This document shows positions 1-64,000 of a stretch of DNA of 64,000 nt, piece after piece (the first letter of the stretch is position 1; every line of letters starts with the position of its first letter). This DNA is from an uncultured Litoreibacter sp. (GTDB lineage Bacteria; Pseudomonadota; Alphaproteobacteria; Rhodobacterales; Rhodobacteraceae): the NCBI GenBank assembly GCA_947504205.1, contig CANNGL010000001.1:372001-436000 (forward strand), in the 5' to 3' direction. A model generated the notes under the pieces. The model had not been told where the DNA came from, did not search any database, and saw nothing but the letters and a program-made list of their open reading frames with translations. Made by a program: the position numbers and the translations under genes.

Positions 1-1
1 C

Positions 2-421
2 ATACTTTATACGATCCTGTGGTCCTTGGTGGGTTTTGGTCTGCTGTTCGCATTGTTCATCCGGTCAGACATCGATCTGACAGTGGAGGCCGTGCGCAAC
101 CCGACATTCGTGACCTTGTCAGATGGCTCGATCCGGAATGTCTATACCCTGCGTCTGCGCAACAAGCATGGCGAGCCGCGCGATTTCCGGGTGTCGCTTT
201 CCTCCGAAGAAATCCTGCGTATCAATCTTGAAGCTGATCGTCGCAACCTGATCACTGTCGATCCTGACAGCACAACCCAGCAACGTGTCTATGTCACAGC
301 GCGTCCGCAGGATCCTGCAGCACGTCTGGACCGCACGGAGCTCCGCTTCTGGGTCGAAGATATTGAGAGCGGCGAGCGCGCATATCGAAACTCTGTCTTT
401 AATGGAAAGGTGTCACCATGA
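2..421 (+). CDS. ccoG: CcoG (FixG) cbb3 oxidase accessory protein, C-terminal part
   Basis: The reading frame is open at the left edge, so only about the last 139 residues are present. CcoG is a membrane polyferredoxin-like protein that takes part in copper delivery for cbb3-type cytochrome c oxidase. The visible part has one hydrophobic segment (about residues 5-22 of the fragment) followed by the extracytoplasmic beta-rich domain typical of CcoG C-termini, with the family's 'SDGSIRN.Y.LR.RNK' stretch. The ferredoxin cysteines lie upstream of the window. Its TGA overlaps the ATG of ccoH (ATGA). The ccoH, ccoI and ccoS genes that follow make the assignment secure. Confidence 0.93.
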   Translation: MLYTILWSLVGFGLLFALFIRSDIDLTVEAVRNPTFVTLSDGSIRNVYTLRLRNKHGEPRDFRVSLSSEEILRINLEADRRNLITVDPDSTTQQRVYVTARPQDPAARLDRTELRFWVEDIESGERAYRNSVFNGKVSP

Positions 422-876
422 CCGAAGCACGTCCTTTGACAGGTCGCAAAGTTCTGCTGATCGTCTGCTCAGCTTTTGCAGTGATCATCGCCGTGAATCT
501 GACGCTTGCGTTCAAGGCTGTTTCGACGTTTCCCGGGTTGGAGACACGAAATTCATATGTGGCCAGCCAATCCTTTGATGCCGACCGCTCTGCACAGCTG
601 GCCTTGGGTTGGGATGTATCAGCAACTGCGCAGGAGGACACGCTGCGCCTGAGTATTCGCAAGGATGGTCAACCGGTCGAGGCTGAAATCGCTTCAGCCG
701 TTTTGGGTCGTGCGACCAATGTGGCGCAGGATCAGACCCCTGAATTGGTTTTCGACGGTCAGGATTTCACAGCTCCCGTCCAGCTTGCGGCTGGCAATTG
801 GAACCTGAGGCTGGTCGCGCTCGCTGAAGACGGCACCGAGTTCCGACAACGGGTTATCGTGAAGGTCCGCCGGTGA
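418..876 (+). CDS. ccoH: CcoH (FixH) cbb3 oxidase assembly protein
   Basis: 152 residues, the usual FixH/CcoH length. One N-terminal transmembrane helix (about residues 11-32) anchors a periplasm-facing domain. FixH family members are needed for stable assembly of cbb3 cytochrome oxidase. The NSYVASQSFD stretch just after the membrane helix resembles the conserved region near the membrane in this family. The ATG overlaps the ccoG stop by 4 bp and the TGA overlaps the GTG of ccoI by 4 bp, so translation of the three genes is probably coupled. Position between ccoG and ccoI is the standard order. Confidence 0.93.
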   Translation: MTEARPLTGRKVLLIVCSAFAVIIAVNLTLAFKAVSTFPGLETRNSYVASQSFDADRSAQLALGWDVSATAQEDTLRLSIRKDGQPVEAEIASAVLGRATNVAQDQTPELVFDGQDFTAPVQLAAGNWNLRLVALAEDGTEFRQRVIVKVRR

Positions 877-3029
877 CCGCAAGCGTTCAGATATCCGCTT
901 GCCCGGCCTGCGCGGCAGCCCCCCTCGCACGCGAGATTGCTGGCAAAAGCGCTCTGCAGGGCGATGTTGTACTCAGCATTCCGAGCCTGCATTGCGCGGC
1001 CTGTATCGGTGCTGTTGAGCGTCGTCTCATGGCCGTTCCGGGTGTCCGGGCGGCTCGTGTGAACCTGAGCCGCAAGCGGGTCAGTATTGACGGGGTCGCG
1101 CTGGATGCACCCATGATGATCGAGGCTTTGCAACAAGTGGGGTACGAGGCCCAAGAGCTTGATGCTTCAATGATGGCATCTGTTGAAACGGATGCCGCAG
1201 GGCGCGCATTGCTTGTTCGGCTGGCTGTTGCCGGGTTCGCGATGATGAATGTCATGCTGTTTTCCGTCGCGGTCTGGTCCGGGGCATCTGAGGCCACGCG
1301 CCTGATGTTTCATTGGATATCCGCGGCAATCGCGGTGCCGACGCTAGCCTTTTCCGGACAGGTATTTTTCGGATCGGCATGGCGTGCCCTGAAGGTCTGG
1401 CGCCTGAACATGGATGTGCCAATTTCGCTGGCGATCATCCTGGCCGCACTGATGTCTCTTTACGAAACCGTACTTGGCGGAGAGCAAGTTTATTTTGATG
1501 CAGCCTTGTCTCTGACATTCTTTTTGCTTGTTGGTCGATATCTGGATCATCGCACACGCATCGCTGCCCGTTCCGCTGCGCAGGAACTCAGCGCACTGGA
1601 AATTCCCAGGGCGCAGCGTCTCGTCGACGGGCGCCTGGAAACGGTGGATGTCGCGGATCTTCTGGTTGGTGATCAGATTTCCGTTCTCACGGGGATGCGC
1701 GTGCCGGTTGACGGCGTAGTCGTCGAAGGTTCGGCGGAAGTAGATCGCGCTCTGTTGACGGGCGAAAGCCGTCCGATCCCGGTTGGCGTTGGGGCGACAG
1801 TTTCGGCAGGTGAGGTGAACCTCACGGCCCCTCTGACATTGCGCGTGACAGCGGTGGGTGAAGATACGACGCTCAGACGCATGGCGGCGCTTGTCGAGGT
1901 CGCGGAAAACGCGCGCAACAAATATACGGCACTGGCCGATCGCGCCGCGCAGATTTATGCACCCTTGGTCCATATTCTGGCTCTTTTGGCTTTCATTGGC
2001 TGGATCACCTATGACGGGGACTTCAACCACGCCCTGAACGTGGCAATCGCCGTCTTGATCATCACATGCCCCTGCGCACTTGGCTTGGCCGTGCCTGCGG
2101 TGATGACGGCGGCTTCTGGCAATCTATTTCGTCGTGGGTTGCTGGTTAAGACTGGCACAGCCTTGGAGCGCTTGGCCGAGGTCGACACAGTCGTTTTTGA
2201 CAAGACTGGCACATTGACCGAGGGGCAGGCCCGGCTCGACCTGTCGGTGATGCCCGCGGAAGAACTTGCCGTCTTGATGGCTTTGGCCCAAGCCTCAAAC
2301 CACCCCGTGTCGCGGGCTATTTTGCAAGCCGTACCCGATGGTATTTCACCTGCCACGCTGAACGATGTGACCGAGCATCCCGGACTTGGGATCTCAGCGA
2401 CATGGAACGGCAGCAACGTTCGGCTGGGCAAAGGGGAGTGGCTGGGTGCGCCTTCGTCTCCGGCGCTTGCTATCGGAGAGAAATCAGCACGGACGCTGGA
2501 TTTTGCAGAAACGCTGCGCGATGGCGCGCGAGATGCGGTTCAGGGTTTTGCGTCACGTGGATTGCCGGTGCTTGTTTTGTCAGGCGATGGAGCAGAGGCG
2601 GTCGAAAAGGTGTCGAACGCTCTTGAGGCGGATGAAGCTCATGCTGATATGAGCCCGCAGGAAAAACAGGCCATGATCGAAAGGCTGGCACGTGAAGGCC
2701 GCAAGGTTCTGATGGTGGGCGATGGCTTGAACGATACGGCTGCCTTGGCGCAGGCCCATGCGTCGATCTCTCCCGCGTCGGCTCTGGATGCGTCCCGCGC
2801 AGCATCCGATATCGTGTTGCTGGGCCTGTCTTTGAGCGGTCTGCCAGACGCCTTTGACGTGGCCGTCTCGGCCCGGGCGCGCGTGAAAGAGAACTTTGGC
2901 ATTGCGGCGAGCTATAACATGATCGCCGTGCCCGTTGCCTTGGCTGGCTTTGCCACACCGCTCGCTGCTGCCATCGCAATGTCTGCTTCGTCGATCACTG
3001 TTCTTCTGAATGCTTTGCGTGTGAGGTGA
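873..3029 (+). CDS. ccoI: CcoI (FixI) copper-exporting P1B-type ATPase
   Basis: 718 residues, GTG start inside the ccoH stop (GTGA). This is the copper P-type ATPase that supplies copper for cbb3 oxidase. An N-terminal CPAC motif (Cys10, Cys13) precedes a heavy-metal-associated domain with CAAC (Cys41, Cys44). Further motifs are TGES near residue 295 (actuator), the CPC transmembrane metal site at 399-401, DKTGT at 443-447 with the phosphorylated Asp, and GDGLND near 616-621 in the hinge. All catalytic motifs are intact, with about eight membrane helices. The cco context separates it from a general CopA exporter; FixI-type pumps are slow exporters used for oxidase metallation. Confidence 0.96.
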   Translation: MTASVQISACPACAAAPLAREIAGKSALQGDVVLSIPSLHCAACIGAVERRLMAVPGVRAARVNLSRKRVSIDGVALDAPMMIEALQQVGYEAQELDASMMASVETDAAGRALLVRLAVAGFAMMNVMLFSVAVWSGASEATRLMFHWISAAIAVPTLAFSGQVFFGSAWRALKVWRLNMDVPISLAIILAALMSLYETVLGGEQVYFDAALSLTFFLLVGRYLDHRTRIAARSAAQELSALEIPRAQRLVDGRLETVDVADLLVGDQISVLTGMRVPVDGVVVEGSAEVDRALLTGESRPIPVGVGATVSAGEVNLTAPLTLRVTAVGEDTTLRRMAALVEVAENARNKYTALADRAAQIYAPLVHILALLAFIGWITYDGDFNHALNVAIAVLIITCPCALGLAVPAVMTAASGNLFRRGLLVKTGTALERLAEVDTVVFDKTGTLTEGQARLDLSVMPAEELAVLMALAQASNHPVSRAILQAVPDGISPATLNDVTEHPGLGISATWNGSNVRLGKGEWLGAPSSPALAIGEKSARTLDFAETLRDGARDAVQGFASRGLPVLVLSGDGAEAVEKVSNALEADEAHADMSPQEKQAMIERLAREGRKVLMVGDGLNDTAALAQAHASISPASALDASRAASDIVLLGLSLSGLPDAFDVAVSARARVKENFGIAASYNMIAVPVALAGFATPLAAAIAMSASSITVLLNALRVR

Positions 3030-3033
3030 ACCG

Positions 3034-3195
3034 ATGAATGTTCTGTTTATCTTGGTTCCGGTGTCGCTAAGTCTGGCGGGTTTGGGGCTTCTCGCCTTCC
3101 TCTGGTCATTGCGTGCACGGCAATATGACGACCTCGACGGCGATGCTTGGCGGATATTGCTTGAGGATGAAACGACTGATCAAGAGGATCAGTAG
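3034..3195 (+). CDS. ccoS: CcoS (FixS) cbb3 oxidase maturation protein
   Basis: A 53-residue protein starting with ATG 4 bp after ccoI. It has one N-terminal transmembrane helix (about residues 4-24), then a short polar tail containing the CcoS signature 'R.RQYDDLDGDAWRIL' and an acidic end. CcoS is needed for loading redox cofactors into cbb3 oxidase. It is the last gene of the cco maturation operon. Its last 7 bp overlap the 3' end of tamB on the other strand, leaving no room for a terminator between the two genes. Confidence 0.93.
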   Translation: MNVLFILVPVSLSLAGLGLLAFLWSLRARQYDDLDGDAWRILLEDETTDQEDQ

Positions 3196-6100
3196 TCGCG
3201 CTCGAAATATATGCCGATACCGCTCTCGCCATCCTGACCAATCGACCCGCGCGCCTTCAGTGATGGGGTCAGGTCAATGTTCAGCGAAACCTCTGCCGAG
3301 CCATCTGTCCCTGTGGTGACATCTGTATAGATATTGTCCGTCAGGTATTTGCCCACACGCAGAGCGGTGTTGCCTTCGTCATCGGTTGTGACGTCCAGAT
3401 CATCCAGATTGAAGCTGCGTCGCAGCCGGGAGACGATGCTTTCCCCGCCACGCCCGGCAAGCGTCGCCACGGCATTTGCCAGTTGCAGCGCCTGAAATGC
3501 CGACAGTTGGGAGACATCGCGGCGGAAGAAGATTTGTGCAAGAATTTCATCCTGTGGTGCGTCGGGTGAGGACTCGAACCGTACTTCTGGCGAAGAGACG
3601 CGACCTTCGATGATAACGCTGGCGGTGCCATTGCCGGTGCGGGTCTGGGCCAAGAAGCGTATGAACGGGTCGAAATCGCCCTGAAGCTGGATTGACCCTT
3701 CATCGAGTTGAAAGCGTTTTTCCAATACGTCAAGACGTCCACGGACCAGATCGAACCGCCCGGCGCTGATGACATTCGCGGTGGTGCCTGTGAGGCGCAC
3801 GCGTCCGCCAAGTTCAGCGTCGATGCCGCGTCCGCGCACGAAAATACGAGACGGCGCGTTGATCAGAATATTGAGCCCGTAGACGGGCCCTGAGCGGCTG
3901 TTGGCGGTTGAGCTTTGCCCGATGCCAGCCCGGGCTTGCGTTCGCCTGACTTCGCGGGAAGCTCCGACATGAACGATCTCTGGTATGATCCCGAAGCCTG
4001 ATACACCGCTTGACGGCACAATAATGTTGGTTTCACCCACGTCGATTTGGCCTGCTATCTGCGCACCACCTTGAAGGTTGCCGCGAATTTCAACGGCACC
4101 GTTCAGAATGGTCTCGTAGAGGGTCGGATCGGCCAAGCGAACATCCGAGAGTGAGACTGTAAGTGCGGCTGGCATAGCACCGGTCAGGGTGACTGGGCCG
4201 CGAATGGCAACGCGCCCGCCTGAGGAAACGGCCGCATCGAGGTCTACGCCTACACGTCCGTTATTGATGCTGGCAGTCGCCGAGATTTGGGTCAACGCCA
4301 GTTGAAAGTTCGGCGCGCTGAACCTGCCATTGTTTGTAGATATTGTGCCGGACAGGGCCTCAAGGCTGGGTTGGCCATTCAGGCGCAGATCAAAGCGGGC
4401 GTCGCCTTGAAGGCTGCGCGGCTTCAGGAAAGGTTCAGATAAGCCGAGCGGGGCGTTCCCTGTAATGTCTAAGTCTAACAGACCAGCATTGGTGGCGGTG
4501 CCCGTGACCTTTGCGGTCGTCCCTGCCGGACCAGTCAGGTTTGTGTCAATCTGCCAGTTTTCAGCCTGTTGACGCGCTGTCCCATTCAAAGAAAGCGGGC
4601 CACCTAATTGCGGCACAAAGGGGCGAATATCAGGCAGGCGCGCGGTGTAGCGCAACGCGGGGCTATCCCCGGTGACGCGGCCGGACAGATCGGCGGTCAG
4701 GCCATAGGGCCCGTCAATCTCAGTCTCGACCGTCCAGCCTTCGTCCGATTGTGCCACCACGCCATCCAGTTTGAGCGGTCCGGAATAATTCCTGACAAGT
4801 GGACGGATATCCGGAACGGAAGCAGTGACGTTCAGACGGGCCTGCGGACCTGTTGCACGTCCGGCTACGGTTGCGGTGCTGCCGATAGGGCCATCTGCCG
4901 CAAGATCGACACTCCAGCCACTCGCATTCTGTGTTGCGTTGCCCGACACATTCAGAGAACCAGGCAGCCGCGGTTCGATCTCGGCGAATTCAGCCAGAGT
5001 GAGAGCCAGTTGAACTTCAGAATCGTCAGTTGCGAAGCGCCCGTTTGCAGTCAAATCGATCTGTTCGTTGTTTATCTTCGCGGCCTCCAGCACGGTCCCG
5101 GTTGTGTCCCGTCGTGCAACAATTGAGACGGAGGTTGTGCCTCGCAACACCTTGTCAGCCTGCTCCTGCCCAACCCGAAGATCATCAGTCCGACCATCGA
5201 CCCGAAGGTCAAACTTGCCGCCCAAGGCGACTTGTCCGTCTACTTCAAGCTCCGCGCTACCGGCAATCTCGCGACCGGCCAGTTGGGAAAAGCGGCTCAG
5301 GTCCTGCGTGATTAGGCGCGCGTCAAGATCGGTTTCAAACCCTGTACCCAATGCGCTGATGGTGGCTTCACCCGTCAGGTTTGCGGAAACGGTGTTCAGG
5401 TCAATCTGGCGGATCTCAACCGGCTCACCCTCAAGGTAGGAAATCTGCATCGACCCGTCGACCGCGCTGCCCAACGCCGCGGCCAAGGCGGGATCGGTCG
5501 GATCAAGAGCCTCGGCCTCAAAGTCCACATTTGCCGTCACCCGGCCCAAGGCCCCAACATCCCTGGCCAGATCGCCGCCCGCGATCAGGCGCAGATCGCC
5601 AATCTTTATCTCGTTGCGATCAAGGCCTTGGATGCGCAGCTTTGATGTCCAGCGGTCCGATACCGCGCGGTCGAATTGCACGGAGATATCGGCGCGATCA
5701 ACACGTGTTTCCGCGCCGGGAAGGGGCAGGAGCACTGCATCATCAGCGGCCAGAGTGCCGTCCAGATCGATGCGTTCAGGCCAGAAATCCGGGTTCAGGA
5801 CGGCGGAACCGTTCAGCGTCAGAGCCTCTGCGCTTATCGCAAGTCTAGAGAGATCAAGCGATCCGTCGGCGGCCCGGCGCCCGGCAAGCTCCAGCGCTAC
5901 GTCGTGTCCGAAGAAGGCTTGGTACTGTGGCGCGAACAACGCCGTGACGTCGCCGCCGAGATTTGCTTCAAAGCGCCTTGCGGGCTTTGCACCTTGTTCC
6001 GCTTCCGCGATGAGCCGAACCTGACCGGTCAGGCGATCCCGCCCGTCTGTTGCGATGGCAATATCGGTTACAAAGTCATCAAGGGGACCGTTGCCTTCTA

Positions 6101-6776
6101 TCTGCAAGGTCGTGGCCGGGCGTCCCGGAAGATCAATTAAACGTGCAGCAATCCCGGCCGGCCCCTCGCTGAGATTGATCTTGAGATCCACGATTTGCGT
6201 CTGATCCTCAAAAGCGGCGTCAATCTCAAACTGTCCATCCTGTCCGTCGATCCGGTTTGCGGTCAGATTTGCGCGTCCCGATCCGTCGGCCAGACTGGCG
6301 GAGGCGGCAAAAGTCAGCCGCATTTCTTCGCCCAGAACTGGCGCGCCGAGGATAATCTCGGCCACTTCGAGCGCTTCGATGTCGATAGAGACGGGCAGCT
6401 CCGGCAGTTTGAAATCGCGCGCTTCTGCTTCTGGCATTCTGTCGTCAACGGGTTTTGGTGTGCGGGCCAACTCGATAGAAGCCGCTGATACCCGCTCGAT
6501 GTCGATACGTCCGCGGAGAAGGGCGCTGCGATTCCACCGAAGCACCAGATCGCGCATCGTCAGCCAGATGCCGTCATCATCGGCGATGGTGATGGTCTCG
6601 ATCGTCGCTTCGCTGGATAGTGCGCCGCGAAATCCGTTGATCTGAACATCACGGCCGTCGCCAGCCAAGCTGTCTTGCAAGAGGTTGGTCAAAAAGCCTT
6701 TGTCATCGTCCTGCGCGGAAGCAGCACCAAGACATGTCAGCCAAAGGCCCAAAACAAGGAGGCACAGGCGTATCAT
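3189..6776 (-). CDS. tamB: TamB, translocation and assembly module inner-membrane component
   Basis: 1195 residues. An N-terminal hydrophobic signal/anchor (about residues 1-20) is followed by a very long, repetitive beta-strand region rich in 'LTG.A' and 'DL.ITG' units. The C-terminal 300 residues form the TamB (DUF490) domain, with 'FVRGRGIDAELGGRVRLTG' and the terminal 'LTPSLKARGSIGQDGESGIGIYFERDY' typical of the family. TamB spans the periplasm and works with TamA in outer-membrane protein insertion, and AsmA-like relatives have been linked to lipid transport. It is translationally coupled to tamA (TGATG, one-base overlap). The 3' end overlaps ccoS by 7 bp in convergent orientation. Confidence 0.94.
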   Translation of the reverse strand: MIRLCLLVLGLWLTCLGAASAQDDDKGFLTNLLQDSLAGDGRDVQINGFRGALSSEATIETITIADDDGIWLTMRDLVLRWNRSALLRGRIDIERVSAASIELARTPKPVDDRMPEAEARDFKLPELPVSIDIEALEVAEIILGAPVLGEEMRLTFAASASLADGSGRANLTANRIDGQDGQFEIDAAFEDQTQIVDLKINLSEGPAGIAARLIDLPGRPATTLQIEGNGPLDDFVTDIAIATDGRDRLTGQVRLIAEAEQGAKPARRFEANLGGDVTALFAPQYQAFFGHDVALELAGRRAADGSLDLSRLAISAEALTLNGSAVLNPDFWPERIDLDGTLAADDAVLLPLPGAETRVDRADISVQFDRAVSDRWTSKLRIQGLDRNEIKIGDLRLIAGGDLARDVGALGRVTANVDFEAEALDPTDPALAAALGSAVDGSMQISYLEGEPVEIRQIDLNTVSANLTGEATISALGTGFETDLDARLITQDLSRFSQLAGREIAGSAELEVDGQVALGGKFDLRVDGRTDDLRVGQEQADKVLRGTTSVSIVARRDTTGTVLEAAKINNEQIDLTANGRFATDDSEVQLALTLAEFAEIEPRLPGSLNVSGNATQNASGWSVDLAADGPIGSTATVAGRATGPQARLNVTASVPDIRPLVRNYSGPLKLDGVVAQSDEGWTVETEIDGPYGLTADLSGRVTGDSPALRYTARLPDIRPFVPQLGGPLSLNGTARQQAENWQIDTNLTGPAGTTAKVTGTATNAGLLDLDITGNAPLGLSEPFLKPRSLQGDARFDLRLNGQPSLEALSGTISTNNGRFSAPNFQLALTQISATASINNGRVGVDLDAAVSSGGRVAIRGPVTLTGAMPAALTVSLSDVRLADPTLYETILNGAVEIRGNLQGGAQIAGQIDVGETNIIVPSSGVSGFGIIPEIVHVGASREVRRTQARAGIGQSSTANSRSGPVYGLNILINAPSRIFVRGRGIDAELGGRVRLTGTTANVISAGRFDLVRGRLDVLEKRFQLDEGSIQLQGDFDPFIRFLAQTRTGNGTASVIIEGRVSSPEVRFESSPDAPQDEILAQIFFRRDVSQLSAFQALQLANAVATLAGRGGESIVSRLRRSFNLDDLDVTTDDEGNTALRVGKYLTDNIYTDVTTGTDGSAEVSLNIDLTPSLKARGSIGQDGESGIGIYFERDY

Positions 6777-8575
6777 CAGAAGGCCTGCCCAATGCCGATA
6801 TAGACCTCAAAACCGTTATTGTCGCCGGGTCCGCTGACCGGAAGCCCAACGTCCAAACGGATCGGGCCGATGCCGGTGTCGTAGCGGATGCCGACGCCTG
6901 CGCCACTGTGCCATTCGCCGGTCGAACCATCGGGAAAGGCTTCCGGCCCGATATAGCCGAGATCGTAGAAGCCGGCGACGCTCAGCTTGTCGCCGGTCTT
7001 TAGGCGAATTTCGCCGGACAGGCCCAGGAAAGATCGTCCTCCGACCTCGTTACCGCCACCCAAGTCAACGCCGAGCGACTGGTACTCTTGCCCTCGGACG
7101 GTCCCGCCGCCGCCGGAGTAAAACAGAAAATCCGCCGGGGCCGTGTTCAGCCCGGGGCCTGTGACCGAGCCCAGCTGGCCCCGAAGCGCAAATGTAAGCC
7201 GGTCGTCTCTGCCCACTGATTTATATCCGCGGATATCGGCATAGGTGCGTAGGCCGTTCTCGGTGCCGCGCAGGCTATAGAATGGCGTCAGGCTCAATTC
7301 AGCGTAATAGCCTTCTGTCGCGCTCAATCGATCATTGCGGTAATCGAACACAGCCGATGCAGGTGCCGTCAGAATGGAATAGGAACGTGTGCCGAAGGCA
7401 TCGGTTGTATCCGCAGTGCGAAAGCCCAATCCGAATGTATATGTGCGCTTTTCTGTGGCATAGCGTTTGATGCCTGCCTCAAGCGAGAACTGCTTGGATT
7501 GGAAATTCACCTCATCGAGGCGTTCAAGTTCGGTTGCGATGAAGAAATCAGTATCTTCGTTGAATGTGGCAGGGCGGTCGATGCGCACGCCAATCCTATA
7601 GTCAGTGCCGCCGCTTTGTCCGCCGATCCCGGAAACGTCGCCCTCTATCCGAAACCGCTCTGCGCCCCCCAGCAGATTGCGATGCAGCCAGAAGGCAGAT
7701 AATCCGAGCCCCTCCAGCGAGGAGATTTCCGCGCCAAACCCGATGCGGCGCGGTGGCGCTTCGACCACCTGTGCTGTCACATCGATGGTGTTATTCGGGC
7801 CGATCTCTTCTGCCTCGGTCAGGGCTACGACCCGGAATGTCCCTGTGCGCCGCAGTCGGGTTGTCGCGCGGTCGATCTCTTCGGGAGAAAAGACCTTGCC
7901 GGTAGGCAGTCCTGCAATTTTTTCGACGCGGCGGGTGCGGACATCTTCGTTGCCAGTGATGATCAGTCGGCCAAACCGAAGCTGAGGGCCCGGATCAAGC
8001 GCTATCTGTGCGTCAAGCTGCGCTTGTTCGTGCCGTGCTGTGATCCTCTGGTCTGAAACGCGGGCCTTCGCGTATCCTTTGGCCCGCCACCCATCTATCC
8101 CGGCAGCAGCGGTATCCCGCAGGATATCGACACGGGCGATTGCACCCGGCCTGAAATCTTCGGGCAGTTCGGTGTCCAATGCGACCGGCGCGATAGTTGC
8201 GCGGCCAAAGCGAAAGGCGGGGCCGGGCCTGACACTGATTGTTGCCGCCCGTATCGAGGCCGGTGGGTTGATCGGGGAGATGCCAGCAGCTTCGCGCCCG
8301 TCGAGCTGGATTGTGACGACCGGAGCATAGTGGCCATATCTGTAGAGCGCGGTGACAAGGCGCTGATAATCCGCTTTGGCGGCCGCCAGTACGTCCTGAG
8401 AATTTTTCGGTTCACCGGTTTGAAGCGCGACCAGCAGCGACGCCGCTTCCAAGTCTGCGTTCAAATCTTCATTATCAAGGGTCGAGCGAATTTTAACATC
8501 AAGCGCCGCGACCTGTGACGCCACAAGAACAGCGCAGAGGGTCAGATATCGCAGGGCCGTCCTAATGCGGATCAT
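6776..8575 (-). CDS. tamA: TamA, Omp85-family outer-membrane assembly protein
   Basis: 599 residues with an N-terminal signal peptide (about 1-24). Periplasmic POTRA domains cover roughly residues 40-290, and an Omp85 (bacterial surface antigen) beta-barrel fills the C-terminal half, ending in the aromatic 'YIGIGQAF'. The barrel contains 'GGGGTVRGQEYQSLG', matching the Omp85 'VRGY/F' lid-lock motif, here VRGQ. It forms the outer-membrane half of the translocation and assembly module with TamB directly downstream, and the stop/start overlap supports co-translation. BamA is unlikely because of the length, the TamB partner and the absence of a bam/lpx context. Confidence 0.94.
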   Translation of the reverse strand: MIRIRTALRYLTLCAVLVASQVAALDVKIRSTLDNEDLNADLEAASLLVALQTGEPKNSQDVLAAAKADYQRLVTALYRYGHYAPVVTIQLDGREAAGISPINPPASIRAATISVRPGPAFRFGRATIAPVALDTELPEDFRPGAIARVDILRDTAAAGIDGWRAKGYAKARVSDQRITARHEQAQLDAQIALDPGPQLRFGRLIITGNEDVRTRRVEKIAGLPTGKVFSPEEIDRATTRLRRTGTFRVVALTEAEEIGPNNTIDVTAQVVEAPPRRIGFGAEISSLEGLGLSAFWLHRNLLGGAERFRIEGDVSGIGGQSGGTDYRIGVRIDRPATFNEDTDFFIATELERLDEVNFQSKQFSLEAGIKRYATEKRTYTFGLGFRTADTTDAFGTRSYSILTAPASAVFDYRNDRLSATEGYYAELSLTPFYSLRGTENGLRTYADIRGYKSVGRDDRLTFALRGQLGSVTGPGLNTAPADFLFYSGGGGTVRGQEYQSLGVDLGGGNEVGGRSFLGLSGEIRLKTGDKLSVAGFYDLGYIGPEAFPDGSTGEWHSGAGVGIRYDTGIGPIRLDVGLPVSGPGDNNGFEVYIGIGQAF

Positions 8576-8694
8576 TGCTTGATCATTCCGGTCTCAACAA
8601 ATCGCGTGATGCGCGCCGAAGCGAGCTGACACTACTCAATAGCGGAACGACGTAAAAAGTTCCCCACCTAGGGATGTTCTACGGTAAGCGTGAC

Positions 8695-8729
8695 ACGAAG
8701 AAAACAGATCGCGCGATCACGATCTGTTA
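8695..8729 (-). terminator. Rho-independent terminator of the first liv operon
   Basis: A perfect 9-bp stem (8703-8711 with 8720-8728, loop of 8) overlaps the livF TAA. Read on the minus strand it is followed by TTTTCTTC. It fits an intrinsic terminator for the binding-protein/livHMGF operon and separates it from tamA, which begins about 120 bp further on. Confidence 0.7.
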
Positions 8730-9593
8730 CCCGCCGAGGAAAAGTCGCCCGACATCCGGATTGTCGAGCAGGTCATCGCCTTTGCCCGCAATAGCCAGCT
8801 CGCCAGAAACCAGAACATAACCGATATCGGCAAACTCCAGTCCCTTTTTCGCGTTTTGCTCAACCATGACGATGGTTTTGCCCTCGACTTCCTGCAGGTC
8901 GCGCAAAATCTCGAAAACCATGTCGATGAAACGTGGCTCGAGCCCGATGGAGGGTTCATCAACCAGTAGGATTTCAGGGTCCATAACCAAAGCGCGACTG
9001 ATCTCCAGCAAACGCCGCTCGCCACCCGACAGAACCTTGGCCTGATGTTTGCGGCGTGCAGCTAGCCTCGGGTACTTGTCGAATATCTTTTCTGCGGCTT
9101 CCTTGGCGCGGGCAGGTTGGTCTTTCAGAAAGCCACCCATCCAGAGGTTTTCTTCCACTGTCATACCCGGAAAGACGGATTTGTCCTGCAAGATGTAAGC
9201 AATTCCTGCTTCGCTCAACTTTGACGAGGGCGACAGCTTGCCGATTTCCCGTTTGTCTGGGCCGTCCCCGACCAAAACTTCGCCAGAGAAGATATTGTTG
9301 AACCCGAAAATCGCATGAAGGATCGTCGATTTTCCCGCTCCGTTTGGCCCGATCAGGCAAAGCGATTGCTTGCGCGCAACGTGTAGGTCGATGTTGTGCA
9401 AGATTTCCATCTTGCCGTAACCGGCCCGCAGGTTGTTCAAAGACAGATATGGATCGTTGTTGGCCAGCGCGAGCAAGTCTTCGACTTGAACCTCTTGCGC
9501 AATAGCAGCAGCTTGCGCCGTGACGGCTTCGACTGAAATGACCGTATCGACCGACCCGCCGTGATACCCGGTGGTTTTCTTCTTATCAGCCAT
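8727..9593 (-). CDS. livF: Branched-chain amino-acid-type ABC transporter ATPase (LivF-like)
   Basis: 288 residues from the ATG at 9593, which forms TGATG with the livG stop; a TTG three bases earlier is less likely. ABC motifs are complete: Walker A GPNGAGKST (82-90), signature LSGGE (188-192), Walker B ILLVDEP (208-214) and the H-loop region replaced by the LivF-type 'VEQNA'. It powers uptake with LivG, LivM and LivH upstream. Compared with the usual 230-240-residue LivF, an extra N-terminal stretch of about 48 residues, rich in Ala/Val/Glu, precedes the first strand. Substrate specificity cannot be read from the ATPase; amino acids or other small carboxylates are possible. Confidence 0.9.
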   Translation of the reverse strand: MADKKKTTGYHGGSVDTVISVEAVTAQAAAIAQEVQVEDLLALANNDPYLSLNNLRAGYGKMEILHNIDLHVARKQSLCLIGPNGAGKSTILHAIFGFNNIFSGEVLVGDGPDKREIGKLSPSSKLSEAGIAYILQDKSVFPGMTVEENLWMGGFLKDQPARAKEAAEKIFDKYPRLAARRKHQAKVLSGGERRLLEISRALVMDPEILLVDEPSIGLEPRFIDMVFEILRDLQEVEGKTIVMVEQNAKKGLEFADIGYVLVSGELAIAGKGDDLLDNPDVGRLFLGG

Positions 9594-10336
9594 CAATGCG
9601 CTCCCAGATAGGCGTCAATGACGCGCGGGTCATCCTGGATATCTTCGGGCTTGCCAGACGCCAGCATCTCGCCATGAGCCAGACAATAGACCGTGTCGGC
9701 CATGTTCATGATTACCCGCATATTGTGTTCGATGATCAGCAACGTGATGCCAAATTCAGAATTGGCGCGCTTAAGGCGATCAATCAGGCCGTTGATCAGT
9801 GTCGGGTTGATCCCTGCCGTTGGCTCATCAAGAAGCAAAACAGTCGGCTCGTTCATCAATGCCATCGCGAATTCCAGAAGCTTTTGCTGACCGAATGACA
9901 ATGAGCCCGAACGCAGATTGCGCTTTTCGTAGAGACCTACAAACTCCAGCAGATGCTCGGCTCGCTCGTAATCCTCGCGCGTGTTTCGCTTCAACGCGTC
10001 CATCAACGACATCTTGCGATGGGGCAGGGAGATCAGCATGTTCTGTACGCAGTTCATCGCTCCGTAGATGCGGGTTGTCTGAAAGGTTCGCAGAAGGCCC
10101 AAGCGTGCGATCTCAGGCACCAGCATTTTCGAGATTTCCTGGCCCTCGAACTTAATGCTGCCCTTGTCGATCGGGTGATAGCCGACGATCGAGTTGAACA
10201 GGGTCGTCTTGCCTGATCCATTTGGTCCGATCAGACCGGTGATGCCGCCTTTCTCAACTTTCATCGAGATATCGGCGTTTGCCTTCACACCGCCGAAGGA
10301 TTTGGAAACACCGTTCAGTTCAATAATGCTACTCAT
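9593..10336 (-). CDS. livG: Branched-chain amino-acid-type ABC transporter ATPase (LivG-like)
   Basis: 247 residues. Walker A GPNGSGKTT (37-45), an LSFGQQK signature and Walker B 'VLLLDEPTAGINP' followed by 'IIEHNM' are the LivG pattern; LivG carries IEHDM/N where LivF carries VEQN. It pairs with LivF as the second cytoplasmic ATPase of the importer. The start overlaps the livM stop by 4 bp (ATGA) and its stop overlaps the livF start, so the ATPase genes are translationally coupled. Confidence 0.91.
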   Translation of the reverse strand: MSSIIELNGVSKSFGGVKANADISMKVEKGGITGLIGPNGSGKTTLFNSIVGYHPIDKGSIKFEGQEISKMLVPEIARLGLLRTFQTTRIYGAMNCVQNMLISLPHRKMSLMDALKRNTREDYERAEHLLEFVGLYEKRNLRSGSLSFGQQKLLEFAMALMNEPTVLLLDEPTAGINPTLINGLIDRLKRANSEFGITLLIIEHNMRVIMNMADTVYCLAHGEMLASGKPEDIQDDPRVIDAYLGAH

Positions 10337-11364
10337 TGCGCTGCCTCCACCGGTTTCTCCTCGATGGTTTCACCGAACCATTCCGGCTTTTTCGTCGCCA
10401 GCCAACCCATCAGTCCATCCTGGAAATAGACCACGACGACCACGATCAGCGCTCCAAGCGCAACCCATTGCCAGCCGAGGAAATAGTTCCATGTCAGCTC
10501 TTTGAAGACATGGAACATGATTGCGCCAATCACAGGACCCCAAAGCGTGCCTTTGCCGCCCAAAAGCACACAAACGACCATGAAGATACCAAGGTTGATG
10601 GTTTGATAGGCTGTTTCCAGAGGTTCGAAGTGGATGAGCTGGAAGGCAGAGATCGCACCCGCGACACCAACGAAGAAGGCCGACATCGCCCATGCCACCA
10701 GTTTGTAGCGTAATGTATGGATGCCCATCGCTTCGGCTTTTTCCTCATCGTCCCGGATCGCGTTGATCGCGGCCCCGAAACGGGTCGAGTAGAGCCACTT
10801 GCAAAACATGAATAGAGCGACGCCCGTGGCGGCGTAGAGGAAGTAGATCAGGAACTTGAAGTTCTCAAAGTCACCCGGTGGGCTGGGCATGGAAATACCC
10901 TGGCCACCACCGACCCAATCCCAGTTCGATACCAGCTCACCTGCCGCAATCGCTACGCCCAAAGTGCCGATGGCGAAGTAGGGGCCACGCAGCCCAAATG
11001 TCAGGTATCCGATGATGATCGCGCAAAGCGAGCAGAACAGTCCCGCCGCAATCAGACTGAGCGCAAGGCCGGTATAGTATTGCGTGGGCGTCCACTCATA
11101 GATGCCGCCACCCGAGGCTGCGGTGTATTCACCAACATTGTAAACAAGTCCGATGGTGACAACTGCGGCCACATACATACCTGTGCCGTAGAAGAAGATG
11201 TTCCCGAGCGAGTTGTATCCCATCTGCCCGCCGGTCATGTCCCAGCTCAGGGCTACGATGATCATCAGCCACAAGGTTGCCAGCTGGGTATTGTAGGCGG
11301 GAAACAGGAATGGCGCGACGATCGTAAAAGCGATGATTGCGATGTAGAGAAGTGCTTTGTTCAT
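10333..11364 (-). CDS. livM: Branched-chain amino-acid-type ABC transporter permease (LivM-like)
   Basis: 343 residues, about ten hydrophobic segments. The LivM signature is visible as 'LRGPYFAIGTLGVA' and, in the cytoplasmic coupling loop, 'STRFGAAINAIRDDEEKAEAMGI', which contacts the ATPases. It is an integral membrane subunit of the importer and follows livH by 10 bp. The Pro/Glu-rich hydrophilic C-terminus (about the last 20 residues, after WFGE) is cytoplasmic in appearance. Family-level assignment is firm, substrate unknown. Confidence 0.9.
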   Translation of the reverse strand: MNKALLYIAIIAFTIVAPFLFPAYNTQLATLWLMIIVALSWDMTGGQMGYNSLGNIFFYGTGMYVAAVVTIGLVYNVGEYTAASGGGIYEWTPTQYYTGLALSLIAAGLFCSLCAIIIGYLTFGLRGPYFAIGTLGVAIAAGELVSNWDWVGGGQGISMPSPPGDFENFKFLIYFLYAATGVALFMFCKWLYSTRFGAAINAIRDDEEKAEAMGIHTLRYKLVAWAMSAFFVGVAGAISAFQLIHFEPLETAYQTINLGIFMVVCVLLGGKGTLWGPVIGAIMFHVFKELTWNYFLGWQWVALGALIVVVVVYFQDGLMGWLATKKPEWFGETIEEKPVEAAQ

Positions 11365-11374
11365 CCCCGCGCCC

Positions 11375-12286
11375 TCACTTCAACACTTGACGGTTGCGTT
11401 TTTGCTGGCTCAGGCGATAGGCCAGAACCAACAACAACAGCAGAACCGCGATCGCTTGCTGATACCCGATCCCGAAGATGTGGGAGCCGTATTGCTCGGC
11501 GGCGCCAATCCCCAGACCTGCAGCGATGACGCCCGGCAGATTTCCCAGGCCCGCGGCAGTCACAATGACAAAAGCGCGCACGGAATAGGTGATGCCGTAG
11601 AAGGGCTGAATGACCCAGACCATCACGATGATTGCGCCGGCGGCCCCGCAGATGGCAGCGTTCAGTGAGAAGGTGAAGGCATAGACCTTTTCTGTATCAA
11701 TCCCGAGCACGCGCGCGGCTCGAGCGTCCTGAGCTGTGGCGCGAATGGCCTGACCCATGCGGGATTTTTTCATGAACAGGATAACGGCAGTGGCCAATGC
11801 AGCGGCCATGCAAACCCCGATAAGCTTGGCCATCGGGATGTCGATCAATCCATCGGCAAAATAAAGCGTCGGCAACTCAAGGTTCACGGATTGGGTGTCA
11901 GAACCAAACATCAGGTTCATGATCTGCGCCATCATGATGGCCAGACCGAATGTCGCCAGAAGTGACGTGAACAGATCGCGTTCAATCACGCGGGTAATCA
12001 GGAGTTTGTATATGACCCATCCAAGGACCCACATCAGCGCAAAGGCGGCAGGCACTCCGAACAGTGGGTTGATGCCCCATTGAGCCAAGGTCCAACTAAC
12101 ATATCCACCCGCGATGACGAAATCGCCCTGTGCGAGGTTTTTGACGTTCATCACCCCCCAGACCAGCGCCAGCCCGTAGGCCGACAGGGCAAACAGCGCA
12201 CCGATCATGACCCCGTCGATGATGATCTTCAGGTTCACAATCGGGTATTCCAGCAGTAGCTGCAGGTTAAAAAGTATCTGATCCAT
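11375..12286 (-). CDS. livH: Branched-chain amino-acid-type ABC transporter permease (LivH-like)
   Basis: 303 residues with about eight membrane segments. It shows LivH features: 'GLALVWGVMNVKNLAQGDFVIAGGY' near the N-terminus and the coupling loop 'SRMGQAIRATAQDARAARVLGI'. It is the first permease gene after the binding protein, separated from it by about 100 bp that holds a strong hairpin. The C-terminus is short and basic (QQKRNRQ). It forms the membrane channel with LivM. Confidence 0.9.
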   Translation of the reverse strand: MDQILFNLQLLLEYPIVNLKIIIDGVMIGALFALSAYGLALVWGVMNVKNLAQGDFVIAGGYVSWTLAQWGINPLFGVPAAFALMWVLGWVIYKLLITRVIERDLFTSLLATFGLAIMMAQIMNLMFGSDTQSVNLELPTLYFADGLIDIPMAKLIGVCMAAALATAVILFMKKSRMGQAIRATAQDARAARVLGIDTEKVYAFTFSLNAAICGAAGAIIVMVWVIQPFYGITYSVRAFVIVTAAGLGNLPGVIAAGLGIGAAEQYGSHIFGIGYQQAIAVLLLLLVLAYRLSQQKRNRQVLK

Positions 12287-12341
12287 GGCGATTGCCTTGG
12301 CCTCCCCCCGGTCGCTCGTTCAGCGAGCTTATTTGTAGGAA

Positions 12342-12367
12342 ACGCCGGGCAATGTGGTGCCCGGCGT
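12342..12367 (-). other. Intercistronic hairpin between binding protein and livH
   Basis: A perfect 10-bp GC-rich stem (12342-12351 with 12358-12367, loop of 6) lies between the binding-protein stop and livH. It has no clear U-tract on the minus strand. Hairpins here often stabilise the upstream binding-protein message or partly stop transcription, so that the binding protein exceeds the permeases. That role is inferred from position. Confidence 0.6.
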
Positions 12368-12390
12368 CATTGCTTTAAGGCTCTTGTCCT

Positions 12391-13620
12391 TTAGGGACGT
12401 GGCCAAACCAGTTCGTGGCTGGCGAAGTCCGAAGGTGCAACAACGTTATATTCGCCGCCTTGGATCTGACGCAGCACCATTGGCTTGGCGATGTTGTTGC
12501 CAAACTCGGAAAATTTGATGCCACCGTAGAAGGTCATCAGGTCGGTTTCGGAGATCGCATCACGAACCGCTTCCTTGTCGAGCGTACCAGCCCGCTCGAA
12601 CGCGTCCTTGAAGACATAGACAGCGGCTGAAGCCTGTGCAGTCTGATAAGGCACCTTCTTGTCCGTGTACTCAGGATAAGCCGCTTTGAATTCCTGTTCG
12701 TAATTCGCGGCAGTGCCGAAAATCGGGTCTTCATAGCTCAGTGTTTCAGCCCATTGGGTCGAGCACAGAACATTCTCCGCGAAATCCCCGAAGTTGCCTG
12801 TCACATCGGCCGCTTCGCAGTGGGTGATTGCAACCATTGGAACACTGATCTTCTGTTCGCCGATCTGGCGTACGGCCGTTGCGGCGCCTTTCGAGTGACC
12901 AGAGACAATAAGCACATCCGGCTTAACCAGCTTCACCTTTGTCAGGATGGCGGTCATATCGGACAGATCGCGCGGCAATTTTTCGTCCAGCACGATTTTC
13001 ATGTCAAATTTGCCCGCGTCCTCCAGAACACCCGCACGGATATCAAGCGAGAAGGGGTCGTTTTCGACTGCGACAGCAACCTTGACCTCTGAAGGATCCT
13101 TGCCTTCCTTCTTTGCCTGCTCTGCAGCCAAAGTAATGGCGGAGGCGAGGTATTGCTCCGATGTGGAAAGAACAGCAAAGAGATACTTGTAGCCCTTGTT
13201 GAAGAGCGAACGTGATGCGCCCTCAGCTTCGACCATCGGGATCTGATATTTCTCAGTCACAGGCGCAATCGCCTTGGTCATGCCGGATGAATACGGCCCA
13301 AGCATGTATTGAACGCCGTCCTGATTGATCAGGCGTTCTGCCAGCGTCGCGCCGCGGTCACCTTTGGATTCGTCGTCGTAGTAGATGACCTTGAAGTTGT
13401 AGCATTTGTCGCCAATTTTGATTCCGCCATTCTCGGCGATCTTCTTCATGGCGAATTCATAGCCGTTTTGAGCGTGAACACCGTTGGTCGCGTATTTGCC
13501 GGTCAGCGAGATGGCAGATCCAAGGACCAGATCTTCACAAGCATGTCCATCTGCATAAGCCGCGCCACCTACAAGCGTCGCGGACGCAATGACACTCAAC
13601 GCAATATTGCGCAGTTTCAT
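12391..13620 (-). CDS. Periplasmic substrate-binding protein of Liv-type ABC transporter
   Basis: 409 residues from the ATG at 13620, chosen because GGGAGGAAATCC lies just upstream and a clear signal peptide follows (cleavage after AYA, about residue 22). It belongs to the type I periplasmic-binding family (LivJ/peripla_BP_6): 'LGSAISLTGKYATNG' at the start of the mature domain and 'KVIYYDDESKGDRGATLAERLI' are characteristic. It captures substrate in the periplasm for the LivHMGF complex encoded just downstream. A longer frame upstream of this start lacks a signal peptide and a Shine-Dalgarno. The ligand is not predictable; a branched-chain amino acid or similar carboxylate is the default. 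Confidence 0.9.
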   Translation of the reverse strand: MKLRNIALSVIASATLVGGAAYADGHACEDLVLGSAISLTGKYATNGVHAQNGYEFAMKKIAENGGIKIGDKCYNFKVIYYDDESKGDRGATLAERLINQDGVQYMLGPYSSGMTKAIAPVTEKYQIPMVEAEGASRSLFNKGYKYLFAVLSTSEQYLASAITLAAEQAKKEGKDPSEVKVAVAVENDPFSLDIRAGVLEDAGKFDMKIVLDEKLPRDLSDMTAILTKVKLVKPDVLIVSGHSKGAATAVRQIGEQKISVPMVAITHCEAADVTGNFGDFAENVLCSTQWAETLSYEDPIFGTAANYEQEFKAAYPEYTDKKVPYQTAQASAAVYVFKDAFERAGTLDKEAVRDAISETDLMTFYGGIKFSEFGNNIAKPMVLRQIQGGEYNVVAPSDFASHELVWPRP

Positions 13621-13838
13621 GGATTTCCTCCCAGAAATTATGTTTGTCGCGAGCCTCTTGGTTTGGGCTCCGTCCGATGAGCCTACACGTAAATGCTTAG
13701 CGATCAAGGGAAGTGGCCGAGAAACCGTGTCGCGATCCGGTTGCAAACCGTCGCAAGCGGTGATCATATTCACGGCATGAGCCCCCGAAGGGGCGCGATA
13801 CCAAGTGCCTTTCAGGCACAACCAACCGGGAGTAATTC

Positions 13839-15416
13839 ATGACACGTTTGACGACTTTGGCCGCTGTTCTTTTGGCCAGCACCGCTCTTGGCGCATCTGC
13901 CGAGACCTTGAAATGGGCGCGCGCTGGGGACGCGTTGACGCTCGACCCGCATGCACAAAACGAAGGCCCGACCTCGGCGCTTGCGCACCAGATCATGGAG
14001 CCGCTTGTGATGCGCGACATGACCGGTGCCATTGTTCCAGCGCTGGCCACAGAGTGGAACCCATCGGAAGAAAATCCCAATGTCTGGGTGTTTCAGTTAC
14101 GCGAAGGCGTGTCATTCCATGACGGTTCGGCCTTTGACAGTGAAGATGTGGTCTTCTCTCTGAACCGCGCCATGACCGAAGACAGTGATTACAAAGAGCT
14201 GCTTGCCTCGGTCAAAGAAGTGCGCGCGGCAGGGCCCCTGACCGTTGAGATTGAAACCAACGGTCCAAACCCAATCATGCCCAACAACCTGACCAACATG
14301 TTCATGATGGATAAAACATGGGCCGAGGCGAACAACGCCGTGAAGGTGCAGGATTACGAAGGTGGCGAAGATACATTCGCCGCCAAGAATGCCAACGGCA
14401 CCGGGCCTTACAAACTGGTCAGCCGTGAGCCAGACGTCAGAACTGTAATGGAAATCAACGATGCCTATTGGGGCAAGGATGAGTTTCCAATGGAGGTGAC
14501 CCGGATCGAATACACACCGATCCAGAACGCTGCGACCCGTGTGGCAGCCTTGCTGTCAGGTGAAGTGGACTTCATTCAGGATGTACCTGTTCAAGACCTT
14601 GAGCGCGTTGCCGCAACAGATGGCTTGGATGTGCGTACGGCGCCACAAAACCGGGTGATCTTTTTCGGTATGAACATGGGCGACGCTGACCTGAAGAACG
14701 ACAATGTAGAGGGCAAGAACCCGCTCTCCGACGTTCGTGTGCGTAGGGCCATGTCGATGGCGATCAACCGTGATGCGATCAAGAAGGTCGTTATGCGCGA
14801 CCAGTCAGCCCCTGCTGGCATGATCTCACCGCCGTTTGTGAACGGCTGGGATGAGACGATGGATGCCTCCTCGAAAACCGATGTCGACGGAGCGAAGGCA
14901 CTGATGGCCGAAGCAGGCTACGGCGATGGGTTCTCGATCCAGCTCGACTGCCCGAATGATCGCTACATCAATGATGAGGCGATTTGTCAGGCGGCTGTCG
15001 GTATGCTTGCGCAGGTTGGCGTGACCGTGAATCTCGATGCCAAGCCAAAGGCGCAGCATTTCCCGCTGATCAACAATCTGGAGACGGATTTCTACATGCT
15101 CGGCTGGGGCGTTCCGACTTACGACTCGGAATACATCTTTAACTTCCTGGCACACACGAAGGGTGAGAAATATGGCTCATGGAACGGCACACGCTATTCC
15201 AATCCTGATCTGGACGCGAAAATTCAGGCCTTGGCGTCCGAAACGGATCTCGAAAAGCGGAACGCTGACATCGCATCGATCTGGGAGGTCGTTCAGGAAG
15301 AACAGCTCTACATTCCTATCCACCACCAGGTTCTGAACTGGGGCATGAAGTCTGGCGTTGACACGGTTGTTGCCCCTGACGACACGGCCAAGTTCAAGTA
15401 CTTCAAGCTGAACTAA
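13839..15416 (+). CDS. Family-5 (dipeptide/oligopeptide-type) periplasmic binding protein
   Basis: 525 residues with a signal peptide cleaved after ASA (about residue 21). The extracellular solute-binding protein family 5 pattern is clear: 'DALTLDPHAQNEGPT', 'LATEWNPSEENPNVWVFQLREGVSFHDG', 'EDVVFSLNRA' and 'NGTGPYKLVSREP'. Such proteins deliver peptides, opines, glutathione or other solutes to Dpp-like permeases. No permease lies beside it: it is flanked by a divergent Liv binding protein and a terminator, so it is an orphan here. The protein at 19387-20952 is a clear paralogue (shared 'EFTPIQN-AT-VAALLSG', 'LDCPNDRYINDEAICQA'). The two may share the permease encoded at 25-30 kb. Confidence 0.9.
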   Translation: MTRLTTLAAVLLASTALGASAETLKWARAGDALTLDPHAQNEGPTSALAHQIMEPLVMRDMTGAIVPALATEWNPSEENPNVWVFQLREGVSFHDGSAFDSEDVVFSLNRAMTEDSDYKELLASVKEVRAAGPLTVEIETNGPNPIMPNNLTNMFMMDKTWAEANNAVKVQDYEGGEDTFAAKNANGTGPYKLVSREPDVRTVMEINDAYWGKDEFPMEVTRIEYTPIQNAATRVAALLSGEVDFIQDVPVQDLERVAATDGLDVRTAPQNRVIFFGMNMGDADLKNDNVEGKNPLSDVRVRRAMSMAINRDAIKKVVMRDQSAPAGMISPPFVNGWDETMDASSKTDVDGAKALMAEAGYGDGFSIQLDCPNDRYINDEAICQAAVGMLAQVGVTVNLDAKPKAQHFPLINNLETDFYMLGWGVPTYDSEYIFNFLAHTKGEKYGSWNGTRYSNPDLDAKIQALASETDLEKRNADIASIWEVVQEEQLYIPIHHQVLNWGMKSGVDTVVAPDDTAKFKYFKLN

Positions 15417-15438
15417 AGTCGAGAGACACCGCAGTTCG

Positions 15439-15468
15439 AAAAGCCCCCACGTTCGGGGGCTTTTCTTA
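15439..15468 (+). terminator. Rho-independent terminator
   Basis: Ten-base-pair stem AAAAGCCCCC/GGGGGCTTTT (15439-15448 with 15455-15464, loop of 6) followed by a T-rich run. It lies 23 bp after the orphan binding-protein gene. The A-rich left arm makes it potentially bidirectional, serving the convergent LysR gene too. Confidence 0.88.
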
Positions 15469-15504
15469 TTTGGGGGTGGCGCTTTCTCTTGCGGCGATGA
15501 GGCG

Positions 15505-16389
15505 CTACGGAGCTTTGCTGAGCAACTGAACCACCTCGTCAGTTTCCGGGCGACGTCGTGTGTTTTGTGGCACATGAACGATAAGCGATTTGCCTGTGCT
15601 GCACGAAAAACTGTGCATCGCTCGCAGGTCGCCATCAGAAAGTGCGTCTTCGATCAGGCACAGATGCCCCATCAGTGCGCCAGCCCCGGCTTTGGCCTCT
15701 TCAACCGCGAGACTATAGAGGGAAAACTGCGGTCCGTTTTGCGCGTCACGAATTTGTATACCCGAATTCTCCGCCCACATGGACCAATCCTGCATCCATG
15801 TTTGGTCGTGGAGAAGCGACATGACTTCAAAAGGGTCATCCCCCTGACTGCGGTCCAAAAGGCTCGGCGCGCAAACAGGGATGATCTCGTCTGGGCAGAT
15901 ACTGATCTGATCTGGTGAGTCATTGGGCGCAGCAAAGAAAATTGACAGATCGAACAATTCCCGCGACAGGCTTGGTGGCGTCTCCATGGCGGTGACTGAG
16001 AAGCTGATTTGCGGGAAAGTCTCGCGTATTTTGCTAAGCCGCTTTGGCAACCAAAGTTGCGCTATCGACGGCAGCGCAGCGATATGAAATTCAGCATCTG
16101 ACTTGAGATTGCGCAAGGCGCGGGTCGCATCCGCCAGCGCGTCGAACGCTTTGGTAAAGTCCGACACAAGTGCTTGCCCTGCCTTTGTCAAAGCCACACC
16201 TTGAGCGTTCCGACGGAACAGGGGCATGCCCGCCCAGCTTTCCAGCGCTTTGACATGTTGAGATATAGCGCCAGCGGTGACGTTCAGTTCTTCCGCCGCG
16301 CCGACAAAGCTGGCGTGACGTGCCGCCGCCTCGAAAGCGCGCATTGCATTCAAGGGGGGACCTTTCGGCCGCTTGGGCGCAACACTCAT
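15505..16389 (-). CDS. LysR-family regulator, GcvA-like
   Basis: 294 residues. The N-terminal winged helix-turn-helix covers about residues 13-72: 'LNAMRAFEAAARHASFVGAAEELNVT' then 'GAISQHVKALE' and 'PLFRRNAQGVALTKAG', the GcvA subgroup pattern. A periplasmic-binding-like effector domain follows. It is transcribed divergently from the SHMT-like gene at 16487 across about 97 bp, the classic LysR/target arrangement, so it probably controls that gene and itself. The effector is unknown; glycine/serine metabolism is suggested only by the neighbour. Confidence 0.9.
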   Translation of the reverse strand: MSVAPKRPKGPPLNAMRAFEAAARHASFVGAAEELNVTAGAISQHVKALESWAGMPLFRRNAQGVALTKAGQALVSDFTKAFDALADATRALRNLKSDAEFHIAALPSIAQLWLPKRLSKIRETFPQISFSVTAMETPPSLSRELFDLSIFFAAPNDSPDQISICPDEIIPVCAPSLLDRSQGDDPFEVMSLLHDQTWMQDWSMWAENSGIQIRDAQNGPQFSLYSLAVEEAKAGAGALMGHLCLIEDALSDGDLRAMHSFSCSTGKSLIVHVPQNTRRRPETDEVVQLLSKAP

Positions 16390-16486
16390 TTCTTAGCCTT
16401 AGTTTTTCTACGGCAAGAAATAGCAATTCTGCTTTGCACTGTCACCGTTAGTCTTTCAAGATCGGCGCAACGATGGAGGATACGAC

Positions 16487-17794
16487 GTGACACTTGCGCA
16501 AAGAGATTGGGTGCCGGGCGCCAGCGAAACCCTAGTTCAGGACATAGCTGCGAAAGCCACTACGTTGTCGTCTGAAAGCCTCCTGTCGCGGATTGCACAT
16601 CTGGCTGAAAAAAACCGGCTGATCCATGAGGAAGAGTGCTTCAATCTCAATCCCGCAACAAATGTCATGAACCCCAAAGCAGAGGCGTTGCTGGCCTCCG
16701 GCATCGGGTCTCGGCCCTCGCTGGGATATCCGGGCGACAAGTATGAGATGGGACTAGAGGCTATTGAAGAGATCGAAGTTATCGCAGCCCAACTTTGCGC
16801 AGATGTCTTTGACGCAAAATTTGCTGAGGTACGTGTTCCATCGGGGGCGATTGCAAATCTCTATGGTTTTATGGCGACCTGTAAGCCCGGCGACACGATC
16901 ATCGCGCCGCCTGCTTCCATCGGGGGGCATGTGACCCATCACGTCGCAGGGTGTGCGGGGCTTTACGGGTTGCGTACCATCGATGCCCCGGTGAATGCCG
17001 ATGGCTATACGATTGATCTAGACCAGCTGCGAACCTTGGCGCTTTCTGAGCGGCCAAAGCTGATCACCGTTGGCGGCAGCCTCAACCTCTTCGAGCATCC
17101 TGTTGCCCAGGTGCGGACCATTGCCGATGAGATTGGCGCGAAAGTCATGTTCGACGCGGCGCATCAATGTGGGATCATTGCAGGACGAGCTTGGTCAAAC
17201 CCGCTGACCGAAGGCGCGCATTTTATGACGATGAGCACCTACAAAAGCCTTGGTGGCCCGGCGGGTGGTCTGATTGTGTCTAATGATGCGGAGATGGCCG
17301 AAGCGCTTGATGCCATCGCTTTCCCCGGTATGACGGCAAATTTTGATGCTGCGAAAACGGCAGCATTGGCCGTTACGATGCTGGATTGGCGGGACCATGG
17401 TCAAGCCTACGCCAAAGAGATGATCGCCATGTCGCAAGCCCTTGCAGCGGCGTTGGATGGGCAGGGCGTTCCGGTCTTTTCTGGTGCGCAAGGTTTCACA
17501 AGATCTCATCAATTCGCCGTTCTGGCCGAGTCCTTCGGAGGCGGGCAAGCTGCATCCAAGCTGCTGCGCAAGAAAGGCTTCCTCGCCTGCGGTATTGGTC
17601 TGCCCGTGGCTGCGGTCGAGGGCGACATGAACGGTCTGCGGATCGGAACGCCTGAACTGGTGCGTTGGGGCATGACATCCAAGGACGCGGGTAAATTGGC
17701 GGAACTGATCAAGCGGGGACTGAACGACGAGCCGATTGCGGCAGAGGTCTCTTCTTGGCGCAAGGTGTTTTCCGATCTTCACTTTGTGCATTGA
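16487..17794 (+). CDS. PLP-dependent enzyme, divergent serine hydroxymethyltransferase-like
   Basis: 435 residues, fold type I PLP enzyme related to serine hydroxymethyltransferase (SHMT). Visible SHMT landmarks are 'YPGDKYEMGLEAIEEIE' (81-97), 'PSGAIANLYGFMATCKPGDTI', GGHVTHH (146-152), 'FDAAHQCGIIAG' (222-233, Asp and His for the cofactor) and the Schiff-base segment STYKSLGGPAGG with Lys253. The usual SHMT 'TTTHK' is changed to MSTYK, so the residue before the PLP lysine is Tyr instead of His. Hence a related aldol or retro-aldol reaction on an amino acid (such as 2-methylserine or a beta-hydroxy amino acid) is as likely as housekeeping glycine synthesis. It starts with GTG after GGAGGATACGAC. 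It is controlled presumably by the divergent LysR. Confidence 0.8.
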   Translation: MTLAQRDWVPGASETLVQDIAAKATTLSSESLLSRIAHLAEKNRLIHEEECFNLNPATNVMNPKAEALLASGIGSRPSLGYPGDKYEMGLEAIEEIEVIAAQLCADVFDAKFAEVRVPSGAIANLYGFMATCKPGDTIIAPPASIGGHVTHHVAGCAGLYGLRTIDAPVNADGYTIDLDQLRTLALSERPKLITVGGSLNLFEHPVAQVRTIADEIGAKVMFDAAHQCGIIAGRAWSNPLTEGAHFMTMSTYKSLGGPAGGLIVSNDAEMAEALDAIAFPGMTANFDAAKTAALAVTMLDWRDHGQAYAKEMIAMSQALAAALDGQGVPVFSGAQGFTRSHQFAVLAESFGGGQAASKLLRKKGFLACGIGLPVAAVEGDMNGLRIGTPELVRWGMTSKDAGKLAELIKRGLNDEPIAAEVSSWRKVFSDLHFVH

Positions 17795-17938
17795 TGGCGG
17801 GAGCGGCGATCAGTCGTCTGAATTGTCCAATGTGGTTGCAGCCTTAGGCCAAACTGGACAGATCATTCGTCGCAAGTATTGAACCGTTTTCAAGACGGGT
17901 GCCGATGCTCGTATTGATCACATCTGCGGCGGGCAGAG

Positions 17939-19222
17939 TTATGCTGCAGCGAAGCCTTGCACTGGCGCTCTTTCGGCGAAGATGGGGCGGCGCATCTGCA
18001 TCATGCGTTTTGCCTCGTCGCTGCGCCCGAGTTTCAACAATACGTTCACGCACGTCAGCTCTAACAGATCGCGTTGCGCGCGCGAGCCTCCGAGGCGCGC
18101 GTGGTCTGCCATTGCAGGCACAAGCTCCTGCAAGGCGGTTTGCCAATCCTGACCGGCGACAGATTTCCATGCGCGTGATATCGGCGCGACGAGATCCCCC
18201 GCAAAGCCGTTTGCCGTTTCCGTCAGAATGGCGAGCCGCTCTCCGTCGCCTGCCATTGCGTGAGCAAGTGCTGCATGTATGTCGGCAAAGCTTTGCCCCG
18301 ATTTTGGAAAGTGTTTTGCTGCATAGTCGCTCAACACGCGCCAGCGCTCTGGTGCCACCTCGACGCCAGCCAGATCAGCACGCCAATAGATTGCCGCCGT
18401 GTCGGTCAGTACGTTGATCGCCATACTGTCCGAAGCGCCGGGCGCAACTGCAGTGTCGATGGTGTCCCACATCTGGTCAATCTGGCCCAGTTGCAGGGCC
18501 CAGAGCGCTTCGTGCCAGCTTAGATGACCATGCAGCAAGGACCGCTTGTCATAGTCCGTCATCCAGCCCCGCAGATACTCAAGGCCAGCGGTGGCGTCGC
18601 CCAATTCGTATTGCTCATGTGCTTTGAAGTGAGAGCCATTGGCATTGCGCGGGTTCTGATCCAGCGCGCGTTCCATCAAAGCAAGGGCAGGGGCAGCCTG
18701 ACCGGTTTCGCACAAAGACAAGGAATGCATGCTCATCATCCACCAATCCTCCCCATAATGGGGGGACAGATAGGAGGTGTAGGCCAATAGCTCCGCCTCG
18801 CGACCTGCCAGACCGGAAAAGCCGATCAGACCGAATACGTTGGTGTTCAACTGGGCAGCAATCGCATCGCGAGGGCTTTCTTTGACATGCGCCCATACAG
18901 CAGATCGGGCTTCTACGGGCTTGCCCGACATGAGCAGTGCGAAGATGTCGATGTGCCTTTGCTCCCTCGCGCTCAATCCGTCTTTGAGCGAGACGGCCTT
19001 ATCCACGGACGCTTTGGCCCCGGCCATGTCCGAGGCGTACATCAATGCGCGCGCCATCCCGATATGCCCCAGGGCGAATGCCGGATCGGCTTCGATCGCG
19101 CGGTTAAATGCATCTATGGCGCCGTGGGTGGCGGCGAGGATATGATCTACCCCCTCGATATAGGCGTCCCGGGCCACATCAGAGCTCGTTGACATCTGGT
19201 TTCCATATCGATCCTGCAGCAT
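17939..19222 (-). CDS. TPR protein similar to the TTC38 family
   Basis: 427 residues from the ATG at 19222, which has AAAGGGG about 9 bp upstream; an in-frame GTG at 19240 is the alternative. It is an all-helical repeat protein with no signal peptide or membrane segment. Its order of features ('AYIEGVDHILAATHGAIDAFNRAIEADPAFALGHIG', 'LSAREQRHI', 'ANGSHFKAHEQYELGDATAGLEYLRGWM', 'LHGHLSWHEALWALQLG') matches bacterial relatives of eukaryotic TTC38. The biochemical role of that family is not established. It lies between the SHMT-like gene (convergent) and the second family-5 binding protein (divergent). Most likely cytoplasmic. Confidence 0.78.
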   Translation of the reverse strand: MLQDRYGNQMSTSSDVARDAYIEGVDHILAATHGAIDAFNRAIEADPAFALGHIGMARALMYASDMAGAKASVDKAVSLKDGLSAREQRHIDIFALLMSGKPVEARSAVWAHVKESPRDAIAAQLNTNVFGLIGFSGLAGREAELLAYTSYLSPHYGEDWWMMSMHSLSLCETGQAAPALALMERALDQNPRNANGSHFKAHEQYELGDATAGLEYLRGWMTDYDKRSLLHGHLSWHEALWALQLGQIDQMWDTIDTAVAPGASDSMAINVLTDTAAIYWRADLAGVEVAPERWRVLSDYAAKHFPKSGQSFADIHAALAHAMAGDGERLAILTETANGFAGDLVAPISRAWKSVAGQDWQTALQELVPAMADHARLGGSRAQRDLLELTCVNVLLKLGRSDEAKRMMQMRRPIFAERAPVQGFAAA

Positions 19223-19386
19223 TTCTTTTACCCCTTTCACCGTTTAGTCTGGTCAGGCTAACAGGCTTGTTGTGCTCTGTCTTGTCTTGCGATCACGCCG
19301 ATTTGACGTGACCCCGTCGCGTGATACGGTCACGCTGGTGTGATGGGGGGCAGAGCATGTCCTCAAGACTTCGAAAGGAATACCCG

Positions 19387-20952
19387 ATGTTGAGACTGAC
19401 GACCGCCTCGGCTCTGGCGCTGGCCATTGCGATGCCCGCTGCCTCCGAGACCTTCCGCTTTGCGGGAACTACCGATCCACAGACCATGGACCCTCATGCG
19501 GTCAATTCGGCCCCGGTTCTGGGCTTTCTTAACAATGTCTATGAGGGACTTGTGCGCCGCGGTAAGGATATGGCGATCGAGCCTGCGCTTGCTGTGTCGT
19601 GGGAGGCGATTGGTGATGGTGCGGGCTGGCGCTTCAAATTGCGCGAGGGCGTGACCTTTCAGAACGGCGAAGAGTTCAACGCAGACGATGTAATATTCTC
19701 CTATGAGCGTGCATCTTCCGAGCAGGCTGACACGGCAAGCTGGTTTGCACCTGTGTCCGGCATGACCAAGGTCGATGATTTTACCGTTGACGTGATGACG
19801 ACCGCACCGAACCCGATCTTCCCAGACAGTATTGCCAACTGGATGATTATGGATAGCGGTTGGGCTGCTGCCAATGGCGCCGAGCGCCCTGCCAAAGATG
19901 CCGAAAACCATGCGACCTTAAATACAAACGGAACCGGTGCCTTCAAAGTTGTCGAGCGTCAACCGGGCCTGAAGACTGTGCTGGAGCCCTTCGATGGCTG
20001 GTGGGGCAATGCCGAGCATAACATCACCCGGGCCGAATTCACACCAATCCAGAACCCTGCGACGGCTGTCGCAGCCTTGTTGTCTGGCGATGTGGATATG
20101 ATCAACCCGGTGCCTATACAGGATGCCGCGCGTCTTGATGGAAATGACAAGGTCAACGTGATCCGCGGCATTGAAGCGCGTGTGATAATGCTGGGCTTCC
20201 CGCATCAGGCCGAAGCGCTGAAGTATGGTGCAGACGCGGGCAAGCCGAACCCCTTCAAGGATGCCCGTGTGCGTGAAGCGGTGGCCAAGGCCGTCAATGT
20301 ACCGGCAATTCTGCAGACCATCATGCGCGGCTCTGCTGAGCCTGCCAGCCAATTGGTCAGCCCGGCCATGCGGGGTTATTCAACGGCCAATGCCGATCGT
20401 CCGGCTTTCGACGTTGAAGGAGCCAAGGCACTTCTGGCTGAGGCTGGCCACGGAGATGGATTTTCCTTCGGCCTCAAATGTCCCAATGACCGGTACCTCA
20501 ATGACGAGGCGGTGTGTCAGGCGGTGACGGGTATGTTGGCGCAAATCGGTCTCAAGGCAGAGCTGGATGCGATGCCGGTGCAAAACTACTGGCCGGAATT
20601 ACGTGAAGACAATTACGATATGTATCTGCTTGGCTGGTCGCCGGGCACGTTCGATCACGAGCATCCGGTTCGTTTTCTGGTGACAACGCCAAATGCGGAG
20701 AAGAAGCTGGGATCCTGGAATTTCGGGGACTATTCAAACGCCCGCGTTGATGAGCTTTTGCCGATGATCCAGTCCGAGATTGACGACGCAAAGCGTCAGG
20801 CGATGATTGATGAGGTCACATCGATCTATCAGGACGATCACACTTATGTCCCGATGTATGTTCAGCCGCTGGTCTGGGGAACCGGATCGAATATCGAACT
20901 GACCCAACGCCCGGACAATTTCTTCATCCTGCGCTGGGTGACAGTAAACTGA
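19387..20952 (+). CDS. Family-5 (dipeptide/oligopeptide-type) periplasmic binding protein, second copy
   Basis: 521 residues from the ATG at 19387, chosen for GAAAGGAA just upstream and the signal peptide that follows (cleavage near residue 20, before ETFRFAG). An upstream in-frame GTG would hide the signal sequence. Family-5 features: 'TTDPQTMDPHAVNSAP', 'ADDVIFSYERA', 'NGTGAFKVVERQPG' and the 'CPNDRYLNDEAVCQAVTGMLAQIG' region shared with the protein at 13839. The likely partners are the permease and ATPase genes at 25006-30365, but a LysR gene, an acyl-CoA dehydrogenase and the EACC1-caspase pair lie between. Confidence 0.88.
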   Translation: MLRLTTASALALAIAMPAASETFRFAGTTDPQTMDPHAVNSAPVLGFLNNVYEGLVRRGKDMAIEPALAVSWEAIGDGAGWRFKLREGVTFQNGEEFNADDVIFSYERASSEQADTASWFAPVSGMTKVDDFTVDVMTTAPNPIFPDSIANWMIMDSGWAAANGAERPAKDAENHATLNTNGTGAFKVVERQPGLKTVLEPFDGWWGNAEHNITRAEFTPIQNPATAVAALLSGDVDMINPVPIQDAARLDGNDKVNVIRGIEARVIMLGFPHQAEALKYGADAGKPNPFKDARVREAVAKAVNVPAILQTIMRGSAEPASQLVSPAMRGYSTANADRPAFDVEGAKALLAEAGHGDGFSFGLKCPNDRYLNDEAVCQAVTGMLAQIGLKAELDAMPVQNYWPELREDNYDMYLLGWSPGTFDHEHPVRFLVTTPNAEKKLGSWNFGDYSNARVDELLPMIQSEIDDAKRQAMIDEVTSIYQDDHTYVPMYVQPLVWGTGSNIELTQRPDNFFILRWVTVN

Positions 20953-20986
20953 TTTCGAATTGCGCTGTGGCGCAATCCGACCAAGG

Positions 20987-21030
20987 CGAGGGGGGCTCTG
21001 CCCCCCTCGTACTCCCCCCGGGATATTTTT
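20987..21030. repeat. Palindromic GC-rich intergenic element
   Basis: A perfect 9-bp stem, CGAGGGGGG/CCCCCCTCG (20987-20995 with 21001-21009, loop CTCTG), is followed by CTCCCCCCGGGATATTTTT. It lies between the 3' ends of convergent genes. The layout resembles a dispersed intergenic element I recall from other Rhodobacteraceae genomes, often placed after genes as a terminator. Only one copy is visible in this window. Confidence 0.55.
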
Positions 21031-21053
21031 GAACATGGGAAGACAGGCTGGAT

Positions 21054-21908
21054 TCAGAAAGAGGGTGTGTCTTCGAAGAGTTTTCCCAATTGTCTTATGA
21101 GCGCGTCATTCCCCCTTGTGATCAGGGCAAGTTCGCGGGTCACAGGGCAAGGCTCGGACTTAAGAACGCTCAGCCGGCCATCATCGAAACGTTGTATGTC
21201 GGGGAGGGGGAGCAGCGTGAAGCCCAAGCCCCGCGCGACACACCCGACAATCGCCTCAACACTGTCGAGCACGACCACGTCGGAGGCGCGCTTGCCCACT
21301 TCTTTCGCAATCAGCTTGCCGATGCCAGATGCGGGCATGAAGTGGAAGAAACGCGATTGCACAAACAGTTTTTTCAGCGAGGTTTTGGCCATGTCGCTGG
21401 GGGCCACATAAACCAGCGGCTCCACCCGCAGGCTTTGCAGCGTCAGATCACTTTGGGTTTGAATTTCCGCCGTGATCACGGCTGCATCAAGCGCACCGGA
21501 TCGCACACGGGCCTCTAATGATGCAGAGAGGTCTGTTTCGATCTCGAACCGGGCGGCGGGGGCGCGTCTTTCACTTTGTATCAGAAAATTCGGTAGCAAT
21601 CTGACGCTGGCGGTCGGGACAAACCCTATGCGAAACTGGCCGCGCAGCTCGGTTTGGGGTGTTGCAAGTGCGCGTATTTCGCGTTCTGTCTGCGCCATAT
21701 ACTCCGCCTTATCGCAGATCTGACGGCCAAGCGGGGTGAGTTGCGGCGGCCGGTGGCTTCGATCAAACAAGGTGACACCCAGATCAGCCTCCAGCGCCTT
21801 TATCTGCATGGAGACAGCCGAAAGTGTCATATTGCGCGCCTCGGCAACGGCGGCAAAGCCACCCAATTGCCGGATTGCGAGAAGCGTATGAAGAGCGCGG
21901 GTCTGCAT
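21054..21908 (-). CDS. LysR-family transcriptional regulator
   Basis: 284 residues from the ATG at 21908; an in-frame TTG ten codons upstream is unlikely because LysR proteins usually begin a few residues before the first helix. The winged HTH covers about residues 1-62: 'ALHTLLAIRQLGGFAAVAEARNMTLSAVS' then 'LEADLGVTLFDRSHRPPQLTPLG'. The C-terminal effector domain contains 'RGLGFTLLPLPDI'. It is divergent from the acyl-CoA dehydrogenase gene at 22004 with about 95 bp of AT-rich DNA between, so that gene is the probable target. No Shine-Dalgarno is obvious, so the message may be close to leaderless. Confidence 0.87.
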   Translation of the reverse strand: MQTRALHTLLAIRQLGGFAAVAEARNMTLSAVSMQIKALEADLGVTLFDRSHRPPQLTPLGRQICDKAEYMAQTEREIRALATPQTELRGQFRIGFVPTASVRLLPNFLIQSERRAPAARFEIETDLSASLEARVRSGALDAAVITAEIQTQSDLTLQSLRVEPLVYVAPSDMAKTSLKKLFVQSRFFHFMPASGIGKLIAKEVGKRASDVVVLDSVEAIVGCVARGLGFTLLPLPDIQRFDDGRLSVLKSEPCPVTRELALITRGNDALIRQLGKLFEDTPSF

Positions 21909-22003
21909 AAATTCAATAAATCTGTAATTAATTTGCAAATCAATTACGTTTTACTGAATTTGTTAGATGACTACACTCGTGGTGATTTCGAAAAGGGGAA
22001 ACC

Positions 22004-23191
22004 ATGCCCAAGCCACTGATCGATGCAGCCCGCGATTTGTCTAGCAGATTTGCTGGTCGCGCGGCCCATTGGGATCGGACGCGGAGTTATCCTTGGGAGA
22101 ATGTCGCGGCGTTGCAAGAGGCGGGTCTGATGGGCGCCACGGTCCCGCAGGCCTATGGCGGGCGGGGTGCCGGGCTGCAGGATATCCTGCCTGTGATCGA
22201 GGAGATTGCTAAAGCCTGTACGCTTACGGCGCGAATCTTCGTTGAGGGCAATATGGGTGCGATCAGCGCTGTTATGGCGTATGGAAGCGCGGTCCAGAAG
22301 GCGCGCTGTGCCGCGCTTGTTTTGGCCGGGGAAAAGCCGGCGATTTGTATTTCAGAGCCCGATGCAGGCAGCGCAGCCAGCCAAATGACAACAACAGCGC
22401 GCAGAGATGGCACAGGCTATGTTCTGAACGGGACGAAACACTGGATCACAGGCGGCGGCGTCTCGAAGCTGCACCTGATCTTTGCGCGGGTTCTCTCGGA
22501 CACTGGGCTCGAACAAGGGATCGGCGCATTCATTGTGGTTTGTGACCCGTCGAAAGGTGAGATGCCAGAGGGCTTCAAGGTGGTGGGTCGCGAGACGACC
22601 ATGGGACTTCGCGGCATGCCCGAGGCGACGCTGAGCTTTGAGAACCTGCGGGTCGATGCGGAGATGGCATTGCTGCCTGCTGGTGGGTTCGCTGATCTGA
22701 TGTCGGCCTATAATACGCAGCGGGTCGGGGCGGGTGCGATTGCCATGGGCGTTGCTGCTGGCGCCACACAGCATGCGATAAGATATTTGAAGGAACGGCA
22801 TCAGTTTGGCCGCCCAATCGCTGAATTTCAGGGTTTGCAATGGATGCTGGCTGATATGGAGACCGGTGTGAGTGCTGCTCGATTGTTGCTTCAGGACGCA
22901 GCGCTTTCGGCCGATACGTTCCCGGACCCGACAAAGGCGGCGAAGGCCAAGCTGTTTGCATCCGAGACTGCGATCAAAGTGGTGAATGATGCCCTGCAGA
23001 TGTTTGGTGCGCGCGGATATTCGGATCGCGAGCCGCTGGAACGCATGTATCGTGATGTGCGTATGTTCACCATTGGCGGGGGCACGGCACAGGTTTTACG
23101 CACCCAGATCGCGAGCCGGGCGTTGGGGCAGAAGCTGCCGCAGACCCGCGATGGCCACATGCTACAAGCGGAACCGCTTGCGGCAGAATAG
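22004..23191 (+). CDS. Acyl-CoA dehydrogenase-family flavoprotein
   Basis: 395 residues with the full acyl-CoA dehydrogenase fold: helical N-domain, beta-domain motif 'CISEPDAGSAASQM' (115-128) and 'GTKHWITGGG' (143-152), and C-terminal 'RHQFGRPIAEFQGLQWMLADM' and 'LERMYRDVRMFTIGGGTAQVLR'. The family would oxidise an acyl-CoA to the 2-enoyl-CoA with FAD. The place of the usual catalytic Glu ('EGT') is Gly359, and the alternative helix position used in isovaleryl-CoA and long-chain enzymes is Gln239, so the base is unclear. It has a good ribosome site (AAAGGGGAAACC). No electron-transfer or beta-oxidation genes are adjacent. Confidence 0.83.
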   Translation: MPKPLIDAARDLSSRFAGRAAHWDRTRSYPWENVAALQEAGLMGATVPQAYGGRGAGLQDILPVIEEIAKACTLTARIFVEGNMGAISAVMAYGSAVQKARCAALVLAGEKPAICISEPDAGSAASQMTTTARRDGTGYVLNGTKHWITGGGVSKLHLIFARVLSDTGLEQGIGAFIVVCDPSKGEMPEGFKVVGRETTMGLRGMPEATLSFENLRVDAEMALLPAGGFADLMSAYNTQRVGAGAIAMGVAAGATQHAIRYLKERHQFGRPIAEFQGLQWMLADMETGVSAARLLLQDAALSADTFPDPTKAAKAKLFASETAIKVVNDALQMFGARGYSDREPLERMYRDVRMFTIGGGTAQVLRTQIASRALGQKLPQTRDGHMLQAEPLAAE

Positions 23192-23301
23192 CTGACATCG
23201 ACTGTACCGATTTAGCCAAAATGTGTCCCACTTGACCGAACAGGGCGTGCTCGGGCAGTCTTACCCCATTGTTTTAAGAAGTTTTCCGGAGGTTATCCGA
23301 G

Positions 23302-23682
23302 ATGTTGTTAGATATTGAATTGAACTCCACAGAACTGTCCAACGACAAGCTGCACAGCGTAACGCAACGGCTGCGCAGAGCTCTCGATGAAGAGCGCGGC
23401 GTTTCGGCAGATCTCAAACGCGCAGCAACCGGGGAAGGCGACAAGGGGGCGGCGGTGGCGATTGGCGCCATCGTCATGGAGGTTCTCAAGGCCTCAGGGA
23501 CGGCTGCGATTATCGAAGTGCTTGGCAACTTCCTGACCCGAGAAAAATCGCTCAAAGGCACGATTACTTTCCCCGACGGGCGCAAGGTAGAGCTAACCAC
23601 CACCAATCTTGAAACGGATGAATTCCACCGGGCCTTGAACTTGATGGCCGCCGACGGAGCGGTTGATCCGTCCCAGTCATGA
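23302..23682 (+). CDS. EACC1-like effector-associated protein
   Basis: 126 residues, preceded by GGAGG with 9-bp spacing. The order of features is an N-terminal strand, a helix 'LRRALDEERGVSADL', a glycine/alanine-rich hydrophobic segment (about residues 49-70, 'GAAVAIGAIVMEVL' then 'GTAAIIEVLGNFL'), a basic turn 'TREKS' and a C-terminal 'GTITFPDGRKVELTT' hairpin. This matches the pattern I know for effector-associated constant component 1 (EACC1), a small protein found beside caspases and other effectors in bacterial conflict systems. Its TGA overlaps the ATG of the caspase gene (ATGA), so the two are co-translated. The glycine-rich segment could dip into a membrane or pack as helices. Its exact role is unknown. 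Confidence 0.72.
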   Translation: MLLDIELNSTELSNDKLHSVTQRLRRALDEERGVSADLKRAATGEGDKGAAVAIGAIVMEVLKASGTAAIIEVLGNFLTREKSLKGTITFPDGRKVELTTTNLETDEFHRALNLMAADGAVDPSQS

Positions 23683-24929
23683 GCGCGCGTCGCTGCGCGA
23701 TCCTGATTTCGCAGGACCGCTTCCCCGAAGACGATGATCTGGGTGATCTGAGCTATGCGAGATCTGACGCCAATGCAGTTGCAGGCGTCTTGGAGCATGA
23801 AGATGGCTCGACCTACGATCTTGTGGAAAAAGTCGAAAATGGCACTCATCATCAAGCCTTGAGAAAGATAGAGCGGATAACGGCTGATCTGTTCGAGGAT
23901 GATTTCCTCTTCGTTTATTATTCAGGTCACGGGTTGGTTGGCAGCAATGACAAGCTGCATTTGGCATTTGAAAACACGGAAGCCAGGTTGCTCAACAGCA
24001 CCGCAATGAAAGCCGGCACGTTGTTGGATATTCTCGATGATGCAAAGCCGTCCGCGCGATTGCTGGTCTTGGATTGCTGCTATGCGGGGGCCATTGGGGC
24101 CGAGTTCAAACGCTCCAGCATAGAGGACGCAGTGCGGATCGAGGCATCCTCCCACGGGACCTTCGTGATGACCTCGGCGACTTCATCCCAAGTGGCAAAG
24201 GAGAGCCCGGTATACGGGCAAGGTGTGTTCACCAAGCATCTGGTCGATGGTCTGAACGGTGCTGCGGATTTGGATGGAGACGGGCGTGTCTCGGCCGATG
24301 AATTATTCAGCTATGTCCGCAAAAACACCATGCGCGAAGGTCGCCAGGAGCCGCGCAGGTTCAATATTGATGCAGGTTCGAGTTTGATCCTGCGGGAAAC
24401 GGGACACGCACCGCATGACGAGTTGATCGAACGGATCACTCACCGTCTGCATGAGCTGCATCGTGAAAAGCAACTTGCCCCTAGTGTGGTGTCCGAGGCG
24501 ATCGCACAGCTTGATCGGCGCCCTTATGAAATGACGGATGTGGAGCAGGCCCGTTTCGGCTTGTTGAAAGCTTCCCTCGAGGATCCCTTTATCCCCGGCA
24601 GTTTTATGGAGCAGTGGGAGCGCACCCGCCAATCGCAAAACCCGAACCAGAGCACGGTCGGGCACGGGACGGCTGAGACTATAAGTAACAAGAAGCCGAA
24701 GCCGGACCCAGATATTGGTGATAAATCTGACCAACCATCTAACGCTCATCAGGGTAAGGCATCGACGGCGAACACCACGGAGACGGCACAGAACACCTCA
24801 AGCGATCAAGGCGGCTCGACGGACCAATCCGATGAGAAAAGCACCTTTGAACAAATTGCGGATTTTGCGTGGAAAGGGGCCCTTTGGTTCTTCGCAATCA
24901 TCATCGTTCTGGCGTTTCTGGGAGTGTGA
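23679..24929 (+). CDS. Caspase-family (C14) protease with EF-hand loop and C-terminal membrane anchor
   Basis: 416 residues. The caspase/metacaspase domain spans about 1-235: catalytic His84 in YYSGHG and the DCCYAG motif (132-137) with Cys134 at the nucleophile position, preceded by 'ARLLVL'. Inside the small-subunit region a canonical EF-hand loop, D197-x-D199-x-D201-G-x-V-x-x-x-E208, suggests calcium binding. A helical domain (about 244-315) follows, then a Ser/Thr/Asn/Gln-rich linker (316-388) and one C-terminal hydrophobic helix (about 399-415) ending at the last residue, a tail-anchor layout. No signal peptide is present, so the protease is probably cytoplasmic and membrane-tethered. 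Bacterial caspases of this kind act in suicide or conflict systems, but the substrate here is unknown. Confidence 0.88.
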   Translation: MSARRCAILISQDRFPEDDDLGDLSYARSDANAVAGVLEHEDGSTYDLVEKVENGTHHQALRKIERITADLFEDDFLFVYYSGHGLVGSNDKLHLAFENTEARLLNSTAMKAGTLLDILDDAKPSARLLVLDCCYAGAIGAEFKRSSIEDAVRIEASSHGTFVMTSATSSQVAKESPVYGQGVFTKHLVDGLNGAADLDGDGRVSADELFSYVRKNTMREGRQEPRRFNIDAGSSLILRETGHAPHDELIERITHRLHELHREKQLAPSVVSEAIAQLDRRPYEMTDVEQARFGLLKASLEDPFIPGSFMEQWERTRQSQNPNQSTVGHGTAETISNKKPKPDPDIGDKSDQPSNAHQGKASTANTTETAQNTSSDQGGSTDQSDEKSTFEQIADFAWKGALWFFAIIIVLAFLGV

Positions 24930-25005
24930 GGCAGCGCTCAGTTCCTGAAAGAAAAACTCGACTTTAACTTGACGCGTTGCGTCGGACGGGAAACAGTTAT
25001 CTGCA

Positions 25006-25983
25006 ATGCTTGCCTATATAATCCGCCGAGTCTTTCAATCGATTATCGTCCTGCTGGTCGTGGGACTGGTGGCGTTTTCGATGTTCACCTTCGTGGGCGA
25101 CCCCATTGATAACATGCTGGGGCAGGAGCGCACGCAGGCTGATATTGATCGGCTGCGCACTCAGTTAGGCCTCGATCGACCATTCATCGTGCAATACTGG
25201 AAATTCCTCGAAAACGCAGTTCAGGGCAATTTTGGCATATCCTATCGTCAGGGACGGCCGGTTTCTGCGATTATCGCAGAGCGTGCGCCAGCTACACTTG
25301 AATTGGCGCTTGTCTCGGGGCTGTTTGCAATGATCCTTGGGATTGGGCTGGGTGTGTTCACGGCGATCCGCAAAAACGGGATCGCTTCGAATTTGATTAT
25401 GACGCTCTCGCTTGTGGGGGTATCTTTGCCGACCTTCCTGATCGGCATCCTGTTGATTTACGTCTTTTCGGTCGAGCTGGATCTTCTGCCCAGTTTCGGG
25501 CGGGGGGAGACTGTTATGATCGGGAATTGGTCGACGGGATTTCTGACTAAGTCTGGTCTGACCGCGCTTATTCTGCCAGCCATTACGTTGGGCCTTTATC
25601 AAATGACGCTGATCATGCGGCTCGTACGATCTGAGATGCTGGAGGTTTTGCGGCAGGACTATATCCGCTTCGCTCGCGCACGAGGGCTTAGGGAGCGGGC
25701 CGTAAACTTCCGCCATGCTTTGAAGAATACGCTGGTACCGGTGATTACGGTGACAGGGCTGCAACTGGGGTCGATCATTGCATTCGCGATCATCACGGAA
25801 ACGGTGTTCCAGTGGCCCGGTGTCGGCCTGCTGTTCATCAATGCGATCCAGTTTGTCGATATCCCGGTGATGGCCGCTTACCTGATGCTGATCTCTGTGA
25901 TGTTTGTCGCAATCAATCTGGTCGTTGATCTGCTGTATTTCGCCATCGACCCGCGGTTGCGCATCGATGGGAGGCACGCATGA
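25006..25983 (+). CDS. Dipeptide-type ABC transporter permease (DppB-like)
   Basis: 325 residues with about six membrane helices. The DppB pattern is clear: 'MLAYIIRRVFQSIIVLLVVGLVAF', 'GDPI..MLGQ...QADIDRLRTQLGLDRPFIVQYW', and the coupling loop 'LRQDYIRFARARGLRERAVNFRHALKNTLVPVIT' before 'FQWPGVGLLFINAI'. It forms half of the membrane channel of a Dpp/Opp-type importer. It starts 76 bp after the caspase gene and its stop overlaps the dppC-like start by 4 bp. Substrate may be peptides, but nickel, opines, glutathione or sugars are handled by the same family. Confidence 0.92.
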   Translation: MLAYIIRRVFQSIIVLLVVGLVAFSMFTFVGDPIDNMLGQERTQADIDRLRTQLGLDRPFIVQYWKFLENAVQGNFGISYRQGRPVSAIIAERAPATLELALVSGLFAMILGIGLGVFTAIRKNGIASNLIMTLSLVGVSLPTFLIGILLIYVFSVELDLLPSFGRGETVMIGNWSTGFLTKSGLTALILPAITLGLYQMTLIMRLVRSEMLEVLRQDYIRFARARGLRERAVNFRHALKNTLVPVITVTGLQLGSIIAFAIITETVFQWPGVGLLFINAIQFVDIPVMAAYLMLISVMFVAINLVVDLLYFAIDPRLRIDGRHA

Positions 25984-26942
25984 CCGACACCCCCGTAGAA
26001 AAGGCGCGGCCGGTTCGCGTGCAAAACCCTTCGCGCCTGAAAACCTTTTGGGCGTCGGACTTTGCCTATGCGTTTCGTCGCTCACCCGTCGCCATGGTGT
26101 CATTCGCGGTTGTGATGCTGCTGGTTTTGGCGGCGCTCTTTGCGCCGTTTATTGCCCCGTTCGATCCCTTTGATCCCGGCAGTCTTAACCTGATGAACGG
26201 GTTTACAGCACCCGGTACGCCCAATGCGTTTACCGGTGATAGCTTCTGGCTCGGTACTGATGATCAGGGGCGCGACGTGTTTTCTACGATCCTTTACGGA
26301 ATGCGTATATCGCTCTTTGTGGGGTTTGCGGCCGTGCTCTTTGCGATGGCGCTCGGCATAACGCTTGGACTTATCGCAGGATATGTTGGCGGTTGGACGG
26401 AAACCCTGATCATGCGGGTCGCAGACGTGCAGCTTACCTTCCCCTCAATTCTTGTGGCGATGCTGATTTTCGGGGTCGCGAAGGGCGTGACGCCGGTTGA
26501 ATACCGCGACCAAATGGCGATTTGGGTTCTGATTGTTGCAATCGGACTGTCGGACTGGGTGCAATTTGCGCGTGTGGTGCGGGGCGCAACACTGGTCGAA
26601 AAGAACAAGGAATACGTACAGGCCGCGAAACTGATCGGTCGCTCCAGCCCAGCGATCATGATGCGCCACATACTGCCCAACGTACTTAGCCCTGTTTTGG
26701 TTATCGCAACGATCTCACTCGCGCTGGCCATCATCGCGGAGGCCACGCTCAGCTTCTTGGGCGTTGGTGCCCCGCCCACTCAACCGTCTCTCGGCACGCT
26801 TATTCGCATCGGGCAGGGGTTTCTGTTCTCGGGCGAATGGTGGATTTTGTTTTTCCCATCCATCACGCTTCTTGCGCTGGCATTGTCGGTTAATTTGCTA
26901 GGCGACTGGTTGCGTGACGCGCTTAACCCGAAGCTGCGATAG
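25980..26942 (+). CDS. Dipeptide-type ABC transporter permease (DppC-like)
   Basis: 320 residues. A cytoplasmic N-terminus of about 35 residues precedes six membrane helices. DppC features are 'WLGTDDQGRDVFSTILYGMRISL', the coupling loop 'NKEYVQAAKLIGRSSPAIMMRHILPNV' and 'IIAEATLSFLGVGAPPTQPSLGTL'. It starts within the stop of the preceding permease gene (ATGA), and the two form the channel heterodimer. Downstream, the operon is interrupted by an FkbM methyltransferase and a secreted protein before the ATPase genes, an unusual order. Confidence 0.92.
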   Translation: MTDTPVEKARPVRVQNPSRLKTFWASDFAYAFRRSPVAMVSFAVVMLLVLAALFAPFIAPFDPFDPGSLNLMNGFTAPGTPNAFTGDSFWLGTDDQGRDVFSTILYGMRISLFVGFAAVLFAMALGITLGLIAGYVGGWTETLIMRVADVQLTFPSILVAMLIFGVAKGVTPVEYRDQMAIWVLIVAIGLSDWVQFARVVRGATLVEKNKEYVQAAKLIGRSSPAIMMRHILPNVLSPVLVIATISLALAIIAEATLSFLGVGAPPTQPSLGTLIRIGQGFLFSGEWWILFFPSITLLALALSVNLLGDWLRDALNPKLR

Positions 26943-26969
26943 TTAGAATTGGCTAGTGAGGACGTTGCG

Positions 26970-27824
26970 ATGTCATTCCAAAAGAAAGCGATCAGATCAA
27001 TGGGCGCCATTTTGGATTTCTGGATTTCGCGGGGATCTGACGCTCAATACGCCAAACGATACAACTTGTTGAAACCACTTCGGCCGGGCAAAGCGACGGA
27101 CATTGCGTTTCATGAGGATACGGGTCTTTTTGAGCTGACCCAGGCAGATGACAAACTTTATGTCGCGCGCCGCAGTCGCCTGTTCTATCAGTTTTTGGGG
27201 CTGTCCTCGCGTCAACAGCGGTTGTTGCGGGACTATATGTTGGACGATTTCACTTTCGGTCCAGACGATCTAGTCATTGATTGCGGCGCGAATATTGGCG
27301 AGGTGTCTGTCGCTCTGGCGAAATTGGGCGCGAATGTTCTGGCGTACGAACCCCATCCTGTCGAATACAAGGCGTTGAAGGCCAATGCCGATATGTTTCC
27401 CAACATGGAAGCGCTGAACCTGGCGCTGTGGAAAGAGTCTTCCGAGATGGTTTTCTATGCGAAAAATGACACGGCTGACTCCAGCCTGATTGATCCCGGT
27501 GATGCGCAACGGGAACTCAGGGTGCAAACCATCAGCTTGGATGAGTTCATGAAAGGGCGCCCTGAAGAGGGGAAACGAATTCGCGTGATCAAGCTCGAAG
27601 CGGAAGGCGCGGAACCTGAGATCATTGAAGGTATGAAAGAAACCCTGTCCCGCGTTGATTGTCTCACCGTCGATATGGGGCCAGAGCGTGGCTCGACCTC
27701 TGAAAATACTGTTGCACAGGTTTGCGAATTGCTTTGGGATCATGGGTTTAAGCTGGAGCGTTTCAACCATAACCGCGTCAGTGGCCTGTTCGTTGCTCGC
27801 GATCGGATGGGCGCTCTGTCGTGA
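26970..27824 (+). CDS. FkbM-family SAM-dependent methyltransferase
   Basis: 284 residues from the ATG at 26970, preceded by GTGAGGA; a TTG at 26949 is a weaker alternative. The SAM-binding core is at 100-130: 'LVIDCGANIGEVSVALAKLGANVLAYEPHP', with D104CGANIG and E127PHP. The family-typical 'LDEF' and 'IKLEAEGAEPEIIEGM' stretches follow. FkbM proteins methylate hydroxyl groups on sugars or secondary metabolites. Here the gene sits inside a transporter operon (28 bp after the permease), with no glycan genes nearby, so the substrate is open. No membrane segment or signal peptide is seen. Confidence 0.87.
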   Translation: MSFQKKAIRSMGAILDFWISRGSDAQYAKRYNLLKPLRPGKATDIAFHEDTGLFELTQADDKLYVARRSRLFYQFLGLSSRQQRLLRDYMLDDFTFGPDDLVIDCGANIGEVSVALAKLGANVLAYEPHPVEYKALKANADMFPNMEALNLALWKESSEMVFYAKNDTADSSLIDPGDAQRELRVQTISLDEFMKGRPEEGKRIRVIKLEAEGAEPEIIEGMKETLSRVDCLTVDMGPERGSTSENTVAQVCELLWDHGFKLERFNHNRVSGLFVARDRMGALS

Positions 27825-27884
27825 GATATGCTCGGCCTTCTCAGACGACCTTGCGTTACACGACAGTTTGGGCGGGATGCTAGA

Positions 27885-28286
27885 ATGATGGCTCGTCTCT
27901 CTCTGACCACATGCCTGTGCTTGGCCTTGTGCTGTGGTGTCGCGAAGGCCCAGCCAACCATGGGCATCGGCGTGTTGTGCTCTTACGCACTGGTTGTGGG
28001 GCTGCGGAGCTACCAAAAGCAATGCCAGCCGACGCGCGAGGATGAGGCCAAGTTTCTCGATCCGTTGATCAAGAGCCATCGTTGGTATGTTGTGCAAAAC
28101 GGCGACTGGAAAGCGGCGGATCATACTGCGTTTGAGAAAAAGCAGGCCGGGACCGTTTCAGATTGCACACGAGATGACCTAAATGAGATGCTTAATACGA
28201 TGCTAGCCGACCCGAAACGCTTGACCCAAGAGATTGAGTTTCAGCTGTCTAAGGGGCGTACGCCTGAATGGGGAGTTTGCTTTTGA
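27885..28286 (+). CDS. Small secreted four-cysteine protein of unknown function
   Basis: 133 residues from the ATG at 27885 (27888 also possible); an in-frame ATG at 27828 would place about 19 charged residues ahead of the signal peptide and is less likely. A clear Sec signal peptide ends at AKA (about residue 22). The mature protein of about 110 residues has four cysteines (32, 47, 94, 132), compatible with two disulfides in the periplasm, and is otherwise charged. I do not recognise a family. It lies between the FkbM methyltransferase and the first transporter ATPase; its last bases overlap the ATPase start, so expression is coupled to the transporter. Confidence 0.7.
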   Translation: MMARLSLTTCLCLALCCGVAKAQPTMGIGVLCSYALVVGLRSYQKQCQPTREDEAKFLDPLIKSHRWYVVQNGDWKAADHTAFEKKQAGTVSDCTRDDLNEMLNTMLADPKRLTQEIEFQLSKGRTPEWGVCF

Positions 28287-29269
28287 CTGAACCGATCCTG
28301 TCAGTCCGCGACCTTGTGGTCGAGATCCCAACCCGACACGGCATCCTGCGCCCGGTCGATCAGGTGAACTACGAAATTGCACCGGGCGAAATTCTTGGTG
28401 TGGTTGGTGAATCCGGGGCCGGAAAATCGATGACCGGTAACGCGGTCATTGGCCTGTTGGATCGACCAGCCAAGATAAGCTCGGGTGAGATCTATCTGAA
28501 GGGTCAGCGGATTGACCAACTGCCAATTACTCAGATGCGAAAGTTACGCGGCAAAGAAATTGGAATGGTCTTTCAGGACCCGCTGACGTCGCTCAATCCC
28601 TTGCTGAGGATCGGTGAGCAATTGACCGAAACGATCTCGGCGCATCTGGATGTCTCCAACCGTGAAGCCGAAGAACGCGCTATCTTGGCGCTCGAGGAAG
28701 TGGGTATTCCCGCTGCGCGCGACCGAATTGACAGCTACCCGCACGAGTTTTCGGGCGGCATGCGCCAGCGCGTGGTTATTGCGTTGGCTCTCTGTGCTGA
28801 ACCCTCGCTCATTATTGCAGACGAACCGACAACCGCGCTTGATGTGTCTGTTCAGGCCCAGATCATCGCGCTGCTGAAGCGGCTTTGTCGTGAGAAGGGG
28901 ACAGGAGTGATGTTGGTGACGCATGACATGGGTGTCATCGCCGAAGCGGCTGATCGGGTTGCAGTGATGTATGCGGGACGTCTGGCGGAACTGGGTCCCG
29001 TACGCGAAGTTCTGGGCGCGCCACGGCACCCCTATACAGAGGGGCTGATGGGGTCCACGCCGCTGGCCTCGCAAGGCAAAGAACGGTTGCACCAAATCCC
29101 CGGGGCAATGCCGCGCTTGGGGTCATTACCCGACGGTTGCGCGTTTCACCCCCGTTGCCCCTATACGCAGGATCGCTGCCAAGCCGGCGACACGCCAAGG
29201 CTTAAGACATGTGACGGGCGCGCAGCCTGCTGGTTCCCGGTGAATACCGCACAGCAAGGAGTGGCCTGA
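28283..29269 (+). CDS. Dipeptide-type ABC transporter ATPase (DppD-like)
   Basis: 328 residues from TTG at 28283 (TTGA overlap with the preceding stop, GGGAG 8 bp upstream), giving the usual start '[11 protein letters not shown]'; an ATG at 28268 is the alternative. Walker A is GESGAGKS, the signature is FSGGMRQR and Walker B is [13 protein letters not shown]. The C-terminal extension has the family cysteine cluster ('[18 protein letters not shown]', then C...C). It energises the DppB/C-like permease. A 27-codon micro-ORF begins at its stop codon (TGATG). Confidence 0.92.
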
Positions 29270-29352
29270 TGCGTTTTTTATCGAGCAGCGACGTCGAGAG
29301 GCCGAAAAGTTCTGGGTCTGAAGTACCCTTTTGGCAGGGAGTGCATACGTGA
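29269..29352 (+). CDS. Possible 27-residue micro-ORF between the two ATPase genes
   Basis: An ATG that shares a base with the dppD-like stop (TGATG), preceded by AAGGAG at ideal spacing, opens a 27-codon frame. It ends in TGA exactly inside the GTG start of the dppF-like gene (GTGA). The peptide ([18 protein letters not shown] and 9 more residues) is hydrophilic with no known motif. It may be a coupling cistron that carries ribosomes from one ATPase gene to the next. It may also be the relic of an earlier dppF start. It is too short for family evidence. Confidence 0.45.
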   Translation: MRFLSSSDVERPKSSGSEVPFWQGVHT

Positions 29353-30365
29353 ACGCCATTGTCTCCATTCGCAACCTGACGCGTGTCTTTGATGTTTCCA
29401 AGCCCTGGCTGAACCGAGTGATCGAACGGCTGCCCAAAAGTCTGCTCACGGCAGTCTCGGATGTGTCTTTCGATATCGAAGAGAAGACGGTTTACGCGTT
29501 GGTCGGCGAGAGTGGTTCCGGCAAGTCGACCATCGGAAAGATGGTCGTCGGGTTATTGAAGCCGTCCGAAGGCACCGTCGAGATCGAAGATGTGAACCTT
29601 TTCACCGAGCAGGATGAAGATACCATCGAGCGGGTGCGATCCGATCTGTCGATGATCTTTCAGGATCCCTATGCCAGCTTGAACCCGCGCTGGCGCGTCC
29701 GTGATATCATTGAAGAACCGGTGGCAGCAAAGGGCGAAAAGACTGCCGGTCTGGCGGAAGATCTGCTTGAAAAGGTTGGGTTGTCTGCAGCTGATGCAGG
29801 AAAGTTTCCACATGAGTTTTCGGGCGGTCAACGTCAGCGGATCTGTGTTGCCCGGGCGCTGGCCAGCGAGCCCAAACTCATCGTTTGTGACGAACCCACA
29901 TCGGCCCTTGATGTGTCAGTGCAGGCTCAGGTGTTGAATCTGATGTCCGATCTCAAGGATGATCTGGGTCTGACCTATCTTTTCATTAGTCATGATTTGA
30001 CCGTGATCCAGCATATGGCGGACCGCATCGGCGTTTTGTATCTCGGGCGACTGGTGGAGGAGGCGGCGCCAATGCAACTCTTTGCAGAGCCGCAGCACCC
30101 CTATACGCAGATGTTGCTGGCGGCAGCCCCCAAGATGGATGGGTTCGGTCGTGAAGTCCCACCTCCGACGGGCGAAATTCCGGACCCGATCAATCCGCCA
30201 TCAGGCTGCGCTTATCATCCCCGATGCCCCCTTTCGATTGATCGCTGTAAACGCGAGCGTCCTGAACTGGAACAAAAAGATCAGGCCCGCGTGGCATGTT
30301 TCCGGGCTGGCGAGAACTCCCTTGATCTCCAGACAATGGAACTTGAAGGGCAGGCCACAAGTTGA
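29349..30365 (+). CDS. Dipeptide-type ABC transporter ATPase (DppF-like)
   Basis: 338 residues from the GTG at 29349, which has GGGAG 6 bp upstream and yields 'MNAIVSIRNLTRVFDV'; a TTG at 29331 is also in frame. Walker A GESGSGKST, signature FSGGQRQR and Walker B LIVCDEPTSALDV are intact. The C-terminus carries 'GCAYHPRCPLSIDRC', as in DppF/OppF. It pairs with the DppD-like ATPase. The insertion 'NRVIERLPKSLLTAVSD' between the first strands is typical of OppF/DppF relatives that take up larger or unusual substrates. Confidence 0.92.
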   Translation: MNAIVSIRNLTRVFDVSKPWLNRVIERLPKSLLTAVSDVSFDIEEKTVYALVGESGSGKSTIGKMVVGLLKPSEGTVEIEDVNLFTEQDEDTIERVRSDLSMIFQDPYASLNPRWRVRDIIEEPVAAKGEKTAGLAEDLLEKVGLSAADAGKFPHEFSGGQRQRICVARALASEPKLIVCDEPTSALDVSVQAQVLNLMSDLKDDLGLTYLFISHDLTVIQHMADRIGVLYLGRLVEEAAPMQLFAEPQHPYTQMLLAAAPKMDGFGREVPPPTGEIPDPINPPSGCAYHPRCPLSIDRCKRERPELEQKDQARVACFRAGENSLDLQTMELEGQATS

Positions 30366-30374
30366 CACTCCGGA

Positions 30375-31208
30375 ATGATAAATTTGGGTAGATATTGGCA
30401 GGTCGCCAAAAGCGTCTTTGAAAGATCGGGCGAATTTAACCTTGGCCTGATCGCCGCAGGCGTCGCCTTTTTCACGATGTTCTCGCTTTTTCCGGGTATT
30501 GCGGCGCTTATTGCGATCTGGGGTCTCTTTGCTGATCCCGCCGTCGTCCTTGAACAAACCAACACGTTGCAAGGCGTGATCCCCGACGATGCGTTTAAGC
30601 TGCTTTATGGTCAGGTCAGCGCATTGATAAGCGCGAGAAGTGACACATTAGGGTTCGCCGGTATAGTCTCGCTTGCCGTGGCGCTTTGGTCGTCCCGCGC
30701 GGCTGTCAGCGCATTGATCCAAGGTCTCAACGCAATCAGCGGTGTGAAGGATCGACCGGGATTGCGCCACTACCTGGCGTCGATTGGTTTGACGATCCTG
30801 CTGATGGGCGTCGCCCTGGTAACATTAGGCGCGGTCGTTATCGCCCCGGTTTTATTGGCAATTTTCCCAACAGGAATGTTTGTGGAGTTGGTGGTCGATG
30901 TCGCGCGGTGGTTACTTGCCATTATTGTGGTGATGACTGGTCTCGGCGCAATTTACCATTTCGGCCCAAACCTGCGCGGCGAGCGGGTGCGATGGGTGTC
31001 GGCAGGTGCGGTGATCGTTGCGGTCCTATGGTTCTTCGCGTCTTTGGCGTTTTCGTTCTATTTGTCACGCTTTGGCAACTACAACGAAATTTATGGTTCT
31101 ATCGGCGCGGTAGCCGCACTGCTGATGTGGTTCTACATCTCTGCCTATCTGGTGTTGTTTGGGGCCGCGTGGAACATGTCGCTGCGCCAAATCCCTGCGG
31201 ATAACTAG
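30375..31208 (+). CDS. YihY/BrkB-family inner-membrane protein
   Basis: 277 residues, about six membrane helices. Family landmarks are 'NLGLIAAGVAFFTMFSLFPGIAALIAIWGLFADP' near the N-terminus, 'WSSRAAVSALIQGLNAI', 'FGPNLRGERVRWVSAGAVIVAVLW' and 'YGSIGAVAALLMWFYISAYLVLFGAAWN' near the end. The molecular role of YihY/BrkB is not settled; it is often annotated as a virulence factor or mistakenly as RNase BN. It starts 9 bp after the dppF-like gene and is probably the last gene of that operon. Its TAG overlaps the stop of the convergent kinase gene (CTAG). Confidence 0.9.
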   Translation: MINLGRYWQVAKSVFERSGEFNLGLIAAGVAFFTMFSLFPGIAALIAIWGLFADPAVVLEQTNTLQGVIPDDAFKLLYGQVSALISARSDTLGFAGIVSLAVALWSSRAAVSALIQGLNAISGVKDRPGLRHYLASIGLTILLMGVALVTLGAVVIAPVLLAIFPTGMFVELVVDVARWLLAIIVVMTGLGAIYHFGPNLRGERVRWVSAGAVIVAVLWFFASLAFSFYLSRFGNYNEIYGSIGAVAALLMWFYISAYLVLFGAAWNMSLRQIPADN

Positions 31209-32464
31209 AGCTTCAGGAACACTTGGACATCCGCAACATTGGTGCCTGTCCCTCCGGTCATGAGCAGATCTCCGGCTGCACCAAGCGCGCGATAGCTGTC
31301 ATTGTCAGCCAGCAGCGCGTCGGCGTCCAAACCGGCGGCAGCGATACGCGAGATGGTGTGCGGGTCAACAATGCCGCCAGCCGCGTCGGTTGGCCCATCG
31401 CGCCCGTCGGTGCCGCCAGATAGAAATACCCACGGACCTTCGAGATCGCCCGCCAAACTTGAGAAACGTAGCGCAAGATCCTGATTTCGGCCGCCTTTTC
31501 CGGAGCCAGTTAGTGTTACTGTTGTTTCTCCACCGAAAATGAGAGCACGTGGGCCGGGGCCTGCGTCTTGAGCGATCTTTAGCAATCTCGGCGCCACATC
31601 TTTCACATTGCCTTCGAGCTGATCGTCGATAATTTCAGCCTGAAAATCCACGTTGGCGGCATCGCGGATTGCCTCAAGGCTCTTGCGGTTCGAGCAGATC
31701 AGGTGGTTGTCAGCCGCTGGCACCGGCCCCTCATCGACCTCTACTGACAGCAGGTGCGCTTTGACGCTCTCGGGCAGGCCTTCAAAAATACCAGCGCTTT
31801 GCAGCACGTTGACTGCATCCGCGCGGGTTCCGATAGGTGCGACGGTTGGGCCACTGGCAATCGCGCGCAAGTCATCTCCAACCACGTCTGAGAGGATATA
31901 GGAGGTCACCGGTGCAGGTGCGGCGTGACGCAGCAAACCACCGCCTTTGAGCTGCGAAAGCTGCTGACGCACCAAGTTCATCTGCACAATGTCCAGCCCG
32001 GCACCCAACAGAGCCTGACTAACCGCGGCCTTATCTTCAAGGCTGACGCCCTCGACCGGGCAGGGCAAAAGCGCAGATCCGCCCCCAGAGATCAGCGCGA
32101 TGACACGATCATCCGGCGTCGTATCCCGAAGAATCTCAATCACACGGGCGCCCGCTGCCGCACCCTTTTCATCCGGGACGGGATGCGCCGTAAGATGTAT
32201 CTCGACGCCGGGCAGTTCTGCTGCGTTTTCCGGATTGGTCACGGCCAGTGCGACCAGGTTGCTGTTGGGGGCGACGTTATCTAGGGCGACGCGCATCATG
32301 GGGATGGCGGCCTTGCCAATCGCAAGAATGATAAGTTTACCCGTTGCATTAAGCGGTTGATCCGCCAAGCAGTTTTGCAATGCAGCGGCGGGATCCGCAG
32401 CTGCAACGGCGACATCAAAAAGGGACTTCGCGGTATAACGCAATTTCTGGATTGAATCGTTCAC
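31205..32464 (-). CDS. Glycerate 2-kinase / MOFRL-family protein (GckA/TtuD)
   Basis: 419 residues from GTG at 32464, chosen because AGGAGG lies 7 bp upstream; a longer frame upstream lacks such a site. The N-terminal glycerate kinase domain has 'ILAIGKAAIPM', 'HPVPDEKGAAAGARVIEIL' and 'ALISGGGSALLPCPVEGVSL'; the C-terminal MOFRL domain has 'GGETTVTLTGSGKGGRNQDLAL' and 'SGGTDGRDGPTDAAGG'. It would phosphorylate D-glycerate to 2-phosphoglycerate; the same family is often labelled hydroxypyruvate reductase (TtuD). Links to the serine cycle or sugar-acid use are plausible. It is convergent with yihY, overlapping by 4 bp. Confidence 0.88.
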   Translation of the reverse strand: MNDSIQKLRYTAKSLFDVAVAAADPAAALQNCLADQPLNATGKLIILAIGKAAIPMMRVALDNVAPNSNLVALAVTNPENAAELPGVEIHLTAHPVPDEKGAAAGARVIEILRDTTPDDRVIALISGGGSALLPCPVEGVSLEDKAAVSQALLGAGLDIVQMNLVRQQLSQLKGGGLLRHAAPAPVTSYILSDVVGDDLRAIASGPTVAPIGTRADAVNVLQSAGIFEGLPESVKAHLLSVEVDEGPVPAADNHLICSNRKSLEAIRDAANVDFQAEIIDDQLEGNVKDVAPRLLKIAQDAGPGPRALIFGGETTVTLTGSGKGGRNQDLALRFSSLAGDLEGPWVFLSGGTDGRDGPTDAAGGIVDPHTISRIAAAGLDADALLADNDSYRALGAAGDLLMTGGTGTNVADVQVFLKL

Positions 32465-32541
32465 GATCGCGCCTCCTGTTGGCAGAGGCATGCCGCAAAA
32501 AGTCAGAAGTGAAAAGAGACAGACCGATTTTGAGAGGGAGA

Positions 32542-33768
32542 TCACCCAAACAAATCACCCTGCCGAGCACCGGCGCCACCTTGATCAAGCCCAAGCTGCT
32601 CGATCAGACGGGGGATTTTGTCCTTGAAGCGGAAAAAACCGTGGGTAGCGTGAGGCCAACAGGCTTGGTCGTAAGGTTTGATCGATTGCGTAAGGCGAAT
32701 ACCTGAAGCCTTCAGTCGTAGGTCAACTTGCTCAAGCATGTCTCGCGCAGGTCCAACCGTCGCGTAGTTTGTGATGACCTGTTCCAAGCTATTTTCTTTA
32801 GCCCAATCCGCGACGTTTTGAATGATCTGCGCATTGTGTGTCGTTTCCTCTGACATCGAGTTGCTCAAACAGTTTTCAACAAAGTCAACTACTTGCGGTG
32901 AAAACCTGACATGATCTGTGGCGCTCAGGCTTGATATCCGACATAGGCTGGCATCGGGGTGACTTTCTTTTAACGCTGCCAAGTCCAGATCGTCGTCATG
33001 CACAAGGATTCCGGTTTTCAATCGTGGTTCGATGGGGTCTGACTGCGGGACATCCAGCCGCTCAAAATCCCGGCCATCCAGAGCTGGTGCAAAGCTTGCC
33101 AGTGTGCCCGGTTCGGGGCGAAAACGCCCTTCGGTATATCTTTGGATGTTGTCTGGCCGGGCGAGGTAGGTCTTTCCCTTTGTCTGCAGCCCAGCCACCC
33201 AACGCCAACTTAGCGTATTGGATGCGGGGTCACCGTCCAGCAGATGTCTCAGGAAGAAATCCGCGCCTAACTCCCAAGGCAATCGCAACGTGAATATCCA
33301 GATCGAGGCGAACCACATTCGCGCATGGTTGTGAAGATATCCCGTTGAAACAAGCTCTTGCGACCAATTGTTTAAGCAGTCGATTTCTGTCTTTCCCAAA
33401 CAGGCTCGCTCCCAGCCGCTGCGTAAGCCATCCTCGGTCTGAATACGGTTCAACGCGGAATTGCGCCCAGCGAGGTAGTCTTTCCAGAGATCGGGGCGCA
33501 TCTCCAGCCAGCCCTTCCAATATGTGCGCCAGAACACTTCCTGGATGTATTTGCCAGCCGCAGCGGGCGTGTGGCGCGACAGCACGGCTTCGAGTACCTC
33601 GCTTTCGCTGATCAGACGCCGCCTGATATAAGGCGACAGCCGCGACACATCTTTGTGTCCGCTGCGATCATAGTTTCTTTGCGCTGCGTAATCGCGCCCG
33701 GCGCGAGGGACGAATTCGGTCAATCGATCTAGGGCAGCGGCGCGGGTTGGTGGAAATTCAACGGTCAT
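32542..33768 (-). CDS. Photolyase/cryptochrome-like flavoprotein with swapped domain order
   Basis: 408 residues. The first 215 residues are the FAD-binding half of photolyases: 'GHKDVSRLSPYIRRRLIS' (38-54), 'FWRTYWKGWLE' (79-89), HNHAR (146-150), and DGDPASNTLSWRWVAGLQT (178-196) with the flavin-contacting Asp/Asn. In ordinary photolyases this half is C-terminal. Here the second half (about 250-392) looks like the N-terminal alpha/beta domain: 'TGILVHDDDLDL', 'VITNYATVGPARDML...LRLKASGIRL' and HGFFRFKDKIPRLIE (376-390). So the domains appear permuted. It may repair DNA with light or act as a blue-light sensor; activity is not proven. Confidence 0.82.
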   Translation of the reverse strand: MTVEFPPTRAAALDRLTEFVPRAGRDYAAQRNYDRSGHKDVSRLSPYIRRRLISESEVLEAVLSRHTPAAAGKYIQEVFWRTYWKGWLEMRPDLWKDYLAGRNSALNRIQTEDGLRSGWERACLGKTEIDCLNNWSQELVSTGYLHNHARMWFASIWIFTLRLPWELGADFFLRHLLDGDPASNTLSWRWVAGLQTKGKTYLARPDNIQRYTEGRFRPEPGTLASFAPALDGRDFERLDVPQSDPIEPRLKTGILVHDDDLDLAALKESHPDASLCRISSLSATDHVRFSPQVVDFVENCLSNSMSEETTHNAQIIQNVADWAKENSLEQVITNYATVGPARDMLEQVDLRLKASGIRLTQSIKPYDQACWPHATHGFFRFKDKIPRLIEQLGLDQGGAGARQGDLFG

Positions 33769-33904
33769 TGCTGGCCAGCTATTCCGCGATGGACGGCTTT
33801 CAAGTTGCTTTTTTGGCGTTCGGTCCCTTGCGGCCAGTTTTCAGCGTAACTAACCTGATGTTCACGATTGGAAGATATTCCCCCACAGACCCAAAGGCAG
33901 GCAC

Positions 33905-34525
33905 ATGTTTGATCCATTAGAAACTTATAACAATCTTGTTCCGATGGTGGTCGAACAGACCAGCCGCGGCGAACGCGCATATGATATTTTCTCGCGCCTC
34001 CTGAAGGAGCGTATTATTTTCCTCAACGGTCCCATTCATGACGGGATGAGCCAGCTTATCGTGGCCCAGCTGCTGCACCTCGAAGCGGAAAATCCAAACA
34101 AAGACATCTCGATGTATATCAACTCGCCCGGTGGCGTGGTCACGGCAGGCCTGTCGATCTATGACACAATGCAATACATCCGTCCCAAGGTCTCGACTTT
34201 GATCGTCGGGCAGGCGGCTTCGGCGGGATCTCTTCTGGCTGTGGCGGGTGAAAAGGGAATGCGGTTCTCACTGCCGAATGCACGCATCATGGTGCACCAG
34301 CCATCCGGCGGCTATCAGGGTCAGGCGACGGATATCATGATCCACGCCGAAGAAACCCGGAAGCTGAAGCAAAAGCTGAACGAGATTTATTCCAAACATA
34401 CCGGACAAACCGTGAAGGCCGTCGAAAAGGCACTAGAACGTGATAATTTCATGTCTCCAGAAGAAGCCAAGGAATGGGGCCATGTCGACGAAATCGTTGA
34501 AAACCGGGCCAAAGGTGACGATTAA
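33905..34525 (+). CDS. clpP: ClpP ATP-dependent protease proteolytic subunit
   Basis: 206 residues with the complete serine protease triad: Ser106 in GQAASAGS, His131 in MVHQPSGG and Asp180 in LERDNFMS. The '[21 protein letters not shown]' stretch and C-terminal '[10 protein letters not shown]' are standard. ClpP forms the tetradecameric chamber that degrades proteins unfolded by ClpX or ClpA. clpX follows 162 bp downstream, the usual order. Length agrees with housekeeping ClpP1 in alphaproteobacteria. Confidence 0.97.
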
Positions 34526-34541
34526 ACACCAATTTTCCGCT

Positions 34542-34566
34542 CCGGGCAGGATTGTCACCTGTCCGG
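34542..34566 (+). other. Hairpin between clpP and clpX
   Basis: CCGGGCAGG (34542-34550) pairs with CCTGTCCGG (34558-34566) over 9 bp with one G-T wobble and a 7-base loop, 17 bp after the clpP stop. No T-run follows, so it may be an mRNA-stabilising or attenuating hairpin, with clpX partly read through. Confidence 0.4.
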
Positions 34567-34687
34567 GGGCGGGTTCCAATTCTTTGTTGTGCCTGCCGCG
34601 AGGCTGGCCTAACCTGAGCCAAAGTTGTCGCGACAGGCATTTGAACGCGACTTTGTACCCAGGCAGAACACCATGTGAGGTGGCGTA

Positions 34688-35956
34688 ATGGCGAATAATT
34701 CTAGCGACAGTAAGAACACACTTTACTGCTCATTCTGTGGCAAATCACAACATGAGGTCCGCAAGCTGATTGCGGGGCCTACGGTGTTCATTTGTGACGA
34801 ATGCGTAGAGCTTTGCATGGATATCATCCGGGAGGAGACGAAGACCTCCGGATTGAAATCTGCTGATGGAGTGCCAACGCCTCAGGAAATCTGCGAAGTT
34901 CTTGATGATTACGTCATCGGTCAAGGCCACGCCAAACGCGTACTGTCCGTTGCGGTACACAACCACTACAAGCGTCTGAACCATGCCGCCAAATCGGGCG
35001 ATATTGAACTGGCGAAATCCAATATCATGCTGATCGGCCCAACCGGCTGCGGTAAGACATTGCTGGCGCAGACGCTGGCCCGCATCCTGGATGTGCCCTT
35101 CACGATGGCAGATGCAACGACGCTGACCGAAGCGGGATATGTGGGTGAAGACGTCGAGAACATCATCCTGAAATTGTTGCAGGCTTCTGAATACAATGTC
35201 GAACGCGCGCAGCGTGGCATCGTTTATATTGACGAGGTCGACAAGATCACGCGCAAGTCCGACAATCCGTCCATTACGCGGGACGTTTCGGGTGAGGGCG
35301 TTCAGCAGGCGCTTCTCAAGATAATGGAAGGCACGGTTGCCTCGGTGCCGCCACAAGGCGGCCGCAAGCATCCGCAGCAGGAATTCCTTCAGGTGGACAC
35401 AACCAATATCCTGTTTATCTGCGGCGGCGCATTTGCGGGCCTCGACAAAATCATCTCGCAACGCGGCAAAGGCTCTGCCATGGGCTTTGGCGCTGATGTG
35501 CGTGAGGAGAACGACAAAGGCGTCGGCGAACTGTTTAAGGATCTTGAACCAGAGGATTTGCTGAAATTTGGCCTGATCCCTGAATTCGTAGGTCGTTTGC
35601 CGGTCATCGCAACACTCGAAGATCTCGATGAAGACGCACTGGTGACGATCTTGACACAGCCAAAGAACGCTTTGGTCAAGCAGTATCAGCGGCTGTTCGA
35701 GTTGGAAGACGCCAAGCTCAAGTTTACTGACGATGCGCTTTCGGCGATAGCCAAGCGGGCGATCCTGCGGAAAACCGGTGCACGCGGTTTGAGGTCTATC
35801 CTCGAAGACATTCTGCTCGATACGATGTTCGACCTGCCCGGTCTCGACAGCGTTGATGAAGTTGTGGTCAACGAAGAGGCCGTTAGCGGTGAAGCGAAGC
35901 CGTTGCTGATTTATGCGGATGGCAATCCTGCCGAGGTTGAAGCGTCTGCCAGCTAA
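34688..35956 (+). CDS. clpX: ClpX ATP-dependent unfoldase subunit
   Basis: 422 residues. The N-terminal zinc-binding domain has Cys14, Cys17, Cys36 and Cys39. The AAA+ module has Walker A GPTGCGKT (117-124), Walker [10 protein letters not shown] (178-186), sensor motifs and the pore loop 'GYVGED' (150-155). The ClpP-docking loop is '[10 protein letters not shown]' (the IGF-loop neighbourhood). ClpX recognises tagged substrates, unfolds them and feeds ClpP. The start has GAGGTGGC just upstream. It lies downstream of clpP as in most proteobacteria. Confidence 0.97.
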
Positions 35957-36047
35957 AAGGTTTGCTGAGCGATTTTCAGCTTTGTCCTCTGGACCTTATG
36001 CACTGGCTCGGGCATATCGAAAAGCAACTACAGGACCGGAGTAATCC

Positions 36048-36431
36048 ATGGGACTTCTGAACACGTTGTTGCGCGCCGTAACTTGGTGGAACGGCCAGAC
36101 ATTGAACACTCAATTTTTCACTTGGCGCAATGGCGTCAAGGTTGGGGAAGACGAGGCGGGCAATGCATTTTACCGGACCAAGGATGACAAACGCCGTTGG
36201 GTGATTTTCAACGGGGAAGCTGAGGCGAGCCGGGTTAGCCCTGATTGGCACGGCTGGTTGCATCACACTTGGGATGAGCCGCCCACCGAAGCTCCCTTGC
36301 CGCGGAAATCGTGGGAAAAGCCTCATCTGGAGAACTTGACCGGGACGCCTGCGGCCTATGCTCCGGCCGGATCGATCCGCAAAGGCGAACCAATGCCGCG
36401 CAAGGATTACGAAGCCTGGGCGCCGGAATAA
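36048..36431 (+). CDS. NDUFA12-family complex I accessory subunit
   Basis: 127 residues. The NDUFA12 (B17.2) pattern is clear: '[32 protein letters not shown]', '[31 protein letters not shown]' and a Pro-rich tail ending '[11 protein letters not shown]'. In alphaproteobacteria and mitochondria this is a supernumerary subunit of NADH:ubiquinone oxidoreductase on the matrix or cytoplasmic side. The nuo operon is not in the window. The gene heads the block NDUFA12-mlaD-DUF2155. Confidence 0.95.
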
Positions 36432-36452
36432 GGCAAAACGCGCGAGGGCGTT

Positions 36453-36896
36453 ATGGCAGAAAACACAACAGAAGTTTTGGTTGGCACGGGCGTATTGGCG
36501 GTGGCGCTTGGCTTTCTTGCTTACGCGATGGGCTTCGGCCTGACCGGAAACACCTCGGGTTATGAGCTATCCGCCAGTTTTCGTTCCGTCGAAGGTGTGA
36601 ATGTCGGAACAGATGTTCGGATGGCCGGCGTCAGCGTTGGTGAGATTAAGAGCCTGACACTCAACCCGGAAACCTTCCGCGCTGACGCTACATTCTCCGT
36701 CAGTCAGGGGATTGAAGTTCCAGACGACAGTGCAATTTCAATCGCCTCCGAAGGGCTGCTTGGTGGTAATTTTGTTGAGATCATTCCGGGCGGTTCACCC
36801 TTTGCGCTGGATCCCGGCGGTGAGATTGAGGATACGCAGAGCTCGGTCAGTCTGATTACGCTCCTTATGAAGTTCGTGTCTGGGAACGACGAATGA
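36453..36896 (+). CDS. mlaD: MlaD-like phospholipid-transport substrate-binding protein
   Basis: 147 residues. One N-terminal membrane helix (about 9-31) anchors a single MCE domain with 'FRSVEGVNVGTDVRMAGVSVGEIKSLTL' and 'SEGLLGGNFVEIIPGG'. MlaD is the periplasmic hexameric ring of the Mla ABC system that maintains outer-membrane lipid asymmetry. The remaining mla genes are not here. The 3' end overlaps the DUF2155 gene by 4 bp (ATGA). Confidence 0.93.
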   Translation: MAENTTEVLVGTGVLAVALGFLAYAMGFGLTGNTSGYELSASFRSVEGVNVGTDVRMAGVSVGEIKSLTLNPETFRADATFSVSQGIEVPDDSAISIASEGLLGGNFVEIIPGGSPFALDPGGEIEDTQSSVSLITLLMKFVSGNDE

Positions 36897-37390
36897 GGCT
36901 CGCCTTCTGCGCGGCCCTGCTCATATGCGCGCTGCCCGCTACCGCGCAGACTATTCAGGGTAACAGTGATACCATTTCACTAGGCCAGTCCGATGTGACA
37001 CGACAAACGCGAGTGAGGGTCAACGCCGCACCTGCCGCTATTTTGCGTGGCCTCGATAAAATCTCTGGTCAAAGCGTGGATTTGCCCGCCGCTGCCAATA
37101 CCCTCACAGAGTTTGGCGCGTTGGAGATCAACATGCTGGAATGCCGCTATCCTGAGGGCAATCCGAATGGCGACGCTTACGTGCGGTTGATCATTCACGA
37201 CAAGGCCGTAAGTGATCCGGTTTTTGATGGCTGGATGATTGCTTCAAGCCCGGCGTTGAATGCTCTGGACCATGCCCGCTACGACATCTGGGTGATCAGG
37301 TGCAAACTTGATGACCGGACACCGGCTGTGGTTGCAGGAGAAAGTTCCCCTCGACCGCTAATGCGTCCTGAAGGGCTTGGAGGTAACTAG
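36893..37390 (+). CDS. DUF2155 domain periplasmic protein
   Basis: 165 residues with a Sec signal peptide (cleavage after ATA, about residue 18). DUF2155 features are 'RVRVNAAPAAILRGLDKISG', 'LEINMLECRYPEGNPNGDAYVRLIIHD' and 'FDGWMIASSPALNALDHARYDIWVIRCK'. The function is unknown. It is co-translated with mlaD, which hints at the envelope. The last 95 bp overlap the 3' end of aat on the opposite strand, so the final 32 or so residues ('AVVAGESSPRPLMRPEGLGGN') share DNA with another protein. The overlap is real because aat ends at its own stop within this gene. Confidence 0.88.
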   Translation: MRLAFCAALLICALPATAQTIQGNSDTISLGQSDVTRQTRVRVNAAPAAILRGLDKISGQSVDLPAAANTLTEFGALEINMLECRYPEGNPNGDAYVRLIIHDKAVSDPVFDGWMIASSPALNALDHARYDIWVIRCKLDDRTPAVVAGESSPRPLMRPEGLGGN

Positions 37391-37919
37391 CGCGGCTGAT
37401 CTCTACGCCACCGAGAGACGCTAGGTGTGGCGTCAGAAACTGCGTATCGAACAGCGTGAAACCACCCGCTTTCAAGCGCGACACCAGATAAGCCAGCGCG
37501 ACTTTTGACGCATCGGTTCGCGTCGAAAACATGCTTTCGCCGAAATAGGCGCCACGCATCGTTACACCGTAAACACCGCCGACAAGTTCCTCTGCTTCGA
37601 AAACCTCAACTGAATGGGCAAAACCGGCATCGAACAACGCCCGGTAGATTGCGAATATCTCATCATTGATCCATGTCTCATCGCGGTCAGCGCAGCCCCG
37701 AACTACAGCCTCAAAGGCTGTATCGACTCGAACCTCAAAGTCTTCTCGAAGAATTTTTCGTCGCAGACTGCGAGAGATATGAAACCCATCCAGCGGAATA
37801 ACGCCCCGCTTTTCAGGGTTAACCCAGAAAATCTCCCCCGCGTCGCGGCTTTCGGACATCGGGAAGATGCCACGTGCGTAGGCTTGCAAGACAAGCTCTG
37901 GGGATAGGGGATGGCTCAT
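37296..37919 (-). CDS. aat: Leucyl/phenylalanyl-tRNA-protein transferase
   Basis: 207 residues. Landmarks are 'LVLQAYARGIFPMSE' at the N-terminus, 'WVNPEKRGVIPLDGFHISRSLRR', 'TWINDEIFAIYRALFDAGFAHSVEVFE', 'GGVYGVTMRGAYFGESMFS' and 'FTLFDTQFLTPHLASLGGVEI'. The enzyme adds Leu or Phe to N-terminal Lys/Arg of proteins, sending them to ClpS-ClpAP. It is convergent with DUF2155, and the last 95 bp are shared. The proximity to clpP/clpX is probably incidental. Confidence 0.96.
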   Translation of the reverse strand: MSHPLSPELVLQAYARGIFPMSESRDAGEIFWVNPEKRGVIPLDGFHISRSLRRKILREDFEVRVDTAFEAVVRGCADRDETWINDEIFAIYRALFDAGFAHSVEVFEAEELVGGVYGVTMRGAYFGESMFSTRTDASKVALAYLVSRLKAGGFTLFDTQFLTPHLASLGGVEISRASYLQALQDALAVEGNFLLQPQPVSGHQVCT

Positions 37920-37956
37920 GGCTTAAAGATTTGGGCGGTTGGCCCAAAAATGCAAG

Positions 37957-39306
37957 CTACTCGGGTGTATTTGCCTCAAGCCATTTTTCCAACCAGTGGA
38001 TATTATAATCCCCGGTCAACACCGCATCTTCCTGTAACAGCGCATCAAAGAGCGGCGTCGTCGTGTCGATGCCATCCACGATCAACTCACCCAAAGCGCG
38101 TTTCAGTCGGGCCAAAGCTGTTGGTCGGTCAGCGGCATGCACAATGAGTTTGGCAATCAGGCTGTCGTAATAGGGAGGGATCGAATAGCCGTCATAGAGG
38201 GCCGAGTCCATCCTTACACCTAATCCCCCCGGTGCGTGATATTGCGTGATTTTACCGGGGCAGGGTGTGAATGCGGGTACCTTCTCAGCATTTATACGCA
38301 CTTCGATCGCGTGGCCGTTTACCTCGAGGTCTTTCTGCTGGAATGACATCTCCTCGCCGGCGGCGACGCGAATTTGTTCCTGCACCAGATCGACGCCAAA
38401 TATGGCCTCAGTGACCGGGTGTTCGACCTGAAGTCGGGTATTCATCTCGATGAAATAGAACTCGTCGTTTTCGTAGAGAAACTCAATCGTACCGGCGCCT
38501 GCATAGTTGATCGAGGCAACAGCGTCAGCGCAGACCTTACCGATCTTGGCGCGGGTCTTGGCATCAATGGCTGGGCCCGGGGCCTCTTCAAACACTTTCT
38601 GGTGGCGGCGTTGCAGAGAGCAATCCCGCTCGCCCAGATGTACTGCACGCCCCTTGCCGTCGCCGAAAACCTGAATCTCGATGTGGCGTGGGGTGCCGAG
38701 ATATTTCTCGATATAAACCTCGTCATTGCCGAAGGCGGATTTGCCTTCCGAGCGGGCTGTCCGGAATGCGTTTTCCATCTCGGCCTTGGAGTTGGCAAGT
38801 TTCATGCCGCGTCCACCGCCGCCCGCCGTTGCCTTGACGATTACGGGGTATCCAATTTCATCACCGACTTTGTAAGCCTCGTCGAGATCTGGAACGCCCC
38901 CGTCCGAACCGGGCACGCACGGCACGCCCAGATTTTTCATGGTTTCCTTGGCAGTGATCTTGTCGCCCATGATGCGGATGTGCTCCGCGGTGGGGCCGAT
39001 GAACTTTAAGGCGTGATCTTCGACGATCTGCACGAAGTTCGCGTTTTCGGACAAGAACCCATAGCCGGGATGGATCGCCTCGGCGCCCGTAATTTCACAG
39101 GCCGAAATGATGGCGGGCATCGACAGGTAACTGTCAGTCCCCGGTGGCGGGCCCACACAAATTGCTTCATCAGCCATACGCACATGCATCGCGTCGCTAT
39201 CAGCGGTCGAATGAACGGCTACAGACTGAATGCCCATCTCGCGTGCTGCGCGGATGACGCGCAGTGCGATTTCTCCTCGGTTGGCGATCAGGATTTTCTT
39301 GAACAT
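37957..39306 (-). CDS. accC: Biotin carboxylase subunit of acetyl-CoA carboxylase
   Basis: 449 residues. It is an ATP-grasp enzyme: 'KKILIANRGEIALRVIRAAREMGI' at the start, the glycine-rich loop 'KATAGGGGRGMKL', 'EAPGPAIDAKTR', 'FYFIEMNTRLQVEHPVTE' with catalytic Arg/Glu, and the C-terminal 'KLIVHAADRPTALARLKRALGE'. It carboxylates biotin on AccB for malonyl-CoA synthesis. accB lies 4 bp upstream in the same operon. Confidence 0.97.
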   Translation of the reverse strand: MFKKILIANRGEIALRVIRAAREMGIQSVAVHSTADSDAMHVRMADEAICVGPPPGTDSYLSMPAIISACEITGAEAIHPGYGFLSENANFVQIVEDHALKFIGPTAEHIRIMGDKITAKETMKNLGVPCVPGSDGGVPDLDEAYKVGDEIGYPVIVKATAGGGGRGMKLANSKAEMENAFRTARSEGKSAFGNDEVYIEKYLGTPRHIEIQVFGDGKGRAVHLGERDCSLQRRHQKVFEEAPGPAIDAKTRAKIGKVCADAVASINYAGAGTIEFLYENDEFYFIEMNTRLQVEHPVTEAIFGVDLVQEQIRVAAGEEMSFQQKDLEVNGHAIEVRINAEKVPAFTPCPGKITQYHAPGGLGVRMDSALYDGYSIPPYYDSLIAKLIVHAADRPTALARLKRALGELIVDGIDTTTPLFDALLQEDAVLTGDYNIHWLEKWLEANTPE

Positions 39307-39310
39307 GCGA

Positions 39311-39814
39311 TTATTCGATAATCATCAGAGGTGCACCGAACTCAACCGGGCTGCCATCTTCAATCAGGATGCGTGTGACCTTACCGGATGTCGGGGCCGG
39401 GATTTGGTTCATTGTTTTCATCGCTTCGATGATGATGACCGTCTGACCCTCTTTGACCGTGTCTCCGACGGAGACGAACGGGCTCGAACCGGGTTCTGGT
39501 TGCAGATAGCAGGTTCCCACCATCGGCGATGTCAGAGCCCCAGGGTGTTGAGCAGGATCATCGCTTGTGGCTGCCGCCGCTTGAGGGGCCGGGCTCGCAG
39601 GCGCTGCGGGCGCGGCTGCGGCAGGCGCAGATGCTGGTGCGCTCGAACTGACGGTTTGAACAACCGTTTTTTCCTGCCGAGCAACGCGGACGGTCAGGCT
39701 GTCATCAGCCGAATAGTCCCGGGTGACTTCCAATTCTGTCAGATCATTTTTGCGCAGCAACTCAGCCAATGCCTTTACAAAGTTGACATCGGCCTCATGT
39801 GTATTTTTTGCCAT
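39311..39814 (-). CDS. accB: Biotin carboxyl carrier protein of acetyl-CoA carboxylase
   Basis: 167 residues. The N-terminal helix region (1-45) precedes an Ala/Pro-rich flexible linker (about 57-92). The C-terminal biotinyl domain has EAMKTMNQ (130-137) with biotin on Lys133, and the 'thumb'-like 'PEPGSSPFVSVGDTVKEGQ'. It carries carboxybiotin between AccC and the carboxyltransferase. A strong ribosome site (GGCGAGGAG) precedes the ATG. It is the first gene of accB-accC. Confidence 0.97.
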   Translation of the reverse strand: MAKNTHEADVNFVKALAELLRKNDLTELEVTRDYSADDSLTVRVARQEKTVVQTVSSSAPASAPAAAAPAAPASPAPQAAAATSDDPAQHPGALTSPMVGTCYLQPEPGSSPFVSVGDTVKEGQTVIIIEAMKTMNQIPAPTSGKVTRILIEDGSPVEFGAPLMIIE

Positions 39815-39942
39815 CCGGATACTCCTCGCCCAGTGCCCTGCATTTTCGAAACGGGCACCTTATTGGCAAGGTTATAGGCCAAGCCATGGATGCTGAAAAG
39901 ACGCGATTTATCGGCAGTCCTTCAAGTGCAGATCGCTAGGGA

Positions 39943-40449
39943 TCAGGGCTTGTCCGGTAGATTGTCGATCCACGGCACTGCGATTTCGTCCGGATTGTCG
40001 ACATTCACTTGATCGTAAACGCCAGACATGCCCTCCAAGATATTGTCTATCATGCGTTGCGAGCGATATGCGTCGGCGGCGGCGCGGACACGGGCCAGTT
40101 CTTCGGCCTCATTGTTTTGCAGAGTGGTTTCATCGTCGGTGTTTTTGCTCACTGCAGAAATTTCAGGCGTAGGCGCCAGTTTCGCAGCTTTTGCGATGCC
40201 GGCGGCGGGCAGTGGCGGTGCTGCCGGGCTTGCCTCTGAATTGCTTTGGGCTGGCGCGCTTCCGGTACTGGGAGGGGCCGAGGCGCTCCCCGTGTTGCCG
40301 GAAGATGTGGTCTCCGATGACGACGCCGTAGTCGCAGAGCCAGAGGTCGCGTTGGTTTGTTGCTGACCGTTTGAGTTGGTTGTTGTCCCGTTTGAAGTAG
40401 ATTGCGGTGGGACGGGGCGCAATGAGTCAATTCCCGTTAGTACAGACAT
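39943..40449 (-). CDS. Low-complexity protein of unknown function
   Basis: 168 residues from the ATG at 40449, which follows GAGGATACCT and begins 'MSVLTGIDSLRPVPP'. A longer frame upstream lacks support. Residues 16-85 are a low-complexity tract rich in Ser, Thr, Asn, Gln, Ala and Pro. The C-terminal third (about 112-168) is helical and acidic: 'EAEELARVRAAADAYRSQRMIDNILEG' then 'VDNPDEIAVPWIDNLPDKP'. No signal peptide or membrane helix. I do not recognise the family. It may be a short linear-motif or flagellar/secretion-related protein, but nothing in the sequence decides this. Composition differs strongly from its neighbours accB and acs. Confidence 0.6.
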   Translation of the reverse strand: MSVLTGIDSLRPVPPQSTSNGTTTNSNGQQQTNATSGSATTASSSETTSSGNTGSASAPPSTGSAPAQSNSEASPAAPPLPAAGIAKAAKLAPTPEISAVSKNTDDETTLQNNEAEELARVRAAADAYRSQRMIDNILEGMSGVYDQVNVDNPDEIAVPWIDNLPDKP

Positions 40450-40553
40450 AGGTATCCTCGTATTCGAACACCCCCACCACAGTCGTTGCGTTAAAGATGT
40501 GAACCCGCAGGTCGCTTGTCTAGTCATAAAGCGCTGAGAACTTTAGACAAATT

Positions 40554-40582
40554 GGGCGCACTAGGTTGAACCTAATGCGCCC
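40554..40582 (-). terminator. Probable terminator hairpin after acs
   Basis: A 13-position stem with one mismatch (40554-40566 with 40570-40582, loop of 3) lies 24 bp beyond the acs stop on the minus strand. The following AATTTG run is short. It could end the liv2-acs transcript, though the U-tract is weak. Confidence 0.55.
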
Positions 40583-40606
40583 GGAAATTTGGTTTGGTTG
40601 TCTGCC

Positions 40607-42556
40607 CTAGGCCCGGTTCATCCGGTTTTCGATCAGATCATCGACCACTGCGGGCTCTGCCAATGTGGAAGTGTCCCCAAGGGAGCCGTAGTCGTTTTCA
40701 GCAATCTTGCGCAAAATACGCCGCATGATCTTGCCAGAGCGAGTTTTCGGCAATCCCGGGGCCCATTGGATCAGATCTGGCTTGGCAATCGGGCCAATGT
40801 CCTTGCGCACCCACACTTCCAGTTCTTTGCGCAGCTCTTCGGAGGGTTCTTCGCCCGACATAAGTGTGACATAGGCGTAGATACCTTGCCCTTTGATGTC
40901 GTGCGGGTAGCCCACAACGGCACTTTCCGCGACTTTGGGGTGCGCCACGAGCGAGCTTTCCACCTCAGCGGTGCCCATCCGGTGGCCTGAGACATTGATC
41001 ACGTCATCCACGCGACCGGTGATCCAGTAATAGCCATCAGCATCGCGTTTGCAGCCATCGCCGGTGAAGTAATAACCTTTGTAGTCGGAGAAGTAGGTTT
41101 GCATGAACCGCTCATGGTCGCCGTAGACCGTACGCATTTGAGCAGGCCAGCTGTCCTTGATGCACAGGACGCCCTCGGCTTCGGTTTCGTGAATTTCGGC
41201 ACCGGTTGTCGGCTCAAGGATAACCGGCTCAATGCCGAAGAACGGCAGTGTCGCAGAGCCGGGCTTGGTCGTGGTTGCGCCGGGCAGGGGCGTTAGCAGA
41301 TGACCACCAGTTTCAGTTTGCCACCACGTATCGACGATCGGGCAGCGCCCCTTGCCAACCACCTCGTTGTACCAGTTCCAGGCTTCCGGGTTGATCGGCT
41401 CACCCACCGTGCCCAGCACCTTCAGTGACGACAGATCATGTGCCTCCACAAACGAGTTTCCTTGCCCCATCAAGGCGCGAATGGCAGTGGGGGCCGTATA
41501 GAACTGGTTGACCTTGTGTTCCGCACAGACCTGCCAGAAGCGGCCCGCATCGGGATAGGTCGGCACGCCTTCGAACATCAGCGTGGTGGCCCCGTTCGCA
41601 AGGGGGCCGTAGACGATATAGCTGTGTCCGGTGACCCAACCGACATCCGCTGTGCACCAGAAAATATCCCCATCGTGGTAGTCGAACGTATATTGATGGG
41701 TCATTGAGGCATAGACGATATAGCCGCCTGTCGTGTGTACGACGCCCTTGGGCATGCCGGTCGAGCCGGACGTGTAGAGAATGAAGAGCGGGTCTTCGGC
41801 GCCCATTTCCTCTGGCGGACAATCGGCAGACACCGTTTTCTCAACTTCGTGCAACCAGACGTCACGGTTGTCGTCCCAAGCGACGTCACCCCCGGTGCGC
41901 TGAACCACCAGCATCTTGCAATCATGGTTCACCTTTTCAAAGGCTTTGTCCGCATTGGCCTTCAGCGGTGTGTTGCGCCCACCGCGAGGGGCCTCATCCG
42001 CGGTAACGACGACTTTCGCCTCCGACCCGTTAATGCGCGCGGCCAGAGCGTCGGCTGAGAAACCGCCGAAAACGATGGAGTGAACGGCACCGATACGTGT
42101 ACAGGCCAGCATGGCGTAGGCAGCCTGAGGGATCATCGGCATATAAAGCACCACCCGGTCGCCGCGCCCGACGCCGAGTTCCTTCAGCACGTTGGCGAAT
42201 TTCGACACATGGGTGTGCAGATCTTTGTAGGTGATGTGCTGGGCTGCTTCGGTCGGGCTGTCGGGCTCCCATATGATCGCCGTCTGATCTGCGCGATCTT
42301 TCAGATGTCTGTCGACGCAATTGGCCGAGACATTCAAAGTGCCATCCGCAAACCAGTTTATTGAAACATTGCCGTAGTCGTAAGAGACATCCTTGATCTG
42401 CGTATAAGGCTTGATCCAATCGATGCGCTTGCCATGCTCGCCCCAGAACTTTTCGGGGTCCGCGATGCTTTCTGCATACATCTTGTCGTAGGTGGCCTTG
42501 TCCGCATGCGCATTGGCCGCAAACTCGGAAGCGGGTGCATAAGTGGTATCAGTCAT
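40607..42556 (-). CDS. acs: Acetyl-CoA synthetase
   Basis: 649 residues, full length. Motifs: '[25 protein letters not shown]' (ATP-binding P-loop), '[19 protein letters not shown]', '[40 protein letters not shown]', and [11 protein letters not shown] with Lys609, the residue controlled by acetylation in this family. It activates acetate to acetyl-CoA via acetyl-AMP. It lies downstream of a Liv-type transporter on the same strand and near an SLC5-STAC sensor kinase and a ScfR regulator, consistent with a regulated acetate or short-chain-acid module. Confidence 0.97.
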
Positions 42557-42637
42557 TGAAATGTCCCTAAGGTCGTCTTGTGTTTGGCCCGAGCAACTAG
42601 GGCCATGGTGGGCAGGGCCGTCTCCGGCCCCGCTAAA

Positions 42638-43393
42638 TCAGATCGCGAGGTATTCGGCGCGCAGCTTCTCGTCGTTCAACACCTCTTCCGCTGAGCCGTC
42701 ATAAACGACTGAGCCTGTGTCGAGGATCACAGCACGGTCGGCCAATTTCAAGGCTGCGACCGCGTTTTGTTCCACGATGATTGTTGTGATGCCCTGATCG
42801 CGGATGACGTCGAGCGTCTTGGCGATCTCTTGGACAATCACAGGCGCTAGCCCTTCATAAGGCTCATCAAGCAGCAAAACCTTGATGTCGCGGCAAAGCG
42901 CGCGGGCAATAGACAGCATCTGCTGCTCACCGCCAGAAAGCGTTACGCCTTCCTGTTTGCGGCGCTCACCCAATCGCGGGAACAGCTCATAGACGCGCTC
43001 CAGCGACCAGCCGATTGGTGGCGCAATCTGGGCCAATTGCAGGTTTTCCTCGACCGTCAGACCGGCAATGATCCGGCGGTCTTCGGGCACCAGACCGATT
43101 CCGGCCTGCGAGGCCTCATGCGAGGCCATCTTGTGGAGCGGTTGGTGATCGAGCCAGATCTCACCATGTTGCAGTTGCGGGTCACCAAGACGTGCAATGG
43201 TCCGCAGGGTCGAGGTCTTGCCCGCCCCATTACGTCCCAGCAGAGCCAGGATTTCGCCCTCGTGCACCTTGAAGCTGACATTCTGAACGATGTAGCTTTC
43301 GCCGTAATAGGCCTCGATCTCCCATACGTCGAGAAACGCGGGGGCGGTGGCAGCGTGATTGGCATTCTTGTTGAAGTCGGGTTTCACAGTCAT
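42638..43393 (-). CDS. livF: Liv-type ABC transporter ATPase, second system (LivF-like)
   Basis: 251 residues. Walker A GRNGAGKTS, signature LSGGEQQM, Walker B VLLLDEPYEGLAP and the LivF-type 'IIVEQNAVAALKLAD' are intact. The first 20 residues are an extra lead-in. Gene order here is binding protein-livH-livM-livG-livF, and acs is 81 bp downstream, so the acs message may come from the same operon. Substrate is unknown; a short-chain carboxylate or amide is possible given the neighbours. Confidence 0.9.
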   Translation of the reverse strand: MTVKPDFNKNANHAATAPAFLDVWEIEAYYGESYIVQNVSFKVHEGEILALLGRNGAGKTSTLRTIARLGDPQLQHGEIWLDHQPLHKMASHEASQAGIGLVPEDRRIIAGLTVEENLQLAQIAPPIGWSLERVYELFPRLGERRKQEGVTLSGGEQQMLSIARALCRDIKVLLLDEPYEGLAPVIVQEIAKTLDVIRDQGITTIIVEQNAVAALKLADRAVILDTGSVVYDGSAEEVLNDEKLRAEYLAI

Positions 43394-43404
43394 CGTGCGC
43401 GTCC

Positions 43405-44163
43405 TCAGACCTGGGCTTCACCCAGATACGCTTCGCGCACCTTGGGATGGCCTTTGATGTTTTCGGGTGTTTCTTCCACCAGAGGGGTTCCCTGGGCGAG
43501 AACCGTGATCCGTTCCGCCATGGAAAAGACGACGTGCATGTCATGCTCGATGATCGCCATGGTGATATCGCGCTTCTCCTTGATCTCCTTGAGCAGGTCG
43601 ATCGTGTTGTTGGTGTCGGCCCGCGCCATACCCGCCGTCGGCTCGTCCAGAAGCAGAAGTTTGGGCTCTTGCACAAGACACATGGCCATCTCGAGGCGGC
43701 GTTTGTCGCCCCGCGACATCGAAGCTGCATGCATATGACGTTTGTCGAGCATACCGACATCTTCCAGAATGGCTTCTGCCTGTTCGTGAATGTCGCTCTG
43801 CTTGCGAACCGAGGCCAGTGCGTTCATCTGGAACGCTCCGTCGCGATGCGCAAAGCAGGGGATCATGATATTCTCGAACACAGACAAATCAGTGAAAATC
43901 TCAGGCGTCTGAAACACGCGAGAGACGCCCATCTGGTTGATCTCATGAGGTCTGCGCCCCAAAAGGCTCTGGCCCTGAAATGTCACTGATCCTGTATCCG
44001 GGATCAGTTTCCCGACGAGGCAGTTCAGCAGGGTGGATTTGCCCGCGCCGTTCGGCCCGATGATGGCGTGCACGGTATTTTCCTGCACGGACAGGTTCAC
44101 GTCTGACAGCGCCTTCAACCCACCGAAGTTCTTGCTGACATTCTTGATCTCTAGGATACCCAT
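43405..44163 (-). CDS. livG: Liv-type ABC transporter ATPase, second system (LivG-like)
   Basis: 252 residues. It begins 'MGILEIKNVSKNFGGLKALSDVNL'; Walker A GPNGAGKST, a modified signature MSRGDKRRLEMAMCL in place of the usual LSxGQ, Walker B LLLLDEPTAGM and 'IIEHDMHVVFSMA'. The SRGDKRRLE signature is typical of a Liv subgroup linked with urea/amide-type transporters. It pairs with LivF (11 bp downstream). Confidence 0.91.
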   Translation of the reverse strand: MGILEIKNVSKNFGGLKALSDVNLSVQENTVHAIIGPNGAGKSTLLNCLVGKLIPDTGSVTFQGQSLLGRRPHEINQMGVSRVFQTPEIFTDLSVFENIMIPCFAHRDGAFQMNALASVRKQSDIHEQAEAILEDVGMLDKRHMHAASMSRGDKRRLEMAMCLVQEPKLLLLDEPTAGMARADTNNTIDLLKEIKEKRDITMAIIEHDMHVVFSMAERITVLAQGTPLVEETPENIKGHPKVREAYLGEAQV

Positions 44164-44175
44164 GATGTCTGCTCC

Positions 44176-45375
44176 TTATTCCGCAGGTTTCGTGTCGGCA
44201 GCGCCGGTATCGGCATCGGCCTTCTTGCCGCTCCCGAACATGCGTCCGATGCGTTGGCCACCCTCGACAAGGCCGCCGGGCAGGAAGATCACCACGAGCA
44301 TGAAGATAATGCCAAGCGTCAGGTGCCAACCTTTGCCGATGAACGGATGGATGATCGTAACGAGAAAGTCCTCAATCCCATCAGGCATAAAGGCGAACCA
44401 TTGATGCAGGATGTTGTCGTTGATCTTGGAAATGATGTTTTCCATGTATTTGATCATACCCGCGCCAAGAACTGGCCCGATCAAGGTGCCAACCCCGCCA
44501 AGGATTGTCATAAGAACCACCTCGCCAGAGGCCGTCCAGAACATCCGTTCTGGGCCCACTTGCGTGTCCATTGCCACCATCAGGCCACCGGCCAAACCGG
44601 CATACATGCCAGAGATAACAAATGCCGCAAGCGTGTAGGGTTTGGAATTCAGGCCGGTGTAATTCAGCCTTTGCTGGTTCGATTTGACGGCGCGAAGCAT
44701 CATGCCGAAGGGGGACCGGAAGATGCGGATCGAGACGTAAAAGCCGATCAGCATGCACACGGCGGCGATGTAGTAACCGGTGTTGAAGGTGAAAAGCCAC
44801 GTGCCAAGTTCCAGCTCGTAGCTGGTCCTCATATCGAGGCCGAAAAGGTTCGCACGTCCGATCTCGGTTGGACCAAGATTTGACAGAAGCGGCGTGTCGG
44901 TTGCCTTCAATTGCAGCCCGGTCTCACCACCAGTGATTGGGGTCAACACAGAATAGGCGAGCGCATAAGACATCTGCGCAAAAGCCAGCGTCAGGATCGA
45001 GAAGTAAATTCCCGACCGGCGGAGGGAAATAAAGCCAACAACCAGCGCGAAGATGCCTGCAAAGATGATCGCCATGATAATGGCTGGGATCACATTCAGC
45101 GTCAGCAGCTTCATCATCCAGATCGCAGCATAGGAGCCTACTCCAAGGAAAGCGGCATGCCCGAAGGACAGATATCCTGTCAGTCCGAAGAGGATATTGA
45201 AGCCGATCGCGAAGATGCCGAAAATCACGAAGCGCTGCATCAGGTCCGGGTAGCCTGCGTTGAACTGCGCAAGGGCCGAGCCTTCAGGGAAGGGGTTCAG
45301 GATAAACGGAGCGAAGAGCGCGAGGACCGCCACCAGAATAAGCAGTGTGGAGTCCTTTGAATTGAGACCAAACAT
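44176..45375 (-). CDS. livM: Liv-type ABC transporter permease, second system (LivM-like)
   Basis: 399 residues, longer than the first LivM (343). About ten membrane helices, with '[23 protein letters not shown]', '[18 protein letters not shown]' and the coupling loop '[25 protein letters not shown]'. The hydrophilic C-terminal tail (about 30 residues) is Lys/Asp/Ala-rich. Insertion around residues 140-185 carries extra periplasmic sequence. It forms the channel with LivH. Confidence 0.91.
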
Positions 45376-45378
45376 GGA

Positions 45379-46410
45379 TCAGTCCTCCATCACGCCACGG
45401 CGGCCCATCAGGCCCCGTGGACGGGTCAACAGAATAACGATGGCAACCAGATAGATGATGATCTGGTTGATCCCGGGGACGAGGTCGATCACCACTGCCA
45501 TGGAGGCAAAGCTTTCCAGTACTCCGAGAAGGAAGCCTGCAAGCACCGCTCCGGGCAGGGAGCCCATACCGCCGACAACGACCACCACGAAGCTCAGGAC
45601 CAGGAAGTCCATTCCCATGTGGTAGTTGGGGGAGTTGATGGGCGTGTACATCACCCCGGCTAATCCTGCGACAACCGCCGCTATGGCGAACATCATGGTG
45701 AACCGCTTGTCGATATCGATACCCAGAAGGCCCACGGTCTCGCGGTCAGCCATGCCAGCCCTCACGACCATGCCAAAGGTGGTGAATTGTAGAAAGGCGA
45801 AGACAGATGTGATCACCAGTGCCGCAAAGGCGAAATAGATCAGGCGCCAGTACGGGTAAATGATCGTATTGGGGTCAAAGCCAAGGAGTGCGCCAAAATC
45901 GAAAGCACCGGTGAAGGCGGGCGGTGCCGGTGTTGGAATAGGGTTGGCGCCATAGAAAGCCTTGATGACTTCCTGAAGAACAATGGCAAGGCCAAATGTC
46001 ACGAGGATCTGATCTGCGTGAGGTCTTTTGTAGAAGTGTTTGATCAAGCCACGTTCCATCGCGTAGCCGACAAACATCATGATCGGGATGGCAAACAAGA
46101 TAGCCAATGGGACCGACCATTCGATTATGGATTGCCCCACTTCCGGGCCAAACCAGTCATGCAGGTAGGGCACTTCGACCTTTTTCGGGTTGCCCAGAAA
46201 GTCGGTCTGGGTTTCGTCGATGAAGGATTTCGAGGCGCTGAGCATACGTTGCAGCGTCACCGCGCAGAAGGCTCCGATCATGAAGATCGCGCCATGCGCA
46301 AAATTGACGACACCCAATGTGCCGAAGATCAGAGTAAGCCCGAGCGCGATCAGGGCATAGGCGGAGCCTTTGTCCAGTCCGTTCAGGATTTGCAGAATAA
46401 TGGCTTCCAT
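45379..46410 (-). CDS. livH: Liv-type ABC transporter permease, second system (LivH-like)
   Basis: 343 residues with about eight to nine membrane segments. LivH features: 'GSAYALIALGLTLIFGTLGVVNFAHGAIFMIGAF' and the coupling loop 'FTTFGMVVRAGMADRETVGLLGIDIDKRF'. A polar insert after the second helix (about residues 50-85, 'DETQTDFLGNPKKVEVPYLHDWFGPE') is longer than in the first LivH. It lies 3 bp before livM. The C-terminus 'LLTRPRGLMGRRGV' is standard. Confidence 0.91.
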   Translation of the reverse strand: MEAIILQILNGLDKGSAYALIALGLTLIFGTLGVVNFAHGAIFMIGAFCAVTLQRMLSASKSFIDETQTDFLGNPKKVEVPYLHDWFGPEVGQSIIEWSVPLAILFAIPIMMFVGYAMERGLIKHFYKRPHADQILVTFGLAIVLQEVIKAFYGANPIPTPAPPAFTGAFDFGALLGFDPNTIIYPYWRLIYFAFAALVITSVFAFLQFTTFGMVVRAGMADRETVGLLGIDIDKRFTMMFAIAAVVAGLAGVMYTPINSPNYHMGMDFLVLSFVVVVVGGMGSLPGAVLAGFLLGVLESFASMAVVIDLVPGINQIIIYLVAIVILLTRPRGLMGRRGVMED

Positions 46411-46496
46411 GTCCCCACCTTGACGGTTTTGGCTGGTGTGAGTTTTCTGTCGGGATGCAGCACCGTCTGTGTGGTGTCCCGGAAAGAAAACGGAGG

Positions 46497-46524
46497 GCAG
46501 GGCGCGGCGTGATGCGCGCCCTGC
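46497..46524 (-). other. Intercistronic hairpin between binding protein and livH (second system)
   Basis: GCAGGGCGC (46497-46505) pairs with GCGCCCTGC (46516-46524), loop of 10. On the minus strand TTTTCTTT follows about 7 bp later, so it may be a leaky terminator. It sits in the same place as the hairpin at 12342-12367 in the first Liv operon. Confidence 0.55.
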
Positions 46525-46536
46525 GTCAGTATGGCT

Positions 46537-47898
46537 TTATGCGCCCGGGTTGCAGCTGCCGAGTGTGGCTGCGGCACCACCCATTTGTGGGTGATCCGGT
46601 GCGTATTCGACCTGAGCACGTGGTGTGATTTCCACGATTTCGAGAAGGTCGAATTCCGAAGTTGGGTTCTCTTTCCCTTTCACGACCAGCACGTCTTTGA
46701 AGCACTGGTGATCTTCGGCGCGGTAAAGTGTTGGACCGTTGCCCAGACCGTCGAATTCGAAGCCTTCAAGAGCTTCCACAACGGCGCATGGGTTGAACGA
46801 ACCGGCACGGTTGACCGCATCAGCATAGAGCATCGTTTGCACGTAGCATGTGTGCGCCGCCTGGGATGGCGGGAAGCCATACTTGGTGCCGAACGACTGA
46901 ACGAACGCCTTGGAGCCTTCATCGGTCAGCGACCAGTGCCAGTTGGTTGAGCCAAAGATGCCTTTAACGTTGGCACCAGCACCACGCGCCATCAAACGCG
47001 AATAAAGTGGCACGACGATCTCGAAGTTCTTGCCGTTCACTTGCTTGTCGCGCAGGCCGAACTGAACTGCGTTGGTCAGCGAGTTGACCATGTTGCCGCC
47101 GTAGTGGTTCAGAACCAGAACGTCAGCATCTGTTTGCAGAACAGGTGCGATATACGACGAGAAGTCCGTCTGTGTCAGTGGTGTTTTGACCGTGTTGACG
47201 GTCTCCCAGCCAACGGCTTCGGTTGCCTGAGTAACGGCTTCCTCGGTGGTGTAACCCCAGTTGTAGTCTGCGGTCAGGTGATAGGCCTTGCGGTCTTTGC
47301 CGTAAGCGTTGGCCAACACGGGCGCCAGAGCGGCACCTGACATGTACGAGTTGAAGAAGTGACGGAAGCCGTTGGCTTTCCGGTCCTTACCCGTGGTGTC
47401 GTTGGAGTGGGTCAGGCCCGCCATGAAGATGATGCCGGCTTCTTGGCAGAGCGCTTGCACAGCAACCGCCACACCAGAGGACGAGCCGCCGGTGATCATG
47501 ACCGCGCCGTCTTTTTCGATCATCGAACGGGCGGAAGCGCGTGCGGCGTCGGATTTGGTCTGCGTGTCACCTGTCACATACTCGACTTTCTTGCCAAGGA
47601 TACCTGTGCCGTCGAGTGTTTTCGACGAGAAGGTGTTGATCATGCCGCCGTCGCCGCCACCGTTCAGGTGCTCGACTGCCAGCTCGTAGGCGCGCAGTTC
47701 GTCAGCACCTTCGTCTGCATATGGCCCGGATTGGGGCACGTTGAAGCCCAGTGTAACGGTGCTGCCTTGAGGCGCATTGGTGAAGCCTGCGTGGCCGTCA
47801 GCCCATGACGGGCTGAAGATCGTCGGCATTGCAAGAGCGCCACCTGCAGCAACAGATGTCTTCAGCAGTCCACGACGTGTGAAGTTAGATTTGGACAT
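46537..47898 (-). CDS. Tat-exported Liv-type substrate-binding protein
   Basis: 453 residues from the ATG at 47898 (CTTAGGGAGGATATTA upstream). The N-terminus has a twin-arginine signal, TRRGLLK (7-13), then a hydrophobic stretch to about residue 32. The mature type I periplasmic-binding protein has 'TLGFNVPQSGPYADEGADELRAYELAVEHLN' and 'GAVMITGGSSSGVAVAVQALCQ'. Tat export suggests folding in the cytoplasm before transport. It resembles urea/amide-type Liv binding proteins more than LivJ, but I cannot name the ligand. It is divergent from the ScfR regulator gene. Confidence 0.9.
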   Translation of the reverse strand: MSKSNFTRRGLLKTSVAAGGALAMPTIFSPSWADGHAGFTNAPQGSTVTLGFNVPQSGPYADEGADELRAYELAVEHLNGGGDGGMINTFSSKTLDGTGILGKKVEYVTGDTQTKSDAARASARSMIEKDGAVMITGGSSSGVAVAVQALCQEAGIIFMAGLTHSNDTTGKDRKANGFRHFFNSYMSGAALAPVLANAYGKDRKAYHLTADYNWGYTTEEAVTQATEAVGWETVNTVKTPLTQTDFSSYIAPVLQTDADVLVLNHYGGNMVNSLTNAVQFGLRDKQVNGKNFEIVVPLYSRLMARGAGANVKGIFGSTNWHWSLTDEGSKAFVQSFGTKYGFPPSQAAHTCYVQTMLYADAVNRAGSFNPCAVVEALEGFEFDGLGNGPTLYRAEDHQCFKDVLVVKGKENPTSEFDLLEIVEITPRAQVEYAPDHPQMGGAAATLGSCNPGA

Positions 47899-48116
47899 TA
47901 ATATCCTCCCTAAGTGAATAGTGGATGCGACCCTCCTCAGAGCGCATCCTGCCCGTTTCGGGCTGGCGACAGTATCGCGCCTGATCTGCAAAGGCAGCAA
48001 CAAGCCCCTGTTGACGCGACGTTTTTTCGTAAATTTGTAGACAGTGCATGTGCAGAAATTGTAAATAACTTTTCAAGACGGTGCCGAAGCACCTTGGTTT
48101 TGTTAAGGAAAAGTAA
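47899..48116. promoter_or_regulatory. Divergent control region with possible ScfR-type operator
   Basis: 218 bp between the Tat-exported binding protein (minus) and the ScfR-type regulator (plus). The right part is AT-rich, with TTTTTTCGTAAATTTGTAGAC at about 48024-48044 and ATTGTAAATAA at about 48058-48068. These resemble degenerate TTTGCAAA-type half-sites used by PrpR/RamB-like regulators. A similar TTTTTCGTAAGATTTGCAGGC occurs at about 52849-52869. Function is inferred. Confidence 0.35.
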
Positions 48117-49406
48117 ATGCCGACTTCTGTCCTGACGGGCTCTCGCATCCGCCAGCACCGGCTTGATCAGGGCCTGAAGCAGGCGGACCTTGCGAAAGCG
48201 GCCGGTATTTCGGCGTCTTATCTCAACCTGATTGAACACAATCGCCGCAGAATCGGCGGAAAGCTTCTGATCGCAATCTCAGAGGGCCTTGGCATTGACC
48301 CGCAGTTCTTGTCCGAAGGGGGCGGCGCGCGTGTTGTCACCGGATTGACCCAACTGGCGGTGGATGCTGACGCCAATATCGAGGTGGAGCGGGTTGATGA
48401 ATTTGCTGGGCGTTTCCCGGGATGGGCTGGCTTTCTGTTGGCGCAGCAGGATCGGATCAACGCGTTGGAACGCATGGTAGGCGGCCTGAATGATCGCCTG
48501 ACCCACGATCCGGTCTTGTCGGAAAAGATGCATGAGGTTCTGTCGACGGCGTCTGCGATCCGATCGACAGCATCAATTCTGATGGAAACCCCCGATATTG
48601 CGCCTGATTGGAGGCATCGCTTCCACAGCAATATCGACGCGGAAAGCCGCAGGCTTGCTGAGACCTCGGCCGCGATGGCCGCGCATTTTGACCGGCTGAC
48701 CCGCCGCGATGACAGGTTTACCACGCCGCTTGAGCAATTGGATGCGTTCTTCAACTCGCAAGGATTTTGTATCGACGCGATTGAACAAGAGGGCGAGGCG
48801 GCAATCGAAAAGGTACTAAGGTCGTCGGAAACCCTTGCGAGCACATCAGCGCGTGACCTCGCCCGATCCCGCCTTGAGGCCTATGCAAAGGTCGCACAAG
48901 CCATTCCTGTCCATGCATTTCTGACGCAGGCCAGAGGGGCTGCGTTTGACCCCGGCGTATTGTCGATGCAGTTTAAATGTGATTTGCCGACGATCTTCCG
49001 GCGGCTCGCTCATCTACCAGCCCAGCCCGACCTTCCAGAAATTGCGTATGTCGAATGCGATAGTGCGGGTGCGTTCCTGTTGCGCAGACCCGCGCCCGGA
49101 TTTCCCATGCCGCGCTTCGGGGCTGCTTGCCCGCTATGGCCCTTGTTTACCGCACTGACGCGTCCGAACCTTCCTTTGCGCGATCAGGTCCGCGTCCCCG
49201 ATGGCAAGACCTTCGATGCCTATGCGATCGCCGTGCCGCAAGAAGATGCGGCGTTTTCGGTATCGCCGACCCTGCGGGCGATGATGCTGCTGGTGGAGGC
49301 TGAGGGCGATTATGCAGATGCAAATGCAGTCGGATCGAGTTGCCGCGTTTGTCCTCTGGAAAGCTGTACCGCTCGGCGCGAGCCATCGGTTCTGCATGTA
49401 ACGTAG
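48117..49406 (+). CDS. ScfR/RamB-type XRE regulator
   Basis: 429 residues. An N-terminal XRE helix-turn-helix (about 7-62: 'RIRQHRLDQGLKQADLAKAAGISASYLNLIEHNRRRIGGKLL') is followed by a long sensor region and the family's C-terminal cysteine motif C409RVCPLESC417. This architecture is that of ScfR (short-chain fatty acyl regulator) proteins, including RamB and PrpR, which control acetate and propionate use in response to acyl-CoA. It is divergent from the Tat-exported binding protein and lies between that transporter and the two-component genes, with acs 5.5 kb away. Confidence 0.86.
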   Translation: MPTSVLTGSRIRQHRLDQGLKQADLAKAAGISASYLNLIEHNRRRIGGKLLIAISEGLGIDPQFLSEGGGARVVTGLTQLAVDADANIEVERVDEFAGRFPGWAGFLLAQQDRINALERMVGGLNDRLTHDPVLSEKMHEVLSTASAIRSTASILMETPDIAPDWRHRFHSNIDAESRRLAETSAAMAAHFDRLTRRDDRFTTPLEQLDAFFNSQGFCIDAIEQEGEAAIEKVLRSSETLASTSARDLARSRLEAYAKVAQAIPVHAFLTQARGAAFDPGVLSMQFKCDLPTIFRRLAHLPAQPDLPEIAYVECDSAGAFLLRRPAPGFPMPRFGAACPLWPLFTALTRPNLPLRDQVRVPDGKTFDAYAIAVPQEDAAFSVSPTLRAMMLLVEAEGDYADANAVGSSCRVCPLESCTARREPSVLHVT

Positions 49407-49481
49407 CTTTGACAGGCGGTTCGTTCTGGGCTTAGCTGATCCTCGCTATGGGGAGGCCAGCTTTAGGGAGGCGCTAGGCTG

Positions 49482-49859
49482 ATGGGAAGATCGGTTCTGC
49501 TGATCGAGGATGAACCTAACATCATTGAAGCGATCAGCTTTATTTTAGAGCGTGATGGTTGGACCGTTCGAATACACTCAGAAGGGGTGACCGCGCTTGA
49601 TGCAGTTGCGCGGACCAAGCCGGATGTCATTATACTGGACGTCATGTTGCCGGGACGCAGTGGCTTCGACATATTGCGCGATTTGCGCAAGGATGAGACG
49701 ACCGCCGATCTGCCTGTGTTGATGCTGACTGCGCGCGGACAGACCAAAGATCGTGAACTGGCGTCCAGCTACGGTGTGTCGAAATTCATGACCAAGCCTT
49801 TCTCAAATTCAGAAATACGAGAAACCGTTCGCGCCTTGGCAGAGGGTAGAGAGGCGTGA
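49482..49859 (+). CDS. Single-domain (CheY-like) response regulator
   Basis: 125 residues, a receiver domain only. Acidic pocket Glu9-Asp10, phosphoacceptor Asp53 in VIILDVMLP, Thr at 'LMLTARG' and Lys in 'FMTKPF'. No output domain. It is followed with GTGA overlap by a small membrane protein and then the SLC5-STAC kinase, so it is the likely partner of that kinase. CbrA/CrbS kinases usually pair with DNA-binding regulators, so a stand-alone receiver is a difference; it may act by protein-protein contact. Confidence 0.92.
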   Translation: MGRSVLLIEDEPNIIEAISFILERDGWTVRIHSEGVTALDAVARTKPDVIILDVMLPGRSGFDILRDLRKDETTADLPVLMLTARGQTKDRELASSYGVSKFMTKPFSNSEIRETVRALAEGREA

Positions 49860-50134
49860 CGCCGCCTAAGCAGCCCGTCTTTCTGGAGCGCGGCGTCTAT
49901 CGCCGCAGGCGCGTTGTCGATGCAGTAAAGCTTCTGCCCATGCTGGGTGTCGCGGTGTTCTTGCTTCCGGTTCTGTTGCTTGATGACACGCAAGCGGAGC
50001 AAAACTCGACGGCTTCACGCTTGGTCTTCTTCTTCTGTGCCTGGGCATCGCTCATCTGCATCGCCTTTGTTTTATCGCGCTGGTTGCGCCCGTCCGAGGA
50101 TGTACCGAACGAGGCTGAGGGTCGGGGACAATGA
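49856..50134 (+). CDS. Small two-helix membrane protein
   Basis: 92 residues with a GTG start that overlaps the response-regulator stop. Two hydrophobic helices (about 22-42 and 57-76) are linked by 'LLDDTQAEQNSTASR'. It is basic at the N-terminus ('LERGVYRRRR') and acidic at the end ('EDVPNEAEGRG'). Its stop overlaps the ATG of the kinase by 4 bp. Small membrane proteins in this position of SLC5-type sensor operons are common, but I know no fixed function. Confidence 0.72.
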   Translation: MTPPKQPVFLERGVYRRRRVVDAVKLLPMLGVAVFLLPVLLLDDTQAEQNSTASRLVFFFCAWASLICIAFVLSRWLRPSEDVPNEAEGRGQ

Positions 50135-52836
50135 CGCTGAGTTTCAACGTCATAATCGCCGTTGCAATTGCCTACGTTGTGCTGCTTTTTCTGGTCGCGT
50201 TTTGGGCGGACCGGCGTGCCAGCGGTCGCGCAGTTCACTGGTTGAGATCGCCCTGGACATATACGCTTTCCCTCAGCGTTTACTGTACCGCATGGACCTT
50301 TTACGGCGCTGTCGGAAACGCCGCGCGCTCGGGTCTGGAATATCTGACGATTTATCTTGGCCCAACTCTAGTGTTTCTGGGGTGGTGGTGGATTTTACGT
50401 AAGCTGGTGCGCATTGGTCGTGCCGAACGCATCACTTCCATCGCTGACCTGATCTCATCACGCTATGGAAAATCCTCTGCCGTCGCTGTGATCGTCACCT
50501 TGCTGGCAGTTGTCGGAACCACCCCCTATATCGCGCTGCAATTACAGTCCGTTACCTTGTCGTTTGCGGTGTTTTCAGAAAGCGCGGCAGCCTCTCAGGG
50601 CGTGACACAACTCAATACCGATCAGTCATCGCTCAATACGACAGCCTTTTGGGTCTCGGCAGTTCTCGTGCTCTTCACAATTCTATTTGGCACGCGCAAT
50701 CTTGATACCAATGAGCGCCATCTGGGTGTGGTCACGGCCATCGCGGTGGAGGCTATCGTAAAGCTGATTGCGCTATTGGCCGTGGGCAGCTTTGTGGTTT
50801 GGGGTGTGTCGTCAGGTGTTGGCAATACCCTCGACATTATCGCGAACTCGCCGGTTGGGACGTGGCAGCCCGATGCCAGCCGCTGGACGGGTATGCTGTT
50901 TCTGTCAGCCGCCGCTGTTATCTGTCTTCCGCGCATGTTCCAGGTCATGGTGGTTGAATACTCCGATGAAGCCCATCTTTCGGTCGCAAGCTGGGCATTC
51001 CCTCTTTACCTGATGCTGATCAGCTTGTTTGTCCTGCCGATTGCCGCCGTCGGGTTGGCGGTGCTGCCTGATGAGGCCAATCCGGATCTCTTCGTTTTGA
51101 CCCTGCCTTTGGCCTTCGAGCAGGAAGGGCTGGCGATGCTCTCTTTCCTCGGGGGGTTCTCGTCGGCGACCTCGATGGTGATCGTCGCCGCAATCGCACT
51201 GTCGACGATGATTTCCAACCATATTGTCTTGCCGACCTGGTTGGCCTTGAAGGGGCCGGGGGCGACGGTGTCGGGTGATGTCCGCAATGTTGTCATTTTA
51301 TCCCGACGGCTGTCTATCGCCGTCATACTCGCATTGGGCTACGCCTACTACCGGATCACGGGCGGGACCGAGGCACTTAGCTCAATCGGGTTGGTCTCCT
51401 TTACGGGCGTGGCACAAGTCATGCCCGCGCTGCTTGGCGCGTTGTTCTGGCGGGGCGCAACCCGCAAAGGGGCTATCGCAGGCCTGATCACGGGCTTTTC
51501 GCTTTGGCTCTATACGTTGTTGTTGCCTGCTGTTGGAGCGTTCACGCCGGAGATGCTGGCTGCTGGGCCGCTGGGCATCGAGCTTTTGCGTCCTCAGGCT
51601 TTGTTGGGTGTAACCTCCCTTGATCCTCTTATTCACTCCGTTTTCTGGTCGCTCAGTCTGAACACCGCCCTCTTTATCCTGACCTCGCTTGTTTCCTTCC
51701 CAACACCGCTGGAGCGGCTGCAAGGCGTCAGTTTCGTGTCGATCTTCGAGCGCTCGGGCAACACGCGTGGTCGAGCAGGTGGTACGGCGGAGGCGGAAGA
51801 TCTGTTAGTCATGGCGCAACGCCTGCTCGGCGCACGTGAAGCGCAGGTCTTGTTTCAGAGTGCGGCAGAAGAGCAGGGCAAGGCCGGGTATCTGCCCGAT
51901 CCGACCCCAGACTTCATTGATTTGCTTGAGCGTGAGCTGGCAGGCACCGTGGGCGCTGCAACCGCCCACGCGATGATCAGCCAGATCAATGGTCAGGCCA
52001 GTGTGTCGGTGCAGGATCTTCTGGCGGTTGCGGACGAATCTGCACAGATGCTCGAATACTCCAATCAGTTGGAGCAGAAATCGACTGAGCTGGAACAGAC
52101 AGCCCGTCAGTTGCGCGAAGTGAATGAGAAGCTGACCGAGTTGTCAATCCAGAAGGATGCCTTCCTGTCTCAGGTCAGTCATGAACTGCGGACCCCGATG
52201 ACGTCGATCCGCTCGTTTTCCGAATTCCTGCGGGACAGCAAAATGTCGGCAGAAGAACGAAAGCGCCATTCCGGAATTATCCACGATGAAAGCATTCGCC
52301 TGACACGACTGCTGGATGATCTTCTAGATTTGTCGTTTCTCGAAAATGGTCAGGTGGTTCTGAACACCCAAACTGTTCTGCTCTCAAAGCTTTTGGACCG
52401 GGCAGAGGATTCCACAAATTCAGCGGACCAGCGGAAGTTGAAGATTCTGCGGAACCGGGCCGACGAACAGCTCGAAATCACGACTGACCCAGATCGGCTA
52501 ACACAGGTTTTCATCAATCTGATCACGAACGCGCAGAAATACTGCGATGCGGAAGCGCCGGAGTTGCAAATCAACGTTTCAGAGCGGGGGGAGGCCGTTG
52601 AGATTGATTTCATCGACAATGGATCAGGCATCCCGAAAGCCAAGCAATCTATCATCTTTGAGAAGTTTGCACGGGCCTCGGATCAGTCGTCCGCTGGAAG
52701 CGCCGGATTGGGTCTCGCGATTTGTCGGGAGATTATGCACCGGTTGGGGGGCGGCATCTCTTATCTGCCCGCGCAAGGTGGCGCAGCCTTCAGGTTGAGT
52801 TTGACCCGCGATGCGCTTGCCCAGGCTGCGGAATAG
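50131..52836 (+). CDS. SLC5-STAC sensor histidine kinase (CbrA/CrbS-like)
   Basis: 901 residues. Residues 1-~530 are a sodium/solute symporter (PutP/SLC5) domain with about 13 membrane helices ('FYGAVGNAARSGLEYLTIYLGPTL', 'FLGGFSSATSMVIVAAIALSTMISN'). A STAC domain follows (about 555-640: 'LLVMAQRLLGAREAQVLF' and 'LERELAGTVGAATAHAMI'), then a coiled coil (about 645-675). The kinase has H684 in SHELRTP, and N-, G1 and G2 boxes ('FINLITNAQKYCD', 'DNGSGIPKAKQ', 'GSAGLGLAICREIMH'). No PAS domain is seen, unlike many CrbS proteins. It probably couples sensing of a transported acid to the adjacent receiver. Confidence 0.94.
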   Translation: MTLSFNVIIAVAIAYVVLLFLVAFWADRRASGRAVHWLRSPWTYTLSLSVYCTAWTFYGAVGNAARSGLEYLTIYLGPTLVFLGWWWILRKLVRIGRAERITSIADLISSRYGKSSAVAVIVTLLAVVGTTPYIALQLQSVTLSFAVFSESAAASQGVTQLNTDQSSLNTTAFWVSAVLVLFTILFGTRNLDTNERHLGVVTAIAVEAIVKLIALLAVGSFVVWGVSSGVGNTLDIIANSPVGTWQPDASRWTGMLFLSAAAVICLPRMFQVMVVEYSDEAHLSVASWAFPLYLMLISLFVLPIAAVGLAVLPDEANPDLFVLTLPLAFEQEGLAMLSFLGGFSSATSMVIVAAIALSTMISNHIVLPTWLALKGPGATVSGDVRNVVILSRRLSIAVILALGYAYYRITGGTEALSSIGLVSFTGVAQVMPALLGALFWRGATRKGAIAGLITGFSLWLYTLLLPAVGAFTPEMLAAGPLGIELLRPQALLGVTSLDPLIHSVFWSLSLNTALFILTSLVSFPTPLERLQGVSFVSIFERSGNTRGRAGGTAEAEDLLVMAQRLLGAREAQVLFQSAAEEQGKAGYLPDPTPDFIDLLERELAGTVGAATAHAMISQINGQASVSVQDLLAVADESAQMLEYSNQLEQKSTELEQTARQLREVNEKLTELSIQKDAFLSQVSHELRTPMTSIRSFSEFLRDSKMSAEERKRHSGIIHDESIRLTRLLDDLLDLSFLENGQVVLNTQTVLLSKLLDRAEDSTNSADQRKLKILRNRADEQLEITTDPDRLTQVFINLITNAQKYCDAEAPELQINVSERGEAVEIDFIDNGSGIPKAKQSIIFEKFARASDQSSAGSAGLGLAICREIMHRLGGGISYLPAQGGAAFRLSLTRDALAQAAE

Positions 52837-52906
52837 TCGCAAATCAACTTTTTCGTAAGATTTGCAGGCGACATATCAGGCCATCGTTCACAGATAGGCC
52901 TTCACT

Positions 52907-53932
52907 GTGTCCCAACCGTCATCCGCCTCTGATCGTGTAATCCGGCAGATGCTGCGTCCTGTTCAGACCGAAAAAAGCTCGATCTCTGTAGCACTGGAGG
53001 TCGCGGCCGACGATCTGTTTCGGCGCGCTTTCAAGGCCGTGCATAATCTCGATGTGTCGGTCGAGGTCGATGATGTTTGCCAGATGACGTTGCCTCAGGC
53101 GCTGAAATCCCTGCCCGAGCTGCGTATGATAGCGGTGATCGAGAATGCCTCTGATCAACTGGGCCTCTTGGTATTTGATGCGACTTTGTTGGACGCATTG
53201 ATCGAAGTTCAAACCGTTGGTGAAGTTCTTGATCTTGTGCGTACGGATCGGCCGGTCACGGATATCGACTGCGCGATGGCAGAACCACTGATGATGGATG
53301 TGCTTGAAAGATGTGATGGTCTTGCCAAGCGGCAGCCGGAACTGTCTGTGTTGTCCGAATTGTCTTTCGACCGGGTTGAGCGGGATATGGTCAGGCTTTC
53401 GCTAGACTTGTTGAGCCCTGTTTATGATCACTTGTCTGTCACCATTGATCTGGGGCCGGGCGTCAAAACTGGTCGTGTCTCCCTGTTGCTGCCCGGGCAG
53501 GCGACGTCCGAAAATCCCGAGCGTCACGATGCGTCTTTTAATCCTGCGGCTGTTTCACTTCTTGCGCCCTACAAAATCAGGCTCGACGCGTGGTTGCCAC
53601 CGACAGAGATTAGCATAGCATCCATCAAAGAGCTGAGTGTCGGGGATTGTCTGCCGATTGATCGCGCAAGTCTGGCTGATGCCCGGCTGACCACGGCAGA
53701 GGGCCGCGTTATTTCAGAGGCGCAACTGGGCCAACGGGATGGCTATCGCGCCGTCCGGTTGGGCGCGCCAAGTACCGCGTCGAGCGTTGTGCCGACGGCT
53801 GGCGACTTCACTAATGATCCCGCGCAATCCTCACCGGAACTGCTGGCAAGCGCTTCAGGTGATATGGTGGAAGCCTCAGAGGAGGCTCACACTGCCGAAG
53901 CTGTGCCACAGGACAGCAAGGGCGACGATTGA
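52907..53932 (+). CDS. Orphan FliM/FliN-family protein with C-terminal SpoA domain
   Basis: 341 residues, GTG start with only a weak ribosome site. The middle part (about 28-205) resembles the FliM middle domain ('GLLVFDATLLDALIEVQT', 'TDIDCAMAEPLMMDVLERC'), and residues about 216-290 form a SpoA/FliN-type C-terminal domain ('IRLDAWLPPTEISIASIKELSVGDCLPID'). The last 50 residues are acidic and disordered-looking. The N-terminus lacks the FliM 'LSQxEIDALL' motif that binds CheY. No other flagellar gene is nearby. It may be a motor-switch variant, or an adaptor near the receiver gene. Confidence 0.78.
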   Translation: MSQPSSASDRVIRQMLRPVQTEKSSISVALEVAADDLFRRAFKAVHNLDVSVEVDDVCQMTLPQALKSLPELRMIAVIENASDQLGLLVFDATLLDALIEVQTVGEVLDLVRTDRPVTDIDCAMAEPLMMDVLERCDGLAKRQPELSVLSELSFDRVERDMVRLSLDLLSPVYDHLSVTIDLGPGVKTGRVSLLLPGQATSENPERHDASFNPAAVSLLAPYKIRLDAWLPPTEISIASIKELSVGDCLPIDRASLADARLTTAEGRVISEAQLGQRDGYRAVRLGAPSTASSVVPTAGDFTNDPAQSSPELLASASGDMVEASEEAHTAEAVPQDSKGDD

Positions 53933-53933
53933 G

Positions 53934-53966
53934 AAAAAACAGGCGCCCCGATGGACGCCTGTTTGT
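53934..53966. terminator. Bidirectional terminator between fliM-like gene and glnA
   Basis: AAACAGGCG (53937-53945) pairs with CGCCTGTTT (53956-53964), loop of 10. Six A residues precede it and T-rich sequence follows, so it can stop transcription both of the FliM-like gene and of glnA. On the minus strand the U-run is strong (TTTTTTCTC). Confidence 0.88.
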
Positions 53967-53986
53967 TAGTTTGCTTTGATCGCTGA

Positions 53987-55393
53987 TCAGCAGGAATAGT
54001 ACATTTTGTATTCCATTGGGTGAGGCGTGTGCTCGTAGGCGTAGACCTCTTCCCATTTCAGATCCATGTAGCCGTCAATCTGATCTTTGGTGAATACATC
54101 ACCAGCCAGCAGGAACTCATGATCCGCTTCCAACTCGTCGAGCGCTTCACGCAAGCTTGCACAAACGGTTGGGATTTCAGCCAGCTCTTCAGGCGGCAGA
54201 TCATACAGGTCCTTGTCCGATGATGGACCCGGATCGATTTTGTTTTTGATGCCGTCGAGACCCGCCATCAGAAGCGCTGCAAAGCACAGGTAGGGGTTGG
54301 CGGCTGGATCAGGGAACCGAGCCTCAACGCGCTTGGCTTTTGGCGATTCAGCCCATGGGATACGCACGCAGCCAGAGCGATTACGAGCAGAGTATGCGCG
54401 CAACACTGGCGCTTCAAAGCCCGGGATCAATCGCTTGTAGCTGTTTGTCGACGGGTTGGTGAACGCATTCAACGCTTTTGCGTGCTTCAGAATGCCACCG
54501 ATGAAGTAGAGCGCTTCCTGTGACAGGTCGGCATACTTGTCGCCCGCAAAAAGGGGCTTGCCGTCTTTCCAGATCGACATATTGACATGCATGCCGGTGC
54601 CGTTGTCGCCAGCGATCGGCTTCGGCATGAATGTCGCGGACTTGCCGTAAGCATGTGCTACGTTGTGGATCACATACTTGTACTTTTGCAGCTCGTCGGC
54701 CTGATGGGTGAGCGAGCCAAAGATCAGGCCGAGTTCGTGCTGGCACGAAGCCACCTCGTGATGGTGCTTGTCCACCTTCATGCCCATGCGCTTCATCGTT
54801 GACAGCATCTCCGACCGCAGATCCTGCGCCGCATCGGTTGGGTTCACAGGGAAGTAGCCGCCCTTGATGCCCGGACGATGGCCCATGTTGCCCATCTCGT
54901 ATTCGGCGTCCGTGTTCCAAGAGGCGTCATTTGCGTCCACCTCGTAGGAGACTTTGTTCATCTCGACTGAGAAGCGAACATCGTCAAACAGGAAGAATTC
55001 GGCTTCCGGACCAAAATAGGAAGTATCGCCAATACCCGAGGATTTCAGATAAGCCTCTGCCCGCTCAGCGGTGCCGCGTGGATCACGCTCATAGCTTTCG
55101 CCGGTATCTGGCTCAACAACAGTGCAATGCACGCACATCGTTTTTTCGGCATAGAACGGGTCGATATACGCGCTGTCTGTGTCTGGCATCAGTTTCATGT
55201 CGGACTGATCGATTGACTTCCACCCCGCGATGGATGAGCCGTCGAACATGAATCCTTCTTCGATGAAGTCTTCATCAACCTGATCGGCCATGACGGTGAC
55301 GTGTTGCAGCTTGCCGCGTGGGTCGGTGAAACGGATGTCGACATATTCAACATCCTCGTCCTTGATCGTCTTAAGCATGTCCTTGGCGCTCAT
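53987..55393 (-). CDS. glnA: Glutamine synthetase, type I
   Basis: 468 residues, the usual GSI-beta length. Features: '[23 protein letters not shown]', '[11 protein letters not shown]', '[18 protein letters not shown]', '[16 protein letters not shown]' and '[26 protein letters not shown]'. Tyr397 in DLYDLPPEE is the adenylylation site. It makes glutamine from glutamate and ammonia with ATP. It lies 41 bp after glnB in the standard alphaproteobacterial glnBA operon, where PII and GlnE control its activity. Confidence 0.98.
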
Positions 55394-55434
55394 CTGATCT
55401 GATCCTCTCTGATAGTTGTGTTCGTGATTTTGAA

Positions 55435-55788
<354 letters not shown>

Positions 55789-55923
55789 TCATGTGCTTGA
55801 GGCGGGTGAGACCACTTTCCATTTGCGGTCACAATCGGCACAGTTTGCTCTGCGTGGTTCGAATGGGCGTCAACACCATGTTTGCCTAAAATTTGTGCAA
55901 CTTGCTTAAAATGAGGACGAAGT

Positions 55924-55947
55924 ATGAAAAAATGTGCAAATGACTGA
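55924..55947 (+). other. Possible 7-codon leader ORF before nnr
   Basis: ATG AAA AAA TGT GCA AAT GAC TGA, preceded by GAGGACGA at usable spacing. It overlaps the probable nnr start (ATG at 55940) in another frame, so translation of the leader could feed or compete with nnr. It may be fortuitous. Confidence 0.25.
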
Positions 55948-57643
55948 ATTGCTGACCGCCGCACAAATGCGTGGCATCGAAAAAGCGGCGATGGATCGCG
56001 GTGACGTCACGGGTTTCGAGCTGATGGAACGCGCGGGATGCGGTGTGGTCGAAGCCATTTTTGAGGAATGGCCGGAGTTGGTCGATGACCCGCAGCGGGC
56101 TGTGGTCTTGTGTGGACCGGGGAATAATGGCGGCGATGGGTTCGTGATTGCACGCCTGTTGCAGCAAGCGGACTGGCAGGTTGAGCTGTTTCTCTACGGT
56201 GAACCTGAAAGACTGCCGCTGGATGCCGCAGAGATGCGCAGGCTCTGGGAGGCGCTCGGCAACACCATACCCATGACTGAAGAGGCAGCGGCGACCGGTT
56301 TGCGCCCGACGCTGCTGATTGACGCGATGTTCGGCACCGGCCTGACGCGTCCGATCCCGATTGAGTGCGCGCGAACTTTCAGAGCCATTGAGCAACGCGA
56401 CACAGGAAGCAAGAAGCATCGCTGGTTGGTCCCGTTTCACCGGATCGCGGTCGATTGCCCGTCTGGTTTTGACAGCAACAGCGGCGAGATCCTGTTGCCA
56501 GACATACGAAACGACGCGGAGGCGGCGCAGGATCCGGGCGTCTGGCACGAAGAGGTCATGGAAAAAGAAATCTACCCGCGGTTGCTGCAGGTTGATCTCA
56601 CTGTGACATTCCATCGGCAGAAGGTGGGGCACGGGCTTTGTGAAGTCGGGCGTCGATCGCCCGTGGTCGTTGATATCGGGCTCAAGCAAGACCCTTCCGG
56701 TTCGCAATCCGATATCGCACAGCTGGTCGATCCGTGCCCAGACGGTCATAAAACTCAGGCCAAAGTTTGGTTGAGCACCTATGCAAACATTGCGGCCCGG
56801 GGGCACAAGTACGATCGGGGCCATGCTTTTGTCGTCGCTGGCGGCTCGGGCAAGGGAGGCGCGGCACGACTGGTCGCTCGCGCTGCTTTGCGGGTTGGAG
56901 CGGGCCTTGTCACCGTGGGTGTTCCCAGCGAAGCCTTGGTGGAGAACGCAAGCCAGTTGAACGCAGTGATGCTGAACGTCGTGGACACGCCCCGTGATCT
57001 CGAAACGATGCTGGCAGATGATCGCATATCGGCGCTGGCTCTGGGCCCGGGTCTGGGGCTAGGCGGCAGAACCCGTGACATTGTTTCGGCGGCTCTTGGG
57101 TGCTCCGTTATTCACAGCGGTCAGGAGAAGCGTCGCTTTGTTCTCGACGCTGATGCGCTGTCCAGTTTTGCGGAGCGACCGGATGCGCTGTTTGAACTCT
57201 GTCATTCAAACTGCGTCCTGACCCCGCATGATGGTGAGTTTGCACGATTGTTCCCGGATTTGGCTCAACAGATAAAGCGTGCGCCATTTGGGGATGGGAT
57301 TTCACGCCTTGAAGCGGCCAAGCAGGCGGCATCAAGATCTGGTGCGATCATCGTGCTTAAGGGTACTGCGACTGTTGCCGCGCATCCCGATGGCGGCGCT
57401 TCCATTCACTCCGCACTTTATGATCGGGCTGCACCGCAATTGGCGACTGCCGGGTCCGGAGATGTTCTGACGGGGCTGATTGTTGGGACATTGGCGGGGC
57501 CAATGGCGTCCTTTCATATGCGGGACTCGGTAGAGTGTGCCATCTGGCTGCATGTGGAATGCGCACGGGCCTTTGGGCCTGGCCTGATAGCAGAAGACCT
57601 GCCGGAGATGCTCCCGCAGGTCTTCAGAGATTTGGGTGTGTAG
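55940..57643 (+). CDS. nnr: Bifunctional NAD(P)HX epimerase / dehydratase
   Basis: 567 residues from ATG 55940; a GTG two codons upstream is an equal candidate. The N-terminal YjeF_N epimerase domain (about 1-235) has 'LTAAQMRGIEKAAMDRG', 'VVLCGPGNNGGDGFVIARLLQ' and 'LIDAMFGTGLTRP'. The C-terminal ADP-dependent dehydratase (about 270-567) has 'KYDRGHAFVVAGGSGKGGAARLVARAALRVGAGLVT', 'VLTPHDGEFARLFPD', 'VLKGTATVAAHPDG' and 'ATAGSGDVLTGLIVG'. It repairs hydrated NADH/NADPH. Residues around 150-195 contain an extra polar insert beyond the compact E. coli domain. It is divergent from glnB. Confidence 0.94.
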   Translation: MTELLTAAQMRGIEKAAMDRGDVTGFELMERAGCGVVEAIFEEWPELVDDPQRAVVLCGPGNNGGDGFVIARLLQQADWQVELFLYGEPERLPLDAAEMRRLWEALGNTIPMTEEAAATGLRPTLLIDAMFGTGLTRPIPIECARTFRAIEQRDTGSKKHRWLVPFHRIAVDCPSGFDSNSGEILLPDIRNDAEAAQDPGVWHEEVMEKEIYPRLLQVDLTVTFHRQKVGHGLCEVGRRSPVVVDIGLKQDPSGSQSDIAQLVDPCPDGHKTQAKVWLSTYANIAARGHKYDRGHAFVVAGGSGKGGAARLVARAALRVGAGLVTVGVPSEALVENASQLNAVMLNVVDTPRDLETMLADDRISALALGPGLGLGGRTRDIVSAALGCSVIHSGQEKRRFVLDADALSSFAERPDALFELCHSNCVLTPHDGEFARLFPDLAQQIKRAPFGDGISRLEAAKQAASRSGAIIVLKGTATVAAHPDGGASIHSALYDRAAPQLATAGSGDVLTGLIVGTLAGPMASFHMRDSVECAIWLHVECARAFGPGLIAEDLPEMLPQVFRDLGV

Positions 57644-57680
57644 TCAGTGTGTGTAGTGTAGTCGTGTGTGTGTAGCGTGG
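57636..57680. repeat. GT-rich tandem repeat
   Basis: An irregular run of GTGTAG(TC) and GTGTGTGT units starts at the end of nnr and continues into the gap before the Hint gene. Runs like GTGTGTGTGTAG can slip during replication. The first few bases encode the last residues of nnr. A GGCAACA/TGTTGCC inverted repeat lies just beyond. Confidence 0.6.
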
Positions 57681-57723
57681 GGCAGGGCGGCAACATGCAG
57701 CCACACCCCATAGTGTTGCCCTA

Positions 57724-58242
57724 TCAGGCGGCGGCTGGGACTTCCGGTTTTCCGGTTTTTGCCAAAGCAGTCGTAGAGACCACTTCAACCCCATCCGCGT
57801 AAAAAATCTCCTCTTCTTCGAAACACAGCTCGTAAGATGTGTGCTCCGCTTCGTCTTCCGCTTGCGCGATGTATTTGCCATCCACCATGCGATCAATTGG
57901 CATGATGACAAAATCCGCGCCAAACAGCATTTCTGCCCGCCAGTCGCGCACCATGACCTCTTGGCCGGGTGCAAGCAGCATTTCGGCGTTTGGGCGGCTA
58001 AAACCCAATGTGTTCGAGCCGACCTTGATCGGCCGCATAATCGTTGTCGTGGCCGTCACGTCCTGAAGGACGCGCGCGCCATTACGCGTGATTACGCGAT
58101 CCCCTGCTTTCAGATCTTCGATCCGGGTATATCCCGCCATCGTCAGAACCTGATTTCCCGAGAGCAAGCCGGTTGCGGTTGCATCGGTCATAAAATCGTC
58201 CATTTTTCCCCCACCGAAATCGCTGTGCATGTTGGCAGACAT
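57724..58242 (-). CDS. Hint-domain protein lacking the catalytic cysteine
   Basis: 172 residues. The Hint (Hedgehog/intein) fold of the Roseobacter type covers about 24-160: 'GLLSGNQVLTMAGYTRIEDLKAGDRVITRNG' (25-55), 'NAEMLLAPGQEVMVRDWRAEMLFGADFVIMP' and 'YELCFEEEEIFYADGVEVVS'. In active Hint domains the first residue of the domain is Cys; here the aligned position is Gly25, so self-splicing is not expected. No signal peptide is seen, though some relatives use type I secretion. The ribosome site is GGAGAG. Function unknown. Confidence 0.8.
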   Translation of the reverse strand: MSANMHSDFGGGKMDDFMTDATATGLLSGNQVLTMAGYTRIEDLKAGDRVITRNGARVLQDVTATTTIMRPIKVGSNTLGFSRPNAEMLLAPGQEVMVRDWRAEMLFGADFVIMPIDRMVDGKYIAQAEDEAEHTSYELCFEEEEIFYADGVEVVSTTALAKTGKPEVPAAA

Positions 58243-58349
58243 AACGCTCTCCGGTTAATTCCTGAAAATTACCAAAGAGCCGAAATAAGGCGCAAAAGGG
58301 GCACGTTTAGGACCAGATTCAGGTCATGTGGCGGTAATTTTACAGATGA

Positions 58350-58372
58350 GTAAGGGTTCCCTTACCTTTTTT
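58350..58372 (+). terminator. Terminator-like hairpin upstream of the Hint gene
   Basis: GTAAGGG (58350-58356) and CCCTTAC (58359-58365) form a palindrome followed by CTTTTTT on the plus strand. There is no plus-strand protein gene before it since nnr ended 700 bp earlier. It may end a short plus-strand RNA, or belong to the Hint gene's upstream region on the other strand, where inverted AAAATTACC/GGTAATTTT arms (58265-58273 and 58333-58341) also occur. Confidence 0.4.
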
Positions 58373-58506
58373 GTGGCAATGAAAAAATCTTCTCAAAATT
58401 TGTATTTTTCGGGCATCGAATTTTCGTCTCGCATCCCAGCATAACCTTTGATATGCAGCCGCGACACCGACAGGCGGCGCAGGCCGGGTTGTTGGACATG
58501 TTTTCC

Positions 58507-58591
58507 GCGGGTGTGGCGAAATTGGTAGACGCACCAGATTTAGGTTCTGGCGCCGCAAGGCGTGGGGGTTCAAGTCCCTCCACCCGCACCA
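58507..58591 (+). tRNA. tRNA-Leu, anticodon UAG
   Basis: An 85-nt type II tRNA. Acceptor stem GCGGGTG (58507-58513) pairs with CACCCGC (58581-58587); the D arm is GCG...CGC, the anticodon arm CCAGA-TTTAGGT-TCTGG with anticodon TAG. A leucine-type long variable arm and a T arm with TTCAAGT follow. The CCA end is encoded (58589-58591). It reads CUA and probably other CUN codons. It lies 21 bp before tig. Confidence 0.97.
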
Positions 58592-58612
58592 TGAGATGAA
58601 GGACGAAATAGT

Positions 58613-59950
58613 ATGCAGGTCACAGAGACCCTGAACGAAGGCTTAAAGCGCGGCTACAAGATTGTCGTAGCAGCCTCTGAGCTGGACGAGAAAGTCAACG
58701 AGAAGTTGGTCGAAGCGCAGCCTGACGTCGAAATGAAGGGCTTCCGCAAGGGTAAGGTTCCGCTGGCATTGCTCAAAAAGCAGTTTGGCGACCGTGTGAT
58801 GGGCGAAGCGATGCAGGAAAGCATCGATGGCGCCATGTCCAAGCATTTTGAAGAATCTGGCGATCGCCCAGCGATGCAGCCTGAAATGAAAATGACCAAT
58901 GAAGATTGGAAGGCCGGGGACGACGTTGAAGTCGAGGTCTCCTACGAGGCATTGCCTGACATTCCCGAGATTGATCTCAAGAAGGTCAAACTTGAGAAGA
59001 TGCTTGTAAAAGCCGACAAAAAGGAAGTCGAAGAAGCGTTGAAGTCTTTGGCTGAAAATGCGCAGAACTTTGAAGACCGCAAGAAGGGTTCAAAGTCGAA
59101 AGATGGTGATCAGGTTGTCATCGACTTCTTGGGTAAGGTCGAAGGGGAAGCCTTTGATGGCGGGGCCGCTGAAGACTATCCGCTCGTTTTGGGCTCAAAC
59201 TCCTTTATTCCAGGCTTCGAAGCGCAGTTGGTTGGTGCCAAGGTCGGTGATGATGTCGAGGTCAAAGTTGATTTTCCAGCCGAGTATCAGGCCGAAAATC
59301 TGGCGGGCAAAGCAGCGGTTTTCGAATGCAAGATCAAAGCGGTCAAAGCGCCCGCTGCGGCAGAGATCAATGATGATCTGGCCAAGCAGTTTGGGGCCGA
59401 AGGTCTTGACGAGCTGAAAGGACAAGTTTCCGAGCGTCTTGAAGCCGAATTTGCCGGTGCGTCTCGTGCTGTAATGAAGCGCAAGCTGCTCGATCAACTC
59501 GACGGTCTTGCGAAGTTTGATCTACCGCCGTCTCTGGTGGACGCCGAAGCTGGCCAGATTGCGCATCAGCTATGGCACGAAGAAAACCCTGATGTCGAAG
59601 GGCATGATCACCCTGAGATCGAGGCGACTGATGAGCACAAGACGCTGGCCGAGCGCCGCGTGAGGCTTGGGCTTTTGCTGGCCGAGATGGGACGTAAGAA
59701 CGAGATCGAAGTGACCGACGCGGAAATGACCCAAGCGATCATGAATCAGGCGCGCCAGTATCCAGGTCAGGAACGCCAGTTCTTTGAATTCGTTCAGCAG
59801 AATGCGCAGATGCAGCAGCAGATGCGCGCACCCATCTTTGAAGACAAGGTGGTCGACTACATTTTTGAGCTGGCAGAAGTGAAAGAGAAGACGGTCAAGA
59901 AAGATGATCTTGAAAAGGCCGTTGAAGCGTTGGAAGAAGACGCCGCATAA
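58613..59950 (+). CDS. tig: Trigger factor
   Basis: 445 residues. N-terminal ribosome-binding domain has the signature 'FRKGKVP' (45-51) in '[18 protein letters not shown]'. The central FKBP-type peptidyl-prolyl isomerase domain has '[45 protein letters not shown]'. The C-terminal helical chaperone arm follows (about 245-445). It binds nascent chains at the ribosome exit. Start follows AAGGAC. The gene is flanked by tRNA-Leu and an intrinsic terminator. clpP-clpX, often next to tig in bacteria, is 25 kb away here. Confidence 0.97.
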
Positions 59951-59975
59951 GCTTCTGACAACACAAACTATTTGG

Positions 59976-60006
59976 AAAGGGTCGTCAGTTTGGCGGCCCT
60001 TTTTTG
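59976..60006 (+). terminator. Rho-independent terminator of tig
   Basis: AAAGGGTCG (59976-59984) pairs with CGGCCCTTT (59994-60002) with one G-U pair, then a T-run to 60005. It is 26 bp after the tig stop. Confidence 0.88.
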
Positions 60007-60139
60007 TTTGTACATCCTACGCAGGCGCGCGGCATTGGAATGTACAGGTTTCGGCTCATTTCTGCCCAAAACCTGAGTCAATCTTAACAAATTAGATTTT
60101 TAGGGGGCATATCTTGCCTCCCGGCTCGGAGTTCTTGAA

Positions 60140-60688
60140 ATGAGTTTTGCGGATATTGGGTTCGATCCATCTTTGCCAGAACGTTCGCTTTTGATCCGTG
60201 ATACGCGGAATGGCTATCGCGTAAAGCCTAACGCCTATACGCGCACGGCGACAGGGCAATTGGTGTCGCGCGCTGTTGTGCCGGCGGCAGTTATCTTTGC
60301 GGCCTCCATGACGTGGAGCGGTGCTGCGTTGTCGATATTGGCTCAGGCGGTTGTTCTTACCGGTGCGCTGATGGTCCTTTTCTTTGTCACTCAACGGCTG
60401 ATCAGCCGTGGGCGTGTCACAGACTTCGTGGTTGACCGGCAAGCCCGCATTCTAAGGCTGAAGCACGGTCGGCGACACACACAGGTTCTTCGCAAGGAAG
60501 AAATCAGCCGTATTGATTTGAATGAGGGGGCGCCGTTGCTGGATCAGGTGCGTGCCGGACATCCAGCGGATGCTGGTCAGGTTGTTGTCACGTTGGAAGG
60601 TGGACGGAAGCTAACCGTGTTAACAGGCGAGTTGTTCGAGCTGGAACCACTGGTGCGGCGGATCAAGAATGACCTGAGTGTCGTCTGA
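60140..60688 (+). CDS. Membrane protein of unknown function
   Basis: 182 residues. A polar N-terminus of about 40 residues precedes two hydrophobic helices (about 46-64 and 67-86) and a C-terminal soluble domain of about 95 residues with alternating beta pattern ('VTDFVVDRQARILRLKHGRRHTQVLRKEEISRIDL' then 'GQVVVTLEGGRKLTVLTG'). This two-helix plus PH-like layout occurs in several bacterial membrane families. I do not recognise a named one. It stands alone between tig and the rplI operon. Confidence 0.72.
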   Translation: MSFADIGFDPSLPERSLLIRDTRNGYRVKPNAYTRTATGQLVSRAVVPAAVIFAASMTWSGAALSILAQAVVLTGALMVLFFVTQRLISRGRVTDFVVDRQARILRLKHGRRHTQVLRKEEISRIDLNEGAPLLDQVRAGHPADAGQVVVTLEGGRKLTVLTGELFELEPLVRRIKNDLSVV

Positions 60689-60723
60689 ACCAAGCTGCTG
60701 ATAACTTCAAAAGCTGACACAAG

Positions 60724-60753
60724 AAAAAGGCCGCCCGTTTGGGCAGCCTTTTC
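60724..60753 (-). terminator. Rho-independent terminator of the rpsF-rpsR-rplI operon
   Basis: AAAAGGC-GCCC (60725-60736) pairs with GGGC-GCCTTTT (60741-60752) around one C-A mismatch. On the minus strand it ends in a T-run (TTTTTCTT). A-rich and T-rich sides make it bidirectional, also serving the membrane-protein gene. Confidence 0.87.
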
Positions 60754-60776
60754 TAATTTGGTAGGTTGATCGAAGA

Positions 60777-61433
60777 TCAGGCGTCTTTTTCGCCGTCATC
60801 GGCGTCTGATGCATCTTCTTCTGCCGGCGCTTCGTCAGTAGATGCTTCTTCTGCTTCGCCTTCGAGTTCGTCCAGCTGGGCTGCGCCGATATCGTCGAAC
60901 AGCTCAGAGATCTCGAATTCTGCTTCGGCTTCTTCCTCGGCGGCAAGATCCTGAATGGATTTACCTGAGGCTTGCAGTTCAGCTTCTTCCGATGAGCGTG
61001 CGACGTTCAGTGTGAAAGTTGCTTCGACTTCGGGATGCAGACGTGCGGTGACGTCATGAAGACCCAGTTCTTTGATCGGGCGATCAAGAATGATCTGTCC
61101 GCGATCGACTGTTACACCACCGTCAGTCGCAGCCTCTGCTGCGTCACGAGTGGTGACAGACCCGTAAAGGGCGCCAGCATCAGATGCCTGACGAATCACG
61201 ATGAACTGTTGACCGGTCAATTGCTCGCCAAGGCTTTCGGCCTCTTTTTTCGTTTCCAAGTTGCGGGCTTCGAGCTGCGCTTTCTGGTTTTCGAATTGAG
61301 CGATATTGGTCTCGGTTGCGTTCATCGCCTTGCCTTGCGGCAAAAGATAGTTGCGCGCATAGCCGGGCTTTACGTCAACGACTTCACCCATTTGGCCAAG
61401 CTTGGCGACGCGTTCGAGAAGGATAACTTGCAT
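60777..61433 (-). CDS. rplI: Ribosomal protein L9 with long acidic C-terminal extension
   Basis: 218 residues, against about 150 usual for L9. The N-domain is standard ('[36 protein letters not shown]'), followed by the long helix and C-domain to about residue 150 ('[12 protein letters not shown]'). Residues about 152-218 form an extra acidic Ala/Glu/Asp-rich tail. L9 binds 23S rRNA on the large subunit. Last gene of rpsF-rpsR-rplI. Similar tails are known to me in alphaproteobacterial L9, so this is a lineage trait more than a fault. Confidence 0.97.
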
Positions 61434-61445
61434 TTCGCGGTCTCC

Positions 61446-61673
61446 TTACTTCACGGCGTAGGGCAGGAGGGCCAGAAACCGTGCGCGTTTGATGGCACGT
61501 GCCAGCGCACGCTGGTTCTTGGCACCAACAGCGGTAATACGCGAGGGTACGATTTTGCCACGCTCTGAGATGTAGCGCTGCAGCAGACGGGTGTCTTTGT
61601 AGTCGATCTTCGGAGCGTTGTCGCCCGCGAAGGGATCGGACTTACGACGGCGGAAAAATGGTTTAGCGGCCAT
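61446..61673 (-). CDS. rpsR: Ribosomal protein S18
   Basis: 75 residues. '[13 protein letters not shown]' and '[50 protein letters not shown]' are the conserved core. It binds the small subunit platform with S6, encoded 21 bp upstream. rplI follows 12 bp downstream. Confidence 0.98.
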
Positions 61674-61694
61674 GGTTTAGCGTCCTTTCCTAAA

Positions 61695-62045
61695 TCAGTT
61701 GCGTGGGCGACGTTCGCGGTCGTCACGCTTTTGCATTTGCACTGACGGACCTTCCTGGTGCTCGTCAACTTTGATGGTCAGGATGCGCATCACGTCGTCA
61801 TGCAGGCGCATCAGGCGCTCCATTTCCTGCACGGCTGGGGCGGGTGCCTCCGTGCGCAGGAAGGCGTAGTGGCCTTTGCGGTTCTTGTTGATTTTGTAGG
61901 CCATCGTTTTCAGGCCCCAATACTCGCTATCAACAACTTTACCGCCGTTGTCAGACAGAACGGTGCCGAAATGTTCGATCAAGCCTTCGGCTTGCGTGTT
62001 CGACAGGTCCTGACGCGAGATAAACACATGCTCATAGGCTGGCAT
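61695..62045 (-). CDS. rpsF: Ribosomal protein S6
   Basis: 116 residues. 'YEHVFISRQDLSNTQAEGLIEHF', 'SEYWGLKTMAYKINKNRKGHYAFLRTEAPAPAVQEMERLMRLHDDVMRILTIKVDEH' is the S6 fold. The charged tail ('MQKRDDRERRPRN') is typical of alphaproteobacteria. First gene of rpsF-rpsR-rplI; in many bacteria the S6:S18 pair regulates its own leader, but no such leader could be identified here by eye. Confidence 0.98.
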   Translation of the reverse strand: MPAYEHVFISRQDLSNTQAEGLIEHFGTVLSDNGGKVVDSEYWGLKTMAYKINKNRKGHYAFLRTEAPAPAVQEMERLMRLHDDVMRILTIKVDEHQEGPSVQMQKRDDRERRPRN

Positions 62046-62351
62046 GGGCGTCTTCCTTACTTTTTCTGGCGGGCTTCAAAGGACAGGTCTCAAAGGTCTC
62101 CATCCTGTCCACGAGAGGCGGCCGCGATCAATGCTATTGCGGAGACCCGTGGCGTATAGCCAGTGACCCGTCGGCCTGCAAGGAAAAACGACGATCTGAC
62201 CATGCTGGTGGAAAGCCGCTTGTGTCCATGTTGACCAGTGGCCTGATTGCGCGACATCGCACACAATCTGTTGAAGAAGATCGAGTTGTCTTTCCGTGCA
62301 GATGCTCGATCTTAACAGCTTGAATGCAAACAGTCTGAAAGGATCTCCAAG
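62046..62351. other. Divergent intergenic region rpsF / yceI
   Basis: 306 bp without a gene. On the minus strand it holds the leader and ribosome site of rpsF (AGTAAGGAAGA). On the plus side, near yceI, a perfect 9-bp inverted repeat AAGATCGAG/CTCGATCTT (62277-62285 and 62305-62313, spacer 19) lies 38 bp before the yceI ATG. It may be an operator or a leader hairpin. No other structure or ORF was seen. Confidence 0.6.
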
Positions 62352-62921
62352 ATGAAATCAATTGCTCTGTCTGCCGCCTTGCTGGCTCTTGCCAGCGGTG
62401 CAATCGCCGCCGACAAATATACCCTTGATCCCAGCCATTCTCAGGTTGTGTTCAACTACAACCACCTGGGCTTCTCGACCACTTACGGCATGTTCTCCGG
62501 GTTTGAGGGGGAAATCATGTTTGACGAGGCTGACCCCGCTGCGTCCAGCGTGTCGGTGTCGATGCCGGTTATGAGCATGTTTACCGGCTGGGAAAAGCGC
62601 GACGGGCACTTCATGTCAGGTGATTTTTTTGGGGCGTCCGAGGGCGATGTGGTGACTTTCACATCCACGGGTATTGAGGTGACCGGTGAGGCCACGGCCA
62701 AGATCACGGGTGATCTGGCGATGAATGGGGTCACAAAATCCGTGGTGCTTGATGCAAAGCTCAACAAAGCCGACATCAACCCAATGGCAAACGTGCCGTG
62801 GCTTGGTTTTGATGCGACGACAACTGTGCTGCGTAGCGACTTCGGCCTAGGAGCCTTCGCGCCCGCGGTCAGTGACGAGGTTGAGATCAATATCTCTGTC
62901 GAAGCTCAAAAGGCGGGTTAA
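62352..62921 (+). CDS. yceI: YceI-family periplasmic protein
   Basis: 189 residues with a signal peptide (cleavage after AIA, about residue 19). YceI landmarks are 'YTLDPSHSQVVFNYNHLGFSTTYGMFSGFEGEIMFDEADP', 'RDGHFMSGDFFGASE' and 'FDATTTVLRSDFGLGAFAPAVSDEVEINISVEA'. YceI proteins are lipocalin-like barrels that bind polyisoprenoid lipids such as ubiquinone precursors. A second YceI domain is fused to cytochrome b561 in the convergent gene at 63050, so this locus holds two. Confidence 0.93.
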   Translation: MKSIALSAALLALASGAIAADKYTLDPSHSQVVFNYNHLGFSTTYGMFSGFEGEIMFDEADPAASSVSVSMPVMSMFTGWEKRDGHFMSGDFFGASEGDVVTFTSTGIEVTGEATAKITGDLAMNGVTKSVVLDAKLNKADINPMANVPWLGFDATTTVLRSDFGLGAFAPAVSDEVEINISVEAQKAG

Positions 62922-62944
62922 ACCCCAGCCTCCAGCAATCATCT

Positions 62945-62968
62945 GGAGCGCTGTCGCGGCAGCGCTCC
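62945..62968. other. Hairpin between convergent yceI and cytochrome b561-YceI genes
   Basis: GGAGCGCTG (62945-62953) pairs with CAGCGCTCC (62960-62968), loop of 6. It sits between two convergent genes, where a terminator is expected, but lacks a clear T-run on either side. Confidence 0.5.
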
Positions 62969-63049
62969 GGTGACAAAGAATGAGCGCCCTGGGCGAAAGC
63001 AGGCTGGCTTAGCCCGTCACTTCGCTTGAATTGAACGTTTTTGGCGCTC

Positions 63050-64000
63050 TCACTCCACGCGTTCTGCGGTCAGATCGACGTTGATCACAACCTCAAAGCC
63101 CACAGAGCTTTCGTCGGGATAGGATTGGCCGATACCGTAATCCAGCCGTTGGGCTTTCGTCTGGCCAGTCATCGTGGCGACATCTCCGTCAATCGTCAGA
63201 GAGAACGGCAAGTTCACTGGCGCTTCTCGATCTTTGATCATTAGCGTTCCCCGTGCGATATAGCCTTGCGTGTCGGCGAAGACATCCGCGCGATAGGTGG
63301 CCGTTGAAAAGGTATCAGCTGCGAAGAAATCCGCACCCAAGGCTTGCGCTGTGACCGAGCCTAGGGTCAGGGAGGGGATCGAGATTGTGACGACCACATC
63401 GCCGTGCTTGCCATCGGCGTCAGGGGTTTCGGAGAAATTGATCGCCGCGGTCCAGTCTTGGAACGACCCCATTACATCGCTGCCCAACTGCCTGACGGTC
63501 AGGCCAAGTGTGCCTTCGCGAACCTCCCAACCGGTCTCAACGGTGGCCAGTTGCGGTGTCACAACGTCCCCCTTTTCATATGCAAAAAGGCCCAAAGCGG
63601 TGCCGGTCGCAAGAGCAGCCGCATAAACGACCCCAGCGGCCAAAATGGGCGCTGATACGCGATGCGGTGCAGGCGTGATCTCTGGGTCGGTCGTGCCGGG
63701 CAGCATGCGTTTCAGCGTCAGGTCACGGTCGACAAAGTGGTGCTTTAACGCACCCAACAAATGCAGTGCGAAGCTGATGATCAAAACCCGCTCTAAGATG
63801 ATGTGCAGTGTGGCAAAGCTGTGGGCCAGATCGTCATTTTTGGGGACAAATGGAAGGGACTGCCCAAAGGGCCACCAGATCGGTGCAAAGCCTGTAGTGG
63901 CGGCATGGTGGATCCAGCCGCTCAACGGTACAAGGATGATCGAGGCGTAGAGCAACCAATGAACGGTTTCGGCCAGGAAGGTTTCAACCTTTCGGTCTGG
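63050..64000 (-). CDS. Cytochrome b561 fused to a YceI domain, N-terminus beyond the window
   Basis: The frame is open past 64000, so the start is missing; about 316 residues are visible. The left part is the end of a cytochrome b561 (HWLLY..ILVPLSGW, then 'LHIILERVLIISFALHLLGALKHHFVDRD' with heme-ligand histidines). One further hydrophobic helix ('ILAAGVVYAAALATGTALGLF') leads to a C-terminal YceI-like domain of about 170 residues ending 'GFEVVINVDLTAERVE'. A TTG at 63955 is not the start, since the b561 sequence continues upstream. The fusion suggests quinone-linked electron transfer with a lipid or quinone carrier domain in the periplasm. Confidence 0.88.
   Translation of the reverse strand, partial: PDRKVETFLAETVHWLLYASIILVPLSGWIHHAATTGFAPIWWPFGQSLPFVPKNDDLAHSFATLHIILERVLIISFALHLLGALKHHFVDRDLTLKRMLPGTTDPEITPAPHRVSAPILAAGVVYAAALATGTALGLFAYEKGDVVTPQLATVETGWEVREGTLGLTVRQLGSDVMGSFQDWTAAINFSETPDADGKHGDVVVTISIPSLTLGSVTAQALGADFFAADTFSTATYRADVFADTQGYIARGTLMIKDREAPVNLPFSLTIDGDVATMTGQTKAQRLDYGIGQSYPDESSVGFEVVINVDLTAERVE

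Follow-up and report, generated by a model that had tools for sequence, protein, structure and literature searches.

A two-gene EACC1–caspase pair with an EF-hand-type loop and a predicted membrane tail in an uncultured Litoreibacter: a candidate conflict or programmed-death module

Genes and protein features at the locus

The window, a 64,000-nucleotide stretch of contig CANNGL010000001.1 from an uncultured Litoreibacter sp., harbors a module of two ORFs on the + strand, 23302–23682 (126 aa) and 23679–24929 (416 aa), both of which start with ATG. The first-pass annotation of this DNA had reported that the 5' gene carries its own Shine-Dalgarno sequence and is joined to the 3' gene by an ATGA overlap, and both elements are seen in the sequence; from the overlap we infer translational coupling of the two genes. 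The features discussed below are as follows.

23288..23292, + strand: Shine-Dalgarno sequence GGAGG for EACC1, 9 nt 5' of the ATG, read from the sequence
23302..23682, + strand: EACC1 gene, 126 aa, the constant partner of the caspase (PF19953; AlphaFold2)
23452..23541, + strand: hydrophobic segment of EACC1, approximately residues 51–80, modeled as a strand (52–61) and an amphipathic helix (66–80)
23679..23682, + strand: ATGA overlap of the EACC1 stop and the caspase start, from the sequence
23679..24929, + strand: EACC1-associated caspase gene, 416 aa
23928..23930, + strand: codon of catalytic His84, invariant in 75/75 rows
24078..24080, + strand: codon of catalytic Cys134, invariant in 75/75 rows
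24267..24302, + strand: EF-hand-type loop DLDGDGRVSADE, caspase residues 197–208, between helices 183–195 and 206–220
24414..24635, + strand: four-helix stalk, residues 246–319, from the structure model
24678..24836, + strand: low-confidence linker, approximately residues 334–386 (pLDDT <50 for residues 334–337 and 344–384)
24837..24923, + strand: predicted C-terminal transmembrane tail, helix 387–415 (best hydropathy window 396–414, mean 2.18; structure model)

The 126-residue protein scores 30.5 bits against Pfam family PF19953 (EACC1; E = 3.7e-7), for which the cut-off is 23.6, and its earlier description as EACC1-like therefore holds. An AlphaFold2 model of this protein (pLDDT 80.8, pTM 0.74; mean pLDDT over the five models ranges from 80.8 down to 71.2) adopts a ferredoxin-like soluble domain, and EACC1 is on this model predicted to be such a domain instead of a single transmembrane helix. 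One transmembrane helix is in contrast proposed for EACC1 in the available text of PMC7159879 (Kaur et al. 2020); the segment spanning residues 51–80 covers that helix, given a position that we deduced from the same text. Hydropathy is borderline, at 1.65 in the window protein and ≥1.6 in 49 of 71 relatives. Furthermore, the charged and aromatic columns found around an uncharged stretch (Lys/Arg at position 48 in 72/72, Trp/Tyr at 77 in 62/67, and Arg at 80 in 58/71 sequences) would also suit a transmembrane helix.

The 416-residue protein matches PF00656 (Peptidase_C14; E = 7.4e-13) at 49.2 bits, above the cut-off of 21.4 for this family, with no other Pfam domain above cut-off, and its caspase fold is modeled confidently. 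We find His84, Gly85, and Cys134 to be invariant in all 75 rows of the caspase alignment A4, which holds 75 of 81 caspases (L117, L127, L129, L141, L153, and L158, which are short, mis-started, or odd, were left out), and the catalytic pair previously called intact is indeed so. The NCBIfam model NF047832 ("caspase, EACC1-associated type") aligns caspase residues 6–216 with positions 2–207 of 211 (E = 3.6e-40) and scores 137.7 bits; in the genome search the score is 139.5 bits, and both values fall short of the 140-bit cut-off. Matches of the relatives L082–L089 extend to caspase residues 313–377, into the stalk region or past it. The solved structures of paracaspase MALT1, metazoan caspases, and a plant metacaspase share 11 to 16% identity with the window caspase, which differs from these structures in having the EF-type loop and the membrane tail.

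In the caspase tree, built from 79 of the 81 caspases and 19 of 32 other caspase loci, the window caspase sits on a branch of length 1.13 and is thus a divergent member. Such divergence on a long branch is what an inactive remnant might exhibit, but both frames are open and served by a ribosome site, the dyad and the EF loop are intact, and the predicted caspase fold is a confident one, all of which makes decay of the pair very improbable.

Conservation, known relatives, and local history of the pair

We scanned genomes with the caspase alignment and retained the best 80 of at least 556 loci. Among these 80, an iterated profile finds EACC1 directly upstream of the caspase in 71 and none upstream at the other nine, and the first-pass profile recovers 69; the seeds of both profiles include L087 and L142, which belong to the 80. 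Reversed upstream segments match the EACC1 profile in 0 of 519 cases. The adjacency is far from chance, and the earlier expectation of a conserved pair, as opposed to a random association, in relatives is borne out by these counts. When each of the 72 EACC1 rows is scanned by itself, PF19953 is recovered in 40 (E ≤0.01). Linked loci include members of the Actinomycetota, Chloroflexota, Cyanobacteriota, and Pseudomonadota, a Desulfobulbus, single planctomycete, acidobacterial, and fibrobacterial MAGs, and one archaeon, Methanocrinis. On plasmids (18 of the 29 records with a caspase match were sampled), EACC1 adjoins the caspase in 13 of 18 loci and is absent from five.

Several individual loci deserve mention. 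The archaeal pair, from Candidatus Methanocrinis natronophilus (L101, 940–1311 and 1322 onward), lies beyond the range given in the available published text. A caspase ORF on a Streptomyces plasmid (L078, 2986–5499) extends into a stretch annotated as DnaK and has EACC1 upstream, and an EACC1-linked alphaproteobacterial caspase (L057/L142, 946–2676) carries a long C-terminal extension of a different kind. A Nonomuraea ORF (L070, 2611–4980) joins EACC1-like sequence and a caspase in one frame, by eye an apparent natural fusion.

A small 5' EACC1 gene that overlaps the gene of a larger enzyme, and that is constant beside caspases of varied C-termini, is reminiscent of a toxin–antitoxin-like unit, in which EACC1 would inhibit the caspase and keep it silent until loss of EACC1 frees it. 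We regard this arrangement as unlikely: the single Nonomuraea frame, as judged by eye, ill suits a free and labile antitoxin, and the role proposed for EACC1 in the available text of PMC7159879 is that of an activating sensor, with its transmembrane segment activating the caspase.

The same text places the pair in a known class. The canonical form, termed System 4, is a two-gene EACC1–caspase unit that lacks an NTPase, NTPases are among up to 50 alternative C-terminal fusions, and EACC1 systems had been tabulated in 671 organisms by 2020 (PMC7159879). The idea that EACC1–caspase pairs usually come with a larger NTPase, and that a stand-alone pair is odd, is therefore not supported; absence of an NTPase is normal, since System 4 was described without one. 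The window shares with System 4 an EACC1 gene on the 5' side and a caspase gene on the 3' side with no NTPase gene, a transmembrane segment in the caspase protein, and sporadic occurrence in proteobacteria, as far as the available text goes. More specifically, the 5' gene encodes an EACC1 domain, the 3' gene encodes an N-terminal caspase domain with the dyad, and the adjacency is conserved. The window protein differs from that published description in a minimal C-terminus, consisting of the stalk, the linker, and one tail helix, and in the EF-type loop of its caspase. The window pair is a member of this already published type and is not new in kind. In the EACC2–caspase/TRADD-N systems outlined in the accessible portion of PMC8195603 (Kaur et al. 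2021), a constant α+β component likewise accompanies a caspase, but EACC2 sits in the caspase protein itself with TRADD-N as the partner gene, whereas the window EACC1 is encoded by a separate gene. The RRM-type core of TRADD-N appears broadly like the EACC1 model, a likeness that we draw from the description available in PMC7159879. The treatment of EACC1 and EACC2 is computational in the available portions of both papers, and experiments on any EACC1–caspase were not found in the literature searched.

At the locus, the pair lies between two genes of an oligopeptide ABC transporter, one for the binding protein and one for the permease, with a G+C content near that of its surroundings. A Pfam scan of the 11 neighbors between 17939 and 31208 detects no defense genes; the scanned neighbors are metabolic, transport, and regulatory genes. 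PADLOC yields no EACC1 model match for the pair and assigns the caspase to a generic model only. Within the genus, EACC1 is found in the window's own genome and in 0 of 20 others. A broader EACC1 profile matches 5 of 394 sampled family genomes, and a caspase beside EACC1 is confirmed in at least three of the 394 (the window's own genome, G569, and G790), a lower bound since only ten candidates were scored per genome. In a phylum sample, 1 of 398 genomes, again its own, exceeds the EACC1 cut-off. The pair is rare in this lineage (0/20 other genomes in the genus and at least 3/394 in the family), but its kind of module was already known. A 100-base piece of L089, the Sedimentitalea arenosa locus, recurs in the G569 stretch, which places the window within this family. 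The window's own genome has a second caspase-domain ORF (L172, G000:C2:862350–862826), and no EACC1 beyond the window copy was found in it.

The neighboring permease is kept in 11 of 21 genus genomes, the window's own included (E 1e-120), and the ten other syntenic sites contain no EACC1 or caspase match. Some of these sites hold other ORFs, which in G007 is a 310-aa ORF with no Pfam match and at some sites is presumably an iron-type alcohol dehydrogenase-like gene. Nucleotide similarity of G007 to the window stops at 23107 and restarts at 24968. The binding-protein/permease junction (20953–25005 in the window) is a variable spot, which in relatives is empty or holds the alcohol dehydrogenase-like or other ORFs, and which in the window holds a LysR gene, an acyl-CoA dehydrogenase gene, and the EACC1–caspase pair. 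Because 0 of 20 genus genomes have EACC1 and the ten syntenic sites are without the pair, the pair looks recently acquired, and it probably entered this variable transporter spot horizontally.

We also compared neighborhoods among related proteobacterial loci. Three kin loci (L082, L083, and L084) have their entire neighborhood in common, so the pair is not always freshly moved. Among the other six proteobacterial loci and the window, no neighbor is common to any two or shared with L082–L084 (E 1e-8, within 4.5 kb), and no neighbor gene is common to all nine related loci. We take this to mean that the module has no third gene, since neighbors are not shared beyond L082–L084 in the ten loci. 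These data bear on another account of the pair, namely that the caspase is a non-lethal regulatory membrane protease that takes no part in conflict and serves, for instance, envelope homeostasis. The metabolic, transport, and regulatory character of the scanned neighbors and the stable surroundings of L082–L084 are consistent with such a task, but the sporadic presence in the family (a confirmed pair in at least 3 of 394 genomes) is an accessory pattern, and this, together with the lack of the pair at the other ten syntenic sites that we inspected in the genus and of any common neighbor beyond L082–L084 among ten loci, renders a non-lethal role quite improbable.

The EF-hand-type loop of the caspase

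Residues 197–208 of the caspase (DLDGDGRVSADE) fit the canonical 12-residue EF-hand loop, with acidic residues at positions 1, 3, and 5, Gly at position 6, a hydrophobic residue at position 8, and an acidic residue at position 12; the structure model places a short strand (203–205) within this region. Pfam EF-hand matches are weak and under cut-off (EF-hand_5, 17.6 bits against 25.9). A strict EF pattern occurs C-terminal to the catalytic Cys in 65 of 81 caspases (L117, misread as a 52-residue stub, was scored as a miss) versus 21 of 16,000 shuffles, which ignore kinship. A4 has 66 EACC1-linked rows, of which 64 carry Asp at position 1 and 64 carry Gly at position 6; position 3 is Asp/Asn/Ser in 58/66, position 5 is Asp/Asn in 56/66, and positions 8 (Ile/Val/Leu) and 12 (Asp/Glu/Gln) conform in all 66.

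Caspases outside the EACC1-linked group have the loop as well. It is present in 57 of 72 linked caspases, in eight of nine unlinked ones (the latter among the best 80 of at least 556 loci), and in four of 32 other caspase loci, and it is missing from most of a Micromonospora/Nocardia clade whose proteins are ≈1,440 aa long. On the caspase tree, the EF label requires 13 changes against a shuffled mean of 25.9, and these 13 changes indicate that the loop was gained or lost several times. The calcium site of metacaspases differs from the EF-type loop described here. It is possible, if rather doubtful, that the loop makes calcium a co-signal for EACC1-associated caspases, a suggestion drawn from the conserved residues. 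An EF-hand motif is mentioned for seven archaeal orthocaspases in the accessible text of PMC6426788, and the main texts of PMC7159879 and PMC3501461 do not contain the terms "calcium," "EF-hand," or "Ca2+." No description of the EF loop as a trait of EACC1–caspases was found in the literature searched, a result that does not prove its absence in print.

Proposed function and significance

Given the two genes, the catalytic dyad, the conserved pairing, the EF-type loop, the predicted membrane tail, and the sporadic distribution, we propose, with a probability of roughly 0.6, that the pair is a two-gene conflict module in which a membrane-tethered caspase controlled by EACC1 acts in defense or programmed death. 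The conserved pairing likewise supports the first-pass annotation in its view of the locus as a candidate module of this type. The caspase would be cytosolic and tied to the inner membrane by its single C-terminal helix via the helical stalk and flexible linker, and EACC1, made from the overlapping gene, would serve as its constant regulatory partner. A membrane or infection signal might reach EACC1, possibly together with calcium at the EF-hand loop, and the activated caspase could then process itself and/or cleave cell proteins, with arrest or death of the cell as the putative outcome.

A more specific and rather doubtful version is that EACC1-associated caspases act as death proteases, tethered to the membrane and gated by calcium. 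Here, a breach of the inner membrane by phage entry, pores, or envelope attack would admit calcium, the EF-hand loop would read it, and a soluble ferredoxin-like EACC1 adaptor would set the threshold or assemble the enzyme. If true, this would mean that a calcium site unlike that of metacaspases has been kept in Actinomycetota, Chloroflexota, Cyanobacteriota, Pseudomonadota, and an archaeon. The conserved loop makes calcium gating testable and offers a cheap test of the trigger, and the small window version, with one tail helix and no extra effector domain, would be a simple EACC1 system in which to carry it out. The EACC1 model in turn gives cause to reexamine the view that EACC1 is membrane-bound. 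The interest of this locus lies in the EF-type loop and in the question of the EACC1 fold, both of which concern the whole family.
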